Source of the DNA: Pelagibacterales bacterium SAG-MED30
Lineage (GTDB): Bacteria; Pseudomonadota; Alphaproteobacteria; Pelagibacterales; Pelagibacteraceae
Assembly: GCA_014653775.1 (NCBI GenBank)
Contig: JACWEA010000001.1
Span: 92,722-156,721 of the forward strand
Length of the DNA: 64,000 nucleotides
Direction: 5' to 3'
The notes beneath the pieces are model-generated. The model was given only the letters and a program-made list of their open reading frames with translations, did no database searches and was not told the origin of the DNA. The position numbers and the translations under genes were made by a program. Positions within the stretch are counted from its first letter, which is position 1, and every line of letters starts with the position of its first letter. Of the stretch, positions 1 through 64,000 are shown in pieces.

Positions 1-29
1 GATATACAAAATAAAATTTGGATTTTAAA

Positions 30-692
30 ATGAGAGATTTAAATCAATCCATTATTAAATTTAATTATGATCAAAACTTTACAGATGATGATTTTTATGT
101 TTCAAAAAGTAACGAACATATTTTTTTATTGTTGAATAAATGGCCTAAATGGGAAAAAAACTTTTTAAATATTGTTGGTGAAAAGTTTTCGGGAAAAACT
201 CATCTCTCAAATATATTTATCAAAAAATTTAAGGGATTAAAATTAGACTCACGCTCATTGAAAAATGATGATTTATTAAAAATTAAAATTCATGAAAATA
301 TTGTATTGGAGGATCTTGATGAAAATATAGATGAAAAATTATTATATACCTTGTTAAATATTGTGGATTTAGATAATAAATACATCATAGTAACCTCAAG
401 TATTCCAATTGTTGATATTAAATTTTCATTAACTGATTTAAAATCAAGAACTACAAATTTTCTTTTACACAATATTGAAAAACCTGATGATAATTTAATT
501 TTTGCTTTAATATTAAAAAATTTATCTGATCGTCAAATATCAATAGATAAAAAACTTATAGATTTTATTATCAAAAGAATTGATAGATCGTATAGTAAAA
601 TATTTGATTTCATATATAAAGTTGACGAGTTAAGTTTGAAAAAGAAAAAACCTATTGATTTAAAAATTATTAAAGAAGTTTTGGGAGAATAA
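30..692 (+). CDS. hdaA: Hda/DnaA-like AAA+ protein
   Basis: This is probably the DnaA-related regulator of replication initiation (Hda family), which lacks the DnaA DNA-binding domain. A P-loop (GEKFSGKTH) lies near residue 50, an acidic Walker-B-like stretch (VLEDLDE) near residue 92, and a sensor-1-like VTSS after that. The length of about 220 aa fits Hda rather than full DnaA. The track starts at a TTG at base 18; the ATG at base 30 is the likelier start. The stop codon abuts the aspS start, so the two genes are probably co-transcribed. The gene upstream lies outside the window. Confidence 0.75.
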   Translation: MRDLNQSIIKFNYDQNFTDDDFYVSKSNEHIFLLLNKWPKWEKNFLNIVGEKFSGKTHLSNIFIKKFKGLKLDSRSLKNDDLLKIKIHENIVLEDLDENIDEKLLYTLLNIVDLDNKYIIVTSSIPIVDIKFSLTDLKSRTTNFLLHNIEKPDDNLIFALILKNLSDRQISIDKKLIDFIIKRIDRSYSKIFDFIYKVDELSLKKKKPIDLKIIKEVLGE

Positions 693-2477
693 TTGAATAA
701 ATACAGAACTCATAATTGTAATGAATTAAGAAAAACATCTGTGGGTAATAGCGTTACTCTTTCTGGATGGATTAACAAAAAAAGGGATCATGGAAATTTA
801 TTATTTCTAGATTTAAGAGATAATTATGGAGTTACTCAATGCATAATTGACAAAGATAATTCTAAATTTAAGGAACTAGAAAAGATGCAACTTGAAACAG
901 TTATAAAAATTGAAGGAAAGGTTATTGATAGATCAAATGAAACAATCAATAAAGATATTTCAACAGGAGAAGTAGAAGTTACAATTATAAATTTTGAGGT
1001 GCTTGGTACTTGTAAAGAATTACCTTTACCAGTATTTAGTGATCAAGAATATTCAGAAGAAATCAGATTAAAATACAGGTTTTTAGATTTAAGAAGAAAA
1101 AAAATCCATCAAAATATTATTTTAAGATCAAAAGTAATTTCTTTTATTAGATCAGAGATGATTAAATTAGGATTTTTGGAATTTCAAACTCCGATTTTAA
1201 CATCTTCAAGTCCTGAAGGTGCTAGAGATTTTCTGGTTCCAAGTCGACTAAATCCAGGAAAGTTTTATGCGTTGCCTCAAGCACCCCAACAATTCAAACA
1301 ATTAATTATGGTTTCTGGGTTTGATAAATATTTTCAAATAGCACCATGCTTTAGAGATGAAGATGCAAGAGCAGATAGAAGTCCTGGGGAATTTTATCAA
1401 TTGGATTTAGAAATGTCGTTTGTAGAACAAGAAGATATATTTGATGTAGTTGAAAAGTTAATGATTAAAGTTTTCAAAAATTTTTCTGATAAAAAGATAC
1501 TTTTTGAAAAATTTCCAAAAATAACTTATTCAGACACTATGTTAAAATATGGAACTGATAAACCAGATTTAAGAAACCCACTTATAATTTCAGATATAAC
1601 AAAGTTATTTGTAAGAGACGATATTAGTTTTGAAATATTTAAAAAACTTGTGAAAAAAGGATCAATCGTAAGATCTATAACCATAAAAAATATTAAAGAT
1701 AAACCTAGAAGTTTTTTTGATGGAATAGATAAATGGGCTAAAGACCAAGGATCCTCAGGACTTGCTTATTTTACATTAGAAAAAAATCAAAAAATTTCTG
1801 GTAAAGGTCCAGTAGGTAAATTCTTTTCTGAAGAGTCTTTAATTGAACTTATGAAATTAACAAATGCCGAGGTAGGGGATACAATTTTCTTATCATGCGG
1901 CAAACAGAGTGATGTAGAAAAAATTTTATCTTTAGCAAGAACAAAAATTGCTGAAGAACTTAATTTAATTAAAGATGATCATTTTGCATTTTGTTGGATA
2001 GTTGATTACCCAATTTTCGAATTAGATGAATTAACTAAAAAAATTAAATTTAGTCATAATCCTTTCTCTATGCCCCAGGGTGATATTCATAATTTAGATT
2101 TATCAAAACCACTTTCTTTGAAAGCTTATCAATATGATATTGTTTGTAATGGAATAGAACTTTCTTCAGGAGCAATTAGAAATCATATTCCTGAATTAAT
2201 GTATAAACTCTTTGATATTGCAGGATATTCAAAGAAAGATGTAGAAAATAAATTTAGTGGAATGATAAATGCTTTAAGTTATGGAGCTCCACCTCATGGT
2301 GGTATAGCACCAGGAATAGATAGAATAGTAATGCTTCTAGCAAATGAAAAAAATATTAGAGAAGTAACAATGTTTCCAATGAATCAAAATGCTCAGGATT
2401 TAATGATGAATGCCCCTTCTGAAATTGAAGAAAGTCAATTAAAAGAACTTAGTTTATCTTTAAAAACAAAAAAATAA
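693..2477 (+). CDS. aspS: Aspartyl-tRNA synthetase
   Basis: Class II synthetase that charges tRNA-Asp in the cytoplasm. It has an N-terminal OB fold, class II motif 2 (FRDEDARADR), a GAD insertion in the middle as in bacterial AspRS, and motif 3 (GIAPGIDRIVML) near the C-terminus. The 594 aa length is normal for the bacterial type. The start is a TTG placed 5 nt after a GGGAG ribosome-binding site and directly after the Hda stop codon. Many alphaproteobacterial AspRS enzymes are non-discriminating and also charge tRNA-Asn, but I cannot tell that here. Its stop codon abuts the stop of the opposing gene with no spacer. Confidence 0.97.
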   Translation: MNKYRTHNCNELRKTSVGNSVTLSGWINKKRDHGNLLFLDLRDNYGVTQCIIDKDNSKFKELEKMQLETVIKIEGKVIDRSNETINKDISTGEVEVTIINFEVLGTCKELPLPVFSDQEYSEEIRLKYRFLDLRRKKIHQNIILRSKVISFIRSEMIKLGFLEFQTPILTSSSPEGARDFLVPSRLNPGKFYALPQAPQQFKQLIMVSGFDKYFQIAPCFRDEDARADRSPGEFYQLDLEMSFVEQEDIFDVVEKLMIKVFKNFSDKKILFEKFPKITYSDTMLKYGTDKPDLRNPLIISDITKLFVRDDISFEIFKKLVKKGSIVRSITIKNIKDKPRSFFDGIDKWAKDQGSSGLAYFTLEKNQKISGKGPVGKFFSEESLIELMKLTNAEVGDTIFLSCGKQSDVEKILSLARTKIAEELNLIKDDHFAFCWIVDYPIFELDELTKKIKFSHNPFSMPQGDIHNLDLSKPLSLKAYQYDIVCNGIELSSGAIRNHIPELMYKLFDIAGYSKKDVENKFSGMINALSYGAPPHGGIAPGIDRIVMLLANEKNIREVTMFPMNQNAQDLMMNAPSEIEESQLKELSLSLKTKK

Positions 2478-3293
2478 CTATTTCTTACCCTTTAAATTTA
2501 TTTTTATATCAGATAAGTCTACGAGATTTTTTTTATAATTATTTCTTACAAATCCTTTGCTTGTTATATCTTTAACAATTTTTAGCAATTGGTTTTGACT
2601 TTCTGAATTTTGATCATCATTATTAAATTCAGATCCACCTATAGATGGAGTATGAGCTAAATCTTCTCTATTTTGATAAGAAATAGCCAATTCTCTGAAA
2701 ATGTAATCCAAAATAGATGTTGCAGTTAAAATTCTATCATTTCCATGAACCTTACCTGATGGTTCAAATTTTGTTCCTACAAAAGCACTAATATATTCAT
2801 CCAGAGGTACACCATATTGTAGACCGAGTGATACAGCTATAGCAAAATTATTCATTAAAGCCTTTACTAGCTCACCTTCTTTACTTGTATCTATAAATAT
2901 TTCTCCAATTTTACCATCTTCGTACTCTCCTGTATGTAAATAAACTTTATGGTTTCCTATAGTAGCTTTTTGTATGTACCCTTTTCTTCTATCAGGCATA
3001 CCAAATCTCTTACTAGTTTTTTCAGATTTACTAAAAAGATTTGTTATAGGTTTTTTAAGAGTGTCAAGATTATTTTCATTTCTTTTAGTTGCTAATTCAA
3101 TTTTTTTTTCAGTGACTATATTTTTTTGGTCTAGGCTTTTAGTTTTTCTATTATCTAATTTTACATCTATAACTTCAAATTTGCCGTCGTCTCTTTTTTC
3201 AAGATTTTTAAGCTCGGTTTCGTTTATATCGTCTAAATAATGATTTACTTTAAATGTACACGTATAATAAGTTTCGACTAAGTATTTTGACAT
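2478..3293 (-). CDS. TSCPD-type protein related to the NrdJ C-terminus
   Basis: The part from about residue 100 to 210 ([65 protein letters not shown]) resembles the C-terminal tail of alphaproteobacterial B12-dependent ribonucleotide reductase (NrdJ). The catalytic barrel is absent. The N-terminal 100 residues are lysine- and acid-rich and contain the only cysteine (YYTCTF). Some class II reductases are split (NrdJa/NrdJb), but no NrdJa is visible here. The start has a GAGG ribosome-binding site. The family assignment is fairly safe; the function as a free-standing protein is unknown. Confidence 0.75.
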
Positions 3294-3408
3294 TTTACCT
3301 CTATTTTAAATTTTATTTTGAATAATGAATCATTTAATTTATATACAAATCCATATTTTAGTCTAATTTAAATTATACAATTTAGAATTGAATAAAAATT
3401 ATTTTTAC

Positions 3409-3771
3409 ATGTTGACACTATTTAAAAAAATTTTCATCTGGTGGAATCAAGATACCTTGGGAACAAAAATGAAAACAATATTTTTTGGAAAATTAGTAGG
3501 TACAGATAGTTATGGAAATAAATATTATGAAAGTAAAAGTGGAAAAAGGTGGGTTATTTATTCGAATGAAATTGATGCAAGCAAAATACCAGTTGAATGG
3601 TATTCTTGGATGCACTTTACAAAAAATAGGATAGAAAAAAATCATGAATTAAAAAAATATGAATGGCAAAAGCCTCATCAACCAAACTTAACTGGTACAG
3701 AAACAGCTTATTATCCTAATAAAAAAAAACAGGATGCAATTAATAAAAAATACAAAAGCTGGAAAGTTTAA
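3409..3771 (+). CDS. NADH:ubiquinone oxidoreductase accessory subunit NDUFA12 family
   Basis: This is the bacterial homologue of the mitochondrial complex I accessory subunit NDUFA12 (B17.2), typical of alphaproteobacteria. Recognisable parts are the GTDSYGNKYYE-type segment, GKRWVIY, the PVEWYSWMH segment, and a C-terminal HQPNLTGTETAYYP followed by a basic tail. The track starts at a TTG at 3388; the ATG at 3409 is the likelier start and gives 120 aa. The following DUF2155 gene starts inside its last codons. In many alphaproteobacteria NDUFA12, DUF2155 and the acc genes are neighbours, as here. Confidence 0.88.
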   Translation: MLTLFKKIFIWWNQDTLGTKMKTIFFGKLVGTDSYGNKYYESKSGKRWVIYSNEIDASKIPVEWYSWMHFTKNRIEKNHELKKYEWQKPHQPNLTGTETAYYPNKKKQDAINKKYKSWKV

Positions 3772-4141
3772 TAAACTTTTAGTATTAATAATTATTCTAA
3801 TAAGTTTAAATAAGTTGAATTATGTTAAATCTCAAGAGAATTTGATTGGTAAAAATACTAGTATAAAAATCTTAGACAAAATAAGTTCTAAAAATGAATT
3901 TATAAATTTAGTTAATGGTGAAGAGCTGATTTACAAAGATCTTGCTATAAAAAGTATGAAATGTACCAATTCTGAATTTGATGATAATCCAGAGATTAAA
4001 GCTTATATTCAAGTCAGAGACTTAACTAAAAAAAGTAATGACAAAGTTTATGTCTTTAATAATTGGATGTTTTCATCGAGTCCATCCATAACACCTTTTG
4101 ATCACCCAGTTTATGATATTTGGCTAACTGATTGTGATTAA
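3734..4141 (+). CDS. DUF2155 exported protein
   Basis: Small exported protein of the DUF2155 family. A basic N-terminus and hydrophobic stretch (LLVLIIILISL) form a signal peptide over the first 34 residues. The mature part contains the family-like segments KSMKCTNSEFDDNPE, VFNNWMFSSSPS and HPVYDIWLTDC, with two cysteines that could form a disulfide. The start overlaps the end of the NDUFA12 gene by 38 nt, suggesting translational coupling. Its stop codon shares a TTAA with the stop of accC on the other strand. The biochemical role of DUF2155 is not known. Confidence 0.85.
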   Translation: MQLIKNTKAGKFNKLLVLIIILISLNKLNYVKSQENLIGKNTSIKILDKISSKNEFINLVNGEELIYKDLAIKSMKCTNSEFDDNPEIKAYIQVRDLTKKSNDKVYVFNNWMFSSSPSITPFDHPVYDIWLTDCD

Positions 4142-5475
4142 ATAATTTTTTCTTTATCTAACCAACTTACATTAAAATCTGAATCTAAAAACTTTTTATG
4201 ATTTAATAATCTTTTATGTAATGGAATTGTAGTTATAATTCCTTCAATTACAAATTCATCTAAAGATCTGTTCATTCTTTGAATTGCTTCTTGTCGATTT
4301 CTTCCATGACATATTAATTTACAAACCATACTGTCATAAAATGGAGTTACTGTATAACCTTGAAATATTGCACCATCAACTCTTGTTCTAAATCCGGAAG
4401 GTTGATGACACATTTCGATAGTGCCTGGCGAAGGTTGAAAGTTTTTGCTTGGATCTTCTGCATTTATTCTACACTCAATGGCATGACCCCTAGGATTAAC
4501 ATCTGTTTGTTTTAAAGCAGTTTCACCTGTGAATGCTATCCATATTTGTTCTTTTATAATATCTATACCAGTAACCATCTCTGTAACAGGATGCTCTACT
4601 TGAACCCGTGTATTCATTTCTAAAAAATAAAACTTTCCATCTTCATAAATAAATTCAACAGTTCCAGCACCTTCATATCCAATTTTACTGACCATTTTTA
4701 CTGTTCTATCAAATAAATCTTTTCGGATTTCATCGTTCAAAATAGGGCTTGGTGTTTCTTCTATTAGTTTTTGGTGTCTTCTTTGTACTGAGCAATCTCT
4801 TTCATGTAAATGAACTGCTCTATTCTTTCCAGCTAATATTTGAACTTCTATGTGTCTAGGGTTTTGAAAAAATTTTTCTATATAAACTTCATCATTACCA
4901 AAGTATTTTTGAGCCTCAGATTTTGCAGTAGAAAATAAAGTTTCAAATTCTTCTTCTTTGTGTACAATCTTCATTCCCTTGCCGCCGCCGCCGCCAGAGG
5001 CCTTAATTAGAATTGGAAAACCAATTTTTTTACTCAGTTCTTTAGCTTCATTAATATCTTTAACGCCTCCCTCAGATCCTTCTATAATTGGTAGACCGTT
5101 TTCTTTTGCAATTTTTTTAGCTTGAATCTTATCTCCCATCATTTTTATTAATTTTGAAGAGGGACCAATAAATTTAATTTTATTTTCCTCTAAAACTCCT
5201 GCAAAGTTTGAATTTTCAGATAAAAAGCCATAACCAGGATGAACTGCTTCTGCATTAGTTATTTCAATTGCAGACATAATAGCTGGAATATTTAAGTAAC
5301 TATTCATAGGTTGGTGTGAACCAATACAAACACTCTCATCTGCTAATTTTACATGCATACTATCTCTATCTACATCAGAATGAACTGCTACTGTTTCGAT
5401 TCCCCATTCTTTACAAGCACGGATTACTCTGACCGCAATTTCCCCACGGTTTGCGATTAAGATTTTTTTAAACAT
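4138..5475 (-). CDS. accC: Biotin carboxylase subunit of acetyl-CoA carboxylase
   Basis: ATP-grasp enzyme that carboxylates biotin on AccB, the first half-reaction of fatty acid synthesis. Seen: the N-terminal KILIANRGEIAVR, HPGYGFLSEN, the glycine-rich ATP loop KASGGGGGKGMK near residue 160, and the catalytic EMNTRVQVEHPVTE near residue 290. The length of 445 aa is normal for a single-domain AccC. It overlaps the accB stop by 1 nt and belongs to an aroQ-accB-accC operon. The glycine loop is encoded by five consecutive GGC codons, unusual in this AT-rich sequence. The downstream aat gene often found in alphaproteobacteria is absent. Confidence 0.97.
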   Translation of the reverse strand: MFKKILIANRGEIAVRVIRACKEWGIETVAVHSDVDRDSMHVKLADESVCIGSHQPMNSYLNIPAIMSAIEITNAEAVHPGYGFLSENSNFAGVLEENKIKFIGPSSKLIKMMGDKIQAKKIAKENGLPIIEGSEGGVKDINEAKELSKKIGFPILIKASGGGGGKGMKIVHKEEEFETLFSTAKSEAQKYFGNDEVYIEKFFQNPRHIEVQILAGKNRAVHLHERDCSVQRRHQKLIEETPSPILNDEIRKDLFDRTVKMVSKIGYEGAGTVEFIYEDGKFYFLEMNTRVQVEHPVTEMVTGIDIIKEQIWIAFTGETALKQTDVNPRGHAIECRINAEDPSKNFQPSPGTIEMCHQPSGFRTRVDGAIFQGYTVTPFYDSMVCKLICHGRNRQEAIQRMNRSLDEFVIEGIITTIPLHKRLLNHKKFLDSDFNVSWLDKEKII

Positions 5476-5909
5476 TATTCTAAAATAATTATTGTTTGAC
5501 CAAATTCTACGGGCTGACCATCTTTGACACAGATTTCTTTTACAACTCCATTAGAAGTTGAAGGAACATGATTCATTGTTTTCATAGCTTCAACAATCAT
5601 AACCGTATCACCTTTTTTAATTTTTTTTCCTAGTTCAACAAATTTTTTAGCACCAGGTTCAGGTGCATGATATGCTGTTCCAATTATTGGTGAGGTAATT
5701 TGAATTCCTGAAATCATTTTCTGAGTGGTATCAGAAGTAGATTTTTCTTGGGATTTCATACCTGGTGAATTAGAAATTTGATTAGAACTTAATATCTTCG
5801 ATTTAGAAACTTTTATTTTAGTATCTTTTTCTGTGTATTCAATTTCAGTTAAATCAAATTCATTTAAATAATCAGTTAGTTCTTTAATAATTTTTTTATC
5901 AATTTTCAT
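5475..5909 (-). CDS. accB: Biotin carboxyl carrier protein of acetyl-CoA carboxylase
   Basis: Carries the biotin that moves the carboxyl group between AccC and the carboxyltransferase. The N-terminal 35 residues, a flexible serine/threonine-rich linker and a C-terminal biotinyl domain (about residues 70-144) are visible. The biotinylation motif is EAMKTMN, where the usual form is EAMKMMN or EAMKLMN; the lysine is in place. The 144 aa length is normal. The gene overlaps aroQ by 11 nt upstream and accC by 1 nt downstream. Confidence 0.96.
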   Translation of the reverse strand: MKIDKKIIKELTDYLNEFDLTEIEYTEKDTKIKVSKSKILSSNQISNSPGMKSQEKSTSDTTQKMISGIQITSPIIGTAYHAPEPGAKKFVELGKKIKKGDTVMIVEAMKTMNHVPSTSNGVVKEICVKDGQPVEFGQTIIILE

Positions 5910-6345
5910 TATTTAAAAGTTTTTGCATTGAAATTATGGCCAAAATATATCCTTCAGAACCTAAACCAAAAATTCCTCCAGTAACAACATCGCTAATAAG
6001 AGATTTTCGTCTAAACTCTTCTCTTTTATATATGTTTGAAATATGTAACTCAATCACAGGTTTTTTAAAAATATCTAGCGCATCTCTAATCGATACTGAA
6101 GTATGAGTAAAACCAGCAGCATTTATAATAATACCATCAACGTTTTTTTTTGCCTCTTGTATTTTTGTTACAATGTCACCTTCAATATTAGATTGAAAGA
6201 ACTCCATATCTAAATTTAAATCTTTCGCTTTTTTTAAACAATTTGCTTTTAGTTTTTCAAAAGTTATCGAACCATATTGTGATTGTTCTCTCTCACCTAA
6301 TAGATTAAGATTAGGGCCATTAATAATAATTATTTTATTGTTCAT
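5899..6345 (-). CDS. aroQ: Type II 3-dehydroquinate dehydratase
   Basis: Catalyses the third step of the shikimate pathway, 3-dehydroquinate to 3-dehydroshikimate. The type II fold is recognised from IINGPNLNLLGERE with the catalytic tyrosine in QYGS, QSNIEGDIV, INAAGFTHTSVSIRDAL and the ELHISN segment. The length of 148 aa is typical of the dodecameric enzyme. It is the first gene of the aroQ-accB-accC operon and is divergent from thiS, with only a 16 nt spacer between the two start codons. Confidence 0.96.
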   Translation of the reverse strand: MNNKIIIINGPNLNLLGEREQSQYGSITFEKLKANCLKKAKDLNLDMEFFQSNIEGDIVTKIQEAKKNVDGIIINAAGFTHTSVSIRDALDIFKKPVIELHISNIYKREEFRRKSLISDVVTGGIFGLGSEGYILAIISMQKLLNNEN

Positions 6346-6361
6346 TCAGCATTTATATACG

Positions 6362-6580
6362 ATGAAAAAAATAAAAAAAATAAAAATAAGATTAAATGGT
6401 AAAAATAGAAATATAATTAAAGGTTATAAGCTGTACAATTTAGTAAATGAATTAGATTTACCATTAAGAAAAATTGCTATTGAACTAAATAGAGAAATCG
6501 TTGATAAGAAAAAGATCAAAAAAATTAAATTAAATGATAAAGATAATATTGAAATAGTTCATTTTATTGGAGGCGGCTAA
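6362..6580 (+). CDS. thiS: Sulfur carrier protein ThiS
   Basis: Small ubiquitin-like carrier that delivers sulfur as a C-terminal thiocarboxylate for the thiazole ring of thiamine. The C-terminus is HFIGGG with the required Gly-Gly end, and [12 protein letters not shown] matches the family core. The track begins at a TTG at 6338 inside the divergent aroQ region; the ATG at 6362 gives the normal length of 72 aa. The N-terminus is unusually lysine-rich. thiG follows after 2 nt. Confidence 0.92.
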
Positions 6581-6582
6581 CA

Positions 6583-7356
6583 TTGAAAAATGACAAACTA
6601 ACTGTTGGTAAACAAAGATTTAATTCAAGATTAATTGTTGGCACAGGAAAATATAAAAATATGTCTGAATGTGCAAAAGCTATTAAATTATCTGGTGCTA
6701 ATATAGTTACAGTAGCTGTAAGAAGAGTTAATATTTCTGATAAGAATAAACCACTATTAATGGATTATATAGATCCAAAAAAAATTACTTACCTACCAAA
6801 TACTGCTGGATGTTTTTCTTCTGAGGCAGCACTTAGAACACTTAGATTAGCCAGAGAGATTGGAGGATGGAAATTAGTTAAACTTGAAGTTTTAGGAGAT
6901 AAAAAAAATCTTTTTCCAGATATGATTGAAACTTTAAAATCAACTGAAGTTTTAACCAAAGAAGGTTTTAGAGTTATGGTTTATTGCAACGATGATCCCT
7001 TAATGGCTAAAAGATTAGAAGACGCTGGTGCAGCTGCAATCATGCCATTAGCTGCTCCAATTGGTTCAGGTTTAGGAATTCTTAATAAAACAAATATTTC
7101 GATTATAAGAAAACAAACTAAGTTACCTGTAATCATAGATGCAGGTTTAGGACAAGCTTCTGATGCTGTAGTAGCGATGGAATTAGGGTGTGATGGAGTT
7201 TTAGTTAATACGGCCATAGCTAAAGCAAAAAAACCTTTTAGTATGGCACTAGCATTTAAACATGCTGTTATAGCTGGTAGAAAATCATATCTTTCAGGAA
7301 GGATTATAAAAAATTTAGCAGGCAAACCTTCTTCACCAACAGAAGGTATTATTTAG
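6583..7356 (+). CDS. thiG: Thiazole synthase
   Basis: TIM-barrel enzyme that forms the thiazole phosphate of thiamine from deoxyxylulose phosphate, dehydroglycine and ThiS thiocarboxylate. Seen: [11 protein letters not shown], the Schiff-base lysine segment [39 protein letters not shown] and [11 protein letters not shown]. The start is a TTG, about 8 nt after a GGAGGCGG ribosome-binding site at the end of thiS; no in-frame ATG fits. Characterised SAR11 strains lack thiC and need the pyrimidine precursor HMP but make the thiazole half, which fits this pair. The 3' end overlaps the opposing RNase gene by 8 nt. Confidence 0.96.
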
Positions 7357-9169
7357 ATTTTTTATAAAATTTTTTTTTATACCTTTTTTTTTTGACAAAA
7401 GGCTTTTTATTTTTTACTTCTGAATTTTTTTCTTCGTAGTTTTTTAATTCTATATTTTTTAATTTTTCAAATTGTTCAATTAATTCAATTGTTTTCATTG
7501 ATTTATTTTTCATATCAATAATATATTCAGGAATAATAAGTTTGTTATCAGTTATAATATCAATTTTCATTTTATTTTTATTTTCTATATAAGTTAAATC
7601 TTTGACAAAATTTTCTTTTAAAAAATCAGATATTTTTTCACAAACTTTTAACTCTACAAATTTTGCTTTATTTAAAATTGATTTAAGTTCAACTATTTTT
7701 AATAATTTTTGTGCAAAAGACTCATCTTTCAACTCAACTTTCCATTTAACTGCACTTTCTCTGAGTCTTTGTCTAGACATTTCTAGTAATCCAAAATTAC
7801 TAATTCTACCAATTTGAATTCTTGCTCTATCAGATCTACATTTTTCTTTTAGTCGTTTTTCGACCAATCTTCTATTGTTGTAGCTCAACATGTCAATAAA
7901 ATCGATTATAATTAAACCTGATAGGTCTCTAATTTTAATTTGTCTTGTGATTTCTTCTGTTGCTTCAAGATTTGTATCTAAAGCAGTGCTTTCAACATTT
8001 TTTTGTTTAATAGAACTACCAGAGTTAATATCAATTGATACTAAAGCTTCTGTAGGATTAATTACTAAATATCCACCTGAACTAAGTTTTATTTCAGAAT
8101 CAAATATTTGATTTAATTTTTGCTCTATCCCTTCTTCAATAAACAAAGGTATTTTACCTCTATATTTTTTAATTTTTTTGACATGAGAAGGCATCATCAT
8201 TTTCATAAAATTTTGTGCCTTTTTATATCCTTCATTACCTTCAATAATTATTTTTTTTGTATTATCATCATACATATCTCTTAGAGTTCTTTTTATAATT
8301 TCACTTTCTTGATGAACTAACGATGGAGCAATTGAATTTAAGGCAGTTTCTTTAATTTGATTCCAAGTATTTTTTAAAGTTTCTAAATCATGATCAATTT
8401 CATTTTTTGTTTTGTTGCTTCCAGCAGTCCTGACTATTAGTCCCATTTCTTTTGGTATATTAATTTCATTTAATATTGTTCTAATTTTTTTTCTCTCTGC
8501 TGGATTAAAAATTTTTCTAGAGATACCCCCACCTTTAGGTGTATTTGGCATTAGCACTATATATTTACCCGCAATTGAAATGAATGTGCTTAAAGCTGCT
8601 CCTTTTTGGCCTCTTTCATCTTTAATGACTTGAACAAGTATTACTTGATTTGGTTTTATTACTTCTTGGATTTTATATCTTTTAAATTTTAAGCGCTTCT
8701 CAATTTTTTTTTCTTTATTTTCATAATTCTTATTTTCATTATTTTCTAAGCTTTGTTCCTCAGATAATTTTTCTTCTTCTATTTCATTTTTTTTTATTTC
8801 ATTTGAATCAGAGATTTCCAGTTTACCTTCTGCTAAATCTTGTTCATCTTTAGCTTCAACTTCTTTTGATAATTCTTCTCGTAATTTTTCTTCTTCATCC
8901 TTTATTTTTTCCAAGTCACTTTGAGGTATTTGATAATAATCAGATTGAATATCATTAAAGGATAAAAAACCATGTCGTTCTCTACCAAAGTCGATAAAAG
9001 CTGCTTGTAAAGATGGCTCTATCCTACTTACCTTCCCAAGATAAATATTATTTTTGATTAAGTTGTTTTTTAAACCTTCGTACTCGTAATCTTCAATATT
9101 GTTTTCTGATTTAAGTACAACTCTAGTTTCATTCGGATGCGAAGCATCAATGTATAAATTTTTCTCCAT
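7349..9169 (-). CDS. rne: Ribonuclease E/G family endoribonuclease
   Basis: Endoribonuclease for RNA processing and decay. An N-terminal S1 domain ([20 protein letters not shown]) is split by an acidic glutamate/lysine-rich insertion at about residues 85-160. The RNase H-like and DNase I-like core follows, with the catalytic LIIIDFIDM and [11 protein letters not shown]. The CPxC zinc-link that normally follows this motif is missing; the text continues [10 protein letters not shown] with no cysteine pair. The C-terminus is a lysine-rich tail rather than a long scaffold, so degradosome assembly like that of E. coli is unlikely. RNase G is an alternative name. Confidence 0.9.
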
Positions 9170-9257
9170 AGTTTTTTATTAATTTGTTTCATTTAAAATA
9201 TAAATATTTGATAAAAATTTTGTTTATAGTTTGCCTTATCTTTAACAAATTCCGTTA

Positions 9258-9263
9258 TATAAT
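9258..9263 (+). promoter_or_regulatory. Perfect -10 box upstream of PBP1a
   Basis: A TATAAT hexamer ends 9 nt before the ATG of mrcA, in the 103 nt spacer between the divergent rne and mrcA genes. A TTGCCT at 9231-9236 is too far (21 nt) to be an ideal -35. If this box is used, transcription begins only a few bases before the start codon, so the mRNA would be leaderless or nearly so. No ribosome-binding site is visible. Confidence 0.45.
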
Positions 9264-9272
9264 GGAATCAAA

Positions 9273-11612
9273 ATGACCAAATTATTTAAAAAATTATTTG
9301 CTGTTTTAGCTAGCTTTTTATTATTGATTTCAATAACTATATTGAGTGTTTTATGGACTTTTTCTAATAAAATTCCAGATTATAAATTTCTAAAAAGTTA
9401 CAAACCTCCAGTTTCAAGCAAAATGTATTCTGGGAATGGAGAAGTAGTAGCGGATTTTTCAAAAGAGAAAAGAATTTTTGTACCATATTCTGCTATCCCA
9501 AAAAATGTGATTAATTCTTTTTTAGCAGCTGAAGACAAAAATTTTTTTTCACATCCAGGCATTGATGCTAAGGGAGTTGTAAGAGCACTTATAAGAAATA
9601 TTCAAAATATAATGAGCTCTAAAAGATTAGAAGGTGCATCAACAATTACACAGCAAGTTGCAAAAAATTTTTTATTAACAAATGAAGTAAGTTTAAATAG
9701 AAAAATAAAGGAAGCGATCTTAGCATTTAGAATTGAAAGAGCATTATCAAAAGAAAGAATACTTGAGTTATATCTAAATCAAATTTATCTAGGAAGTGGT
9801 GCTTACGGTGTTGCCGCAGCTAGTTTAGAATACTTTGATAAATCAATTAAAGAATTAAATTATAATGAAGCTGCTTTATTAGCAGCACTACCTAAAGCTC
9901 CTAGCAAATATAATCCTTATAGAAATATAGAACTTGCTAAATACAGAAGAGATTTAGTTTTAAAAAATATGTACGAAAATAATTTTTTAAGTCAAAAAAA
10001 ATATATTGATCTTAAAAGCAAACCTATTGAATTAAAAAAAAATAAAAAAATTTTTTCTGAAGACGCTCAATATTATATTGAAGATGTGCGTAAGAGCATT
10101 ATAGATAAATTATCATATGAGAAAGTATATAATCAAGGTTATAACATTAATACCCCTATAAATTTAGACTTACAAAAAATTTCTACAATCTCTTTAAGAA
10201 ATGGATTGATATCTTATGATAGAAGAAAAGGATGGCGTGGACCAATTACTAATATTAATTATACGACTGATTGGTTTAAAAAAATTAATAAGAAAAACTT
10301 TTTAGAAAATTCAATAGGATGGAAAATTGCAATAATAAGAAAAGTAAATCAATTTTCTGCAAATATTGAAATTGAAAATAAAGAAGAAGGTGTAATAGAA
10401 TATAAAGATATTTCTTGGACAAAAAAAGAATTTTTAGAGTTATTAAAAAAAGGAGATGTTATTTATGTAAAACAAGTCAAAAATAATCTTTATAGTCTTC
10501 AACAACTTCCAGAAATTAACGGTGGTATAGTTGTAATGGATCCTTTTACTGGAAGAGTTTTTGCTTTAAGTGGAGGTTTTAGTTTTAATAACAGTGAGTT
10601 TAATAGATCATCACAAGCATTGAGGCAGCCAGGATCAGCATTTAAGCCATTTGTATATGCATTAGCATTAGAAAATAAATATACCCCTTCATCATTAATT
10701 TTAGATGCTCCTCTTGTATTAGATCAAGGAGAAGATTTAAAAAAATGGAAGCCAGAAAATTATGGTAAAAAATTTTATGGACCTTCTACACTTCGAACCG
10801 GTTTAGAAAAATCTAGAAATTTAATGACAGTAAGAATTTCTCGAAGCCTAGGTATTGATAAAATTACAAATTTTTCAAAAAAAATGAAAATTTATAAAAA
10901 TCCTGAAGAATTACTCTCAATTTCTCTGGGTTCTGCTGAAACAACTCTTTTGAAGTTGACTTCAGCATATTGCACATTTGTAAATGGAGGCAAACTTATT
11001 GAGCCAATAATTATTGATAGAATTCAAGATGGAGAAGGTAATACAATAATAAATAATGAAAATAGAAAATGTATAAATTGTGATCAAATTTCTTTCACCG
11101 GAAAAGAATTTCCAATAATTAAAGACAATTATCCTCAAGTATTATCACCAGAAACGGCTTATCAAATTACTTCATTCTTACAGGGTGTTGTTGAGAGAGG
11201 AACAGGAAAAAAATTAAGGAAACTTGGTTTAAACATTGCAGGAAAAACTGGAACTACTAATGAAAATACGGATGCTTGGTTTATTGGTTTCACATCTAAT
11301 CTAGTAATAGGTGTTTATGTGGGTATGGACAATCCTAAACCACTAGGAAAATTTGAAACAGGTTCTAAGGCAGCTCTTCCAATTTTTAAAGAATTTGTAA
11401 AAAAAGCTGTTAAAAAATCTGACTCAAGACCTTTTAAAGTGCCTCAAAATATAACTTTAATGGTTATAGATCCAAATACAGGAGAAAAAGCTAAATTTAC
11501 ATCAAAAAATACTATAATTGAATCTTATAAAAGTGAGAATGTTTTAAATGGAAAAGTTTTATATTCAGATAACGATAGATTAGATACAAATAATATATTA
11601 AAATTTTACTAA
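9273..11612 (+). CDS. mrcA: Penicillin-binding protein 1A, bifunctional
   Basis: Class A PBP that polymerises and cross-links peptidoglycan in the periplasm. Residues 1-30 form a membrane anchor. The glycosyltransferase domain (about 50-220) has the catalytic AAEDKNFFSHPG and the STITQQVAKN motif. The transpeptidase domain has the SxxK serine in GSAFKPF, an SRN motif and KTGTT. The 779 aa length suits an alphaproteobacterial PBP1a. Its stop codon overlaps the true start of prfB by 1 nt, as is common in alphaproteobacteria. Confidence 0.96.
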   Translation: MTKLFKKLFAVLASFLLLISITILSVLWTFSNKIPDYKFLKSYKPPVSSKMYSGNGEVVADFSKEKRIFVPYSAIPKNVINSFLAAEDKNFFSHPGIDAKGVVRALIRNIQNIMSSKRLEGASTITQQVAKNFLLTNEVSLNRKIKEAILAFRIERALSKERILELYLNQIYLGSGAYGVAAASLEYFDKSIKELNYNEAALLAALPKAPSKYNPYRNIELAKYRRDLVLKNMYENNFLSQKKYIDLKSKPIELKKNKKIFSEDAQYYIEDVRKSIIDKLSYEKVYNQGYNINTPINLDLQKISTISLRNGLISYDRRKGWRGPITNINYTTDWFKKINKKNFLENSIGWKIAIIRKVNQFSANIEIENKEEGVIEYKDISWTKKEFLELLKKGDVIYVKQVKNNLYSLQQLPEINGGIVVMDPFTGRVFALSGGFSFNNSEFNRSSQALRQPGSAFKPFVYALALENKYTPSSLILDAPLVLDQGEDLKKWKPENYGKKFYGPSTLRTGLEKSRNLMTVRISRSLGIDKITNFSKKMKIYKNPEELLSISLGSAETTLLKLTSAYCTFVNGGKLIEPIIIDRIQDGEGNTIINNENRKCINCDQISFTGKEFPIIKDNYPQVLSPETAYQITSFLQGVVERGTGKKLRKLGLNIAGKTGTTNENTDAWFIGFTSNLVIGVYVGMDNPKPLGKFETGSKAALPIFKEFVKKAVKKSDSRPFKVPQNITLMVIDPNTGEKAKFTSKNTIIESYKSENVLNGKVLYSDNDRLDTNNILKFY

Positions 11613-12707
11613 TGGAAGACAAATATCTTAGTTTTAAAAAAGAAATAGAAAAGATTAATAATAGAGTTAAGGAGTATCTTTGAAAAAAATAAAATTTATT
11701 TTAAATTAGATAGTCACAATAAATCAATGCTAGAAGTTAATTTTTGGCAAGATAAAGCAAAATCTCAAATAGTTATTAAAGAGAAAAAGTTATATGAGAA
11801 TTTAATAAATTCTTATGAACAATCTACTTTACAATTTAAAGACTTAGATGATTTGTATAAATTAGCTATTGAAGAAAAAAATTCTGAAATACAATTAGAA
11901 GTTTATCAAAAATTGAAAGAATTAAGAGTAAAAGTAAAAGAAAATGAAATTAAATGTTTCTTATCTAACGATCTAGATCCACTTGATTGTTACTTAGAAA
12001 TACATGCGGGTGCTGGAGGAACTGAAAGCCAAGACTGGGCAGATATGTTAAAAAGAATGTATATTAAATGGTCAGATACTAAAGGGTTTAAATATCAAAT
12101 AGTAAGCGAACATAAAGGAGATGAGGCAGGTATTAAATCTTCAACGATTAAAATTGAAGGTGATTATATTTTTGGTTGGTTGAAAAAAGAGTCTGGAATA
12201 CATCGACTTGTAAGAATATCACCTTTTGATTCAGGATCTAGAAGACATACAAGTTTTGCTAGTGTTTGGATTTATCCTGTTATAGATGAAAATATTAATA
12301 TAGAAATTTTTGAAAAAGATTTAAGAATTGACACTTATCGTTCAAGTGGAGCTGGTGGACAGCACGTGAATACAACAGATAGCGCAGTACGAATTACTCA
12401 TATACCTACAAAAATTGTTGTTCAATGCCAAAATGAGAGATCTCAACATAAAAATAAAGAAACTTGTATGAATATGTTAAGAGCAAGACTTTATGATTAT
12501 CAGATTAAAAAAAAAGAAGAGCAAAACCAAAGCACAGAGTCAACTAAATCCGAAATTGGATGGGGACATCAAATAAGATCATATGTTTTACAACCTTATA
12601 GACTTGTTAAAGACAATAGAACTAATCATGAAAGTTCAAATCCAGATAAGATTTTAGATGGTGAAATTGATGAATTTTTAGAAGAGTCTATTTATCAAAC
12701 TAAATGA
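11612..12707 (+). CDS. prfB: Peptide chain release factor 2, with programmed +1 frameshift
   Basis: Release factor for UGA and UAA stops. The ORF track shows only 11727-12707, but the gene starts at the ATG at 11612. A 23-codon first frame ends in CTT TGA (TGA at 11681-11683) preceded by AAGGAG with a TAT spacer, the classic RF2 autoregulatory slip site. Reading resumes at GAA (11682) in the +1 frame and joins the second ORF without a stop, giving 364 aa, close to E. coli RF2 (365). The SPF specificity motif (RISPFDSG) and catalytic GGQ (GAGGQHVN) are present. Low RF2 favours slippage and raises RF2 synthesis. This is not a broken gene. Confidence 0.96.
11669..11683 (+). promoter_or_regulatory. 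RF2 programmed frameshift site
   Basis: AAGGAG, then TAT, then CTT TGA. The internal Shine-Dalgarno-like element sits 3 nt before the slippery CTT, as in the E. coli element (AGGGGG TAT CTT TGA). The zero frame stops here and the +1 frame continues as RF2. Confidence 0.92.
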
Positions 12708-14896
12708 AAAAAATTTTTTTCAGATTTTTTATAACAATATTTATTATCTTATTTTTTGGAATATTGTATCTTAGCACCATAGGGATAAGTACTAAAGTTT
12801 TCAATTCAAATATATCTGATCAAATAAAAAAAATTGATAAGAATTTAAATATTGATTTGAATAAAATATTTTTAATTTTAGATCCATTTCAATTAAAAAT
12901 AAAACTTAAAACTGTAGGTACTAATTTAAAGTATTATGAAGAACAAATTCAATTAGAAAATATTAGATCAGAAGTTTCATTAAACTCATTATTAAATAAG
13001 GAGTTTTCAATTAATAAAATGAATATTTCTACAAAATCTATAGAAATTAATAGTTTAGTTAAATTTTTAAGATTATTTCAAAAAGATCCTAAATTTTATA
13101 TTGCTGAAAATATAATTAAGAAAGGATATTTAATTGCAGATATTGAAGTTGAATTTGATGATAATGGAAATTTAAAAGATAACTATAAAATAAATGGAAT
13201 AGTAAAAGATGGAAAGATAGATTTATTCAAAAGAAATAGACTAGATGCTATTAATTTTATTTTTGAAGCAAAAAAAGATAAAATTCAGCTTAATGATTTA
13301 TATTTAAAGATAGAAAAAGAAAATCTTCAATTACCAGAAATTATAATAGATAAAAATAATGATGAATATTCTGTTTCTGGTAAATTAATTAGTGGTCAAA
13401 TTAATTTAATGGAACATAGGATTTATGATTACATTAATTTAGAAAATATAAATTTTAAAATCAAAGAAATTAAATTTTTATCTGAAAATAATTTCAACTT
13501 TAGTATTAATGAAAAATTTAAAGTTAAAGGTTTAAATATCGATTCTAAAATTAATTTGATAAACCTTGAAATTGAAAATAATTTAGATTTAAAAAATTAT
13601 TTTCCAGAAATTAATGAAAACTTTTATTTTAAAGATAATCAGCTTCAAATAACTTATAAAAAAAATACTATAAAAATTTTAGGATCAGGAAATATATTTC
13701 TTCAAGAAAGACCCGATAAGATTGAGTACAAAATTATTAAAAATAAAGAAAATCTAAATTTTGATACCAAATTGAATATAAAAGATAATAATTTTAAAAT
13801 TGATTTATTAAATTTTGAAAAAAAAAATAATTCTAAATTACAAATAGAAATTCAAGGAGAACATAAAATTGATAAAGGTATTATTCTAAAAAGAATTAAT
13901 TTAGAAGAAAATAAAAACTCTTTTTTAATAAAAGATCTGTCTTTATCTAATGATAAAAAAATAAATTATATCAAAAATATTACCTTAAGTTATTTAGATA
14001 AAGATAATTTAGAAAACAAAATTCAAATAAGCAAAAAAGCTACAAATTACTTTATTAATGGTTCGAGTTTAAATATAAATCGAATAATTAATAATTTATT
14101 AAACTCTAAGGTTAAAAAAAAATATAAATTATTTAAAAATGACTTTAAAGTAAAAGTCGACATTGAAAAAATTTTTTTAGATAAAAAAAACGTACTACAA
14201 AATTTAAATGGATATCTAATCTTAAAAGATAACAAAGTTTTTGAAACCGAACTATCTTCTAATTATTCAAATAATAATAAAATTAAATTTACTATTAAAA
14301 CTAATGGTAAAGAAAAAATTACTACTCTTTTCTCTAAGGAGGCGAAACCCCTCGTAGATCGCTATAAATTTGTAAAAGGTTTCAGTGAGGGATCTTTAGA
14401 TTTTTATTCTTACCAAAAATATAATCAAAGTAATTCAACTTTAAAAATTTATGACTTTAAACTTAAAGAACTACCTGCTTTAACTAAGTTACTAACTCTT
14501 GCATCTCTTCAAGGAATAGCTGACTTAATGTCAGGTGAGGGAATAAGATTTAATGAATTTGAAATGAATTTTTCTAACCAGGACCAATTAATGACAATCA
14601 ATGAAATTTATGCCATTGGACCTGCAATTTCTGTATTAATGAGTGGTTATGTTGAAAAGGATAAACTAATTAGCCTTCGAGGAACATTAGTTCCAGCAAC
14701 TACATTAAACAAAACAATCGGATCAATTCCATTTTTAGGAAATATACTAGTTGGAAAAAAAACAGGAGAAGGTGTTTTTGGAGTTAGTTTTAAAATTAAG
14801 GGTCCTCCTAAAGATTTAGAGACAACTGTTAACCCAATTAAAACTTTAACACCAAGATTTATAACTAGAACTTTAGAAAAAATAAAAAACAATTAA
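12704..14896 (+). CDS. AsmA-like membrane-anchored protein
   Basis: Large envelope protein with one N-terminal membrane helix (about residues 5-27) and a long beta-rich periplasmic region full of repeated Asn/Lys/Ile strands. The C-terminal 150 residues (LKELPALTKLLTLASLQGIA, SGEGIRFNEFE, VPATTLNKTIGSIPFLGNIL, GEGVFGVSFKIKGPP) match the conserved end of AsmA-like (YhdP/DUF3971) proteins. Such proteins are thought to bridge lipid transport to the outer membrane. The start overlaps the prfB stop by 4 nt, and the 3' end shares TTAA with tyrS. The family is clear; the exact cargo is unknown. Confidence 0.8.
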   Translation: MKKIFFRFFITIFIILFFGILYLSTIGISTKVFNSNISDQIKKIDKNLNIDLNKIFLILDPFQLKIKLKTVGTNLKYYEEQIQLENIRSEVSLNSLLNKEFSINKMNISTKSIEINSLVKFLRLFQKDPKFYIAENIIKKGYLIADIEVEFDDNGNLKDNYKINGIVKDGKIDLFKRNRLDAINFIFEAKKDKIQLNDLYLKIEKENLQLPEIIIDKNNDEYSVSGKLISGQINLMEHRIYDYINLENINFKIKEIKFLSENNFNFSINEKFKVKGLNIDSKINLINLEIENNLDLKNYFPEINENFYFKDNQLQITYKKNTIKILGSGNIFLQERPDKIEYKIIKNKENLNFDTKLNIKDNNFKIDLLNFEKKNNSKLQIEIQGEHKIDKGIILKRINLEENKNSFLIKDLSLSNDKKINYIKNITLSYLDKDNLENKIQISKKATNYFINGSSLNINRIINNLLNSKVKKKYKLFKNDFKVKVDIEKIFLDKKNVLQNLNGYLILKDNKVFETELSSNYSNNNKIKFTIKTNGKEKITTLFSKEAKPLVDRYKFVKGFSEGSLDFYSYQKYNQSNSTLKIYDFKLKELPALTKLLTLASLQGIADLMSGEGIRFNEFEMNFSNQDQLMTINEIYAIGPAISVLMSGYVEKDKLISLRGTLVPATTLNKTIGSIPFLGNILVGKKTGEGVFGVSFKIKGPPKDLETTVNPIKTLTPRFITRTLEKIKNN

Positions 14897-16122
14897 ACTA
14901 ATTCAATTTTTATATGTCTTTTTTTACCAAGCGATAATTTTAAAAAATTATCTTTAAAATATTTTCGATTTATATTTATTTTATCATCAATAATAATTTC
15001 ATTATTTATTTTTACTGCGCTACCTTTAATTAATCTTCTTATTTCACTTTTTGATTTTTCTAATTTAGATAGAATTATCAGATCTAGAACATTCATTGGA
15101 TTTTTAAAATTATTTTTATCCAATTTTATTGATGGCAAATTTATACCGGTTGAATTTTGAGAAAATGCCTCTTTTGCTGCTTTTTCACAATTTACTGCTT
15201 CTTGTTTTCCATGAAGCATTTTCGTCGTTTCGTTTGCTAATAAAATTTTTAATTCATTAATTTCTTTATCTTTTATTTTTTCTATTTCATCTAAAGAAAG
15301 ATCAGTAAAATAATTTAAAAATTTAATTACATCTCGATCATCAGAATTCCTCCAGAATTGCCAATATTCATAGGGGGAAAGAAATTTTTTATCTAGCCAT
15401 ATAGCTCCATTTTCAGTTTTACCCATTTTTGCTCCATTAGCTAAAGTTATTAATGGAGTTGTTAAGCCAAAAACAATCTTATCAGAATATCTTTTTATTA
15501 ACTCTACACCATTCACAATGTTACCCCACTGATCTGAACCACCTAATTGAAGAATGCAATTATTTTTTTTATTTAATTCTAAAAAATCATATGCCTGTAA
15601 AATCATATAATTAAACTCCATATAACTTAATGATTGTTCTCTTTCTAATCGAGTTTTAATACTATCAAATGTTAACATTTTATTTATTGTAAAATGTTTT
15701 CCAATATCTCTTAAAAAAGAAATATAATTTAAGTTCTTTAACCAGGAGTAGTTATTAACAAAAATAGGTTTAATTTTTTCATCATCAGAATTTAAGTATG
15801 TTTTTAAAATATTTTCTATATTTTTTGTATTTTTTTCAATTTCGCTATCACTTAAAATTTTTCTAGTTTTGTCTTTTCCAGATGGATCTCCAATTCTTGT
15901 TGTACCACCTCCCATTAAAACAATTGGTTGGTGACCGTGTTTTTGAAGTAACCTTAAACACATAATTTGAAGTAAGCTGCCAACATGTAAACTTCCCGCA
16001 GTACAATCAAAACCTATATAAGCTTTAATCTTTTTTTCATCTAAAATTTTTGATAGTTCATCATCTGCTGTACACTGATAATACAAACCTCTATCTTTAA
16101 ATTCTTTTAAAAATTTATTCAT
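14893..16122 (-). CDS. tyrS: Tyrosyl-tRNA synthetase
   Basis: Class I synthetase that charges tRNA-Tyr. Seen: the Rossmann segment AYIGFDCTAGSLHVGSLL (an HIGH variant, HVGS), GGGTTRIGDPSGK, QLGGSDQWGNI, the KMSKS-like KMGKTENG, and a C-terminal S4 domain. The track begins at a TTG at 16140; the ATG at 16122 (MNKFLKEFKDRG) fits the family better and gives 409 aa. It is divergent from anmK, a common alphaproteobacterial arrangement. Confidence 0.95.
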   Translation of the reverse strand: MNKFLKEFKDRGLYYQCTADDELSKILDEKKIKAYIGFDCTAGSLHVGSLLQIMCLRLLQKHGHQPIVLMGGGTTRIGDPSGKDKTRKILSDSEIEKNTKNIENILKTYLNSDDEKIKPIFVNNYSWLKNLNYISFLRDIGKHFTINKMLTFDSIKTRLEREQSLSYMEFNYMILQAYDFLELNKKNNCILQLGGSDQWGNIVNGVELIKRYSDKIVFGLTTPLITLANGAKMGKTENGAIWLDKKFLSPYEYWQFWRNSDDRDVIKFLNYFTDLSLDEIEKIKDKEINELKILLANETTKMLHGKQEAVNCEKAAKEAFSQNSTGINLPSIKLDKNNFKNPMNVLDLIILSKLEKSKSEIRRLIKGSAVKINNEIIIDDKININRKYFKDNFLKLSLGKKRHIKIELV

Positions 16123-16169
16123 AAGTCTATAGTTAGACAATATACAAATTTTTTTAAAAAAAAATAAAT

Positions 16170-17315
16170 ATGAGTAAAAAAATATTTACTTCTTTAGGAT
16201 TAATGAGTGGCACATCAATGGATGGAGTTGATTTATCAATAATACAATCTGATGGAATTAATGAATTTGAGCTCATATTAAATGAATATTGTGAATTTGA
16301 TGAGGATTTATTTCTAAAATTACTAGAATTGAGAGATAAACTTTATACATCCAAAGATTTAGCTAAAAATTTTAAAAATATTATTGAAGTTGAGAGAAAC
16401 TTTACATTATTTATCAGTAAATTAGTAAATAGTTTAGTAAAAAAAAAATCTATAACTTTAGATTTAATAGGTTTCCACGGTCAAACGATTTTACATTTAC
16501 CAAAAGAGAAAATTTCAAAACAATTAGGGGATGGAAACCTTTTGTCTCAATTAACAAAAACTAAAGTTGTTAATCAATTTAGACAAAATGATTTAGACCA
16601 TGGTGGCCAAGGCGCTCCTCTAACTCCAATATTCCATTTCTTAATATCAGGAATTTTAAAAACAAAGTTTAATTTAGATTTTCCTATGAATATAATTAAT
16701 ATAGGTGGAATAACTAATGTGTCACAAATTAAAATTAATACTTATGAAAAAGAAAATTTATTTGCTTATGATATAGCCCCAGGAAATTGTTTAATAGATG
16801 AATGGATTAGAAAAAATAGTAATAAAAAATTTGACTTTAATGGTGATATTGCTTCTAGAGGAGAAGTTAATAATTTAATATTAAACCAAACAATTGATAA
16901 TTTTAATATAAAAGATTTTAAAAATTCTTTAGATGTTAAAAATTTTGATATTTCTTTTACTCGAGGTTTAAATCTAGAGGATGGATGTGCAACAATTACA
17001 AAATATACAGCATATTTAATTTCAGAAGGTTTAAAAAAAATTGATGAAATTAATAAATTAAATACTGTAAATCTTTATCTGTGTGGGGGAGGTAGAAAAA
17101 ATAATACTCTTATAGAAAATATCAATGAATATTTAAATAATAAAAAAATAAATTTAAAAAATATTGACGAATATGAATTTGATGGTGATTTTATAGAGTC
17201 ACAAGCCTTTGCATATTTGGCTATAAGATCATATTTAGGTTTACCTATATCTTATCCAAACACTACAAGAACTTTGAAACCTATTTCAGGTGGAATAATA
17301 GAAAAAAATTATTAA
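16170..17315 (+). CDS. anmK: Anhydro-N-acetylmuramic acid kinase
   Basis: Kinase and hydrolase that recycles 1,6-anhydro-MurNAc from peptidoglycan to MurNAc-6-phosphate. The N-terminal GLMSGTSMDGVD, the GFHGQT segment, the HGGQGAPLTPIFH segment, INIGGITNV, the AYDIAPGNCLID segment and the LCGGGRKN near the C-terminus all fit. The 381 aa length is normal. No strong ribosome-binding site precedes the ATG. The stop codon shares a TTAA with that of the convergent hydrolase gene. Confidence 0.94.
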   Translation: MSKKIFTSLGLMSGTSMDGVDLSIIQSDGINEFELILNEYCEFDEDLFLKLLELRDKLYTSKDLAKNFKNIIEVERNFTLFISKLVNSLVKKKSITLDLIGFHGQTILHLPKEKISKQLGDGNLLSQLTKTKVVNQFRQNDLDHGGQGAPLTPIFHFLISGILKTKFNLDFPMNIINIGGITNVSQIKINTYEKENLFAYDIAPGNCLIDEWIRKNSNKKFDFNGDIASRGEVNNLILNQTIDNFNIKDFKNSLDVKNFDISFTRGLNLEDGCATITKYTAYLISEGLKKIDEINKLNTVNLYLCGGGRKNNTLIENINEYLNNKKINLKNIDEYEFDGDFIESQAFAYLAIRSYLGLPISYPNTTRTLKPISGGIIEKNY

Positions 17316-17968
17316 TAAAGAGCCGTTTCTTTTTTTATGTATTTATCTAAGCTTTTAACAAGTAACTCTTCACTTTTTGAAAAAAAATGATTAGCATCAG
17401 ACACTGACTGAAAATCTACTTTAATTCCTTTTTGAGAACTTAATCTTTTATCTAATTCCATGATATATTGTAATGGAACTAGCTCATCTTTTTTGCCATA
17501 AATTATCAATCCGGAAGTTGGACATGGAGACAAAAAAGAAAAGTCATAAGCATTAGGTTGAGGAGATATTGCTATAAATCTATTTATTTCTGGTCTTCTC
17601 ATTAGCAACTGCATCGCAATTAAAGATCCGAATGAAAATCCTGATACCCAACATTGAGAATTGTCAAAGTTTTCTCTTTCTAACCAATCTAATGCAGCAG
17701 CAGCATCAGCAAGTTCTCCTTGACCATTATCAAATTCACCATCACTTTTTCCTACCCCTCTAAAATTAACTCGACAAACAGAAAAATCATTATCCATAAA
17801 AGTTTTGAAAGTTTCTACGACTATCTTATTATTCATAGTGCCTCCATACTGAGGATGGGGTTGTAAAACAAGAGCTATAGGAGATGTATTTTTTTTACTT
17901 TTATAATATTTTGCCTCAAGTCTTCCAGCAGGGCCAGGAATAAATATTTCTAAAATTTTGTTGTCCAT
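17312..17968 (-). CDS. Alpha/beta hydrolase
   Basis: Small soluble hydrolase of the alpha/beta fold (218 aa). The nucleophile elbow is GFSFGS near residue 105, an HPHPQYGGTMNN segment precedes it, the likely catalytic aspartate lies in YGKKDELVP, and the histidine in DANHFF. Homologues with this pattern are commonly found next to iscR/suf in alphaproteobacteria, as here. The natural substrate is unknown. It is divergent from iscR across a 134 nt spacer. Confidence 0.8.
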   Translation of the reverse strand: MDNKILEIFIPGPAGRLEAKYYKSKKNTSPIALVLQPHPQYGGTMNNKIVVETFKTFMDNDFSVCRVNFRGVGKSDGEFDNGQGELADAAAALDWLERENFDNSQCWVSGFSFGSLIAMQLLMRRPEINRFIAISPQPNAYDFSFLSPCPTSGLIIYGKKDELVPLQYIMELDKRLSSQKGIKVDFQSVSDANHFFSKSEELLVKSLDKYIKKETALY

Positions 17969-18050
17969 AATTGATATTGATTATTATTCTCAAAAAAAAA
18001 ATTACATTTATCATAACTGCGTCGCAAAATGTTAATTTTTTTTGTTAATG

Positions 18051-18082
18051 ATACTTGACTATTTTAGTCAGGTTTATATATA
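18051..18082 (+). promoter_or_regulatory. iscR-suf promoter with IscR type-1-like operator
   Basis: CTTGACTA-TT-TTAGTCAGG is a near-perfect inverted repeat resembling the [2Fe-2S]-IscR (type 1) site. TTGACT (18055-18060) doubles as a -35 box, and TATATA (18077-18082) sits 16 nt further as a -10 box, about 20 nt before the iscR ATG. The overlap of operator and promoter implies autorepression of the operon when Fe-S clusters are plentiful. Confidence 0.75.
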
Positions 18083-18102
18083 CCCTTGTAAAATGCGGAT
18101 TT

Positions 18103-18528
18103 ATGAAACTAACATCTAAAGGCAGATATGCGGTAATGGCTTTAGTAGACCTGGCAAGATTTGATAATATCAGCCCAGTTTCACTAAGAGACATCTCATT
18201 AAGACAAGGCATTTCATTAGATTATTTAGAGCAGATTTTTTCAAAGTTAAGAAAAAAAGAAATAGTAAAAAGTGTAAGAGGAACTCAAGGAGGGTATGTT
18301 TTAAATAAAAAAACTAAAGAAATAAAACTTACAATTATTTTTGATGCAGTAGATGAAAAAGTAAAAACAGTCCAATGTAAGAAAGAGTCAAAAAAAGGGT
18401 GTAATGGGAAATTGACAAAATGTGTTACCCATAATCTTTGGGATGATTTAGACAAACACATAAATAATTTTTTTGAGCAAAAAAGTTTAGAAGATTTAGT
18501 TAAAAATAATATTGAGAAAAGAATTTAA
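18103..18528 (+). CDS. iscR: Rrf2-family Fe-S cluster regulator IscR
   Basis: Transcription regulator that senses Fe-S status. The winged helix ([37 protein letters not shown]) occupies the first 75 residues. The cluster ligands follow: three cysteines and a histidine spaced C-x7-C-x6-C-xx-H, ending in KCVTHNLW, as in IscR. The track starts at a TTG in the promoter; the ATG at 18103 gives 141 aa and the canonical [11 protein letters not shown] start. It heads the suf operon with a 2 nt gap to sufB. Confidence 0.93.
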
Positions 18529-18530
18529 AT

Positions 18531-19973
18531 ATGGATACAAGACAAAAAGATATAGAAAAATTAAAAGAATATAAATACGGTTTTACAACCGATATTGAAA
18601 ACATTAAAGCACCTAAAGGCTTAAATGAAGACGTAATTAAGTTTATTTCAAAAATTAAAAAAGAACCTAATTGGATGTTAGATTTTAGGTTAAAAGCTTT
18701 TGAAAGGTTTAAATTATTAAAGGAACCTAACTGGCAAAAACCAAAATATCCTAAAATTGATTACCAAGATTTATATTATTATTCAGCTCCAAAAAGTATG
18801 AACGATAAACCTAAAAGTTTAGATGAATTGGATCCTAAACTTCTTGAGACATATAAAAAATTAGGTATTCCTCTTCAAGAACAAGCACGATTAAATGGTA
18901 TTGCTGTAGATGCAGTTTTTGATTCAGTCTCAGTTGCCACAACATTTAAAGGAGAATTAACAAAGCAAGGAATTATTTTTTGTTCTATGTCAGAAGCTAT
19001 ACAAAAACATCCAAACCTTGTAAAAAAATACCTTGGAACTGTAATACCCACTACAGATCATTTTTTTGCAACACTTAATTCAGCCGTATTCACTGATGGA
19101 TCATTTGTTTACATTCCAGAGGGAGTTAGATGCCCAATGGAATTATCAACATATTTTAGAATAAATGCATCAGAGACAGGTCAATTTGAAAGAACACTAA
19201 TAATAGCTGATAAAGGAAGCTATGTGAGTTACCTTGAAGGCTGTACAGCCCCTATGAGAGACGAAAATCAATTACATGCAGCTAATGTTGAATTAATTGC
19301 TCTAGATGATGCTGAAATAAAATACTCGACAGTTCAAAATTGGTATCCAGGAGATGAAAATGGAAAAGGTGGAATATATAATTTTGTAACAAAAAGAGGT
19401 CTCTGTAAGGGAAAAAATTCAAAAATTTCTTGGACACAAGTTGAAACTGGATCTGCTATAACTTGGAAATATCCTAGCTGTATTTTAAAAGGAGATAATT
19501 CAATCGGTGAATTTTATTCTATAGCCATAACTAATAATCATCAAAAAGCAGATACTGGTACAAAAATGATTCATTTGGGGAAAAATACAAAAAGTAAAAT
19601 TATCTCTAAAGGAATTAGTGCTGGATTTTCAGATATGACATATAGAGGATTAGTAGATATTAATTCAAAAGCAGAAAACTCTAGTAATTATACCCAATGT
19701 GATTCTCTTTTAATGGGTAATAAATGTGGTGCACATACAGTTCCATACATTAAAAATAAAAATTTTGACTCAAATATTGCCCATGAGGCAACAACTTCAA
19801 AAATAAGTGAAGAACAATTGCATTATTGCCAACAAAGAGGTTTAAACTCTGAGGAGGCAGTTGGATTAATCGTCAATGGATTTTGCAAAGAAGTTCTTCA
19901 ACAGTTGCCTATGGAATTTGCTGTGGAAGCTCAAAAACTTGTAGGTATTAGTTTGGAAGGAAGCGTAGGCTAA
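18531..19973 (+). CDS. sufB: Fe-S cluster assembly scaffold SufB
   Basis: Core of the SufBC2D scaffold on which Fe-S clusters are built. Seen: the conserved [19 protein letters not shown] stretch, [16 protein letters not shown] with the key cysteine, [11 protein letters not shown], and the C-terminal [15 protein letters not shown]. The 480 aa length is typical. The stop codon overlaps the sufC start (TAATG). Confidence 0.97.
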
Positions 19974-20707
19974 TGCTCAAAATAAATAACCTAAATGCAA
20001 ATGTTGAAAATAAATCTATCTTAAATGGTTTTTCTTTAAATATTAATCCTGGTGAAGTTCATGCTATCATGGGTCCTAATGGATCTGGTAAAAGTACATT
20101 ATCAAATATTTTATCTGGTAAAAAAGGCTATGAAATTTCTGGAGAAATTTTATTTGAAAATAAAAACTTATTTGATCTTGAAACTGAGGAAAGAGCACAC
20201 AAAGGTATATTTTTAGCATTTCAATACCCTTTAGAAATTCCAGGTGTAAATACTAACATTTTTTTAAAAACTTCATTAAACGCTATTAGAAAAGCAAGAG
20301 GAGAAAAAGAACTAGATGCTATTGAATTTTTAAAACTTGTTAAACAAAAAGCCAAAGAATTAAAATTTGATGAAGAAAAATTAAATAGACAATTGAATGT
20401 TGGTTTTTCAGGTGGTGAAAAAAAGAAAAATGAAATTTTACAAATGTCTATGTTAGCACCTAAATTATCTATATTGGATGAAACTGACTCCGGTTTAGAT
20501 ATTGATGCATTAAAGATAGTTGCAGATGGTGTTAATGCGTTAAGAAATAAAAAAAATTCTTTTTTAATCATTACTCATTATCAAAGACTATTAGAATATA
20601 TAAAACCAGATTTTGTTCATGTTCTAATCAATGGAAAAATAATTAAGTCCGGTGGTCCAGAACTAGCAATTGAACTGGAAAAAAAAGGATACGAAAGCTT
20701 TAATTAA
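19973..20707 (+). CDS. sufC: Fe-S assembly ATPase SufC
   Basis: ABC-type ATPase that binds SufB and SufD and powers cluster assembly. Walker A is GPNGSGKST near residue 35, the Q-loop is in FQYPLEIPG, the signature is FSGGEKKKNE, Walker B ends in LDETDSGLD, and the switch histidine is in ITHYQR. The 244 aa length is normal. It starts inside the sufB stop codon and abuts sufD. Confidence 0.97.
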   Translation: MLKINNLNANVENKSILNGFSLNINPGEVHAIMGPNGSGKSTLSNILSGKKGYEISGEILFENKNLFDLETEERAHKGIFLAFQYPLEIPGVNTNIFLKTSLNAIRKARGEKELDAIEFLKLVKQKAKELKFDEEKLNRQLNVGFSGGEKKKNEILQMSMLAPKLSILDETDSGLDIDALKIVADGVNALRNKKNSFLIITHYQRLLEYIKPDFVHVLINGKIIKSGGPELAIELEKKGYESFN

Positions 20708-21955
20708 ATGAAAGAACAATTAAAAACAGATTTCGAAAAAATTCTAAAAATATCTAATTTCTCAGAAAAAGATATCAAATTTAAGAAGAACTATCTAAAC
20801 AAATTTATTGAAAGTGGTTTTCCAAGTAGAAAACTTGAAAATTGGAAATTTTTAGATTTAAACCAAATTATAAAAAAAGATATAGGTGAGTTAAGTTTTT
20901 ATAATGATTATTCAGTTACAAATAAAGTTGATACATCTATTTTTATTGATGGTTTAGAGCATAATAAAATTATATTTATAAATGGAAGAATAGAAAAAAT
21001 AGATTTTAATTATGAGGATGAAAATCAAATTGAAATTTATGATGATATAAAAGTGAATGACAAATTTGATAATGAAAACTCTTTAATTGATTTAAACAAT
21101 GCATTTAGAAATAAATATTATAAAATTTTAGTTAAGGAAGGTTATTCAACAAAAAAACCTTTAGTTATTTATCACTTAACTAATGAAATAATGAAATCTA
21201 AGAATATCAATTTAAGATTAGATTTTGAACTTGAACAAAACAGCTCATTAAAGCTGATAGATTTTTTTAACGATTTAACCGATAAAAATTTTATGAATAT
21301 TTTATATAATTTTGATTTAAAAAAAGATTCAATTTTAAAAAATTATAAAATTGATAAATCATTAAATAAAAATCTTAAATATTCATTTAATAATATTGAT
21401 CAAGAAATAAACAGTATTTCAGAAACTTTTATTTTTTCAGCCGGTTCGAATTATTTTAAAAATGAAATAAATTGTAATCTGAGAGGTGAATATTCATCAG
21501 CTTTTGTAAATGGTATTTTTTCATTAAAAGAAAATCAACAACATGAAATAAGATCTACAATTAATCATTTAGTTGAAAATACTAAAAGTTATCAACTAAT
21601 AAAAAGTGTGCTTGGAAAAAATTCAAAAGCTGCATATCAAGGAAGAATATATGTAGATTCAAAAGCTCAGAAAACAGATGGTTATCAATTAAGTAAAGCG
21701 ATATTGTTGGATGAAACTTCTGAGTTTAATGCTAAACCAGAATTAGAAATTTATGCTGATGACGTCAAATGTTCACACGGATCAGCTTCCGGAAGCCTTA
21801 ATGAGAATTCAATTTTTTATTTGATGTCTAGAGGACTTAATTACAAACAATCCAAAGAACTTTTGATTAATGGATTTATGTTAGAAGTAGTTGAAAAAAT
21901 CACTGACTCTGAAATTAAAAATTTAATAATAAATATGATTGGTCTAAAAGAATGA
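20708..21955 (+). CDS. sufD: Fe-S assembly protein SufD
   Basis: Partner of SufB in the scaffold complex. The N-terminal half is divergent, but FPSRKLENWKFLDL and the C-terminal beta-helix with GRIYVDSKAQKTDGYQ, KPELEIYADDVKCSHGSASG and the YLMSRGLNYKQS segment are diagnostic. The 415 aa length is normal. It lies directly after sufC without a gap and overlaps sufS by 4 nt. Confidence 0.95.
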   Translation: MKEQLKTDFEKILKISNFSEKDIKFKKNYLNKFIESGFPSRKLENWKFLDLNQIIKKDIGELSFYNDYSVTNKVDTSIFIDGLEHNKIIFINGRIEKIDFNYEDENQIEIYDDIKVNDKFDNENSLIDLNNAFRNKYYKILVKEGYSTKKPLVIYHLTNEIMKSKNINLRLDFELEQNSSLKLIDFFNDLTDKNFMNILYNFDLKKDSILKNYKIDKSLNKNLKYSFNNIDQEINSISETFIFSAGSNYFKNEINCNLRGEYSSAFVNGIFSLKENQQHEIRSTINHLVENTKSYQLIKSVLGKNSKAAYQGRIYVDSKAQKTDGYQLSKAILLDETSEFNAKPELEIYADDVKCSHGSASGSLNENSIFYLMSRGLNYKQSKELLINGFMLEVVEKITDSEIKNLIINMIGLKE

Positions 21956-23172
21956 ACATAGATAACATTAAAAGAGAATTTCCGATTTTTGATGAAAAAA
22001 TCCAAAATAATGATTTAGTTTATTTAGATAGTGCTAATTCATCACAAAAACCAAAAATTGTTTTAGATAGAATAAATGACTTTTATTCTAAACAATTTTC
22101 TAATGTTGGAAGAAGTTTACATTATTTGGCTGTAGCAGCGACTAACTTATATGAAAATACAAGATCATCAGTTCAAAAATACATTAATGCTAAAGATAAA
22201 AATGAGATCGTTTTTACTAAAGGAGCAACAGAAGCTTTAAACCTGGTAGCAAATACTCTTGGTCAAACTATTATAGAGCCAAATGATGAGATTTTAATTA
22301 CTGAATTAGAGCATCATTCAAATTATGTACCTTGGCATTTTTTGAGAAAATCTAAGAATATTAAAATAAAGTTTGCTGAAATCAATGAAGATGGAGAAGT
22401 TCCGATTGAAAATATAGAAAAAGAAATAACAAATAAAACTAAAGTTATAGCAATTACACATTTATCAAATGTTACTGGTTCAATTCTACCTATCAAAGAA
22501 ATAACTCAATTAGCACACTCAAAGGGAATAATTGTAGTAGTAGATGGATGTCAAGGTGGACCTCACCTTAAATTAGACATGCAAGATTTAGATTGTGATT
22601 TTTATGCTATCTCATGTCATAAAATGTATGGACCAACAGGACTAGGGGTTTTATATGGAAAAAAAAAATGGCTTGAACAACTTCCTCCTTATCAAGGTGG
22701 AGGTGGTATGATCAATGAAGTAAAAAAAGATAGAATTTCATATGGAGATCTTCCGAATAAATATGAAGCAGGAACAATGGCAACAGCTCAAGTGATAGCT
22801 TTTGATCAGTCGATAAAGTTTTTAGAAAGTATTGGAATTGAAAATATTATCAAACATGAAAAAGAGTTAATTGAATATGGTCAAGAAATATTACAAAAAA
22901 ATAATTCTGTTGAGTTGATTGGAAATCCAAAAGAACGTGGGGGAGTATTATCATTTACTATTAAAGGTATTCATGCACACGATATAGCAACAATTTTAGA
23001 TGAGACTGGAGTAGCAATTAGAGCTGGTCATCATTGTTGTCAAATACTTCATGATAAATTAGGTATACCTGCAAGTGCTAGAGCCTCTTTAGGTGTTTAT
23101 AATACCAAAGACGATTTAGATAAATTAAATGAGGGAATTAATAATTGTAAAAAAATTTTTGATTTAAAATGA
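21952..23172 (+). CDS. sufS: Cysteine desulfurase SufS
   Basis: PLP enzyme that takes sulfur from cysteine as an enzyme-bound persulfide. FTKGATEALNLVA and the ELEHHSNYVPW segment are typical. The PLP lysine lies in AISCHKMYGPTGLG and the persulfide cysteine in RAGHHCCQ near residue 360. The 406 aa length fits group II desulfurases. Its partner is probably SufU, encoded immediately downstream with a 4 nt overlap. Confidence 0.96.
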   Translation: MNIDNIKREFPIFDEKIQNNDLVYLDSANSSQKPKIVLDRINDFYSKQFSNVGRSLHYLAVAATNLYENTRSSVQKYINAKDKNEIVFTKGATEALNLVANTLGQTIIEPNDEILITELEHHSNYVPWHFLRKSKNIKIKFAEINEDGEVPIENIEKEITNKTKVIAITHLSNVTGSILPIKEITQLAHSKGIIVVVDGCQGGPHLKLDMQDLDCDFYAISCHKMYGPTGLGVLYGKKKWLEQLPPYQGGGGMINEVKKDRISYGDLPNKYEAGTMATAQVIAFDQSIKFLESIGIENIIKHEKELIEYGQEILQKNNSVELIGNPKERGGVLSFTIKGIHAHDIATILDETGVAIRAGHHCCQILHDKLGIPASARASLGVYNTKDDLDKLNEGINNCKKIFDLK

Positions 23173-23633
23173 ATTTAAAAGAACTATATCAAGAAATAAT
23201 TTTAGAACATGGAAAGAACCCTAGAAATTTAGGGAAAACTAATAATTTTAATAAAGATGCTAAAGGAAATAATCCGTTATGTGGCGACAATGTTCATGTA
23301 TATTTAAAACTAGATGATCAAAGAAAAGTTGAAGATATTTCGTTCGAAGGTAGTGGTTGTGCAATTTCTATGGCATCTGCTTCCATAATGACAGATTTGA
23401 TAAAAGGTAAAAGTGATAATGAAGTCAAGGAGATTATCGAAGATTTTTTAGGAATGATAAAAGAGAATCCTGAGTTAAAGTCTCAAATTTTAAAGGAGGA
23501 TGATAAAACAAAATTAATGTGTCTTTCAGGAGTTAAACAATATCCTATGAGAGTTAAATGTGCTACATTGTCTTGGCATACTTTAGTTTCAGCAATGGAA
23601 AATGATGGAAAACAGGTTAGTACAGAAGATTAA
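23169..23633 (+). CDS. sufU: Sulfur-transfer protein SufU
   Basis: Zinc-dependent sulfurtransferase that accepts persulfide from SufS. The zinc ligands CGDN, GSGCAIS and RVKCATLSW are all present, with the extra segment before the last cysteine (CLSGVKQYPMRV) that separates SufU from IscU. The 154 aa length is normal. No SufE gene is seen in this operon, so SufU probably fills that role. Confidence 0.92.
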   Translation: MNLKELYQEIILEHGKNPRNLGKTNNFNKDAKGNNPLCGDNVHVYLKLDDQRKVEDISFEGSGCAISMASASIMTDLIKGKSDNEVKEIIEDFLGMIKENPELKSQILKEDDKTKLMCLSGVKQYPMRVKCATLSWHTLVSAMENDGKQVSTED

Positions 23634-23638
23634 TAATT

Positions 23639-23935
23639 ATGGAAATTAAAGACAAAATAATTAATGAAATAAAAAAAATTTATGATCCTGAATTACCAGT
23701 AAATATTTATGAACTTGGTCTAATTTATGATATAAAAATAGTAGGCAAAAAAGCTGAAATTAAAATGACATTAACTACACCAAATTGTCCAGTCGCAGAA
23801 AGTTTACCTAAAGAAGTTAAAGAAGGTGTTATGCAAGTTGAGGAAATAGAGGATGTTGATTTAGAGTTAGTTTGGGACCCACCCTGGACAAAAGATATGA
23901 TGACTGATGCTGCTAAACTGGAGTTAAATTTATAA
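23639..23935 (+). CDS. sufT: SufT-like MIP18/DUF59 protein
   Basis: Small Fe-S maturation factor of the MIP18 (DUF59) family. DPELPVNIYELGLIYDI opens the protein, TTPNCPVAESLP carries the conserved cysteine, and VWDPPWTKDMM is the family's C-terminal motif. The 98 aa length suits a single-domain SufT. It sits between sufU and the A-type carrier and overlaps the latter by 1 nt. Confidence 0.92.
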   Translation: MEIKDKIINEIKKIYDPELPVNIYELGLIYDIKIVGKKAEIKMTLTTPNCPVAESLPKEVKEGVMQVEEIEDVDLELVWDPPWTKDMMTDAAKLELNL

Positions 23936-24270
23936 TGAATCCTATTATTAAACTTAGTGATAATGCTGCATCAAGAATTAAAGAAATAATGTCTAGTACT
24001 CAAAAAGATTTAATTGGAGTAAGAGTTTCTGTTAAGTCTGGAGGTTGTGCTGGAATGTCATATGTCATGGAGTATTCAAAAGAAATTAATCCAAATGACG
24101 AAGTGATAGAAGAAAAAGGTGTTAAAGTATTTATAGATTCGGCTGCTGTTATGTATCTATTAGGTACAGAAATGGACTATAAAAAAGAGGAATTTTCATC
24201 AACTTTTGTTTTTAATAACCCAAATGAAACGGAGCGATGTGGCTGTGGGGAATCTTTTAAAACTGACTAA
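23935..24270 (+). CDS. sufA: A-type Fe-S carrier (SufA/IscA family)
   Basis: Carries Fe-S clusters from the scaffold to target proteins. The three ligand cysteines are in GGCAGMSY and in the C-terminal CGCGESF. The 111 aa length is normal. It is the last recognised suf gene, overlapping sufT by 1 nt. SufA, IscA and ErpA cannot be separated safely by eye; the operon context favours SufA. Confidence 0.92.
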   Translation: MNPIIKLSDNAASRIKEIMSSTQKDLIGVRVSVKSGGCAGMSYVMEYSKEINPNDEVIEEKGVKVFIDSAAVMYLLGTEMDYKKEEFSSTFVFNNPNETERCGCGESFKTD

Positions 24271-24287
24271 AAACAGTATCCCGCAAG

Positions 24288-24329
24288 TTGCATAGCAGTA
24301 TTGCGTAATATGCATATCTTTGATATAAG
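24288..24329 (+). promoter_or_regulatory. Putative promoter of the 56-codon ORF, with TTGCATAG motif
   Basis: TTGCATAGCAG begins at 24288. TTGCGT (24301-24306) and TATAAG (24324-24329) are 17 nt apart and fit a sigma-70 promoter. The -10 box ends only 6 nt before the ATG at 24336, so the transcript would be leaderless. The TTGCATAG element resembles sites in front of other genes in this window. Confidence 0.4.
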
Positions 24330-24335
24330 ATTCTT

Positions 24336-24506
24336 ATGAATAAATTTGAATTTAAAAATCTTGTTAAAAATCTAAAAGATACTTTAAAGGAAAAAACTTT
24401 TTTTAAAGATTTACGTAAGGAAGTAGAAACTGGTGCAAACGGCACTCAGGATTACGTTGTTAAAAAAGGTGTAAACAAAGATAGAGTTGCTACAACAAAA
24501 CAGTAA
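24336..24506 (+). CDS. Small protein of unknown function (56 aa), not in ORF track
   Basis: An open frame from ATG at 24336 to TAA at 24506, below the length cut of the track. It starts MNKFEFKNLVKNLKD and ends in VATTKQ, with a lysine-rich N-terminal half likely to be helical and no cysteine or membrane segment. It fills exactly the space between the suf operon and the stop of the opposing glnA (TAATTA), which is how real genes are packed here. A promoter-like sequence precedes it. I do not recognise the family. Confidence 0.6.
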   Translation: MNKFEFKNLVKNLKDTLKEKTFFKDLRKEVETGANGTQDYVVKKGVNKDRVATTKQ

Positions 24507-25913
24507 TTAACTACTGTAATACATCTCAAATTCTACCGGATGAGGTGCATGTTCAAATTTGTGAATTTCTTCAAACTTAAGTGCAATGTAAGCGTCTATT
24601 TGATCGTCAGTAAATACATTACCTTGAGTTAAAAATTCTCTATCCTTATCTAAACTTTCCATTGCTTCCCTCAGCGATCCACAAACAGTCGGAATAGCTT
24701 TAACTTCTTCAGGTGGTAAATCATATAAATCTTTATCAAAAGACTCTCCTGGATGTATCTTATTTTTGATTCCATCTAATCCGGCCATTAACATCGCTGC
24801 GAAGGTTAGGTATGGGTTTCCTGAAGCATCTGGAAATCTAATTTCACATCTTGCACCTTTTTTACTTAAAGTAATTGGAATACGACATGATGCAGATCTA
24901 TTTCTAGCAGAGTAAGCTAATAATACAGGAGCTTCAAATCCAGGTACTAATCTTTTGTAACTATTAGTTGTTGAGTTAGCAAATGCATTAATTGCTTTTG
25001 CATGTTTTAAAATACCACCAATATAATGTAATGCTGTTTCAGATAATCCTGCGTAAGCATCGCCTGAAAATACTGGTGTATCACCTTTCCAAATAGATTG
25101 GTGAATATGCATTCCTGAACCATTATCACCAGCAACAGGTTTTGGCATGAATGTTGCAGTTTTTCCAAATGAATGAGTCACCATTTGAACAATATATTTA
25201 TACAATTGAACGTTATCTGCTTGATTAACTAAAGTACCAAAGTACATACCAAGCTCATGTTGACTTGGAGCAACTTCATGGTGATGTTTTTCAACTTTAA
25301 TTCCAACTTCCTTTAAATTTTTAAGATATTCGCCACGCATATCTTGTTCACTATCTACAGGGGGAACTGGAAAGTAACCACCTTTAACTGGAGGTCTATG
25401 ACCCATATTACCGTTTTCATATTCTTTACCTGAATTGTATGGACCTTCTTTACTATCAATTTTGAATCCACATTCATTCATATCATTTTTAATTTTAACA
25501 TCATCAAAAACAAAAAATTCAGGTTCAGGACCAAAAAATGCTTTATCACCAATTCCTGATGCTTTTAAATATTCTTCTGCTTTTTTCGCAACACCTCTTG
25601 GATCTCTTTCATAAGGAGTTTTCTTAACTGCATCTAAAATATCACAAAAAAGTACAGCAGTATTATGTGAAGTAAAAGGATCTAAAAAAAACCTTGAAGT
25701 GTCAGGTTTTAAAATCATATCTGACTCATTGATAGCTTTCCATCCAGCGATAGAAGAACCGTCAAAAAAAACACCATTCTTTAACATATCTTCATCCACT
25801 ACAGTGGCGTCCATAGTTAAATGCTGCAATTTACCTCTTGGGTCGGTAAATCTTAAATCAACAAATTCTGCATCTTTATCTTTAATAAATTTTAAAACGT
25901 CGCTAGCACTCAT
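24507..25913 (-). CDS. glnA: Glutamine synthetase type I
   Basis: Assimilates ammonium by making glutamine from glutamate and ATP. Seen: [24 protein letters not shown], the [15 protein letters not shown] metal-binding segment, [22 protein letters not shown] and the adenylylation-site context [10 protein letters not shown] near residue 400. The 468 aa length is normal for GS I. A strong AAGGAGAG ribosome-binding site precedes the ATG. The tyrosine for adenylylation is conserved, but no glnB or glnE lies nearby. Confidence 0.97.
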
Positions 25914-25989
25914 TTTCTCTCCTTTATAATTCTGAACGTTGTATTACCAAAAAAAGACTGATAATTAATGCTCTTTTACTTAATAACAC

Positions 25990-26004
25990 CTATGCAATTT
26001 TTAC
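25990..26004 (+). promoter_or_regulatory. CTATGCAATTTTTAC motif upstream of ybaK-like gene
   Basis: This 15-mer is repeated exactly on the minus strand at 42171-42185. Here a TATAAT (26012-26017) follows 7 nt downstream, so the motif covers the -35 position of the promoter for the gene at 26055. That placement fits an activator or repressor site. Confidence 0.45.
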
Positions 26005-26054
26005 ATAAATGTATAATTAAACGCTTAAAATAACTAACAATTAAAAGTTGAATA

Positions 26055-26534
26055 ATGACTTTATTAGACAAAGAACCTGTAAGAAGAGTTGAGAAATCGT
26101 TAAAAGAATTTGATCCAAAACAAAATGTTATTATTTTAGAAACTTCGGCGAGAACGGCTGTAGAAGCAGCTTCATCTTTAGGTTGTGAAGTAGGAGCAAT
26201 TGTCAAAAGCTTACTTTTTAAAACAGAAAATGATTTCACTCTATGCTTAATTGCAGGAGATAAAAAAGCTTCACTAAATAGGATAAAAAAGGAATTAAAT
26301 ATTAAAGATGCATCTATGGCTTCAGCTGAACAAGTAAAAAATGTTACAGGTTATACTATAGGTGGTGTTTCACCTATTGGTCATCTAAATAAAATTGAAA
26401 TTTTTATAGATAAGTCTTTAGAAAGATTTAGTTCTCTGTTTGCAGCTGCAGGACATCCTAACTGCGTATTTAAAATAAATTTTACAGATTTACAAAAAAT
26501 TACAAATGGTTCAATTAAAGAAATAACGGAATGA
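26055..26534 (+). CDS. YbaK/EbsC-family aminoacyl-tRNA deacylase
   Basis: Probably removes wrongly attached amino acids from tRNA, as ProXp/YbaK proteins do. The fold is recognised from the SLGCEVGAIVKSLLF segment, the catalytic-site lysine in AGDKKASLNRIKK, GYTIGGVSPIGH near residue 105, and AAGHPNCVFKI. The 159 aa length is normal. Its stop codon overlaps the start of the EamA transporter by 4 nt. The specificity (Cys, Ala or other) cannot be read from the motifs. Confidence 0.87.
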   Translation: MTLLDKEPVRRVEKSLKEFDPKQNVIILETSARTAVEAASSLGCEVGAIVKSLLFKTENDFTLCLIAGDKKASLNRIKKELNIKDASMASAEQVKNVTGYTIGGVSPIGHLNKIEIFIDKSLERFSSLFAAAGHPNCVFKINFTDLQKITNGSIKEITE

Positions 26535-27418
26535 GACAAGCAAAATTATTAGATTATTTATTATTAATTTTATTAGCTTTAATTTGGGCCTCAGCTTTTT
26601 TTAATATAAAAATTGCAACTTATTCTTTTGGACCTGTAACAATTGCTTTTCTCAGAGTTTTTTTTGGAGCAGTACCAGTTTTATTACTTTGTTATTATAA
26701 AAATATAAAGATTGAAGCTTTTTCTAAAGATTGGCATTGGTTTGCTATGATTGGATTCATAAATTTAGTTGCACCATTTTTTTTAATTGCATACGGAGTA
26801 CAGTCTGTCCAGAGTAATTTAGCTGCCATTTTAATGTCCACAACACCTTTAAGTTCAACAATCTTAGGGCATTTTTATACAAAAAATGAAAAGTTTAATT
26901 TTATAAAAACTTTTGGAATTTTAATTGGATTTTCAGGAATACTTTATTTATTTTCGGATAATCTATTAATTGATGATGATAACTTTTTATCAGCATTATT
27001 AATCCTTCTTGGTTCTACTTGTTATGTAGTTGGAGGTGTTTTAACTTTAAAAATCAGCAAGAAAAAAAATGAAAATGTAACAGGCTCGATATTAATTTGG
27101 GCAGTAATTATTTTAATTCCATTGGTAAGTTTTATTGAACAACCATGGAATGTCACTCCAAGATTAGACTCAACAATCTCAGTTATTTATTTGGGATTAT
27201 TCTCTACTGGAATTGCTTGGTTATTAAGATTTAGGATATTGGTGAACAATGGTCTAATATTTCAATCACAAGTGTCATATTTGATTCCTATTTTTGGAAC
27301 TATTTTAAGTTACATTTTTTTAAAAGAGTTAATTACAATTAAAGTATTAATTTCATTAATTGCAGTTTGTGTAGGTATTTATTTTGTTAGAAAAGCAGAC
27401 AATAAAAAAACTATTTAA
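26531..27418 (+). CDS. EamA/DMT-family transporter
   Basis: Integral membrane protein of the drug/metabolite transporter superfamily with about ten helices in two EamA repeats (295 aa). The start LLLILLALIWASAFFNIKIA and the segment QSNLAAILMSTTPL are typical. Family members export amino acids, purines and other metabolites; the substrate here is unknown. It is translationally coupled to the YbaK-like gene, and the stop shares TTAA with the convergent permease. Confidence 0.87.
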   Translation: MRQAKLLDYLLLILLALIWASAFFNIKIATYSFGPVTIAFLRVFFGAVPVLLLCYYKNIKIEAFSKDWHWFAMIGFINLVAPFFLIAYGVQSVQSNLAAILMSTTPLSSTILGHFYTKNEKFNFIKTFGILIGFSGILYLFSDNLLIDDDNFLSALLILLGSTCYVVGGVLTLKISKKKNENVTGSILIWAVIILIPLVSFIEQPWNVTPRLDSTISVIYLGLFSTGIAWLLRFRILVNNGLIFQSQVSYLIPIFGTILSYIFLKELITIKVLISLIAVCVGIYFVRKADNKKTI

Positions 27419-28161
27419 AAGAATATTCTAAAACCCATTCTTGATGCTACAAAAATAACTAATAAAGATGTTATTATAGCAAGCACTCTACTTGAAAAAA
27501 TTTTCAAATTTAAATAATTTCCACAGAGTCCACCAAGTAAAACAGATAAAAATAAAGGCCAATATAGCAAGACTTTATTTAATACAGCATCCTTTGTTAA
27601 CTGTCCCAATATACCAGAAATCGAATTGATAAGAATGAATAAAGATGCAGTAGTAACAATGTTTTTAGGACTATCAGCTTTTAGTAAAAAAAGAATAGGA
27701 CTAAGAAAAATTCCACCACCTATACCTACTATTCCAGAAATTAGACCTAAAAAAGATCCTATTAAGATTGAAAAAAAAAAGTTAAGTTTTTTTATTGTTA
27801 TATCATTATCTTCATATGATTTATTTTTTATTAATAATAATAAGCCTGCAAGAGATAAAACAATAAATAATATAATTTCGAAAAGATCTTTTTCAATTTT
27901 TAGCGTCCCTCCTATAAAAGCAAGTGGAATTGAGCCAATTAAAAAAGGTATTAATAATTTGAAATTATGATTTCCAGCTCTTACATAGTTAATAGAGTTA
28001 CCTGTAACAACAATTATATTACAGAGTAAAGCTATTACAGGAAAAATATAGTAGGGGATATCCCAAATAAGTAATAAAGCTAAATAAGTTGATCCACCAC
28101 CAAAGCCAACACTTGAATATAATATAGCTGTTATAAAAAATAATATTGATAATATAATCAT
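27415..28161 (-). CDS. TauE/SafE-family permease (possible sulfite/organosulfur exporter)
   Basis: Membrane protein of about eight helices with the two family signatures SSVGFGGGSTYLALLLIW and SGIVGIGGGIFLSPIL. Characterised members export sulfite or sulfoacetate (SafE, TauE), but the family is broad. In this window it lies about 12 kb from a sulfite dehydrogenase and 30 kb from an HpsN-type dehydrogenase, so sulfite export is plausible yet unproven. It is divergent from moaB with a 14 nt spacer. Confidence 0.88.
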   Translation of the reverse strand: MIILSILFFITAILYSSVGFGGGSTYLALLLIWDIPYYIFPVIALLCNIIVVTGNSINYVRAGNHNFKLLIPFLIGSIPLAFIGGTLKIEKDLFEIILFIVLSLAGLLLLIKNKSYEDNDITIKKLNFFFSILIGSFLGLISGIVGIGGGIFLSPILFLLKADSPKNIVTTASLFILINSISGILGQLTKDAVLNKVLLYWPLFLSVLLGGLCGNYLNLKIFSSRVLAIITSLLVIFVASRMGFRIFF

Positions 28162-28175
28162 ATTAAAAAAAAATT

Positions 28176-28676
28176 ATGAAAGTAAATATAGCACTTCTAA
28201 CTGTAACAGATACTAGAACATTTGATAATGATAAATCGGGAGCAATCTTGGTAAATAAAATTAAAGAGGCCAATCATATTTTGATAGATAGAAAAATATG
28301 TAAAGATGAAAAGGATGAAATAGTTTTAATATTAAAAGAATGGCTCAAGAATAAAAAAATCGATGTTATCATAACTACAGGAGGAACAGGTCTTACAGGT
28401 AGAGACATAACTCCGGAGGCACTAGAAGAAGTTGCTGATAAACAAATACCAGGATTTGGAGAAATTTTTAGAAATATTAGTTTGAAATCAGTTGGTACAT
28501 CAGCAATACAATCTAGAGCTTCAGCAGTGTTGTCAAATGGCAAGTACATTTTTGCTTTACCAGGATCATCTGGTGGAGTTACAGATGCTTGGGAAGGAAT
28601 TTTAAAACATCAACTAGATATAAATCATAAACCATGTAATTTTGTAGAATTGTTTCCAAGATTAAAAGAAAAATAA
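28176..28676 (+). CDS. moaB: Molybdenum cofactor biosynthesis protein MoaB
   Basis: MoaB/Mog-fold protein that adenylylates molybdopterin before metal insertion. TVTDTRTFDNDKSG at the start, the TTGGTGLTGRDITPEAL nucleotide site and LPGSSGGVTDAW near the C-terminus are diagnostic. The 166 aa length is typical. It is the first gene of the molybdenum-related segment. Its stop codon abuts that of the opposing DUF1244 gene. Confidence 0.94.
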   Translation: MKVNIALLTVTDTRTFDNDKSGAILVNKIKEANHILIDRKICKDEKDEIVLILKEWLKNKKIDVIITTGGTGLTGRDITPEALEEVADKQIPGFGEIFRNISLKSVGTSAIQSRASAVLSNGKYIFALPGSSGGVTDAWEGILKHQLDINHKPCNFVELFPRLKEK

Positions 28677-28922
28677 TTATTTTTGATATTTTTCTTTCCA
28701 CTCAGAATATGGCATTCCATAAACATGTTTTCTAGAATCTGGATCTGAAATAGTGATACCTTTTTTTTCAGCTTCTTCTCGATACCATCTGGATAAACAA
28801 TTTCTACAGAAGCCTGCCAAATTCATTAGATCGATATTTTGAACATCTTTTCTTTCTCTTAAATGTCCAATCAATCTTTCAAAGGTAGCTGATTGTAATT
28901 CTTTTTTTGTATTATCATCCAT
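28677..28922 (-). CDS. DUF1244 protein
   Basis: Small 81 aa protein of the DUF1244 family, widespread in proteobacteria. The core LAGFCRNCLSRWYREEAEKK and the C-terminal HVYGMPYSEWKEKYQ are the family hallmarks; the CxxC suggests metal binding. It faces moaB and is divergent from coxG with a 30 nt spacer. The function of the family is unknown. Confidence 0.9.
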   Translation of the reverse strand: MDDNTKKELQSATFERLIGHLRERKDVQNIDLMNLAGFCRNCLSRWYREEAEKKGITISDPDSRKHVYGMPYSEWKEKYQK

Positions 28923-28952
28923 AATTTTATATGTTAGTCTTTTATTTCACTT

Positions 28953-29534
28953 ATGAAATTATCTGGATCATATCAAATTAATTTAGAAAAACAAAAAGTT
29001 TGGGAAGCTTTAAATGATCCAGAGATATTAAAAAAAGCTATACCAGGTTGTGAAGAATTTATAAAAAAATCAGACACTGAGTTTACTGCTAAAGCTACAA
29101 ATAAAATTGGACCTTTTAATGCAAGTTTTACAGGTGATATTGAATTAGGAGATCTTAACCCACCAGATAGTTATAAAATATCAGGTTCAGGAAATTCCCC
29201 AGTTGGATTTGCTTCAGGAGAAGCAAGTGTAAAATTAGAAGATCACGATAATGGAACTAAACTTTCTTATGAAGTGCAGGCAAACGTTGGTGGAAAAATA
29301 GCTCAAGTAGGCTCTAGATTAATTGATATGACAGCAAAAAAAATGGCTGATATATTTTTCGGTAAATTTTCAGAATTAATTTCAAAAGATGAAAATTTAT
29401 CAAGAGAACTTCCAGATATCAGTAAACTAAGTTCTGACAGTTCAATTACAAATAATAAAAAAACTAATCCAAAAATACTTATTTATTCAGCTATAGTTTT
29501 AGCAGCGGCAATAATTATTTATTCATTTTTTTAA
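28953..29534 (+). CDS. coxG: CoxG-like SRPBCC protein with C-terminal membrane anchor
   Basis: Carbon monoxide dehydrogenase subunit G family. The SRPBCC (START-like) domain covers residues 1-150 with SGSYQINLEKQKVWEALNDPE, PGCEEF and GQVGSRLID-like IAQVGSRLIDMTAKK. A polar linker leads to one C-terminal membrane helix (LIYSAIVLAAAIIIYSFF). In Afipia (Oligotropha) CoxG helps anchor the CO dehydrogenase to the membrane. It precedes coxSLM-like genes by 125 nt and shares their strand. Confidence 0.9.
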   Translation: MKLSGSYQINLEKQKVWEALNDPEILKKAIPGCEEFIKKSDTEFTAKATNKIGPFNASFTGDIELGDLNPPDSYKISGSGNSPVGFASGEASVKLEDHDNGTKLSYEVQANVGGKIAQVGSRLIDMTAKKMADIFFGKFSELISKDENLSRELPDISKLSSDSSITNNKKTNPKILIYSAIVLAAAIIIYSFF

Positions 29535-29603
29535 AAACCTTATTTTTAGATAAAAAATTATTATAAAATTCACGCAAAAGTAGAATTATAATTTAATTAA
29601 TAT

Positions 29604-29632
29604 TTGCTTCTCCATTTCACTTGTGATGTAAT
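29604..29632 (+). promoter_or_regulatory. Putative promoter of the coxSLM-like operon
   Basis: TTGCTT (29604-29609) and TGTAAT (29627-29632) are separated by 17 nt in the spacer between coxG and coxS. A strong AAGGGGGA ribosome-binding site lies just before the ATG at 29660. The rest of the 125 nt spacer is plain AT-rich sequence. Confidence 0.4.
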
Positions 29633-29659
29633 TATTTAATTAATTAAGGGGGACATGCG

Positions 29660-30121
29660 ATGACAAAAGTTACATTAGAAGTTAATGGAAAAAAAGTCAG
29701 TAAAGATGTTGCAGACCACACACTTTTATCAGTTTTTTTAAGAGATAATTTAAATTTAACAGGAACACACGTTGGTTGTGATACTAGTCAGTGTGGAGCT
29801 TGTGTAGTTCATGTAAATGGCAAATCAATAAAGAGTTGTTCAACATTAGCGGCAGACATTGATGGTTCTAAGGTTACTACAATTGAAGGCTTAGCAAAAG
29901 ATGGAAAACTTCATCCTATGCAAGAAGCATTTAAAAAGACACATGGATTACAGTGTGGATTTTGCACGCCAGGAATGGTTATGAGTGCTGTAGATCTATT
30001 ACAAACAAAAAAAAATCCTAGTGAACAAGAAATTAGAGAATGGTTAGAAGGCAATATCTGTAGATGCACAGGTTATCAAAATATAGTTGCAGCTGTAAAA
30101 GATGCTTCAACAAAAATGTAA
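29660..30121 (+). CDS. coxS: CoxS-like [2Fe-2S] subunit of a molybdenum hydroxylase
   Basis: Small iron-sulfur subunit that passes electrons from the molybdenum site to the FAD subunit. The plant-type cluster ligands are in [15 protein letters not shown] and SC; the second cluster is in [10 protein letters not shown] and [12 protein letters not shown]. The 153 aa length is normal. The S-L-M gene order is that of form II CO dehydrogenase-like enzymes. Confidence 0.94.
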
Positions 30122-30138
30122 TTTGAAAGGAGAAAAAA

Positions 30139-32517
30139 ATGGCAAGTCTAGTTGGATCAAGGGTCGAAAGAAAAGAAGATGGAAGATTTTTACAAGGAAA
30201 AGGGAGATATACAGCAGATATTAATATTGCAAATCAAACATATGCTATTTTTGTAAGATCTCCTCATGCGAGAGCAAAAATTAAAAGTGTAGATACTTCT
30301 AAAGCATTAAAATCATCAGGAGTAGTTGGAGTATTAACTGGTAAAGAAATTGCAGAAGATAAAATTGGAGGTCTGATCGCTGGATGGGCAATTAGAAGTG
30401 AAGATGGCTCTGAAATGAAAGTTCCAGCAAACCCCCCATTAGCAAAAGATGTTGCTAACTTTGTGGGTGAACCTATAGCAGTTGTTTTTGCAGAAACTTT
30501 AGATGAAGCTAAAGAAGGTGCAGAAAAAGTAAAAGTTGATTATAAAGTTTTAAAAGCTGTAGTAGATCCAGCTGATGCAATGAAAAGCGAAGCCATCCAT
30601 GATGGTGTAGATAAAAATCTTTGTTATGATTGGTTACTAGGAGATAGAAAAGCTGTAGATGAAGCTTTTGCAAAAGCTGACAAAATTATCAAAGTAGATT
30701 TAATAAATAATAGATTAGTTCCTAATGCGATGGAACCAAGAGCATGTGTGGTTGACTATAATACTGCTTCAGAAGAAATTACTTTGTATACTACAAGTCA
30801 AAATCCTCATTTATCTAGATTAGTTATGTCGGCGTTTGGTGGTGTTGCACCAGAAAATAAATTGAGAGTAGTAGCTCCTGATGTAGGGGGTGGATTTGGA
30901 TCTAAAATTAATGTTTACAATGAAGAGATTGTTTGTAGTTGGGCATCAAAAAAAATAGAAAGACCAATAAAATGGGTTGCTGAAAGAACAGAATCTTTCT
31001 TAACGGATACTCATGGAAGAGATCATGTTACTCACGCAGAGTTAGCTGTAACTAAAGAAGGTAAGTTTTTAGGATTTAAAAATGAAACTATTGCTAACTT
31101 AGGTGCTTATGCAAGAGTATTTGGAACAGTAACTCCGACATATTTATTTGGACCATGTGCTACAGGTGTTTATGTAATTCCTGCAGCTTATTCAAATGTT
31201 AAAGCTGTTTATACAAATACTGCTCCAGTTGACGCGTATAGAGGTGCTGGAAGACCAGAAGCAACTTATACAATTGAAAGATTAGTTGAAAAAGCTGCTA
31301 TGGAATTAGGTATTGATAAAACTGAAATTAGGATGAGAAATTTTCCAACAGAATTTCCATTTAAACAAACATTAGTTCATACAGTAGACTCCGGTGATTA
31401 TGTTGCTGGTTTAGAAAAAGCTAAACAAATGGCAGATTATGCAGGATTTGAAGCTAGAAGAAAAAAATCTGAAGCCAACGGTAAACTGAGAGGAATTGGA
31501 GTTTCATCTTATTTTGAGGCTTGTGGAATTGCACCTTCAGCTGCAGTTATGTCATTAGGTTGTGGAGTAGGGCTATGGGAGTCAGCAGAAGTAAGATTTA
31601 ATCCTACCGGACAAATATCTGTTTTTACAGGTGCACACAGTCATGGACAAAGCCACCAAACAACATTTGCACAAATAGCAGCAGATGAATTAGGTGTACC
31701 TATGGAAAACATTGATGTTGTTCATGGTGATACTGATAAAGGAACATTTGGAATGGGTACCTATGGTTCAAGATCATTAACCGTTGGAGGTATTGCAATT
31801 GTTAATGCTTGTAAAAAAATTGTAGCTAAAGGTAAAAGAGTTGCAGCTAAAATGCTTGAAGTTAATGAAGATGAAATTGAATTTAAGGATGGAGAGTTTG
31901 TAGCTTTAAAATCTAATAAGAAAAAAACTATTGGAGAAATAGCTTTTGCTTGTTATTTACCAGGTCAAAGAGATGAAATGAAATCTCCAATACCTGAAGG
32001 AGATGAGCCAGGTTTAATAGAGTCTTCTTTCTTTGATCCTGCAAACTTCTCATTTCCAGCAGGTTCACATATTTGTGAGGTAGAAATTGATCCTGAAACT
32101 GGAAATGTAAAAGTTGAAAAATACACAGCAGTTGATGATTTTGGAAGAATAGTAAATCCAATGATCGTTGAAGGACAAGTTCATGGAGGAATTGCTCAAG
32201 GAATAGGTCAGGCTTTGCATGAAAATACTCAATATGATGAAACAGGACAACTAATGACCGCTTCATATATGGATTATACAATGCCAAGAGCAGATAATTT
32301 TCCAGAGTTTAATTTAGGTTTCACATGCACTCATGCAACATCTAATCCACTTGGAGTTAAAGGTTGTGGAGAAGCAGGTGCAATCGCTTCACCACCAACA
32401 GTTATGAATGCAGTAATTGATGCATTAGGTGGTCAAGAAATTTCAATGCCTGCAACAGCTGAGAAAGTCTGGAAAGCTTGCAAGACATTAAAAAAATCTA
32501 ACGCTAAAGCAGCATAG
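30139..32517 (+). CDS. coxL: CoxL-like molybdopterin subunit, form II
   Basis: Large catalytic subunit of a xanthine oxidase/CO dehydrogenase family molybdoenzyme. GGGFGSK near residue 254 and the catalytic glutamate in KGCGEAGAI near the C-terminus bind and serve the Mo site. The active-site loop reads AYRGAGR, the form II sequence; true CO dehydrogenases (form I) have AYXCSFR with the Mo-Cu cysteine. CO oxidation is therefore doubtful, and an unknown aldehyde, purine or aromatic substrate is more likely. The 792 aa length is normal. Strong AAAGGAG ribosome-binding site. Confidence 0.93.
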   Translation: MASLVGSRVERKEDGRFLQGKGRYTADINIANQTYAIFVRSPHARAKIKSVDTSKALKSSGVVGVLTGKEIAEDKIGGLIAGWAIRSEDGSEMKVPANPPLAKDVANFVGEPIAVVFAETLDEAKEGAEKVKVDYKVLKAVVDPADAMKSEAIHDGVDKNLCYDWLLGDRKAVDEAFAKADKIIKVDLINNRLVPNAMEPRACVVDYNTASEEITLYTTSQNPHLSRLVMSAFGGVAPENKLRVVAPDVGGGFGSKINVYNEEIVCSWASKKIERPIKWVAERTESFLTDTHGRDHVTHAELAVTKEGKFLGFKNETIANLGAYARVFGTVTPTYLFGPCATGVYVIPAAYSNVKAVYTNTAPVDAYRGAGRPEATYTIERLVEKAAMELGIDKTEIRMRNFPTEFPFKQTLVHTVDSGDYVAGLEKAKQMADYAGFEARRKKSEANGKLRGIGVSSYFEACGIAPSAAVMSLGCGVGLWESAEVRFNPTGQISVFTGAHSHGQSHQTTFAQIAADELGVPMENIDVVHGDTDKGTFGMGTYGSRSLTVGGIAIVNACKKIVAKGKRVAAKMLEVNEDEIEFKDGEFVALKSNKKKTIGEIAFACYLPGQRDEMKSPIPEGDEPGLIESSFFDPANFSFPAGSHICEVEIDPETGNVKVEKYTAVDDFGRIVNPMIVEGQVHGGIAQGIGQALHENTQYDETGQLMTASYMDYTMPRADNFPEFNLGFTCTHATSNPLGVKGCGEAGAIASPPTVMNAVIDALGGQEISMPATAEKVWKACKTLKKSNAKAA

Positions 32518-32526
32518 GAGTTACTT

Positions 32527-33312
32527 ATGAAAACATTTAATTATCACACACCAAAAGATGTTAAAGAAGCTTCAAAGTTAGCATCAACTAGTTCTGCCTT
32601 TTTAGCAGGAGGCATGACAACTATCCCTTCAATAAAATTGGGATTAGCAACTTACAAAGATATAATTGATATTAAAAGTATTAAAAAATTGTCTGGTATT
32701 AAAGTAAGTGGTAAATCTGTAACAATTGGTGCTACAACTAAACATGCAGAAGTTGCAGCCTCAAAAGAAGTTCAAAAAACAATTCCAGCTCTTGCAAAAT
32801 TAGCAGGGAACATTGGAGATGCACAAGTTAGAAACAGAGGCACAATTGGTGGATCAATTTCTAATAATGATCCTTCAGCTTGTTATCCTTCGGCGTGTAT
32901 GGCACTTAACGCAGTGATTCATACCAATAGTAGAAAAATTCCAGCTGAAAAGTTTTTTACAGGCATGTTTGAAACTGCTTTAAAAAAAGGGGAACTTGTT
33001 GAGGCAGTAGAGTTTCAGGTTCCTGAAAAAGCTGATTATCAAAAACACCCAAATCCAGCATCAAGATATGCTATTATTGGAGTTTTTGTTGCTAAACATA
33101 AAAAAGAAGTAAACGTAGCGGTTACAGGCGCAAAATCTTGTGTTTATATTGATAAGGATTTATCAAAAAAATTATCATCAAGTTTTTCTTCATCAGTAAT
33201 TGAGGGTATGAAAGTAGATGATTCTGAAATGAATTCAGATATGCATGCATCTTCTGAATATAGAGCCAATCTAGTTTCTTTATATGCAAAAAAAGCTGTT
33301 GAAGCTTGTTAA
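32527..33312 (+). CDS. coxM: CoxM-like FAD subunit of a molybdenum hydroxylase
   Basis: Medium subunit that binds FAD and passes electrons to the acceptor. The FAD-binding segments FLAGGMTTIPSIK near residue 27 and RNRGTIGGSISNNDPSA near residue 105 match the family. At 261 aa it is slightly short, but the C-terminal CO_deh_flav_C part is present. It follows coxL by 9 nt and precedes the XdhC-type genes. Confidence 0.92.
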   Translation: MKTFNYHTPKDVKEASKLASTSSAFLAGGMTTIPSIKLGLATYKDIIDIKSIKKLSGIKVSGKSVTIGATTKHAEVAASKEVQKTIPALAKLAGNIGDAQVRNRGTIGGSISNNDPSACYPSACMALNAVIHTNSRKIPAEKFFTGMFETALKKGELVEAVEFQVPEKADYQKHPNPASRYAIIGVFVAKHKKEVNVAVTGAKSCVYIDKDLSKKLSSSFSSSVIEGMKVDDSEMNSDMHASSEYRANLVSLYAKKAVEAC

Positions 33313-33331
33313 TTAGATATTATTTTTTCAA

Positions 33332-33661
33332 ATGAAAAATTCATTTGATGAAAAAATTTTAGAAGAAGCTCATGACTGGGTTAAAGTTAATCAAAAAGTT
33401 GTTTTAGCTACAGTTATTCAAACATGGGGCTCTTCCCCAAGACCAACTGGAAGTAGAATGATAGTAAATGAGAAGGGTGATTTCTCTGGATCAGTTTCAG
33501 GGGGGTGTGTTGAATCTGCGGTCGTTAGAGAAAGCATGGGTTTACTTAAGGATAACAAACCTCATAAAAAAATAGAATTTAAAGTTTCTAATGAAAGTGC
33601 CTGGGAAGTAGGCCTTGCTTGTGGTGGTGAAATTACAGTTTATTTAGAACAAATAAACTAA
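33332..33661 (+). CDS. XdhC/CoxI-family protein, N-terminal domain only
   Basis: The XdhC_CoxI domain, found in chaperones that load sulfurated molybdenum cofactor into xanthine dehydrogenase-type enzymes. TWGSSPRPTGSRM, SGSVSGGCVES and GLACGGEITVYLE are the family signature. At 109 aa it lacks the C-terminal Rossmann domain, which is encoded by the next gene. It overlaps that gene by 1 nt. Confidence 0.9.
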   Translation: MKNSFDEKILEEAHDWVKVNQKVVLATVIQTWGSSPRPTGSRMIVNEKGDFSGSVSGGCVESAVVRESMGLLKDNKPHKKIEFKVSNESAWEVGLACGGEITVYLEQIN

Positions 33662-34341
33662 TGAAATTAGAAACGTTAAAATCAATTATTAGTAAAAAAA
33701 AAAATAAAACTGAATTTGCAATAATTACAAATCTATCAACAGGCGAAAGCGAAATTTTTGAAAAAGAAAAACCTTTAAGCAAAGAATTAGAAAAATATTC
33801 TAATCAGATTAATGAATTTTTTAAATCTAAAAAGAATGGAGTAATTGATGGGACAGAAATATTTATAGAAACTTATATAAAACCAATTAAAGTAATTATA
33901 GTTGGGGCAGTTCATATAGCTCAATATTTGGTAGAATTTGCAAAAAGTTTGAATTTTGAAATTTCTATAATTGATCCAAGGGGTTACTTTGCATCTGAGC
34001 AAAGATTTCCTGAAATGAAGATAATTAATAAGTGGCCAGATGAAGCCTTCAAGCAGATTGAAACAAATGAAAATACAGCTTTAATAGCTTTAACTCATGA
34101 TCCTAAGATAGATGATCCGGCATTACAACATGCTTTAAATAAAAAATTTTATTACGTTGGTGCACTTGGAAGTAAAAAAACTCATGCTAACAGATGTGAA
34201 AGATTAAAAGAAGCAGGTTTTAGCTCAAATAAAATTAATTCTATTCATGGACCAATTGGTATAAAATTGGGTGGAAGATCTGCACCTGAAATAGCATTAT
34301 CTATTATTGCTCAGCTAGTTGCAGAAACATATAAAAAATGA
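33661..34341 (+). CDS. XdhC-family protein, Rossmann domain
   Basis: Companion of the preceding XdhC_CoxI protein. Residues 75-220 are the XdhC Rossmann domain: VIIVGAVHIAQYL, IIDPRGYFASEQRFP, LTHDPKIDDPAL, YYVGALGSKKTHANR and GIKLGGRSAPEIALSI. The N-terminal 70 residues are lysine-rich and divergent. Together the two proteins equal one XdhC and probably mature the CoxL-like enzyme. The start overlaps the gene upstream by 1 nt and the stop overlaps the next by 4 nt. Confidence 0.9.
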   Translation: MKLETLKSIISKKKNKTEFAIITNLSTGESEIFEKEKPLSKELEKYSNQINEFFKSKKNGVIDGTEIFIETYIKPIKVIIVGAVHIAQYLVEFAKSLNFEISIIDPRGYFASEQRFPEMKIINKWPDEAFKQIETNENTALIALTHDPKIDDPALQHALNKKFYYVGALGSKKTHANRCERLKEAGFSSNKINSIHGPIGIKLGGRSAPEIALSIIAQLVAETYKK

Positions 34342-35258
34342 AAAAAATTTATATTGTATTTGTTTTGATATTTTTAACTTCTTCTGCTTATGCCGATAAA
34401 TTATTGAAAAGTGGTTTCTTAAGTGGAGAATGGGATTTAGATATAAACTTTAAAGTAGATAACCCTAAAGATAAAATTATAATAATTTATAACCATGGGT
34501 CAGATGAAAATGATAAACCTTCTAAAAACTGTCAATGGAAGAATAATGTAAGAAATTTTGCAGCTTTATCTGGAAAAAAAATAAAAAATAAAGAAATCTT
34601 GGTTTATAGCTTTTGTTCAGATAACCTTGGAGGAGATGATTGGAAAATATTTTGGAAGAAAAAAGACGTAAAATATCAAGGTACCCCAAAACTAGAAAAA
34701 AGAGTAGAAGCTAATCATGAATTGATTGAAAAATTTATTAATCTTGGAGTACCAAACAATCAAATTTTTATTTCAGGACACTCTTGTGGAGGATGGCTTA
34801 CTATGATGTTTATGGCAAAATATCCAAATAAAATTGCAGGTGGAATCTCTACTCACCATGCATGCTATGGAAAATTATCCACAAAATATAAAGTTAAAAA
34901 AGTTGGTGAAGAAGAAGCTTTAAAAAAATTTAAAAAAAAGAAACCTGTTGCATCATATTTTAGAACATCTCAAATAAAAGCTATAAGTGAAGCAAAAAAC
35001 TTACCAGTTTTGATCTTTACTCATCCAAAAGATCCATTTGATGGCTTGTTGTCAGATTGGGTTGAAGATATTCCAGGCACTGAAAGAATTGTAATCAGTG
35101 AAGATTTTAAGATAAACAACAAGTCTTGTAAAAGAATTGGGATTAATAATGGAGAAAGGTGGACTGAGCCACTTACAAATGGTCACTGGATGTCCTTTGG
35201 TGATTGTTTTCAATATTATAATTCAAAAATCTTAGAATTTGTTCAATCTAAAATTTAA
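34338..35258 (+). CDS. Exported alpha/beta hydrolase-like protein
   Basis: Probably a periplasmic hydrolase. Residues 1-19 (MKKIYIVFVLIFLTSSAYA) are a signal peptide with an AYA cleavage site. The alpha/beta fold shows an early strand with YNHGSDEN, the nucleophile motif GHSCGG near residue 150, an aspartate in HPKDPFDG and a histidine in NGHWMSF. Six or more cysteines in the mature part could form disulfides. It lies between the XdhC-type genes and mocA in the same operon, but a link to molybdoenzymes is not evident. Confidence 0.75.
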   Translation: MKKIYIVFVLIFLTSSAYADKLLKSGFLSGEWDLDINFKVDNPKDKIIIIYNHGSDENDKPSKNCQWKNNVRNFAALSGKKIKNKEILVYSFCSDNLGGDDWKIFWKKKDVKYQGTPKLEKRVEANHELIEKFINLGVPNNQIFISGHSCGGWLTMMFMAKYPNKIAGGISTHHACYGKLSTKYKVKKVGEEEALKKFKKKKPVASYFRTSQIKAISEAKNLPVLIFTHPKDPFDGLLSDWVEDIPGTERIVISEDFKINNKSCKRIGINNGERWTEPLTNGHWMSFGDCFQYYNSKILEFVQSKI

Positions 35259-35260
35259 AA

Positions 35261-35836
35261 ATGATTAAAGCAATTTTGCTTGCTGCTGGTCAGTCAAAAA
35301 GACTTAAATCAGAAAATAAATTATCAAAGATTTATAAAAAAAAACATTTAATTAATCATACACTACAAACATTACACAAAAGTAAAGTTAACAAAGTTAT
35401 TATTGTTTTTGGTTATCAGCATAAAAAAATTAAAAAGATAATCAAAAAACATAAAAAAAATATTTTTATCTTTAATAAAGATTATAAAAAGGGAATGGCC
35501 TCATCTATTAAAACCGGTTTAAAAAAAGTATCAAGAACTGACAAAGGTTTTATTGTTGTCCAATCAGATATGCCTTTTATAAAAAAATCAGATATTAATA
35601 AGATTTATAGTTCAATTAAATTTAAAAAATATTTGGTCTACGTTTTAAAGTATAAAAATAAGATCGGTAATCCTATTGGTTTTGATATTTCTTTGATCAA
35701 AAAATTTAAAAATATTAAAGGCGAATTTGGTGCAAAATTTATGGTCAAAAGACTTAAGAACAGAACAAAATTTATTAGGATAAGTACAGCTAAATCTTTT
35801 AAAGATTTTGATAAGGCTTCAGATTTTAGAATCTGA
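35261..35836 (+). CDS. mocA: MobA/MocA-like molybdenum cofactor nucleotidyltransferase
   Basis: NTP transferase that probably makes the cytidine form of molybdopterin needed by CoxL-type enzymes. The N-terminal ILLAAGQSKRL loop (lysine at KLSKIY), the VVQSDMPFI aspartate motif near residue 100 and GNPIGF near residue 140 are as in MocA. The 191 aa length is normal. Position at the end of the coxSLM-XdhC operon supports MocA over MobA. The 3' end overlaps msrQ on the other strand by 18 nt. Confidence 0.85.
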   Translation: MIKAILLAAGQSKRLKSENKLSKIYKKKHLINHTLQTLHKSKVNKVIIVFGYQHKKIKKIIKKHKKNIFIFNKDYKKGMASSIKTGLKKVSRTDKGFIVVQSDMPFIKKSDINKIYSSIKFKKYLVYVLKYKNKIGNPIGFDISLIKKFKNIKGEFGAKFMVKRLKNRTKFIRISTAKSFKDFDKASDFRI

Positions 35837-36400
35837 TTTATTAAAATTGATTCTAAAAAGTAAAAGAATTATTAAAATTATCAGAAAAATAAGTGGTTTA
35901 AAAAATATAGTCTTTGATAACCAAATAAAATGAAGTACCCCAAAAATAGAAATTATATAAATTAATCTATGAATTTTTTTCCAATTTTGTTTTAAAATTC
36001 TTATCATCTTGTCTGATGAAGTGATTGCAAGAGGAATTAATAAAAGCCATGCAGAAAATCCAATAAATACAAATTTCTTTTTAAGAACGTCATCAATCAA
36101 TGGCTCAAAATCGAATCTGTAATCAAGTCCAACATAACTTAACATATGTATTGAGGCATAGAAAAAAGCGAACAAGCCAAGCATTCTTCTAAATTTAATC
36201 CATTCTAAAGATTTTGTAATTTTTTTGAGGGGCGTCATTGAGAGAGTTAAAAAAATAAAAATAAGTGTCCACTCGCCAAAATGGTTTATAATCCTATCTA
36301 CAGGTTCTGGCCCTAATTTATCGTAAAATATTTGATAGGTAATTATATAAATTGGCCAAAGGGATATTAAAAAGACAGCAGGCTTAAAATAATTTTTCAA
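35819..36400 (-). CDS. msrQ: MsrQ heme-binding membrane subunit
   Basis: Six-helix b-type cytochrome (YedZ) that passes quinol or flavin electrons to MsrP for repair of oxidised periplasmic methionine. GEWTLIFIFLTLSMTPLK, the RRMLGLFAFFYASIHMLSY segment with heme histidines, WKKIHRLIYI and LHFIWLSK are diagnostic. The 193 aa length is normal. It is the last gene of the moaA-moaC-moaD-moaE-msrP-msrQ strand. Confidence 0.92.
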   Translation of the reverse strand: MKNYFKPAVFLISLWPIYIITYQIFYDKLGPEPVDRIINHFGEWTLIFIFLTLSMTPLKKITKSLEWIKFRRMLGLFAFFYASIHMLSYVGLDYRFDFEPLIDDVLKKKFVFIGFSAWLLLIPLAITSSDKMIRILKQNWKKIHRLIYIISIFGVLHFIWLSKTIFFKPLIFLIILIILLLFRINFNKSDSKI

Positions 36401-36406
36401 TTTATT

Positions 36407-37306
36407 TTAGTAATTCTTTTTTAAATCCATACCACTATAAAGATGAGCAACTTCATCTCCATAACCATTGAACATTAAAGTTTTTATCCTTGGTGCTAAA
36501 ATACTTTCTCCAATTACTCTCTCTGTGGCTTGAGACCATCTTGGATGGTCAACTTCAGGATTTACATTTGAGTAAAAACCATACTCTCTTGGTGAAGCAT
36601 TTTTCCAGGCAGTGTTCGGCATTTTTTTTGTTAATTTAATTCTAACAATTGATTTCGCACTTTTAAAACCATACTTCCACGGTATGAATATTCTTAATGG
36701 TGCTCCATTTTGATTTGGCAAAGGTTTGTCATATAAACCAGTTACAACTGTCGTAAGAGGGTGCATTGCTTCATCTAATCTCAAACCTTCAATATAAGGC
36801 CAGTTTAAAACAGGATATCTTTGACCAACCATTTCTTCAGGATTATAAACAGTTTCAAATTCAACGAATTTTGCTGATGGTTTAATCTGAACTTTATTAA
36901 GTAATTCACTTAATGAAAAACCTAACCATGGTATTACCATTGACCATCCTTCAACACACCTAAGTTTTAAAATTCTTTCTTCAGATTTAATTGCTAGAAT
37001 TTCTTCAATAGGGAGCTCTAAAGATTTTTCGACCTCACCTTCAATTTTAATACTCCAAGGTCTTGTAGTAAAATTTTTTGCTCTTCTATGAGGATCACTT
37101 TTACCAGTACCGAATTCATAAAAATTATTATAGGTCGTTATATCCTCATAACTATTTGGTTCATTTAGATTACTGGCTTTAGCATTTATTAATGGAACTG
37201 AGCTTAATGTGAGTGCACCTAATCCATAGCCCATAGATTTAATAAAAGATCTTCTGTCATTATAAATTTTTTCAGGAGTAATTTCCGAATATTTAAACTT
37301 TTTCAT
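36407..37306 (-). CDS. msrP: MsrP molybdoenzyme, periplasmic methionine sulfoxide reductase
   Basis: Catalytic subunit (YedY family) of the MsrPQ repair system. A twin-arginine-type leader (DRRSFIKSMGYGLGAL) ends near ASN/AKA, so it is exported folded with its cofactor. The Mo-ligand cysteine lies in LRCVEGWSMVIPW near residue 125, and PLRIFIPWKYGFKSAKS is the cofactor pocket. The 299 aa length is normal. The start overlaps the end of moaE by 14 nt, tying it to cofactor synthesis. Confidence 0.94.
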   Translation of the reverse strand: MKKFKYSEITPEKIYNDRRSFIKSMGYGLGALTLSSVPLINAKASNLNEPNSYEDITTYNNFYEFGTGKSDPHRRAKNFTTRPWSIKIEGEVEKSLELPIEEILAIKSEERILKLRCVEGWSMVIPWLGFSLSELLNKVQIKPSAKFVEFETVYNPEEMVGQRYPVLNWPYIEGLRLDEAMHPLTTVVTGLYDKPLPNQNGAPLRIFIPWKYGFKSAKSIVRIKLTKKMPNTAWKNASPREYGFYSNVNPEVDHPRWSQATERVIGESILAPRIKTLMFNGYGDEVAHLYSGMDLKKNY

Positions 37307-37745
37307 TTTTTATTGGATTTCCTTTTAACCAAGCACTATCTTCATTTTCGTAATGTTCTTTTTTCCATATTGGAGATCTCTTTTTAATTTCTTCAATAAT
37401 ATATCTTGAAAGTACATAAGCTTGATCACGGTGTTTGCAAGCGACTGCGATAATTATGCTTATCTCTCCTAAGTTAAGACGTCCTTTGGCATGTTCTATA
37501 AAAACTGCTTTATCTTTAATATTTAACTTTTGATCTGCTTCATTATAAATTTCCTCAAAACTTTTAATCACCATTTCATCGTGACTATCATAAGTTATTC
37601 CTGTTACTGTTTTATTATCGTTAATATTTCTTACAGTTCCTAAAAAATAAATTGATGCTCCAAACTTCGAGTCTTTAATAAATTTTTCAGCGTTTGAAGT
37701 AAGTATTTTCTCTTTTTTAAAATCTACTATTTTTGTATGAAGCAT
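37293..37745 (-). CDS. moaE: Molybdopterin synthase large subunit MoaE
   Basis: Catalytic subunit that inserts two sulfurs, carried by MoaD, into precursor Z. GASIYFLGTVRN, the GITYDSHDEM segment, HAKGRLNLGEISIIIAVACKHR and the PIWKKEHYENED stretch with the active lysine are typical. The 150 aa length is normal. It overlaps moaD by 1 nt. Confidence 0.93.
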   Translation of the reverse strand: MLHTKIVDFKKEKILTSNAEKFIKDSKFGASIYFLGTVRNINDNKTVTGITYDSHDEMVIKSFEEIYNEADQKLNIKDKAVFIEHAKGRLNLGEISIIIAVACKHRDQAYVLSRYIIEEIKKRSPIWKKEHYENEDSAWLKGNPIKNEKV

Positions 37746-38014
37746 TAACCTCCCCCGATAGGAGGTATAATACCAATCTTTTGATCTTTTGTGATTTTAT
37801 AATTGTCGCTAATTATTTCGTTATTTTCTGAACAAAAAGCTGAGGAATTTACAACTTTAATGAAGTTTTCATTTCCACTAAAATTTTTATATATGTACTT
37901 AATGATTTCATTTCTTAAATCATTTATTGAAGATTTATCTTGAACCTCAATCACTAAATGATCGTTATCACTGAAATCTCTACTAGCACCAAACAATTCT
38001 AATTTGATTTTCAT
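37745..38014 (-). CDS. moaD: Molybdopterin synthase sulfur carrier MoaD
   Basis: Ubiquitin-like sulfur carrier of molybdopterin synthase. It ends in IIPPIGGG, providing the required C-terminal Gly-Gly, and begins with the KIKLELFGASRDF strand. The 89 aa length is normal. It overlaps both moaE (1 nt) and the thioesterase gene (4 nt). ThiS is another carrier of this fold in the window; context separates the two. Confidence 0.9.
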   Translation of the reverse strand: MKIKLELFGASRDFSDNDHLVIEVQDKSSINDLRNEIIKYIYKNFSGNENFIKVVNSSAFCSENNEIISDNYKITKDQKIGIIPPIGGG

Positions 38015-38481
38015 TTTTTGACCTTAGATGAAAATTTTAAATTTTCATAATTGAATTTAGATTTATTCTTATTAATAAAATCATCCATTAACTTGACTTT
38101 TTCATCTTCAAATTCTGCAACCTTTCTTTCATTAAGGTCTACATACAAAGCTAGAATTTCAATTGTTGAGGCTAGGAATTTTTTTTCTTTGTGAATCATT
38201 TCCATTTTATATTGAAGTCTTTTTTTATCATGATCAAAATAAACGCAATTAATATCTACTTCATCATTTAGTTGAAGCTCTTGATTGTAAGTTATGTGAG
38301 ACTCTACAATCATTGTACTTTTCTTAGTTGTTTTTGCTGAGTGCTCACCCATCTGAAAAATATTATTTAATGTATCAGCACCATATTTATCAAAAATTAA
38401 TAGATAATATGAAACATTCATATGATCGTTGTAATCAATCCAATCTTTAATTACTTTTTGAGTACTTAAATAAACTGACAT
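38011..38481 (-). CDS. Hotdog-fold thioesterase
   Basis: Acyl-CoA thioesterase of the 4-hydroxybenzoyl-CoA type. The N-terminal WIDYNDHMNVSYYLLIFDKYG holds the catalytic aspartate and the HMN motif, and TTKKSTMIVESHITYNQEL follows. The pattern resembles the betainyl-CoA thioesterases of carnitine catabolism, but that is a guess. The 156 aa length is normal. Oddly, it sits inside the moa operon between moaC and moaD, overlapping moaD by 4 nt. Confidence 0.8.
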   Translation of the reverse strand: MSVYLSTQKVIKDWIDYNDHMNVSYYLLIFDKYGADTLNNIFQMGEHSAKTTKKSTMIVESHITYNQELQLNDEVDINCVYFDHDKKRLQYKMEMIHKEKKFLASTIEILALYVDLNERKVAEFEDEKVKLMDDFINKNKSKFNYENLKFSSKVKK

Positions 38482-38487
38482 TAAATA

Positions 38488-39033
38488 TTAAAAAATATTT
38501 TTTAGGAACTCAGGTAGACCATCTGGATTTTTCCATAATCCACTTTTTCCACCTTCTTTAATTAACAACTTGACGTTATCAATTTTCAAATGGGGATTTA
38601 CTATTTTACTTAAATCATAAATAGTTATTAACGCAGCATTAACACCCATGATTGCTTCCATTTCAACACCTGTTTTAGCAACTGCAGATACTACACAAAA
38701 AACTTCAAGTGAATTATCAACTTCATTCATTATAATTTTAGTAGCAGTATGATCAATTGGAAGTGGGTGACATAAAGGAATTAGTTCACTTGTTTTTTTA
38801 ACCCCTAATACAGCCGATATCTCAGCCAAAGTAATTGGATCTCCTTTAGGCATCTTTTTATTTTTAATTAAATCAAAAACTTCTTTTCCTACATAAATTT
38901 TTCCAGAAGCTAATGCTCTTCTAAATGTTTCTTTTTTTGAAGAAACATCAACCATATTAAAAGAGTTTTTTTGAAATATTTCTTTTGCCCAATCTTTGAG
39001 TTCTTCTTGATTAACAATCTTTAAATTTTTCAT
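38488..39033 (-). CDS. moaC: Cyclic pyranopterin monophosphate synthase accessory protein MoaC
   Basis: Second enzyme of cofactor synthesis, making cyclic pyranopterin from the MoaA product. MVDVSSKKETFRRALASG, LIPLCHPLPIDHT, AKTGVEMEAIMGV and the end LLIKEGGKSG are diagnostic. At 181 aa it is about 20 residues longer than the usual MoaC, mainly at the ends. It abuts moaA exactly. Confidence 0.95.
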   Translation of the reverse strand: MKNLKIVNQEELKDWAKEIFQKNSFNMVDVSSKKETFRRALASGKIYVGKEVFDLIKNKKMPKGDPITLAEISAVLGVKKTSELIPLCHPLPIDHTATKIIMNEVDNSLEVFCVVSAVAKTGVEMEAIMGVNAALITIYDLSKIVNPHLKIDNVKLLIKEGGKSGLWKNPDGLPEFLKNIF

Positions 39034-40026
39034 TTAACCACCAGTCTTTGAAAGATTTTTTGTTAATCCAGTTTCTCCAAGCTCAAGATAATGAGATTCT
39101 TTTTTAAACTTCATTTGTCCCAAAATTAGTTCTTTTAATTCTTCAGTTTGATCATCTTTTTGTAACAAATGTCTTATACTTATTCCAGTATTTCCAAACA
39201 AACAAAGCCTCAAGTCACCTTTTGATGTAATTCTAAGACGATTACATGATTTACAAAAATCTTTAGAATATGGCGCGATAATTCCAAACTTACCTTTGTA
39301 ATCTGGATTTATATAATTTAATGATGGACCTGCATCCTGGCCTAAGGTTTGATAAATCCACTTATTTTCAATTAAGTAATTTTTGAATATCTTAGATGAA
39401 ATATGATATCTATTAAAATAATCTAAATTATCTCCAGTTTGCATTAATTCAATATATCTAAAATTTACTTTATTAATTTTTATATATTCAGCCCAAGAAT
39501 CAAAATCTTTTTTAGAAGAATTAACACCATTTAAAAGAACTGCATTAATTTTAATATTATCAAAATTTAAACTTTGTAAAATCTCTATACCTTTTAGAAT
39601 TTCAGGTAATCTGTCATGTTTTGTAATACTTTTAAATGTTTCCCTATCTAAACTATCAATACTAATATTAATTCCATCTAAACCACTATCAATTAGTAAC
39701 TTTGCTTTTTGATCAAGATGATATCCATTCGTTGTAATGACAATTTTTTTAATAGATGTTTCATTTTTTAAAATTTTTACAATTTCATAAAAATCTTTTC
39801 TAACTGTTGGTTCTCCACCTGTTAATCTTATTTTCTGAACTCCTAATTCAGAAAATCCTTTAGCCAACCTTCTAATTTCATCTATGTTGAGAAATTTTCT
39901 ATTGTCACTCTTATCTGCTTGATAACCATTGGGTAGACAGTATCCGCATTTAAAATTACATACTTCAGTGATGGACATTCTTATATAAGGAAATTTTCTT
40001 CCAAATTTATCTTGCAAGTGTTGCAT
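39034..40026 (-). CDS. moaA: GTP 3',8-cyclase MoaA
   Basis: Radical SAM enzyme that starts molybdenum cofactor synthesis from GTP. The N-terminal [4Fe-4S] motif is CNFKCGYC, RLTGGEPTVRKD follows, and the second cluster ligands lie in FCKSCNRLRITSKGDLRLCLF. The protein ends in Gly-Gly, which is needed for activity. The 330 aa length is normal. It is the first gene of the minus-strand moaA-moaC-thioesterase-moaD-moaE-msrP-msrQ operon and is divergent from the sulfite dehydrogenase. Confidence 0.96.
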   Translation of the reverse strand: MQHLQDKFGRKFPYIRMSITEVCNFKCGYCLPNGYQADKSDNRKFLNIDEIRRLAKGFSELGVQKIRLTGGEPTVRKDFYEIVKILKNETSIKKIVITTNGYHLDQKAKLLIDSGLDGINISIDSLDRETFKSITKHDRLPEILKGIEILQSLNFDNIKINAVLLNGVNSSKKDFDSWAEYIKINKVNFRYIELMQTGDNLDYFNRYHISSKIFKNYLIENKWIYQTLGQDAGPSLNYINPDYKGKFGIIAPYSKDFCKSCNRLRITSKGDLRLCLFGNTGISIRHLLQKDDQTEELKELILGQMKFKKESHYLELGETGLTKNLSKTGG

Positions 40027-40138
40027 AAAATAAACTTATACTAGAATTAATAATTAATAAATTTAAATAAATAGTAAAACTCAATAATGAATTTCAACCA
40101 AAAATTGTAATTTTTTTTTTATTATTAAATCTTTTTAA

Positions 40139-40161
40139 AATTTGATAATAATAATCAAATT
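40139..40161. promoter_or_regulatory. Inverted repeat before sulfite dehydrogenase gene
   Basis: AATTTGAT and ATCAAATT form a perfect 8 bp inverted repeat around AATAATA, ending directly before the GGAGG ribosome-binding site of the gene at 40173. The half sites resemble FNR (TTGAT...ATCAA), but the gap is 7 instead of 4, so an FNR site is unlikely. It may be an operator or a hairpin that affects translation. The rest of the 146 nt divergent spacer is AT-rich without further clear sites. Confidence 0.4.
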
Positions 40162-40172
40162 GGAGGTCTTTT

Positions 40173-41390
40173 ATGAGCAAAAATAAATCTAAGCTTAATT
40201 TAAATCGAAGAAATTTTTTAACTGGAACTGCAACACTAGCGGGTATCGCTGCAACTGCTTCAGTCGTTCCCATTACTATTGCTAATGCAAATCATAATGA
40301 GGGGAAAAAGGGATTACCTGATTTTATAGATTGGAAAGATAGGGATGCTCTAATTGTACACTCAGATAAAGGTATTGAAACTCATAGAAGCGCTATAGGT
40401 GAGAGCTTAATAACGCCAAATAGAAATGTTTATATAAGAAACAATATGCCTACAATGACAGATCAACAAATTGGGGATCGAAAAAATTGGAAAGTTTCAA
40501 TAGAAGGCGTTAAAAATCCAAAAACATTCTCATTAGCTCAACTTCAAAAATTAGGTCATACGACTATGGCAACTATCTTACAGTGTTCAGGAAATGGTAG
40601 AGGTTTTTTTGAACATAAAGTAAGAGGATCTCAATGGGAGACAGGAGCTGCAGCTTGTATTTTTTGGACTGGTGTACCCATGAAAACAGTAGTTGAAGCT
40701 TGTGGAGGCATTAATAGTGATGCAATTTTTATGACTTCTGCGGGAGTTGATCATGAACCAACAGGGTTAGATCCTAAAAAAGCTATGATTGAAAGATCAG
40801 TGCCTAAAAAAGTATTTAAAGATGCAATGCTAGCATGGGAAATGAATGGTGTTCCGATACCAAATGCACATGGAGGACCACTAAGAATGATTACTCCAGG
40901 TTACTTTGGAATAAACAATGTCAAACATCTTGGAAAAGTAGCTTTTACAACAAAAGAATCTTCCGTGAAATACATGAAATCAAGCTATAGAATTTCTCCT
41001 ATTGGAAAAAAAGGATCACAATATCCTTCTTGTTGGGAAATGCCCGTTAAATCGTGGATAACAAGACCAACTGATGAAACTGGAACTGTAAAAGCAGGAA
41101 AAGTTCAAATTGTAGGTGTTGCTATGGGAGGAACTAGAAAAGTAAGAGGCGTGAAAGTTTCTGTTGATGGCGGTAGTAGCTGGAAAAAAGCGAAGTTTAT
41201 AGGTCCTGATCTAGGTAAATATGCTTGGAGACAATTTGTATTAGAGACAACTTTAAGTGCAGGAAAATATAATATTGCTAGTTTAGCTTCTAATGGTTCT
41301 AAAAAACAACCTGAACTAAGAATGGAAAATAGAAGAGGTTACGCACATAATGGTTGGAAAGACCACAGTGTTAATATTACTGTAGTATAA
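40173..41390 (+). CDS. sorA: Periplasmic sulfite dehydrogenase, molybdopterin subunit (SorA/SoxC-like)
   Basis: Sulfite oxidase family molybdoenzyme that probably oxidises sulfite to sulfate. A twin-arginine leader (NRRNFLTGTATLAGIAATA) directs export. The Mo-ligand cysteine lies in ILQCSGNGRGFF near residue 138, GGPLRMITPGYFG is the cofactor pocket, and a C-terminal dimerisation domain has VRGVKVSVDGGSSWKKA. The 405 aa length matches SorA. The next gene encodes a small one-heme cytochrome, as in SorAB; a SoxCD pair would have a larger cytochrome. SoxC-type sulfane dehydrogenase is the alternative. Confidence 0.85.
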   Translation: MSKNKSKLNLNRRNFLTGTATLAGIAATASVVPITIANANHNEGKKGLPDFIDWKDRDALIVHSDKGIETHRSAIGESLITPNRNVYIRNNMPTMTDQQIGDRKNWKVSIEGVKNPKTFSLAQLQKLGHTTMATILQCSGNGRGFFEHKVRGSQWETGAAACIFWTGVPMKTVVEACGGINSDAIFMTSAGVDHEPTGLDPKKAMIERSVPKKVFKDAMLAWEMNGVPIPNAHGGPLRMITPGYFGINNVKHLGKVAFTTKESSVKYMKSSYRISPIGKKGSQYPSCWEMPVKSWITRPTDETGTVKAGKVQIVGVAMGGTRKVRGVKVSVDGGSSWKKAKFIGPDLGKYAWRQFVLETTLSAGKYNIASLASNGSKKQPELRMENRRGYAHNGWKDHSVNITVV

Positions 41391-41416
41391 GAGACCAAAA
41401 TAGTTAAAGTTAATTA

Positions 41417-41746
41417 ATGAAAATTAAAATTTTTTTATTAATTTTACTTTTTTCTATAATATCTAAATTTAATATTTCATATGCTGATGAAGCAAAAATG
41501 AATAAGGGTTTAGAAATATTTAATGAAACTGCAGGATGTGCTGCATGTCATGTTTTGAAAGCTGCTGGTGCAGAAGGAAACATTGGTCCAAATTTAGATA
41601 CTGTATCAAATTTAACAATAGAATCTATTACCGACATCGTTACTTACGGTCTTGGGGTTATGCCAGCTTTTGGAGAGGGAGAAATTTTAACTAAGGAAGA
41701 AATAGATATAGTATCTTTCTATGTTATGAATTCTGTGAATAAATAA
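41417..41746 (+). CDS. Class I cytochrome c, probable SorB-type electron acceptor
   Basis: Exported monoheme cytochrome c. A signal peptide ending near SYA (residue 23) precedes the heme site CAACH, with the distal methionine in the GVMPAFGEGE segment. The 109 aa length is that of SorB. It follows the sulfite dehydrogenase gene by 26 nt and probably takes its electrons to a terminal oxidase, directly or through pseudoazurin. A perfect terminator hairpin follows. Confidence 0.88.
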   Translation: MKIKIFLLILLFSIISKFNISYADEAKMNKGLEIFNETAGCAACHVLKAAGAEGNIGPNLDTVSNLTIESITDIVTYGLGVMPAFGEGEILTKEEIDIVSFYVMNSVNK

Positions 41747-41751
41747 GTAGC

Positions 41752-41784
41752 ATTTCCCCTTTAACTTCTAATTAAAGGGGAAAT
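41752..41784. terminator. Bidirectional terminator hairpin
   Basis: ATTTCCCCTTTAA and TTAAAGGGGAAAT form a perfect 13 bp stem around a 7 nt loop, between two convergent genes (cytochrome c and the GYD protein). Its four G:C pairs are conspicuous in this AT-rich sequence. AT-rich flanks allow function on either strand. Confidence 0.85.
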
Positions 41785-41789
41785 AGAAT

Positions 41790-42113
41790 TTATTTTCCAA
41801 CTGGTCTATAAGATGCAGCAGCTTTAGAAGCAATTTCAGCAGCTTTATTAAAGTCTACAGACTCCATAATAGTCATATCTTTAATAGTTCCTGTAGCTTC
41901 CATTAGCATTTTCATTCCTGCAGCAGTTTCAAAATTTGACCCTTCTACGATAGCTATAAAATCATAAGCTCCTCTTAAAGTCATCATTTCAATTAATTTT
42001 GCTCCTGCAGCTTCAGTTATTTTTTTTGCAGCCTCTTGTCGGTTATCAGATGGATTTTTTACAAATCCAGCTAAACCTTGTTCAGTATATCTCCCTAGTA
42101 CTACAAATTTCAT
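41790..42113 (-). CDS. GYD-domain protein
   Basis: Small protein of the GYD family, a dimeric alpha/beta-barrel (ferredoxin-like) fold. It starts MKFVVLGRYTEQGL, has the name-giving region as RGAYDFIAIVE near residue 48, and ends with an alanine-rich helix. The 107 aa length is normal. A strong AAAGGAG ribosome-binding site and a 15-mer promoter motif lie upstream. The family function is unknown. Similar small-barrel proteins are encoded at 52-53 kb. Confidence 0.87.
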   Translation of the reverse strand: MKFVVLGRYTEQGLAGFVKNPSDNRQEAAKKITEAAGAKLIEMMTLRGAYDFIAIVEGSNFETAAGMKMLMEATGTIKDMTIMESVDFNKAAEIASKAAASYRPVGK

Positions 42114-42170
42114 AATTACTCCTTTTTTTTAATTATTTTAGCTTATCATTGTTACAGAATTATTTAATCA

Positions 42171-42185
42171 GTAAAAATTGCATAG
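42171..42185 (-). promoter_or_regulatory. CTATGCAATTTTTAC motif upstream of GYD gene
   Basis: On the minus strand this is the exact 15-mer also found on the plus strand at 25990-26004. Here it lies 57 nt before the GYD start codon, with an AATAAT -10-like box 6 nt after it. Read on the plus strand it gives TTGCATAG, which resembles the element at 24288 and also faces the aldehyde dehydrogenase gene. Confidence 0.45.
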
Positions 42186-42219
42186 TAGACACAACTTATA
42201 GTAATGTTAGATTAAAATT

Positions 42220-43662
42220 ATGTACGAAAAATTTGGACAATTTATTGATGGTAAATGGCAACAATCATCTGATAAAGGAACTTATGAGGTTATTAATCCT
42301 GCCAATGAAGAAATTTTAGGACATGCCTCAAAAGCTACTTCAAAAGATGTGGACGCAGCACTAAAGTCAGCTGAAAAAGGATTAGATGTTTGGAAGAAAA
42401 CTGCTCCTTGGCAAAGATCTTATATTATCAGGCGAATTGCAGATAAGATTAGAGAAAAACAAGAAGTTTTAGCAAAATGGATGACATTAGAAGTTGGAAA
42501 ACCTTTGATAGAAGCAAAAGGTGAAATAGCTGGAGCAGCAGATATTTTTGAGTGGAATGCAGAAGAAACTAAAAGAATTTTTGGTCAAACTGTAGAAAGT
42601 AGATTTGAAGATACTAGAGTGCATGTTTATTATCAGCCTGTTGGAGTTGTTGCAGCATTAACCCCATGGAATTTTCCAGCTGTACTATCAGCTAGAAAAA
42701 TCTCAACTGCTTTAGCTGCTGGATGTTCAGTTATTATAAAACCTGATGTGATAACTCCTGGAGTAGTTATGGAGATGGTAGATATTTGTAGAGAATGTGG
42801 TGTACCTCCAGGTGTAGTAAATCTTTTATCTGGTGATCCTCCAAGTATAGCTCAACAATTAATTGCTTCAGATATAGTAAAAAAAATTTCTATTACAGGG
42901 TCATCAAGAGTTGGAAAATTAATATTAAAACAAGCTGCAGATAAAGTTCAAAGAGTAACTATGGAGCTTTCAGGCCATTCACCTTTTATTGTATTTGATG
43001 ATGCTGATATACAAAAAGCAGCTGACATGGCTATATCAGCTAAATTTAGGAATAATGGACAAGTATGCATATCTCCTAATAGATTTTATATTCATGAAAG
43101 TAAAAAAGATGAATTTGTAAACTTATTTGTTGATAAAACTAAAAAGTTAAAAATTGGAAATGGTATGGATCCAAATATTCAATTAGGTCCATTAACAACA
43201 GAAAAAAGATTAAATGAAGTTGAGGAATTAGTTGAAAAAACAAAAAAAGAGGGGGCAAAAGTTTTACTAGGTGGTAAAAGACCTGCAGGATTTAATAAAG
43301 GATTTTTTTATGAACCAACTATATTTGACAACGTTAAAGATGATTTTACAATAATGAAACAAGAACCTTTTGGACCTTTAGTACCTATGCTTTCTTTTAA
43401 ATCTTTTGATGAAGTTATTAAAAGAGCTAATAATCATGAGTTAGGATTGTGTAGCTATGTTTGTACAAATTCTATGGAAACAGCTCATATAGCATCAGAG
43501 CAATTAGAAACTGGATCTGTAGCTGTAAATACAGGTGTTGTGGCAATTGCAGAAGCTCCTTTCGGAGGGATTAAACAAAGTGGATATGGAAGAGAAGGTG
43601 GTTCAAATGCAATTAAAGATTATTTAAATGTTAAATATACTCACTTAGGAATTAGAGGTTAA
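42220..43662 (+). CDS. NAD(P)-dependent aldehyde dehydrogenase
   Basis: Oxidises an aldehyde to the acid. PWNFPAVLSARKISTALAAGC, the ITGSSRVGKLI cofactor site, catalytic glutamate in MELSGHSP near residue 250 and the nucleophilic cysteine in NGQVCISPNRF near residue 284 are intact. The 480 aa length and overall pattern resemble succinate-semialdehyde dehydrogenases. It overlaps the following FAH-family gene by 1 nt, so the two may act in one catabolic route; the substrate is unknown. Confidence 0.9.
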   Translation: MYEKFGQFIDGKWQQSSDKGTYEVINPANEEILGHASKATSKDVDAALKSAEKGLDVWKKTAPWQRSYIIRRIADKIREKQEVLAKWMTLEVGKPLIEAKGEIAGAADIFEWNAEETKRIFGQTVESRFEDTRVHVYYQPVGVVAALTPWNFPAVLSARKISTALAAGCSVIIKPDVITPGVVMEMVDICRECGVPPGVVNLLSGDPPSIAQQLIASDIVKKISITGSSRVGKLILKQAADKVQRVTMELSGHSPFIVFDDADIQKAADMAISAKFRNNGQVCISPNRFYIHESKKDEFVNLFVDKTKKLKIGNGMDPNIQLGPLTTEKRLNEVEELVEKTKKEGAKVLLGGKRPAGFNKGFFYEPTIFDNVKDDFTIMKQEPFGPLVPMLSFKSFDEVIKRANNHELGLCSYVCTNSMETAHIASEQLETGSVAVNTGVVAIAEAPFGGIKQSGYGREGGSNAIKDYLNVKYTHLGIRG

Positions 43663-44510
43663 TGAAATTATTAAGATTAGGAAATACTGGAAAAGAAAAA
43701 CCAGCAATTATAGATAAAGACGGTAATTATAGAGATTTATCTTCAATAGTTAATGATTTTAATCCTGATACATTGAGTTTTAATACAATTGAAAAAATCA
43801 AGAATACAGATATTTCAAATTTACCAAAGTTAGATTCAAATTTGAGAATTGGAGCATGTGTTTCAAAACCCTCAAAATTTATTGGAATAGGATTAAATTT
43901 TAAAGACCATGCAGAAGAACAAAACTTACCAATCCCTAAAGAACCAATTATTTTTTCAAAATTTACGAGCTGTATAACTGGTCCAAATGATCCAATTATT
44001 ATTCCAAAAGGATCTAATCATACAGATTGGGAAGTTGAACTGGGTTTTGTAATAGGAAAAAAAGCAACTAATGTAAGTGCTGATAAAGCACTAGATCACG
44101 TTCTTGGTTTTTTTCTGGTTAATGATTTAAGTGAAAGAGATTTTCAAAAAAATAAAGGCTTAACTTGGGACAAAGGTAAAGGCTTTGATACATTTGGCCC
44201 AATCGGTCCTTACATTGTGACAAAAGAAGAAGTGCCGGATTTTCAAAAATTAAATATGTTTTTAGATGTTAATGGAAAAAGAATGCAAACAGGTAATACT
44301 GGAAAAATGATATTTGATGTTAAAACTTTAGTTTCTTATATGAGTTTTTGTATGACTTTACACCCAGGAGATATTTGCTGTACAGGAACACCACCTGGAG
44401 TAGGTGAAAACATGTCTCCTCCACATTTTTTAAAAGGAGGTGAAGAAGTAATTTTAGGTATTGATAAACTCGGCACGCAAAAGCATCAGGTTCTTCCTTA
44501 TAAAGAATAA
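43662..44510 (+). CDS. Fumarylacetoacetate hydrolase family protein
   Basis: Metal-dependent hydrolase or decarboxylase of the FAH family (282 aa). The core motifs FIGIGLNFKDHAEEQ, KFTSCITGPNDPI, the DWEVELGFVIGK metal site and CTGTPPGVG are intact. Members cleave acylpyruvates or act on 2-oxo acids in aromatic and sugar breakdown. It is coupled to the aldehyde dehydrogenase by a 1 nt overlap and followed by ppc after 16 nt. Confidence 0.9.
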   Translation: MKLLRLGNTGKEKPAIIDKDGNYRDLSSIVNDFNPDTLSFNTIEKIKNTDISNLPKLDSNLRIGACVSKPSKFIGIGLNFKDHAEEQNLPIPKEPIIFSKFTSCITGPNDPIIIPKGSNHTDWEVELGFVIGKKATNVSADKALDHVLGFFLVNDLSERDFQKNKGLTWDKGKGFDTFGPIGPYIVTKEEVPDFQKLNMFLDVNGKRMQTGNTGKMIFDVKTLVSYMSFCMTLHPGDICCTGTPPGVGENMSPPHFLKGGEEVILGIDKLGTQKHQVLPYKE

Positions 44511-44526
44511 AAATTTATTTTGAATA

Positions 44527-47214
44527 ATGCAAAAAAGAGATCTTTATTATGAAAGAATTCCTACTAAACTTTTAAGAGAAGACGTTAGATATATTGGAAA
44601 TATATTAGGAAAAGTTATTAAAGATCAAGAAGGTCTAAAATTTTTTGAATTGGTTGAAAAAGTTAGAAAGTTATCAAAAGCTAATAAAAAAAATACTAAG
44701 TTTAATCAATCAAACAAAAAAGTAATAAAAGCTATCAAAAAACTTAGTCCAAAAAATACATTTAAAATAACAAGAGCTTTTACTCATTTTATGAATTTTA
44801 TAAATTTAGCAGAGTTGATAGATGCATCTAGAAGTTTGAATGAATATGAAAATAGTAAAAAAAAAATCACAAATAATAATTTATTTATTGAAGAAATATT
44901 TGAAGATCTTTTTAATAATAAAAATATCTCAGAAAAAAAAATATATGATACTGCTAAAAATCTTAATATAGGTATAGTTTTAACAGCTCATCCAACAGAA
45001 GTAAAAAGAAGAACTCTTATTCAAAAGTATCATAAAATTATAGAAATTCTTGAACAAAGAGAATTATTAAAAAAATACCCTTCTAAAATAAAAATACTAG
45101 ATAAAAAATTTTTTGATGAACTGACAATAATTTGGAATACCGATGATTTAAAAAGATCAAAACCCTCACCATTTGATGAAGCGAGATGGGGATTAGCTAT
45201 TATTGAAGATAGCTTATGGGACACAATTCCAAAAGTTTATAGAAGGTTAAATTCAATATTTGTTAAAAATATGGATAAGGGACTACCAAAAAATTTCAAT
45301 CCAATTGAATTTGGATCATGGATGGGCGGAGATAGAGATGGCAATCCAAATGTTACAGCGAATGTTACAAGAGAAGTAATTTTATTATCAAGATGGGAAG
45401 CTGCTAAATTATATGAAAAAGCTTTAACAAAAATAATTAGATCTTATTCAATGGAAAAATGTTCAAAAAAAATTAAAAATAAAGTTGGCAAATCATACGA
45501 GCCTTATAGAGTTTTTTTGAGACCTCTAAGAGATAAGATGAGGGTGACTCATAGATTAATTGAACAACATTTAGTAAATAAAAAACCGTTAGATCAAAAT
45601 AAATTACTTAGTTCTAGAGAAGAAATATTAAAACCTTTAAGGGTAGTAAGAGAGTCTTTAGAGCAAAACCAAAATGAAAATATTGCTAGTGGTGAACTAC
45701 TAGATCTCATGAGAAGAGCTAAATGTTTTGGTATTAATTTAGCAAGACTTGATATAAGACAAGAATCTTCAAGACACAGTCAGTTAATTAATGAATTTGT
45801 TAAAAGAAAATATAATAAAAATTATTTTAAGTTTAGCGAAAAAGAAAAAATAAATTTTTTAAAATCTCAATTAAATTTAAAAAAAAATAAAATTAATAAT
45901 TTTCAATTTAAGAATAGGGAAAATAAAGAAATTTGGTCTACTTTTAAATTACTTTCCAATGAACCATCTGAATGTTTAGGAGCCTATGTTATATCAATGA
46001 CAACTTCAGCTTCTGATATATTATCTGTATTTTTTTTACAAAAAGAAGCAAATATAAAGAATAAATTAAGGGTAGTACCTTTATTTGAAACTTTAGAAGA
46101 TTTAATTAATGCCAAAGAAATAATTAAAAGTTTATTTTCACAAACCTGGTATAGAAAATTGATCAAAAATAACCAAGAAGTTATGATAGGATATTCTGAT
46201 TCCAGTAAAGATGCTGGAAAAATTTGCGCTAGCTGGCATCAATATAAAGCCCAAGAAGAAATAATTAAATTAGGTAAAAAATTCAATATTAATATTACTT
46301 TTTTTCATGGTCGTGGAGGATCTGCAGGTAGAGGAGGGGGACCAATTCAAGCCACATTAAGATCTCAACCACCAAATTCAGTTAATGGAAAAATAAGAAT
46401 TACTGATCAAGGGGAGGTGATACAGCAAAAATATGGATATGAACCTTTAGCAAAATATAATTTATGTAGTTATATTGGAGCAGTAACAGAGGCAACATTA
46501 AATCCTCCTCCAATTCCTAAAAAAAACTGGAGATCATTAATCGAAAAAATGTCAGAAATATCTAAAAACTCCTATAGAAAACATATTAATCAAAATTCAG
46601 AATTTATAAAATATTTTAAAACTGTCACACCCCATAAGGCACTTGGAAAGCTTTTAATTGGATCAAGACCATCAAAAAGAAAAAATGTTGATAATATAAA
46701 AAGCTTGAGAGCTATTCCTTGGGTTTTTGCTTGGACTCAGATCAGACTAATGTTGCCAGCTTGGCTCGGAATTGCAGAAGCTTTGAGGTATTCATATATT
46801 AAAAAATTTAGAAAAACTTTATATGATATGGAAAGAAATTGGCCTTTTTTTAATTCAATGTTGGATATGTTAGATATGGTTATTTCAAAGGCTGATCCAG
46901 AAATATCAAAAATTTATGAAGATTATTTAGCTGATGAAGATTTGAAGAGAGTTGGAAAAAAATTAAGGTTTCAATTTGATGTTATTAAAGAATTAAATAA
47001 AAAAATAACTCCTAAAGAAATAATTAATTCTAGAAAACAATTTAGAACATCTGTAATAGTGAGAAATATATACTCAGAAGTTCTAAATATTATTCAACCC
47101 ATAGTTATTAAAAAATTAAAAAAAAATAAAAACGTAGAAAATAAAAAGTATTTAAATGATGCTTTATTAACCTCAATAGCTGGTATCTCGGCTGCAATGA
47201 AAAATACTGGCTGA
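44527..47214 (+). CDS. ppc: Phosphoenolpyruvate carboxylase
   Basis: Makes oxaloacetate from PEP and bicarbonate to refill the TCA cycle. The catalytic histidine lies in VLTAHPTEVKRRT near residue 155; GSWMGGDRDGNP, MIGYSDSSKDAG, FHGRGGSAGRGGGP and WVFAWTQIRLMLP follow in the usual order. The protein ends AAMKNTG as PEPC does. The 895 aa length is normal. It overlaps ccdA by 3 nt. Confidence 0.97.
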   Translation: MQKRDLYYERIPTKLLREDVRYIGNILGKVIKDQEGLKFFELVEKVRKLSKANKKNTKFNQSNKKVIKAIKKLSPKNTFKITRAFTHFMNFINLAELIDASRSLNEYENSKKKITNNNLFIEEIFEDLFNNKNISEKKIYDTAKNLNIGIVLTAHPTEVKRRTLIQKYHKIIEILEQRELLKKYPSKIKILDKKFFDELTIIWNTDDLKRSKPSPFDEARWGLAIIEDSLWDTIPKVYRRLNSIFVKNMDKGLPKNFNPIEFGSWMGGDRDGNPNVTANVTREVILLSRWEAAKLYEKALTKIIRSYSMEKCSKKIKNKVGKSYEPYRVFLRPLRDKMRVTHRLIEQHLVNKKPLDQNKLLSSREEILKPLRVVRESLEQNQNENIASGELLDLMRRAKCFGINLARLDIRQESSRHSQLINEFVKRKYNKNYFKFSEKEKINFLKSQLNLKKNKINNFQFKNRENKEIWSTFKLLSNEPSECLGAYVISMTTSASDILSVFFLQKEANIKNKLRVVPLFETLEDLINAKEIIKSLFSQTWYRKLIKNNQEVMIGYSDSSKDAGKICASWHQYKAQEEIIKLGKKFNINITFFHGRGGSAGRGGGPIQATLRSQPPNSVNGKIRITDQGEVIQQKYGYEPLAKYNLCSYIGAVTEATLNPPPIPKKNWRSLIEKMSEISKNSYRKHINQNSEFIKYFKTVTPHKALGKLLIGSRPSKRKNVDNIKSLRAIPWVFAWTQIRLMLPAWLGIAEALRYSYIKKFRKTLYDMERNWPFFNSMLDMLDMVISKADPEISKIYEDYLADEDLKRVGKKLRFQFDVIKELNKKITPKEIINSRKQFRTSVIVRNIYSEVLNIIQPIVIKKLKKNKNVENKKYLNDALLTSIAGISAAMKNTG

Positions 47215-47921
47215 TGATTGAATATCTGTTACCTTTTACTGCGGGCCTGATTAGTTTTTTATCACCTTGTGTTTTACCACTTATTCCAGGATATATTTCA
47301 TTTATATCAGGACAATCTCTACAAGAGTTATTGTCAGAAAAAAAAGTTAATTTTTTCCCTTTAGTTTTATTTTGTTTAGGTTTTTCAACTGTATTTATAA
47401 TTTTTGGAGCAACAGCTTCATTTTTAGGACAAATCTTATTACAAAATTCTCAAGTTTTAAGAATTGTTGCTGGAATAATTATTATTATTTTTTCGCTTCA
47501 GCTTATTGGATTTATTAATTTCAATTTTTTAAATGTTGAAAAAAGATTAGAAGCCAAAAAAACACAAAGTATTATCTTTCCCTACATAATTGGTTTAGCT
47601 TTTGGGTTTGGGTGGACACCCTGTATTGGCCCAATTTTGGGCTCTATTCTTGCTTTGGCTGCAATAGAGGAAACTTTAGGAAAAGCGGTTTTTTTATTAA
47701 TCTTATATTCTTTAGGATTAGCTATACCATTTATTCTTTCAGGTTATTTGATTCAGAAATTTTTGTTATTTTCTAAAAATTTTAAGAAAAATATTAATTT
47801 GATCTCTAAATTGGGTGGAATAATTCTATTAATAACAGGTATATTAATTTTAACTGATCAATTACAAGCAATTGGTTTTTATATAATTGAAATCTTTCCT
47901 TTTATGCAAAATTTCGGTTAA
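47214..47921 (+). CDS. ccdA: Cytochrome c biogenesis protein CcdA
   Basis: Six-helix membrane protein that moves reducing power from cytoplasmic thioredoxin to the periplasm for cytochrome c maturation. The two redox cysteines lie in LSPCVLPLIPGYISF and GWTPCIGPILGS. The 235 aa length is normal. It begins inside the ppc stop (TGATG). Confidence 0.94.
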   Translation: MIEYLLPFTAGLISFLSPCVLPLIPGYISFISGQSLQELLSEKKVNFFPLVLFCLGFSTVFIIFGATASFLGQILLQNSQVLRIVAGIIIIIFSLQLIGFINFNFLNVEKRLEAKKTQSIIFPYIIGLAFGFGWTPCIGPILGSILALAAIEETLGKAVFLLILYSLGLAIPFILSGYLIQKFLLFSKNFKKNINLISKLGGIILLITGILILTDQLQAIGFYIIEIFPFMQNFG

Positions 47922-47930
47922 AAGAGTTTA

Positions 47931-48512
47931 ATGAAAATTTATCAAATAGATTCCAGTGCAAGAAAAAAAGGATCAACTTCTAGAGAATTAGCAAAAAAAC
48001 TTCTAAATAAGATTAAAAAATCAGGAGATGAAATAATTTATAGAGATTTAGATGATGAAATGCTTTTTGTGAGTGGACTTACAGAATCTGGAATGAATAT
48101 TGATGAAGCAGATCAAACTGAATATCACAAGAAAATGTTTGAATTATCTAACAAGCTAGTAAAAGAAATTAAAGAGTGTGATGTTATAATAATTTCAGCA
48201 CCAATTTATAATTATGGTCCGCCCGCAACTCTTAAAGCTTGGTCAGATTTAGTTGCAAGGGTAGGTGAAACCTTCAAATTTAAATCAAATGGAAGAAGAG
48301 AAGGATTGTTAAAAAATAAAAAAGCTTATCTCGTAATTACTTCCGGAGGAACTAAGTTAAATAGTGATGAAGATTTTTTAACTCCTTGGTTAAAATTTAT
48401 CCTAAATTTTTTTGGAATAGAAAAAGTTGATGTAGTTAGTGCCGACCAAATGGCGTTAGATTATGAAAAATCAATCAAAGATGCAGAAAAACAAATTGAA
48501 AATATTTCTTAA
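47931..48512 (+). CDS. FMN-dependent NADH-azoreductase-like flavoprotein
   Basis: Flavodoxin-fold quinone or azo reductase of the AzoR type. The phosphate loop is SSARKKGSTSREL near the N-terminus, SAPIYNYGPPATLKAWSDLVAR with ETF lines the flavin near residue 85, and ITSGGT follows. The 193 aa length is normal. It lies 9 nt after ccdA, and the stop shares TTAA with the convergent dioxygenase gene. The natural substrate is unknown. Confidence 0.87.
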   Translation: MKIYQIDSSARKKGSTSRELAKKLLNKIKKSGDEIIYRDLDDEMLFVSGLTESGMNIDEADQTEYHKKMFELSNKLVKEIKECDVIIISAPIYNYGPPATLKAWSDLVARVGETFKFKSNGRREGLLKNKKAYLVITSGGTKLNSDEDFLTPWLKFILNFFGIEKVDVVSADQMALDYEKSIKDAEKQIENIS

Positions 48513-49609
48513 AGATTAAATTTTCTCTTTAAATGCTTAAGTTTTCCCTCTGTACTATCATAATCAATATAACACCCTTGTAAGAAACGATACCCCTCGT
48601 TTGTATCATATGAGGTTCTACCATGTAGCAACCTGTAATTATCCATCATTAATAAATCACCAGGAGATAACTTAAATTCAATTCTATATTCTTTTGAATT
48701 ATAAAGTTCAGATAATTTTTTTCTTGCTGAATAAAATATTTCTAATTTTTCTTTATCTATTAAAGGTACAAAATCTAATCTAGGACTAAACCTTACTTGT
48801 TTAAAATCCCCGTTTGTATCTAATTGAATCATTTCAGACCAATCTTCTAAAATAACACTATTATCTACAAATTGAAATCTAACTTTAATTTCACTTAGTA
48901 TCTTATAATAATCTGGAAATTTTTTTTTTAGTTTTTGAGTAACAGTGTAACCATCAACTAAAGTTGACAAACCTCCACTTACTTCATTTTTAATACAATG
49001 CAACATTTGTATGCAAGGAACTGGATTTCGATAAGGATTATCAGTATGAGGAGCTAAAGATAGAGATGTGTAAGCTAAATCATTAGGATTAGGTTTTGAT
49101 TTTACATCAAAAAACTCTCCAAAATTAGTTCTTCTAATACTACCAATTGAGTTTGCAAATTTTACAATAAAATTATTTTGTGTAGGTACATTTTTAAATA
49201 TTACAAAACCATACTTATAGAAATAAATTAAAGCTTTATACATTTCCTCTTCTTCAAAAAAATTGTCTTTAAATTCAAAATTATTTAAATTTTTTAATGA
49301 AGAATCCCATTCAACTTTATTTATATATTTAACATCATTTACATTTGCAAATTCCTTGAAAATATTTTGAATTTCTAATTTAGTGTAAGAACCATCATTA
49401 AATGTAATTTCCAGAAAATTTTTTGATAGATTTAAATTTTCAATTTTTACATCTTTTTTGAGTTCAGTAGGGTCAAATAATCTTTGCTGAGTTTTTTTAT
49501 CAAGATGAATATCTCCATTTACTCTTTCTCTAAGCCAAAAAGGATGAATTTCTTTTTTTAAACCCTGATTTTCAAAAAATACCTTGTTATCTTTTAGTTC
49601 AATTTTCAT
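48509..49609 (-). CDS. Gamma-butyrobetaine hydroxylase-like 2-oxoglutarate dioxygenase
   Basis: Fe(II)/2-oxoglutarate oxygenase with two parts: an N-terminal GBBH-like domain (DUF971 type, residues 1-90, HPFWLRERV) and a TauD-type catalytic domain. The HxD iron motif is in APHTDNPYRN near residue 190 and the distal histidine in LLHGRTSYD near residue 325, followed by the 2OG arginine in EGYRFLQG. The 366 aa length is that of butyrobetaine or trimethyllysine hydroxylases. The substrate is probably a methylated amine, but this is inference. Confidence 0.85.
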   Translation of the reverse strand: MKIELKDNKVFFENQGLKKEIHPFWLRERVNGDIHLDKKTQQRLFDPTELKKDVKIENLNLSKNFLEITFNDGSYTKLEIQNIFKEFANVNDVKYINKVEWDSSLKNLNNFEFKDNFFEEEEMYKALIYFYKYGFVIFKNVPTQNNFIVKFANSIGSIRRTNFGEFFDVKSKPNPNDLAYTSLSLAPHTDNPYRNPVPCIQMLHCIKNEVSGGLSTLVDGYTVTQKLKKKFPDYYKILSEIKVRFQFVDNSVILEDWSEMIQLDTNGDFKQVRFSPRLDFVPLIDKEKLEIFYSARKKLSELYNSKEYRIEFKLSPGDLLMMDNYRLLHGRTSYDTNEGYRFLQGCYIDYDSTEGKLKHLKRKFNL

Positions 49610-49675
49610 AAAGATATTAAATCATTATTTAAAATTAAGCTTTAATCAATAGTAATAAAATAGTATTAGTCCACT

Positions 49676-50482
49676 GTGCCAATATTAAAAACTAGTGATT
49701 ACAAAGCTTATTCTAAATTTATAGAAAATTTAGCAAAAAAACTGACTAAATTTTATTTTTTAAAACTTAATAAACCCTTTAAAACTTCTAATAAATTTAA
49801 GGGAAAAGGATATGATCCAGTAACAACTGCTGATAGAGCATTTGAAAAATTTATTAGAAAAGAAATTAAAAAAAAATATCCCAACCACCAAGTAATAGGT
49901 GAAGAATTTGGTCACAAAAAATCTAAAAGTGATTATTCATGGGTGATTGATCCAATAGATGGAACAAGATCATTTGTTATAGGCAATCCTACCTGGAGTA
50001 ATTTAGTGTCTTTGAATTATAAGGGTAATCCTGTTGTAGGACTTGCAAATTTTCCAATACTTAAAAAATTTTATTTCAATATTTCTGATAAGATTGCATT
50101 TGTTTCTCAAAACGGAAGAAAAAAAAGATTAAAAGTAAATCTTAAAGCCACATTCTCTAAAATGAAAATGTCAGCAGGATTCCATGGTGGCTTAACATTA
50201 AATAAACAAAAAAAAATTCCACAAATATTAAAGCGAATGCAATTTCCTTGTGCAGATGCTTTAAGCTATTCTCATTTTACTGAAGGTAAACTTGATGTTG
50301 TTATACAATATGGAAATAAAATTTGGGATATTCATGCTTTGATTCCAATAATTAGAGCTGCAGGAGGTTTAGTTACAACTTGGGAAAATGATGATGCTAA
50401 AAAGGCTGGAAATATAATTTGTTCAGCAAACAAAAGTCTTCATAATAAAATGCTTAAAATTTTAAAACCTGTTTCTAAGTAG
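49676..50482 (+). CDS. hisN: Histidinol-phosphatase of the inositol monophosphatase family
   Basis: Mg-dependent phosphatase, probably the histidinol-phosphate step of histidine synthesis. The metal sites GEEFGHKK and WVIDPIDGTRSFVIGNPTWSNLV match HisN more than inositol monophosphatase, and WDIHALIPIIRAAGG closes the site. The start is a GTG; no in-frame ATG fits the N-terminus. The 268 aa length is normal. It overlaps the convergent SMR-like gene by 8 nt. Confidence 0.85.
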   Translation: MPILKTSDYKAYSKFIENLAKKLTKFYFLKLNKPFKTSNKFKGKGYDPVTTADRAFEKFIRKEIKKKYPNHQVIGEEFGHKKSKSDYSWVIDPIDGTRSFVIGNPTWSNLVSLNYKGNPVVGLANFPILKKFYFNISDKIAFVSQNGRKKRLKVNLKATFSKMKMSAGFHGGLTLNKQKKIPQILKRMQFPCADALSYSHFTEGKLDVVIQYGNKIWDIHALIPIIRAAGGLVTTWENDDAKKAGNIICSANKSLHNKMLKILKPVSK

Positions 50483-50810
50483 TCTTACCAAGGAGGTTAA
50501 CTATTAACACTCCCGAAATAATCAAAGTTAAACCAATAATAGTATAAAGATCTGGCATTTGATTAAATTTATATATTCCAACAAGTGTTGTAGCTATTAT
50601 ACATAAACCAGCAAAAGAAGCATAAGTTATACCAACAGGAATAGTCTTCATAACAATAGATAATGTAAACATACAACCAACTATAGTTATTGCTGTCAAC
50701 AAGCTTGGTAATAACAACGTAAAACCATTTGCACCTTTAGCAAAACCATTTGCTGCAGTACCTAAAACAACTGCAAGTATAAGAACTATGTATGCAATTA
50801 TGTTACTCAC
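50475..50810 (-). CDS. SMR-family-like four-helix membrane protein lacking the key glutamate
   Basis: Resembles small multidrug resistance transporters (111 aa, four helices): GTAANGFAKGANGFT, IPVGITYASFAGLCII and LTLIISGVLIVNLLG align with EmrE. The essential proton- and substrate-binding Glu14 of EmrE (AEVIGT) is replaced by valine (AVVLGT). It is therefore unlikely to be a classical drug/proton antiporter; it may be a partner subunit, a lipid or metabolite carrier, or have lost function. Last gene of the ten-gene small-protein operon. Confidence 0.8.
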   Translation of the reverse strand: MSNIIAYIVLILAVVLGTAANGFAKGANGFTLLLPSLLTAITIVGCMFTLSIVMKTIPVGITYASFAGLCIIATTLVGIYKFNQMPDLYTIIGLTLIISGVLIVNLLGKTT

Positions 50811-50826
50811 TAATTTAAGAATATTC

Positions 50827-51048
50827 TTATTCGGTGATTTTATCCACTAATTTTTTTATTGGTGGACCAAGAACAAGTGCAGCTATTATTGCTATAGGTA
50901 AACTTACTGACCATGCCTTTAAAAACCTATTGATATATTCGTTATCCATTCCTGTGTTTATATAAGTAATTATAAGTGTCATGAGCAAACTCATGCCAAA
51001 ACCCATAATTAAAATGAATATGAAATCAAAATATTTTTTTGGAAACAT
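50827..51048 (-). CDS. DUF2798 small membrane protein
   Basis: A 73 aa protein with two membrane helices (about residues 8-30 and 43-63). The second helix ends in LVLGPPIKKLVDKI, the DUF2798 signature. It overlaps the upstream NTF2-like gene by 1 nt and is 16 nt from the SMR-like gene. The family function is unknown. Confidence 0.82.
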   Translation of the reverse strand: MFPKKYFDFIFILIMGFGMSLLMTLIITYINTGMDNEYINRFLKAWSVSLPIAIIAALVLGPPIKKLVDKITE

Positions 51049-51368
51049 TATTTAGACATTGGAGTAGCACCAGTTTCTAAGCTAGTAATCTTTCCATCTT
51101 TATATCTATAAACTGCCATTACAGCTTCCACATTTCCATCATTAAAAGTTACGATAGAATGATGTACACCAACTTCATCATTTTCATACACGATACGAGC
51201 TTTATCTTGGTTTATATCACCACTCATTGCCCATTTGATTACATCAGCTTTTCCTAATGAATTTCCAGATTTATGCATTATAAACTCAAAATCATCATGC
51301 AAAAGCTCATTCATAGCTGCTTCATCTTTCTTATCTATTGCATCAGTGTATCTTTTTAATATCGACAT
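51048..51368 (-). CDS. NTF2/SnoaL-like protein
   Basis: A 106 aa cone-shaped NTF2-like domain: the N-terminal helix KRYTDAIDKKDEAAMNELLHDD leads into a strand-rich part ending VYRYKDGKITSLE. Members are often small-molecule isomerases, cyclases or binding proteins. No catalytic set can be named. It overlaps the cupin gene by 1 nt and DUF2798 by 1 nt. Confidence 0.8.
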   Translation of the reverse strand: MSILKRYTDAIDKKDEAAMNELLHDDFEFIMHKSGNSLGKADVIKWAMSGDINQDKARIVYENDEVGVHHSIVTFNDGNVEAVMAVYRYKDGKITSLETGATPMSK

Positions 51369-51718
51369 TATTCACCCCACATTCCGTGAAACTCATAAAC
51401 AATAGCTGGTTCATTTCCCACTACCCATCCATCATGTCCAGGCTGAATAGCATATGCGTCTCCAGATTTATAAGTTATTTCGGTTCCGTCATTATGTTTT
51501 GCGCAAACAGCTCCTGAAACAATTACACCAAGATGTGTTGCTTGACAGCTATCACCCCCAACTGTTGGTTTAATATCTTTCGACCATTTCCATCCAGGTT
51601 GCAATGTAAGTTTCATTACCCTCTGGTTTCCAACTTTTACAGCTTCTATTTTTGCGTTATTAAAATTATCATTAACCTCGTCTGCTTTTTCGAAAGATTT
51701 TACTTCTACTCCTGCCAT
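51368..51718 (-). CDS. Small cupin-domain protein
   Basis: Single cupin barrel of 116 aa. LTLQPGWKWSKDIKP, QATHLGVIVSGAVCAKH, SGDAYAIQPGHDGWVVG and IVYEFHG follow the cupin pattern, with histidines that may bind a metal. A very strong AAAGGAGGGG ribosome-binding site precedes it. Its substrate is unknown. Its neighbours suggest a role in handling a small molecule. Confidence 0.82.
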   Translation of the reverse strand: MAGVEVKSFEKADEVNDNFNNAKIEAVKVGNQRVMKLTLQPGWKWSKDIKPTVGGDSCQATHLGVIVSGAVCAKHNDGTEITYKSGDAYAIQPGHDGWVVGNEPAIVYEFHGMWGE

Positions 51719-51733
51719 AACCCCTCCTTTTAT

Positions 51734-52150
51734 TTAAACGTATATTTTATCAGCTAAACCGTAACAAAGTACAGCACTTAAAATAGTTAAAAATAAAGGG
51801 GCATAGATTGCTTCATCCGAAGTTTTATCTGTATGTCCAAGTTTATTAATTTTTGTACTATAAAAACCAACTATAAAAGCTGATAAGTTTTGTAAAAATA
51901 TTAGATTAAAAAATGCCCATGTTGCCTCTAAACCATTTGGTCTGATGAATCCTACATAAATTGCCATTACAGTTGATCCAATAAATATAGATCCAAAAAA
52001 TCTTACAATCCCAGCACCTGTATCATGCATTCCATATTGATTTAAAAAAGATTGTGTTTGAAACACACATCTAAATCCATAGTAAGCAAACCCTATGAAG
52101 TGAACTAAAAATACTGCTAAGTAAATTATTCCATTAAATTTTTCTATCAT
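51734..52150 (-). CDS. Four-helix membrane protein of unknown function
   Basis: A 138 aa protein with four predicted membrane helices (about residues 6-26, 47-67, 75-97, 113-132). Segments such as HFIGFAYYGFRCVFQTQSFL and GAGIVRFFGSIFIGSTVM recall other small four-helix proteins of unknown function, but I do not recognise a named family. It sits in the middle of the small-protein operon, 15 nt before the cupin gene. Confidence 0.7.
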   Translation of the reverse strand: MIEKFNGIIYLAVFLVHFIGFAYYGFRCVFQTQSFLNQYGMHDTGAGIVRFFGSIFIGSTVMAIYVGFIRPNGLEATWAFFNLIFLQNLSAFIVGFYSTKINKLGHTDKTSDEAIYAPLFLTILSAVLCYGLADKIYV

Positions 52151-52162
52151 ATTTTGAATTCT

Positions 52163-52471
52163 TTAACTAAATATTGGTCTTATTTCATCTTCAATAGTAC
52201 CTTCTATTGCAACTTCTTTCAATTGCTCTAAAAGTTTTATATATTCTGGATCTGCAGACATTTTAGCGTCAGCATCATTATCACCTTCAAACATAGTTCC
52301 AATTAAAGTTTCTCTTATTGTTCTTGGGTCTCCACCCATTTGAAAAGAAAAATAGACATCATGGTTAGGATAATGTTTTTTTCTAACAGCAGCTAAACCT
52401 TTCCCAATTTCCATAGCTTTTCCTAGGCCATCATCTTTTACTCTCATTGTTCTTGTATAAATTACTTTCAT
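52163..52471 (-). CDS. Small alpha/beta-barrel-like protein (102 aa)
   Basis: The order strand (KVIYTRTMRVK), helix (GLGKAMEIGKGLAAVRKKHYP), strand pair (VYFSFQMGG, ETLIGTMFE) and helix (PEYIKLLEQLKEVA) fits a ferredoxin-like dimeric barrel domain. No family name is certain and no catalytic residues are evident. AAAGGA ribosome-binding site. Third of three such genes in a row. Confidence 0.68.
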   Translation of the reverse strand: MKVIYTRTMRVKDDGLGKAMEIGKGLAAVRKKHYPNHDVYFSFQMGGDPRTIRETLIGTMFEGDNDADAKMSADPEYIKLLEQLKEVAIEGTIEDEIRPIFS

Positions 52472-52486
52472 TGTTAATCCTTTTTT

Positions 52487-52777
52487 TTATTTAGCATTAA
52501 AATCTATAATATCATCTGTACACTCAACAAATTTATGAGGTTCGTAGAAATCGTTCATAGATTCTAACTGTTTATTAATTGCATCAGGATCAGTACCTTT
52601 CCACCAACAAAACATTGTTAAGTTATCACCTGGCGTGATCCAGCTCATTTGACATTTTGCGTTATCACTAGTCATTGCTTTAGTCATGTCTTCCATTGAC
52701 ATTGAACCAGTAACTTCAATCATTTTAGCTTTTGCTTCTTTTGATTTAAAAGTATGTGTTACTATATAGTTTTTCAT
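52487..52777 (-). CDS. Small alpha/beta-barrel-like protein (96 aa)
   Basis: Begins NYIVTHTFKSKEAKAKM and contains CQMSWITPGDNLTMFCWWKG, with a second helix DAINKQLESMNDF, giving the strand-helix-strand-strand-helix-strand order of the dimeric barrel fold. Three cysteines and several tryptophans line the predicted core. The closest known type is perhaps DUF4242 or ABM-like, but this is uncertain. Spaced 7 nt from the gene upstream. Confidence 0.68.
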   Translation of the reverse strand: MKNYIVTHTFKSKEAKAKMIEVTGSMSMEDMTKAMTSDNAKCQMSWITPGDNLTMFCWWKGTDPDAINKQLESMNDFYEPHKFVECTDDIIDFNAK

Positions 52778-52784
52778 ATTTATC

Positions 52785-53069
52785 CTATTTTATTTTTGTT
52801 AAATCATAGATTGAATAGCTTTCTAAAACAGCATCCATGATAGGTTTTGATACCTCAGTTCCTTCAATAAATTTATGTAATGCAGGTTCATCAGTACAAA
52901 ATATCTTAAACATTACAGTACTTTTATCTGGCGTTACCGTTCCAATAGTTTTTTCTACTACTGCAACTTTAGCTCTTTCTGCTAAACCTTCAGGCGATTG
53001 CATGAAACCCATAAATTTTTCAAACATACCTTCTTTTAATTTAGCTACTACTAACATTTCTTTTTCCAT
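52785..53069 (-). CDS. Small alpha/beta-barrel-like protein (94 aa)
   Basis: Begins EKEMLVVAKLKEGMFEKFMGFM, then a strand pair (VVEKTIGTV, STVMFKIFC) and a helix (ALHKFIEGTEVS). The topology is that of the dimeric barrel fold. A strong GAAAGGAG ribosome-binding site precedes it. It follows the exported 158 aa protein gene by 23 nt. No function can be assigned. Confidence 0.68.
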   Translation of the reverse strand: MEKEMLVVAKLKEGMFEKFMGFMQSPEGLAERAKVAVVEKTIGTVTPDKSTVMFKIFCTDEPALHKFIEGTEVSKPIMDAVLESYSIYDLTKIK

Positions 53070-53092
53070 TTTTTCTCCTTTCGTTAATTAAT

Positions 53093-53569
53093 TTAATATG
53101 TGTATTCACCACTCATTTGATTCATTGAGTGAGCAAATCCTTCTTTGCCTTTAAGATTCTGTCTGCTAGAAAAACCAGTTCCTGAAATTTTTTCATATTT
53201 TCCAGTTCCTCCAATAATTTTAAAAGTTCCAGATCCTCCTTGACCACCAGTGCCTTTACCTTTGTAATTCATAAATACTTTTTCACCATCAGCTAAATAA
53301 AAAGTGCACATACCTGTTTCATCATCAAATTTTCCACTTACCAATGTAAGTCCTCCAACACAATTCATTGTAGATTTATCAAATATACTCTCTGGGTTTT
53401 TATCTGAAAGACCTGCGTTTCCATCGTAAGTAATTGCCATGTTACCATTGCCAGCATTCATAATATTCATTTCCCAAGATCCCATTCCACTTGCATTAAA
53501 TTTCCCTGAATTAGCAAAAGCCATTGTAGAAATAATTGTAAATGTTAAAGTTATTATTATTTTTTTCAT
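53093..53569 (-). CDS. Exported beta-rich protein
   Basis: A signal peptide (MKKIIITLTFTIISTMAFA) precedes a 139-residue glycine-rich, strand-rich mature protein. The segment GSGTFKIIGGTGKYEKISGTG resembles allene oxide cyclase-like barrels (GTWxIVGGTGKF type). Two cysteines are present (NCVGG, MCTFYL). Probably periplasmic. AGGAG ribosome-binding site. Possible binding protein or carrier for a hydrophobic small molecule; this is inference from fold only. Confidence 0.72.
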   Translation of the reverse strand: MKKIIITLTFTIISTMAFANSGKFNASGMGSWEMNIMNAGNGNMAITYDGNAGLSDKNPESIFDKSTMNCVGGLTLVSGKFDDETGMCTFYLADGEKVFMNYKGKGTGGQGGSGTFKIIGGTGKYEKISGTGFSSRQNLKGKEGFAHSMNQMSGEYTY

Positions 53570-53584
53570 TTTTACTCCTTTTTA

Positions 53585-53977
53585 TTAATATAAAGTTTGA
53601 ATTACTTTTTTTACTCTTTCAGCCCCGTCAGGAACTAAAGCTTCAACGTAAGAATGACATTTATCAGTTTTAGCTTTGTCATATTTTGATCCGTAATGTT
53701 TATCTACTGCTTTATTAACTCCTTCATCCCACTCCTTTTCAGGAATACCTATTTCAAGAGCATAGGATTTTAAAACTTTTACAGTTGATATGGATTTTTC
53801 TTTCATAGCGTATTCAAATTTTTCACCAGATGGAAGAAAGTAGTTAGCCATATAAATACCAACACAGTCCCAAGCTTTGGACTTATCGTTGTCACTCATA
53901 CCAGCCAATGATGAAGTAGATATTAGAATTGCTGTACAGTAAGTAGCAAATATTTTTAAAGTTTTTTTTATTAGCAC
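53585..53977 (-). CDS. Exported protein of unknown function
   Basis: First gene of the small-protein operon. The track starts at an ATG at 54016 without a good ribosome-binding site. A GTG at 53977, 6 nt after AAAGGA, gives a cleaner signal peptide (LIKKTLKIFATYCTAILISTSSLAG) and is preferred. The mature part is helical and acidic/basic, with two cysteines (WDCVGIYM, KCHSYVEAL), likely one disulfide. I recognise no family. It is probably periplasmic and co-expressed with the exported beta protein downstream. Confidence 0.68.
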   Translation of the reverse strand: MLIKKTLKIFATYCTAILISTSSLAGMSDNDKSKAWDCVGIYMANYFLPSGEKFEYAMKEKSISTVKVLKSYALEIGIPEKEWDEGVNKAVDKHYGSKYDKAKTDKCHSYVEALVPDGAERVKKVIQTLY

Positions 53978-54045
53978 AGTTTTTCCTTTAAAATAAAGAT
54001 CTTCTCCGATCTTCATTTAATTTTCTTACGTTAATTAAATATATG

Positions 54046-54069
54046 AAAAAAAAGTAACAGTTTTGTTAC
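54046..54069 (-). terminator. Probable intrinsic terminator of cysE-cysK
   Basis: On the minus strand GTAACA-AAAC-TGTTAC forms a 6 bp hairpin directly followed by eight T residues, 18 nt beyond the cysK stop codon. The stem is weak, but the T tract supports a terminator. It lies within the 5' region of the small-protein operon and could also be regulatory. Confidence 0.5.
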
Positions 54070-54082
54070 ATAGCAGCTATGC
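54067..54082. promoter_or_regulatory. Palindrome CATAGC-A-GCTATG
   Basis: A perfect 6+1+6 palindrome (54069-54081) between cysK and the small-protein operon, next to the terminator hairpin. Its minus-strand reading gives CTATGTAAC, similar to the CTATGCAAT element before the GYD and YbaK-like genes. It may be the operator of the small-protein operon. Confidence 0.4.
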
Positions 54083-54086
54083 GATA

Positions 54087-55088
54087 TTATAGCCAACTAG
54101 GGATAGGTAGCTTTTTTTCCTCTAAAAATTTTTTGTTAAACATCTTAGAGTTGTATTTATCTGACTTATCACAAAGAATAGTGACAATAGTTTTTCCTGG
54201 GCCTAATTCTTTTCCAAGTCTAATTGCTCCTGCAATATTAATTCCACAACTTGTACCTAAACTTAAACCTTCATTTTGTATTAAATCATAAAGAATAGGT
54301 AAAGCTTCATTATCATCAATTGAAAAAGCATCATCAATTTTTGCATTTTGAAAATTTTTAGTAACTCTACTTGAGCCAATCCCTTCAGTAATTGAATTTC
54401 CTTCTGATTTTAATTCACCGTTCTTTATATAATTATAAAGAGCCGAACCTTTTGGATCAGATAAATAAATTTTAATATCTTTATTTTTCTCCTTAAGAGC
54501 ATTACTAACTCCTGAAATAGTTCCTCCTGTTCCAGAAGAACAAACAAAACCATCGACTTTACCTTCAGTTTGTTCCCAAATTTCAGGACCTGTTGTTTGA
54601 TAGTGACCTTTAGCATTAGCAATATTATCAAATTGATTAGCCCAGACGACACCTTTATTATTTGTGTTTTTCAATTCTTCAGCGAGTCTTTGAGCAACTT
54701 TTACATAATTACCTTCATCTTTATAAGGTTTAGGGGCGACTAATCTTAATTCTGCTCCGATATTTCTTAAAGTGTCTTTTTTTTCTTGAGTTTGATTATC
54801 ATTCATTACAATAATAGTTTTGTATCCAAGTGAGTTTCCTAAAAGACATAATCCAATTCCTGTGTTACCTGCTGTTCCTTCAACAATTATCCCTCCTTCA
54901 GAAATCAATTTTTTTTCTTGTGCATCTTTTACAAGAGCTAAAGCAGCTCTATCTTTTACAGATCCGCCTGGATTAAGATATTCAGCTTTTCCATAAATAT
55001 TACATCCGGTAATCTCTGATGCAGCTCTTAACTTAATTAAAGGAGTATTACCAATTGAGTCGATAAAATTATTTTTAATATTTATCAT
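54087..55088 (-). CDS. cysK: Cysteine synthase
   Basis: PLP enzyme that makes cysteine from O-acetylserine and sulfide. The PLP lysine is in NPGGSVKDRAA near residue 43, EGTAGNTGIGLC is the substrate loop, and CSSGTGGTISG binds the PLP phosphate. The 333 aa length fits CysK/CysM-type enzymes. It follows cysE with a 2 nt gap. Known SAR11 lack assimilatory sulfate reduction, so sulfide would come from other reduced sulfur compounds. Confidence 0.93.
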   Translation of the reverse strand: MINIKNNFIDSIGNTPLIKLRAASEITGCNIYGKAEYLNPGGSVKDRAALALVKDAQEKKLISEGGIIVEGTAGNTGIGLCLLGNSLGYKTIIVMNDNQTQEKKDTLRNIGAELRLVAPKPYKDEGNYVKVAQRLAEELKNTNNKGVVWANQFDNIANAKGHYQTTGPEIWEQTEGKVDGFVCSSGTGGTISGVSNALKEKNKDIKIYLSDPKGSALYNYIKNGELKSEGNSITEGIGSSRVTKNFQNAKIDDAFSIDDNEALPILYDLIQNEGLSLGTSCGINIAGAIRLGKELGPGKTIVTILCDKSDKYNSKMFNKKFLEEKKLPIPSWL

Positions 55089-55090
55089 TA

Positions 55091-55657
55091 CTATTTGTCC
55101 TCGTCTGTAACCGCATAAGGCTTAAATCCTTTAGTAGCATCTCCAACTTTTTTTGCAGGAATTCCTGCCATTACAGATTTTTCAGGTACATCTTTTGTTA
55201 CAACTGAATTTGATCCTATTAATGAATTTTTACCGATTGTTATAGGACCTAATATTTGAGCTCCAGATCCTACAACAACATTATCTTCTAAAGTTGGATG
55301 TCTTTTCATATCTCTTTGTTGATTAGAATTAATACTAGGCGATACTCCACCCAAAGTAACGTTGTGATATATAGTTACATTATTTCCAATCTCAGAAGTT
55401 TCACCAATAACAACCCCCATACCGTGGTCGATGAAAAAATTTTTTCCAATTTTTGCTTTAGGGTGAATTTCTATCCCGGTTAAAAATCTTGAGAATTGAG
55501 ATATTATCCTAGCGATTAAATCAAATTTTGCTAAAGAGAAGAAATTAGCAATTTTATAAAAAAAAACAGCTTTCACACCAGGATAAGTTAAAATTAAACT
55601 TAATTTAGATTTTGCCGCAGGATCTCTGTCAATTATAGATTGCAAATAATCGTTCAT
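55091..55657 (-). CDS. cysE: Serine O-acetyltransferase
   Basis: Makes O-acetylserine for CysK. The left-handed beta-helix hexapeptide repeats run from about residue 65, with [26 protein letters not shown] and the catalytic HGMG. At 188 aa it is the short EpsC-type form without the long N-terminal domain of E. coli CysE. It is the first gene of the cysE-cysK operon. Confidence 0.93.
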
Positions 55658-55729
55658 AATATTTGATAGCTTGATATAAAAGTTATGTGAGATATATAAT
55701 TACTAAATTACGAATTAAAAGGAGATATT

Positions 55730-56140
55730 ATGTATAAAAATACTAACTGTTTTCACCTGGCAATTCCTTGCGGAGACTTAGAAACAGCAAAAAAATTTTA
55801 TAGTGAGACTTTAGGCTGTCGTCTTGATAATTCTGCTCAAGAATGGGCTGATGTTGATTTTTGGGGAAATGAATTAACACTTCATGCTAGTGAACATAAA
55901 TTAGATAATGAAAGACATGATGTTGATATGGGAAATGTTTCCGTTCCTCATTTTGGTGTTCACTTATCAAGAAAAGATTTTGATACTTTAAAAAATAGAT
56001 TAAAAGAAAAAGGTGCTAAATACTATGATGAACCTTATTTAAGATTTAAAGGCACAAAGTATGAGCAAGAAACTTTCTTTGTTAAAGATCCAAACGAAAA
56101 TATATTAGAAATTAAAACATTAACAGCTAATTCAGAATAG
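55730..56140 (+). CDS. VOC-family (glyoxalase/dioxygenase-like) protein
   Basis: A 136 aa vicinal oxygen chelate fold protein. CFHLAIPCGDLETAKKFYSETLGC opens it and FFVKDPNENILEIKT closes it, with candidate metal ligands His, His and Glu (FHLAI, HFGVH, LEIK). A strong AAAGGAG ribosome-binding site precedes it. The substrate is unknown. It is separated by 15 nt from the exporter downstream. Confidence 0.87.
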   Translation: MYKNTNCFHLAIPCGDLETAKKFYSETLGCRLDNSAQEWADVDFWGNELTLHASEHKLDNERHDVDMGNVSVPHFGVHLSRKDFDTLKNRLKEKGAKYYDEPYLRFKGTKYEQETFFVKDPNENILEIKTLTANSE

Positions 56141-56155
56141 TTTCATCTAAATTAG

Positions 56156-56782
56156 ATGGAATTCCTAATTCTAGGTTTTTTTACAGGTTTAAGTTTAATT
56201 TTAGCTATAGGGGCTCAAAATATATTTGTAATAGAGCAGGGTTTAAAAAAACAGTATATACTTTTAGTTTGTTTAATATGTTCTATATCTGATTTAATCT
56301 TAATTTTTTTAGGCATTTTTTTATTTGAATATTTTAAGGGTTATTTTACTGATAATATAGAATTAATTTTAAATACATTATTATTTATTTTTTTAATTTA
56401 TTTTATAGTTAATAAATTTAAGTCAAGACATCATCAAGCTGATTTAGATTTTAATAAAAAAAAATCATCATTAAGAAATGTAATATTCAAAACATTAGCA
56501 TTTACTTATTTAAACCCTCATGTTTATTCAGATACCGTTTTTTTTCTTGGAAATTTTTCAAAAAATTTTTTTATAACACATAAGTATTTATTTGGTTTAG
56601 GTGCATCAATAGCTTCTTTTATATTTTTTTTTGCTTTGGGTTATTTGTCTAAATTTTTATCAAAATATTCAAATAATGTAAAAACTTGGAATGCAATTAA
56701 TACTTTTATTATAATGTTTATGGGATCTTTAGCTTTATACATTTTAATAGAAATTTTTTTAAATATTAGAAAACTATTTTAA
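56156..56782 (+). CDS. LysE/ArgO-family amino acid exporter
   Basis: Six-helix exporter of basic amino acids (208 aa). AIGAQNIFVIEQGLKKQYI near the N-terminus and AFTYLNPHVYSDTVFFLG near residue 120 are the LysE/ArgO signatures. No ribosome-binding site is evident. It probably shares a transcript with the VOC gene. The substrate is likely arginine or lysine by family, unproven here. Confidence 0.88.
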   Translation: MEFLILGFFTGLSLILAIGAQNIFVIEQGLKKQYILLVCLICSISDLILIFLGIFLFEYFKGYFTDNIELILNTLLFIFLIYFIVNKFKSRHHQADLDFNKKKSSLRNVIFKTLAFTYLNPHVYSDTVFFLGNFSKNFFITHKYLFGLGASIASFIFFFALGYLSKFLSKYSNNVKTWNAINTFIIMFMGSLALYILIEIFLNIRKLF

Positions 56783-56895
56783 TTAAAGGCTTTGTGTGGC
56801 AAGTTGTTGCACCATTCTTGTCTTGAGATAAAAACTAACTATTTAAATATCATAAACTAAATTTAAACATCCCCAAGAAAGGACTAAATTAAATA

Positions 56896-57333
56896 ATGAA
56901 TAAAAGTTTAATTAAAATATTAACATCATTTTTTTTGATTATATTTGCCAGCAACTCTATGGCTGCAGATGAAACAATTGAAATGCTTAATAAATCAGGT
57001 AATGAAATAATGGTTTACTCTAAAAAAGTTGTAAGAGTAGATGTTGGAGATACTGTATTTTGGAAAGCTACTGATAAAGGACATAATGTAGAGTTCATAA
57101 AAGGTGGAACTCCAGAAGGCGTTGACAAATTTAAATCTAAATTTAATCAAGATACTGAATATAAATTTACTGTACCTGGCATTTATGCTTATTGGTGCAC
57201 ACCACATAAAAATATGGGAATGATTGGATTTGTCGTAGTTGGTGGAGATAAATCTAATTTAGAAAATATTAAAAAAATTAGATTTTCTGCTAAATCAAAG
57301 AAAATAGCACCAGATTTAATAAATTCTCTATAA
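56896..57333 (+). CDS. Pseudoazurin (type I blue copper protein)
   Basis: Periplasmic copper electron carrier. A signal peptide ends at MAA near residue 24. The four copper ligands are present: His in KGHNVEF, and Cys, His and Met in YWCTPHKNMGM. The mature length of about 121 aa is normal. Usual partners are nitrite reductases, none of which is encoded here; the sulfite dehydrogenase cytochrome or another periplasmic dehydrogenase could be the donor. A 113 nt spacer with no clear regulatory site lies upstream. Confidence 0.92.
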   Translation: MNKSLIKILTSFFLIIFASNSMAADETIEMLNKSGNEIMVYSKKVVRVDVGDTVFWKATDKGHNVEFIKGGTPEGVDKFKSKFNQDTEYKFTVPGIYAYWCTPHKNMGMIGFVVVGGDKSNLENIKKIRFSAKSKKIAPDLINSL

Positions 57334-57344
57334 TAAAATAAAAT

Positions 57345-57372
57345 ATTAAGGCCGCTTTAGAGTGGCCTTAAT
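57345..57372. terminator. Bidirectional terminator hairpin
   Basis: ATTAAGGCCGCT and AGTGGCCTTAAT form a 12 bp stem with one G-T wobble and a TTAG loop, between the convergent pseudoazurin and HpsN-type genes. The right arm contains the stop codon of the latter. AT-rich flanks suit termination on both strands. Confidence 0.8.
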
Positions 57373-58654
57373 TTGAAAATCCATACTTTCTTAATCTTAC
57401 ATCTCCAGTTCTAGCATGAGCTTCCATTCCTTCGTATCTGGAAATTCTAGCTGCTGCTGCTCCGACTTCCTTTGTAGATTCTTTTGTCATTCTCTGAAAA
57501 CTTAATGTTTTAATAAATTTACCAACAAAAAGACCTCCAGTATATCTACCTGCACCTTTGGTTGGTAAAATATGATTTGTTCCTGAACATTTATCTCCAT
57601 AAGCTACAGTTGTTTCTTCTCCAATAAACAATGAACCATAATTTTTTAATCTTTTATGAAACCAATCAAGATTTTTAGTTTGAACCTCTAAATGTTCTGG
57701 AGCATATTCATCACTAATTTTTGCAACTTCTTCATCTGTATCACATAGAATCACTTCTCCATAATTTTTCCATGCCGCTTCTGAGTTTTCTCTTGGTAAT
57801 TTTGGTAAATCAGCGATCAATTCAGGAACTCTTTTCATAACATAATCAGCAATTTTTTTACTTGTAGTAAAAAGCCATGCAGGTGAATTATATCCATGTT
57901 CTGCTTGACCTACTAAATCATAAGCTACCATTTCAGGATCTGCAGTTTCATCAGCTATTACTGCTATTTCTGTTGGTCCTGCAAATAAATCTATACCAAC
58001 TTTTCCAAACAATATTCTTTTAGCTTCAGCTACATATTGATTTCCTGGACCTACTAAAATATCTGCTGGAGCATTTCCAAATAATCCATTTGTCATAGCA
58101 GCTATAGCTTGAACCCCACCTAAATTCATTATCACATCCGCACCACATAAGTCAGCAGTATAAACTATTGATGGATGAACCCCAATTTCTGGTTTAGGAG
58201 AACTACAAACTAAAATATTTTTTACTCCAGCGACTTTAGCAGTAGTTACACTCATAACTGCTGAAGCTATATGCGCATATCTTCCAGCAGGAACATAACA
58301 TCCAGCAGTGTTTACTGGAATTAATTTTTGACCAGCAAATAAGCCCTCAGATAATTCAACTTCAAAATCTTGACCATAATTTTTTAATTGTGCTTCAGCA
58401 AATTTTCTAACTCTTTCATGAGAAAAACTTATGTCATCTTTAGTTTTTTGATCTAAATTTTTTTTTATTTTTTCAATTTTTTCTTTTGAAACTATTACAT
58501 CACCTTCATATTTATCAAATTTTTTTGAAAGTTCTTTACATCCTTCTTCTTTAGTTTTCTCTATATCCTTTAAAATACCTTCAACTATTTCTCTTGTTTT
58601 AGAATCATCAGTAGAAGATGTTTTTGGAGATTTTTTTAAATATTGTATAGTCAT
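57368..58654 (-). CDS. hpsN: Histidinol dehydrogenase-family enzyme, HpsN (sulfopropanediol dehydrogenase) type
   Basis: A 428 aa zinc dehydrogenase of the HisD fold. The zinc ligands are intact: GQAEHG near residue 255, the aspartate in GDKCSGTNHILPT and the late histidine in EGMEAHARTGD. The N-terminus MTIQYLKK, GCYVPAGRYAHIASAVMSVTTAKVAGV-type region and AEHGYNSPAW match HpsN enzymes, which oxidise 2,3-dihydroxypropane-1-sulfonate to sulfolactate, better than true HisD (SQAEHD). It is next to a phosphotransacetylase and not to other his genes. True HisD cannot be fully excluded. Confidence 0.75.
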   Translation of the reverse strand: MTIQYLKKSPKTSSTDDSKTREIVEGILKDIEKTKEEGCKELSKKFDKYEGDVIVSKEKIEKIKKNLDQKTKDDISFSHERVRKFAEAQLKNYGQDFEVELSEGLFAGQKLIPVNTAGCYVPAGRYAHIASAVMSVTTAKVAGVKNILVCSSPKPEIGVHPSIVYTADLCGADVIMNLGGVQAIAAMTNGLFGNAPADILVGPGNQYVAEAKRILFGKVGIDLFAGPTEIAVIADETADPEMVAYDLVGQAEHGYNSPAWLFTTSKKIADYVMKRVPELIADLPKLPRENSEAAWKNYGEVILCDTDEEVAKISDEYAPEHLEVQTKNLDWFHKRLKNYGSLFIGEETTVAYGDKCSGTNHILPTKGAGRYTGGLFVGKFIKTLSFQRMTKESTKEVGAAAARISRYEGMEAHARTGDVRLRKYGFSN

Positions 58655-58720
58655 CGATTATTTTTTTGAGCGTCCTTTATTAAAGTATAAAAGCTTTTTA
58701 TTCAATTAATTAAATTAAAA

Positions 58721-59632
58721 TTAATCTAATGCAACTACTGCAGCTGCAATAGAAGCTAGTCTTGCTTGAGATTCATCAGATCTACTTGTAATTACAACTG
58801 GAACTTTTCCACCTATAACTACTCCTGCTGCACAAGCTCCCATAAAGTAAATCATCATTTTTACTAAAGCGTTGCCAGCCTCAACATTTGGAACTAGTAA
58901 TACATCTGCTTCACCTGCTACAGCATTTTTAATTCCTTTTATAATTGCTGATTTTTTCGAAATGCTGTTATCAAATGCTAATGGACCAAATATATCAGCA
59001 TTTAAATTTTCTTTTTGAGCCAATTTTGTAATTTCAGCAGCCTCTAATGAGCTAGGCACACTTTCCAAAACTTCTTCTGTAGCTGATAAAACAGATACTT
59101 TTGGTCTTGAAATTCCTATTCTATTAGAAAAATTTATAACATTTTTGAGGATATGCATTTTAGTTTTTATATTTGGCATAACGTTTAAAGCACCATCTGT
59201 GATAATTAATGGATTATCATTTTTATCAATAGTCATATGCCAAATATGACTTAATCTTGATTTTCCTAATAAATTATATTCGCGTTTTAAAACTTCTTTC
59301 ATAAGGACATCAGTATGTATGTGTCCTTTAACAATTATTTTTACTTTATCTTCACTAGCGAGTTTAGCAGCAATTTTAGCAGTGTTGTTTTCGACAGGCT
59401 CATCCAAAATTTCATATTGCGAAATATCCCATTTTAAATCTTCAGCACATTTTAATATTTCATGCTTGTTTCCAATAAAAATTGGTTCTATTAAATTTTC
59501 ATTAACAGAATCCTGAACGGATAGCATTGGCAAGGGTTTTCCTGCATTAACAATAGCAACTTTAACCCCTTTTTTTTTATGCGCCTTATCTAATAGATTA
59601 TTTGGACAAACAATTTCTTTATTTGAGAGCAT
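58721..59632 (-). CDS. Phosphate acetyl/butyryltransferase-family protein
   Basis: A 303 aa PTA_PTB family enzyme that moves acyl groups between CoA and phosphate. KVAIVNAGKPLPMLSVQ, the VKGHIHTDVLMKEVL segment, ITDGALNVMPN, LVPNVEAGNALVKMM and ITSRSDESQARLASIAAA are typical. Short Pta enzymes of this type accompany sulfoacetaldehyde acetyltransferase (Xsc) in sulfonate degraders, turning acetyl phosphate into acetyl-CoA. It precedes hpsN on the same strand with a 66 nt gap. No xsc is in the window. Confidence 0.87.
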   Translation of the reverse strand: MLSNKEIVCPNNLLDKAHKKKGVKVAIVNAGKPLPMLSVQDSVNENLIEPIFIGNKHEILKCAEDLKWDISQYEILDEPVENNTAKIAAKLASEDKVKIIVKGHIHTDVLMKEVLKREYNLLGKSRLSHIWHMTIDKNDNPLIITDGALNVMPNIKTKMHILKNVINFSNRIGISRPKVSVLSATEEVLESVPSSLEAAEITKLAQKENLNADIFGPLAFDNSISKKSAIIKGIKNAVAGEADVLLVPNVEAGNALVKMMIYFMGACAAGVVIGGKVPVVITSRSDESQARLASIAAAVVALD

Positions 59633-59723
59633 TATTTACAATTATATTAAAAATTTAATATGTATATAGAAATAATTAATCAAAAGTTATAGTCTATTAA
59701 TTAACATCATAGAGAGAAAAAAC

Positions 59724-60569
59724 ATGGAGATTGTAACCAAGATAGCACCAATTGTATTAGCATTAATTATGTTAGGATTGGGTCTTGGCCTATCAGTAAA
59801 AGATTTTACAAGAATACTAAGAAATCCGAAAGATTTTTTTGTTGGGTTTTTTTCACAATTAGTAATTTTACCTATTGTTGCTTTAGGAGTCGCTTTAATA
59901 TTGAATCTTCCCACAGCATTGGCTATTGGTTTAATGATTATTGCAGCAGCACCAGGAGGTGTTACTTCAAATGTATTAACAAAATTTGCAAATGGTGATG
60001 TTGCTTTATCTATTTCTTTAACCGCGGTAACAAGTTTAATTAGTATCGTTTCTGTACCGTTTATTGTTATTACTTCTGCAAATTTTTTTGGCGAAACAAT
60101 TTCAAAAGAAATTTCAATGTTCGGTATTGCAATGAAAATGGCACTAGTGGTAACTATACCTGTAATAATTGGAATGATAATTAGAGCTTTTGCTGAAAAT
60201 TTTATTTCATCTAAAATTAATATTATTAACAAATTAACAGGATGGTTATTTGTAATTGTTTTTATTGCTATATGGATAGAAGAAAAGGATAATATTTTTA
60301 ATTATCTAGCTCAAGCAGGGTTAGCTGTTTTAATTCTTAATATAGTTATGATGATACTAGCATATTTTTTAGCTAAAAAGTTTGTAACAGGAATTCCTCA
60401 ACAGAAATGTATAGCATTAGAATGTGGATTACAAAATGGAACTCTAGCAGTATTTGTAGCAACATTAATTTTTGATGATATTGTCTATATGATACCTACA
60501 GGAGCTTATGCACTTCTTATGTATATAACTGGTTTTATATTTATATATATTTTGAGAAAATCTAATTAG
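59724..60569 (+). CDS. BASS-family sodium-dependent transporter
   Basis: Nine- to ten-helix membrane protein of the bile acid:sodium symporter family (281 aa). APGGVTSNVLTKFANGDVALSISLT near residue 75 and LECGLQNGTLAVFVATLIF near residue 230 are the crossover segments that bind sodium. Members take up bile acids, pyruvate, pantothenate, sulfonate-like and other organic anions. It is divergent from the phosphotransacetylase gene and overlaps the regulator by 8 nt at the 3' end. Confidence 0.88.
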   Translation: MEIVTKIAPIVLALIMLGLGLGLSVKDFTRILRNPKDFFVGFFSQLVILPIVALGVALILNLPTALAIGLMIIAAAPGGVTSNVLTKFANGDVALSISLTAVTSLISIVSVPFIVITSANFFGETISKEISMFGIAMKMALVVTIPVIIGMIIRAFAENFISSKINIINKLTGWLFVIVFIAIWIEEKDNIFNYLAQAGLAVLILNIVMMILAYFLAKKFVTGIPQQKCIALECGLQNGTLAVFVATLIFDDIVYMIPTGAYALLMYITGFIFIYILRKSN

Positions 60570-61539
60570 AATTAATAACCTTAATTTTATTAAAAACTCT
60601 ATAAATAAAATTACTTAAACTGAGCATATTTTTATCTTGTAAATTTGTACTTCTCTTAAAAGCAAGACCTCTAATGTTTACTGATATTAATTTTTTTTCA
60701 TTTATAGCAAGATAATCATTATTTATTAAATATTTTACTTTCCTTACAACGGTGGGTCGGGGAATACCAGTAATCTCTGAAATAGACATTGCATTTAAAC
60801 CTGTTTTATCAGCACTCATGGCTAATTTTTGAAATGTTTTCAAATTTAAATCTTTAACTCTAAAATTTTTATTGTCTGCAGCGTTAAGCATAACTAGAAA
60901 TCCAATACAAAAAGTTTCTAAATCTTTAACTTCCGCTCTCCATCGATTAGTAAAAATGAACAAAAATTTATTAAATTGATACCAGCAAAATGTATAATTT
61001 TCTTTAAGTGAACTTGTAATTTGATGAATTTCAAAAGTTTTGCTAATCTCATTTTCTTCCTTTAATAATTTGTTGAACTCGTATAGCAATGAACTCACCT
61101 CATTTAACGTTGTTATTCTATTATTTGCTGGAAAGTATTTAGATATAACAGTCCTATCTATGAATATTTTTTTTTTAAATTTTTTGATTACACCTTTTTT
61201 TTCAAGTTCGTAGACTTTTCTTCTAACACTCTCTTTTGGTATTTGGAGATCTTTTGAAATATCACTAATATTAATTTTTTCAATTTCGAGTGTTTTTTCT
61301 CTAAAAAAAGTCTCAAAATCAATTACTATTGCGTGTCTTCTAAAAAATACGAAATCCTTATTAATAAGATAAACTACAATTAGATATTTATCGATATCTT
61401 CAAAAACATGATAAGCTCGTATAAACCAATTGCTTATCAGCTTATAATAACTAGGTGCTAGTTTACTAAAATTTTTGTTAATAATTTTAAAAATTTTATT
61501 TTCATCAATTTGAGAAGATATACTTGGAACAGATTTCAT
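60562..61539 (-). CDS. Putative transcription regulator with two HTH units
   Basis: A 325 aa protein with two winged-helix-like segments that resemble each other: ISDISKDLQIPKESVRRKV near residue 97 and ISEITGIPRPTVVRKV near residue 260. Between them lies a helical region without recognised ligand-binding motifs. The track starts at a TTG at 61557; the ATG at 61539 (MKSVPSISSQ) is preferred. It faces the BASS transporter gene, which it may regulate. I do not know a named family with this duplication. Confidence 0.65.
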   Translation of the reverse strand: MKSVPSISSQIDENKIFKIINKNFSKLAPSYYKLISNWFIRAYHVFEDIDKYLIVVYLINKDFVFFRRHAIVIDFETFFREKTLEIEKINISDISKDLQIPKESVRRKVYELEKKGVIKKFKKKIFIDRTVISKYFPANNRITTLNEVSSLLYEFNKLLKEENEISKTFEIHQITSSLKENYTFCWYQFNKFLFIFTNRWRAEVKDLETFCIGFLVMLNAADNKNFRVKDLNLKTFQKLAMSADKTGLNAMSISEITGIPRPTVVRKVKYLINNDYLAINEKKLISVNIRGLAFKRSTNLQDKNMLSLSNFIYRVFNKIKVINSN

Positions 61540-61635
61540 ATTTTTTAAAAAACCCAATTTGAACTATAGATTACTAAAAATCAACCCATTTTGGACAAGA
61601 GAAGAGTATTAAATTTTTTATATTTATGATTAAGT

Positions 61636-61839
61636 ATGTTTGTGAGTACAGAGAGCTTAAATAGAACATCTAACGCAGTGGAGAACCCCTCTCAACCAGT
61701 TGAGACTCCAAAAAGAGTGAACGTAGATGTTCTAAAGCGAAAACTTTTAGAAGAGAGTAAAAAAGAAAAAAAAAAAAGATCGATAATTCTTTACTCAATT
61801 ATAGCTTCTTTAGGAGTTTTGACAATTTTAACTTATTAA
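61636..61839 (+). CDS. Small tail-anchored membrane protein of unknown function
   Basis: A 67 aa protein with a polar proline- and serine-containing N-terminal half (NPSQPVETPKR), a strongly basic helix (KRKLLEESKKEKKKR) and a single C-terminal membrane helix (IILYSIIASLGVLTIL). This layout predicts a cytoplasmic domain anchored in the inner membrane. No ribosome-binding site is clear. It fills the space between the regulator and the surface-polysaccharide region. No family recognised. Confidence 0.55.
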   Translation: MFVSTESLNRTSNAVENPSQPVETPKRVNVDVLKRKLLEESKKEKKKRSIILYSIIASLGVLTILTY

Positions 61840-61857
61840 ATTTTTCATTACCAAAAA

Positions 61858-63771
61858 TTATCTTTTTTTATAAATTATCCAAGGAGAAATATCTTTATAT
61901 AAAAAATAATTATCTAATATAAATTTATCAGCGTTTGGTGCATTTTTTCTACTTTTAAACCAATTTATTTTTGATGAATAAACGATATAATTTGGTCCTG
62001 ATGCTTTTAGTTCTCTAATGAAGTCATTTTCTGTCCAGTTTTGAATAATATGAGCATTAACATAATATTTTGTACAAGTAGGTTTGCCAACTAAATATGG
62101 TATTGCATTATCATCTGTAAACTGTTGAACACAACTTTCGTCTTTAGTTAGATCTTTATATATTTCAATAAAATTACGATAATCACTGTTTAAAAATTTT
62201 TTATCATCAACTTTTGTCATCATATGAAAATTTTTATTAGAATTTAAAATATTTAAAATGTTTGAATAATTATTTTGAAAAAAAAATAAAAAACAGATTA
62301 AAGTAGATAGAGTAAAAATATAAATTTTTTTATTAAAAAAAATATTAATTTTACTAAAAATTTTTGAATCACTAATTTTATCAATTAAATAATAAGAAAT
62401 AAAAAAAAATATCAATAATGTATAAAGTCCTGAAGTGTACTTTATATGAGGACCATCTGATCTCATTAACCCAGATTTAAAAAAAATAATTGAAGAAATA
62501 AATAGATAAAATAGTAAAAATTTTGACTCAAGGCTTTCTTTTTTTAATTTGTCAAAAATATAATTAATTAAAAAAACTCCTGAAATAACGATTAATAATA
62601 AAGCTTTTGTATGTCTTGTTGATTTATCAGTAAAAGGTTTAGGAAATTCTAGTCCAATTAAGTAGTCTGAAATATTTAATATTATGAAGTACTGATTAAT
62701 AAACTCTTTAAATTCATTATTTGATATTAAACTATAAAATATTAACCAAGATAATATTATACCTAAAATAATCTTATAAAAATCATCAAATTTTTTTATT
62801 AAAAATAAATATATTAATACAATTATTAATAAAACATTTATATATGTTCCAATATCCCAATAAAACAAAAGTGATAATAAAGAAAAAAAACCTACCAGAA
62901 ACGAACTGAAAATATTATTTTTTTTTGAGGTTATAACGTTAAAAACTAATAAGGTAAAAATTAAATATATAAAAATTCTAGGATGTAAAGGTGTTACATG
63001 TTCATAAAAACTAGCTAATGTTATGGTAGATAAGGTAAAAATTAAAAATAAAATTTCTTTGTGGTTAGTAAAATCAAGACTATTAATAATTTTTCTACAA
63101 ATTAAAATAATAAATATTTTATTTAAAAGAATTAAAAATTTGAAAGAAAATCTTTGAATTCCTATGGAATAATCATCAAACATATAATTAAAAAAAATTC
63201 CTATAGAATTTCCCAAAAAACCATAGTCAAAAAATGTCCCAGTCCAAATCTTATTTTTAGAAAAAAAATTTAACTGAGCTGTTAAAATAGTACCTTCATG
63301 ATGGCTATCAAGTGCACCTAAAAAATCTTTATGATTTAAATTGTAAAATTCTAATATTGAAAATATTATAAATATATAACACAAATAATTTATATTATTA
63401 TTTGAAGTAGAGCTTTTGGTCTGAAAAATTTTGGAAGTTATTAATTCTTTATTATATTTTAAAAAAGCGCCAAAATATAAAATGAGTGGAAAAATAATAA
63501 AAAACAATCCTCTTAAAGTATCATTAAGAGGGTTAATTTTATTTATAGAGTATTCGCCTATAATAGTATTCGAAGAATTGTATGGAAGGGAAATAAAGCT
63601 CCAAACTATAGTTGAAAAAATTATGCCTAAGATTAGAAACAACCAAGGTATAGTTTTTTTCATTAAGTGTTTTTTTTCCCAATTAGTCCATATTTCACCC
63701 CTAAAATCTTTAAATGATTCCGGTTTAAATATTTTAATTTCCTTTAATTTTTTATCGTAAGAAATTTTCAT
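61858..63771 (-). CDS. Multi-spanning membrane protein with an RmlC-like N-terminal stub
   Basis: A 637 aa protein with about 12 membrane helices from residue 40 to 510 and a soluble C-terminal end. GALDSHHEGTILTAQL near residue 165 resembles the first periplasmic loop of GT-C glycosyltransferases or polysaccharide membrane enzymes, so a role in surface glycan assembly is likely. Residues 1-36 (IFKPESFKDFRGEIWTNWE) instead look like the start of a dTDP-sugar epimerase-type cupin. A methionine at residue 37 (base 63663) could be the original start. The ATG at 63771 lies 2 nt after the upstream stop, which favours the longer form. Confidence 0.65.
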   Translation of the reverse strand: MKISYDKKLKEIKIFKPESFKDFRGEIWTNWEKKHLMKKTIPWLFLILGIIFSTIVWSFISLPYNSSNTIIGEYSINKINPLNDTLRGLFFIIFPLILYFGAFLKYNKELITSKIFQTKSSTSNNNINYLCYIFIIFSILEFYNLNHKDFLGALDSHHEGTILTAQLNFFSKNKIWTGTFFDYGFLGNSIGIFFNYMFDDYSIGIQRFSFKFLILLNKIFIILICRKIINSLDFTNHKEILFLIFTLSTITLASFYEHVTPLHPRIFIYLIFTLLVFNVITSKKNNIFSSFLVGFFSLLSLLFYWDIGTYINVLLIIVLIYLFLIKKFDDFYKIILGIILSWLIFYSLISNNEFKEFINQYFIILNISDYLIGLEFPKPFTDKSTRHTKALLLIVISGVFLINYIFDKLKKESLESKFLLFYLFISSIIFFKSGLMRSDGPHIKYTSGLYTLLIFFFISYYLIDKISDSKIFSKINIFFNKKIYIFTLSTLICFLFFFQNNYSNILNILNSNKNFHMMTKVDDKKFLNSDYRNFIEIYKDLTKDESCVQQFTDDNAIPYLVGKPTCTKYYVNAHIIQNWTENDFIRELKASGPNYIVYSSKINWFKSRKNAPNADKFILDNYFLYKDISPWIIYKKR

Positions 63772-63773
63772 GA

Positions 63774-64000
63774 TTAAATAACTAATGAATTAAGATCTTT
63801 ACAAAGTTTTCTTATTTTATTTTGATCTAAAAATTGATTATTACCAAAGTAAACTGAAAAAAAATGCATATGCTCCGTATTTTTTAAACTAATAATTCTC
63901 TTTTTATTTACCAGTCTTTTTAGGTAAGGCTGACGCAATTGGTTCCCTAAACTTCCTAATCTATATTCTACAGAGTTTTTATCTAATATAGTCAGGATTT
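63774..64000 (-). CDS. DegT/DnrJ/EryC1/StrS-family aminotransferase, C-terminal end (partial)
   Basis: Not in the ORF track because it runs off the window. The minus strand has an open frame of 75 codons to the edge, ending in TAA at 63774-63776. It reads SLGNQLRQPYLKRL, NTEHMHFFSVYFGNN and KIRKLCKDLNSL, the C-terminal pattern of PLP-dependent sugar aminotransferases such as RfbH-type dehydrases. These make amino or deoxy sugars for surface polysaccharides. The active-site lysine lies outside the window. Confidence 0.75.
   Translation of the reverse strand, partial: ILTILDKNSVEYRLGSLGNQLRQPYLKRLVNKKRIISLKNTEHMHFFSVYFGNNQFLDQNKIRKLCKDLNSLVI

Follow-up and report, generated by a model that had tools for sequence, protein, structure and literature searches.

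The ten small genes lying between cysK and an IMPase-like gene in a genome of the family Pelagibacteraceae (SAR11) are best explained as one version of a conserved, modular SAR11 island, the products of which would jointly handle one class of small organic compound, a reading to which a probability of about 0.5 is assigned. SAR11 are the most abundant bacteria of the ocean, and their genomes are streamlined; such genomes nevertheless retain, select for, and constantly re-assort this island. The gene set, initially annotated as an undescribed small-molecule system, does appear to be undescribed, as no account of a cysK-adjacent island was found in a search of part of the literature.

Within the window, meaning the whole analyzed stretch of 64,000 nucleotides, which derives from a 67%-complete Pelagibacteraceae assembly, the list of open reading frames (ORFs) contains ten co-directional frames on the minus strand at positions 50475-53977, in the order first annotated and as closely spaced as had been described, with successive spacers of 16, -1, -1, 15, 12, 15, 7, 23, and 15 bases. 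The first gene, EX1, begins with a GTG codon near 53977, and 106 bases separate it from cysK on the same strand. The features of the region are as follows.

54087..55657, minus strand: cysK and cysE, upstream on the same strand, the conserved flank anchoring the island
53585..53977, minus strand: EX1, exported protein of about 130 aa, with a signal-peptide-like N-terminus read from the sequence
53093..53569, minus strand: EX2, optional exported protein, predicted 8-strand beta barrel (AlphaFold), with a signal-peptide-like N-terminus
52785..53069, minus strand: B1, predicted dimeric alpha/beta-barrel (ferredoxin-like) protein (AlphaFold, Foldseek)
52487..52777, minus strand: B2, optional, probable dimeric alpha/beta-barrel, SCO4226-like (sub-threshold Pfam match)
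52163..52471, minus strand: B3, optional small soluble protein of presumed barrel fold (no Pfam match)
51734..52150, minus strand: TM4, four-helix membrane protein (four hydrophobic segments)
51368..51718, minus strand: CUP, optional small cupin (weak Cupin_2 match, invariant residues)
51048..51368, minus strand: NTF2-like / SnoaL_2 protein (Pfam SnoaL_2)
50827..51048, minus strand: DUF2798 membrane protein with two helices (Pfam)
50475..50810, minus strand: SMR-family protein lacking the TM1 coupling glutamate (Pfam)
49676..50482, plus strand: IMPase-like gene, conserved convergent flank, overlapping the end of the SMR gene

For all ten genes, dN/dS against close relatives lies between 0.014 and 0.14, indicating strong purifying selection, so that all ten are functional, and these ratios support the reading of the ten ORFs as real coding genes. 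Neither a riboswitch nor another RNA with an Rfam match up to an E-value of 1 was found in the region, and promoter- or terminator-like sites did not occur there beyond chance. A viral origin was considered and rejected, no relatives of B1 or TM4 being confirmed in IMG/VR.

The composition of the island was assessed in two samples of complete loci. One, added because of the B1 selection of the other, comprises 24 loci fetched through a neighboring glyoxalase-like gene, an anchor carried by 31 of 101 genomes of the genus, so that the sample is conditioned on carriers; the other comprises 83 cysK-to-IMPase loci, mostly selected by B1. With optional genes recognized by similarity to a fixed query set, a procedure that may have overlooked further families, the 24 neighbor-anchored loci show 20 architectures with 5-14 recognized genes over 1.8-7.8 kb, and the 83 loci show 54 architectures, mostly within one of two layouts. 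Within each layout the order is mostly kept and the direction is mostly uniform, while individual genes are gained or lost; in layout 2, TM4 adjoins cysK in the opposite orientation. The frequent core consists of the SMR-like protein (24 of 24 neighbor-anchored loci), TM4 (23/24), DUF2798 (22/24), and the NTF2-like protein (20/24), and, less strictly, B1 and EX1 (16/24 each), with B3 (14/24), B2 (12/24), CUP (4/24), and EX2 (2/24) as optional members; the version in the window, in which CUP and EX2 are both present, is a less common architecture. The islands of relatives contain further optional genes, including those for DUF1330, GYD, DUF3764-like, and SnoaL proteins, a second cupin, EX1 duplicates (EX1b/EX1c), exported TPR proteins, and a DsbA-fold protein which, from its sequence motif, presumably resembles 2-hydroxychromene-2-carboxylate isomerase. 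The optional genes come from a restricted repertoire of types, namely small barrel, cupin, SnoaL, DUF1330, GYD, and 2-hydroxychromene-carboxylate-isomerase-like proteins. The optional status of most of the soluble genes would be unusual for a single pathway.

These results replace the fixed ten-gene system of the initial annotation with a variable island. Conservation as a block, which it had proposed as a check, is borne out in that the families stay together and their independent, context-free occurrence was not seen; overall, its observation is partly confirmed and its interpretation partly supported.

Variation extends to the alleles of single genes. Across 63 distinct loci of the window layout, B3, B2, TM4, B1, and the NTF2-like gene each fall into discrete classes of identity to the window copy, the class thresholds having been chosen after the identity distributions were viewed. 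Identity of B3 to the window copy, for instance, is in the 90s in 31 loci, the 60s in 20, and the 50s in 2, its types being typically about 95% or about 62% identical. For the flanking CysK (83-94% identical across complete loci) and IMPase, the identities spread broadly around a single mode, and their medians hardly differ between the classes of the island genes; discrete types in the slots beside equally distant flanking core genes show that alleles have been exchanged. On a tree of three core genes from 58 loci, allele types switch 3-11 times per slot, and most island slots switch between discrete alleles through recombination. The types of TM4 agree with those of B2 in 43 of 45 loci and with those of B3 in 45 of 49 loci, while B1 adjoins B2 yet assorts differently. 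Counted on the tree, same-way independent switches amount to 2.9 of 3 for TM4-B3 and 3.5 of 5 for TM4-B2, with none opposite, which is not significant with so few events, and to 4.6 of 9 for NTF2-DUF2798, again with none opposite and too few events for significance.

The island lies at the same locus between conserved flanks, and its content differs among close relatives, which places it among replacement flexible genomic islands. A fixed place between conserved flanks, variation of alleles and gene content between close strains, and recombinational exchange are shared both with such islands of aquatic bacteria (PMC4033161) and with the hypervariable regions HVR1-4 of Pelagibacter (PMC2217521). 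It differs from both kinds in that its content is narrow, consisting of membrane proteins and small proteins of the barrel, cupin, and SnoaL types, and in that the order of each layout is mostly kept while slots vary singly; in the parts of the literature covered, the cysK site was not found inside a named hypervariable region.

The main rival explanation takes the locus for a flexible island whose genes share no common function, two core genes bordering a recombination hot spot in which independently useful small genes accumulate. The 20 architectures in 24 loci and the allele exchange in most slots agree with this, as do the highly recombinogenic nature of SAR11 (PMC7542561) and the existence of recorded islands dominated by hypothetical proteins (PMC7318151), and the explanation is a tenable one that nevertheless falls well short of even odds. 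It is opposed by the recurrence of the same few families and fold classes in a mostly constant order, whereas a random collection would be expected to hold unrelated genes more often, and by the regrouping of these families elsewhere, also in a genus that is not related.

In other SAR11 genera, two loci (L039 and L045) contain GYD, f53, TM4, B2, B1, DUF1330, and EX1, and a third (L070) contains TM4, cup3, B1, CUP, NTF2, DUF2798, and SMR. An unrelated alphaproteobacterial genus of another family carries, in two genomes (L085 and L086), a compact cluster of B1, CUP, (B3), and NTF2; this cluster stands between unrelated genes. Six small proteins are encoded in the order DUF6854(x2)-CUP-SnoaL-like-cupin-GYD-B2 at locus L224 of genome G232, the SnoaL-like label there being assigned by eye to a protein without a Pfam match, and locus L221 of genome G304 encodes CUP alongside an ABM-like protein and other small proteins, one of them with a weak GYD match. 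In large-genome relatives the cupin CUP is solitary, and therefore at least one family can work alone, which counts against a single module. GTDB genomes contain 432 relatives of B1, and the 80 best among them are nearly all Pelagibacteraceae or Pelagibacterales records; within the family Pelagibacteraceae, 121 of 197 genomes carry TM4. In the class as a whole, B1 and B3 are very rare, B3 matches among 289 class genomes being confined to the genome of the window and G226, and TM4 is found in 10 of 385 genomes, 3 of which belong to the genus of the window.

Another explanation sees the island as an adjunct to cysteine or sulfur metabolism, transcribed together with cysE-cysK. Its location shortly downstream of cysK on the same strand in the window, and the adjacency to cysK in complete loci, speak for such a role, whereas the opposite orientation of the cysK-neighboring TM4 in layout 2 speaks against it. 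Moreover, most of the related clusters, whether in other genera or in the unrelated one, are found at a distance from cysK; since the association with cysK is one of position and has mostly disappeared in other genera, a role in cysteine metabolism is improbable. Sulfur limitation, in addition, is reported to elicit no response of cysK or cysE (PMC5069961).

Among the membrane proteins, TM4 has the four hydrophobic segments first noted, with no described family matched and no credible Pfam match, and the DUF2798 protein passes its Pfam cut-off (E 7.5e-21; 74.4 bits, cut-off 23.5). The SMR-like protein, which was rightly regarded as altered, also reaches the cut-off of its family (PF00893, E 3.7e-14; 53.5 bits, cut-off 23.7), and it shares with the SMR family and EmrE its length, four predicted helices, and matches to Pfam and NCBIfam profiles. 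The glutamate in TM1 of SMR proteins (E14 of EmrE) is required for proton-coupled export. Unlike EmrE, none of the 138 island SMR-like copies has a glutamate at this position, TM1 of the window copy being devoid of acidic residues, and relatives commonly carry two SMR paralogues per locus. A drug or biocide efflux and detoxification operon built around an SMR transporter, which the SMR profile match and the frequent second copy might suggest, is hence improbable, because the proton-coupling glutamate is absent from 138/138 copies.

The two exported proteins begin with signal-peptide-like segments, as initially read, and neither has a credible Pfam match. In the EX1 family, cysteines at alignment positions 39 and 108 are invariant. 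The initial annotation had expected periplasmic binding-type folds; the AlphaFold model of EX2 (pLDDT 88, pTM 0.78) is instead a confident eight-strand barrel of the dirigent/allene-oxide-cyclase type, with dirigent proteins, the PloI4 cyclase, allene oxide cyclase (AOC), and pyocyanin demethylase as its top Foldseek matches. EX2 is accordingly like these barrels in its predicted fold and, as they are, a candidate binder or cyclase of small molecules, and it differs from them as an exported bacterial protein with no sequence relative among solved structures (PDB). Profile matches of EX1, EX2, and f174 to each other appear to reflect signal peptides and were discounted.

The three tandem genes initially taken for barrel-fold proteins are unequally supported. 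B1, a putative dimer, is predicted to belong to the dimeric alpha/beta-barrel superfamily, its AlphaFold model (pLDDT 85) being a confident ferredoxin-like fold with Foldseek matches to PA3566, LsrG, NIPSNAP, and ABM proteins at TM values of about 0.5-0.67; the fold is that of the ABM, NIPSNAP, and LsrG proteins, whereas B1 has no detectable sequence relationship to solved or Pfam members. For B2 the fold is probable and for B3 it is presumed: B2 matches the SCO4226-like family of Pfam below the cut-off (E 0.017), with 0.0011 for the B2 relative in L224, B3, like B1, has no credible Pfam match, and the profiles of the three do not match each other. PDB matches of B2 and B3 (3f6z; FICD) are weak and were judged to be due to chance. 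The Cupin_2 score of CUP misses the cut-off (E 0.005; 16.9 bits, cut-off 27.2). C58, H62, H95, and E109 are invariant in an alignment spanning SAR11 and other alphaproteobacteria, suggesting that a site for metal binding or catalysis has been conserved, and CUP forms a distinct cupin-like family. The NTF2-like protein reaches the SnoaL_2 cut-off (E 1.2e-8; 35.9 bits, cut-off 27), in agreement with its first assignment. B1, CUP, and the NTF2-like protein have no solved (PDB) relative by sequence.

The dimeric alpha/beta-barrel, SnoaL, cupin, and dirigent/AOC folds fit small-molecule binding or conversion, as had been suggested. The known members of the B1 and EX2 folds act on small organic compounds, a trait of the folds that need not hold for the island proteins; that the molecule is volatile or reactive, as also proposed initially, is conjecture. 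If the island is a module for one compound class, the exported EX1 and EX2 would meet the compound in the periplasm, judging from their signal peptides and folds; three membrane proteins, TM4, DUF2798, and SMR-like, would retain the compound in the membrane or let it through, by a means other than the proton antiport of EmrE; and the soluble proteins of the barrel, SnoaL, and cupin types, again judging from their folds, may isomerize, cyclize, or oxidize it in the cytoplasm, with optional-gene variation tuning which variants of the compound each strain handles. Against a single module stands the finding that no recognizable pathway enzyme is common to every locus, and the island proteins have no close homologue of known function. 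A bolder version, which is speculative and on balance unlikely, holds that co-adapted, slot-specific allele blocks (TM4-B3-B2 and NTF2-DUF2798) are exchanged between strains as sets, that strains sharing a water mass differ accordingly in the variants of a common marine compound used or tolerated, and that the glutamate-less SMR protein represents a new class of uncoupled channel or scaffold. Should the island be one biochemical module, its compound would be important to very many ocean cells, and strain variation would offer a handle on niche partitioning among near-identical strains. The island also contributes conserved families without a Pfam match, namely TM4, B1, B3, and EX1, together with an SMR lineage that has no defining glutamate.

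Evidence for the high expression initially proposed is mixed. By codon adaptation, referred to the ribosomal operon of G113 since that of the window genome is absent from its assembly, the island cannot be told apart from ordinary genes; in this genus, however, ribosomal genes themselves do not stand out, which makes the measure uninformative. The claim of unusually strong ribosome-binding sites fails for DUF2798, SMR, and TM4, which have none (3 of 10), and holds for the genes as a group: the median duplex energy is -5.7 for the ten genes against -0.8 for 65 other genes of the window (one-sided p 0.019), with the start of EX1 set one codon too far upstream in this comparison.

By the flank of the island stands one further gene:

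55730-56140, + strand, glyoxalase-like protein

Wherever this gene occurs, its copies are 86-99% identical, and it is present in only 31 of the 101 genomes of the genus, many of which are incomplete; such conservation is unusual given this patchy occurrence.

In a distant alphaproteobacterium (locus L089, 7617-8474), two relatives of TM4, the four-helix membrane protein of the island, stand in tandem, suggesting that TM4 can be a pair. Within an unrelated alphaproteobacterial genome (locus L090, 2987-3855), an exported protein with a C-terminal motif like that of EX2, the exported barrel protein, lies immediately ahead of a SnoaL gene, an arrangement reminiscent of the way EX2 is partnered with SnoaL in the island.

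GYD is among the optional families of the island, and a solitary GYD-family-like protein is encoded outside it, approximately 8 kb away (41790-42113, - strand), neighboured by a sulfite-dehydrogenase-like/cytochrome c pair and an aldehyde dehydrogenase. Elsewhere in the window, a cluster resembling the molybdenum-containing CO-dehydrogenase/xanthine-dehydrogenase type, with maturation genes (28953-34341, + strand), is followed farther along by molybdenum-cofactor genes.
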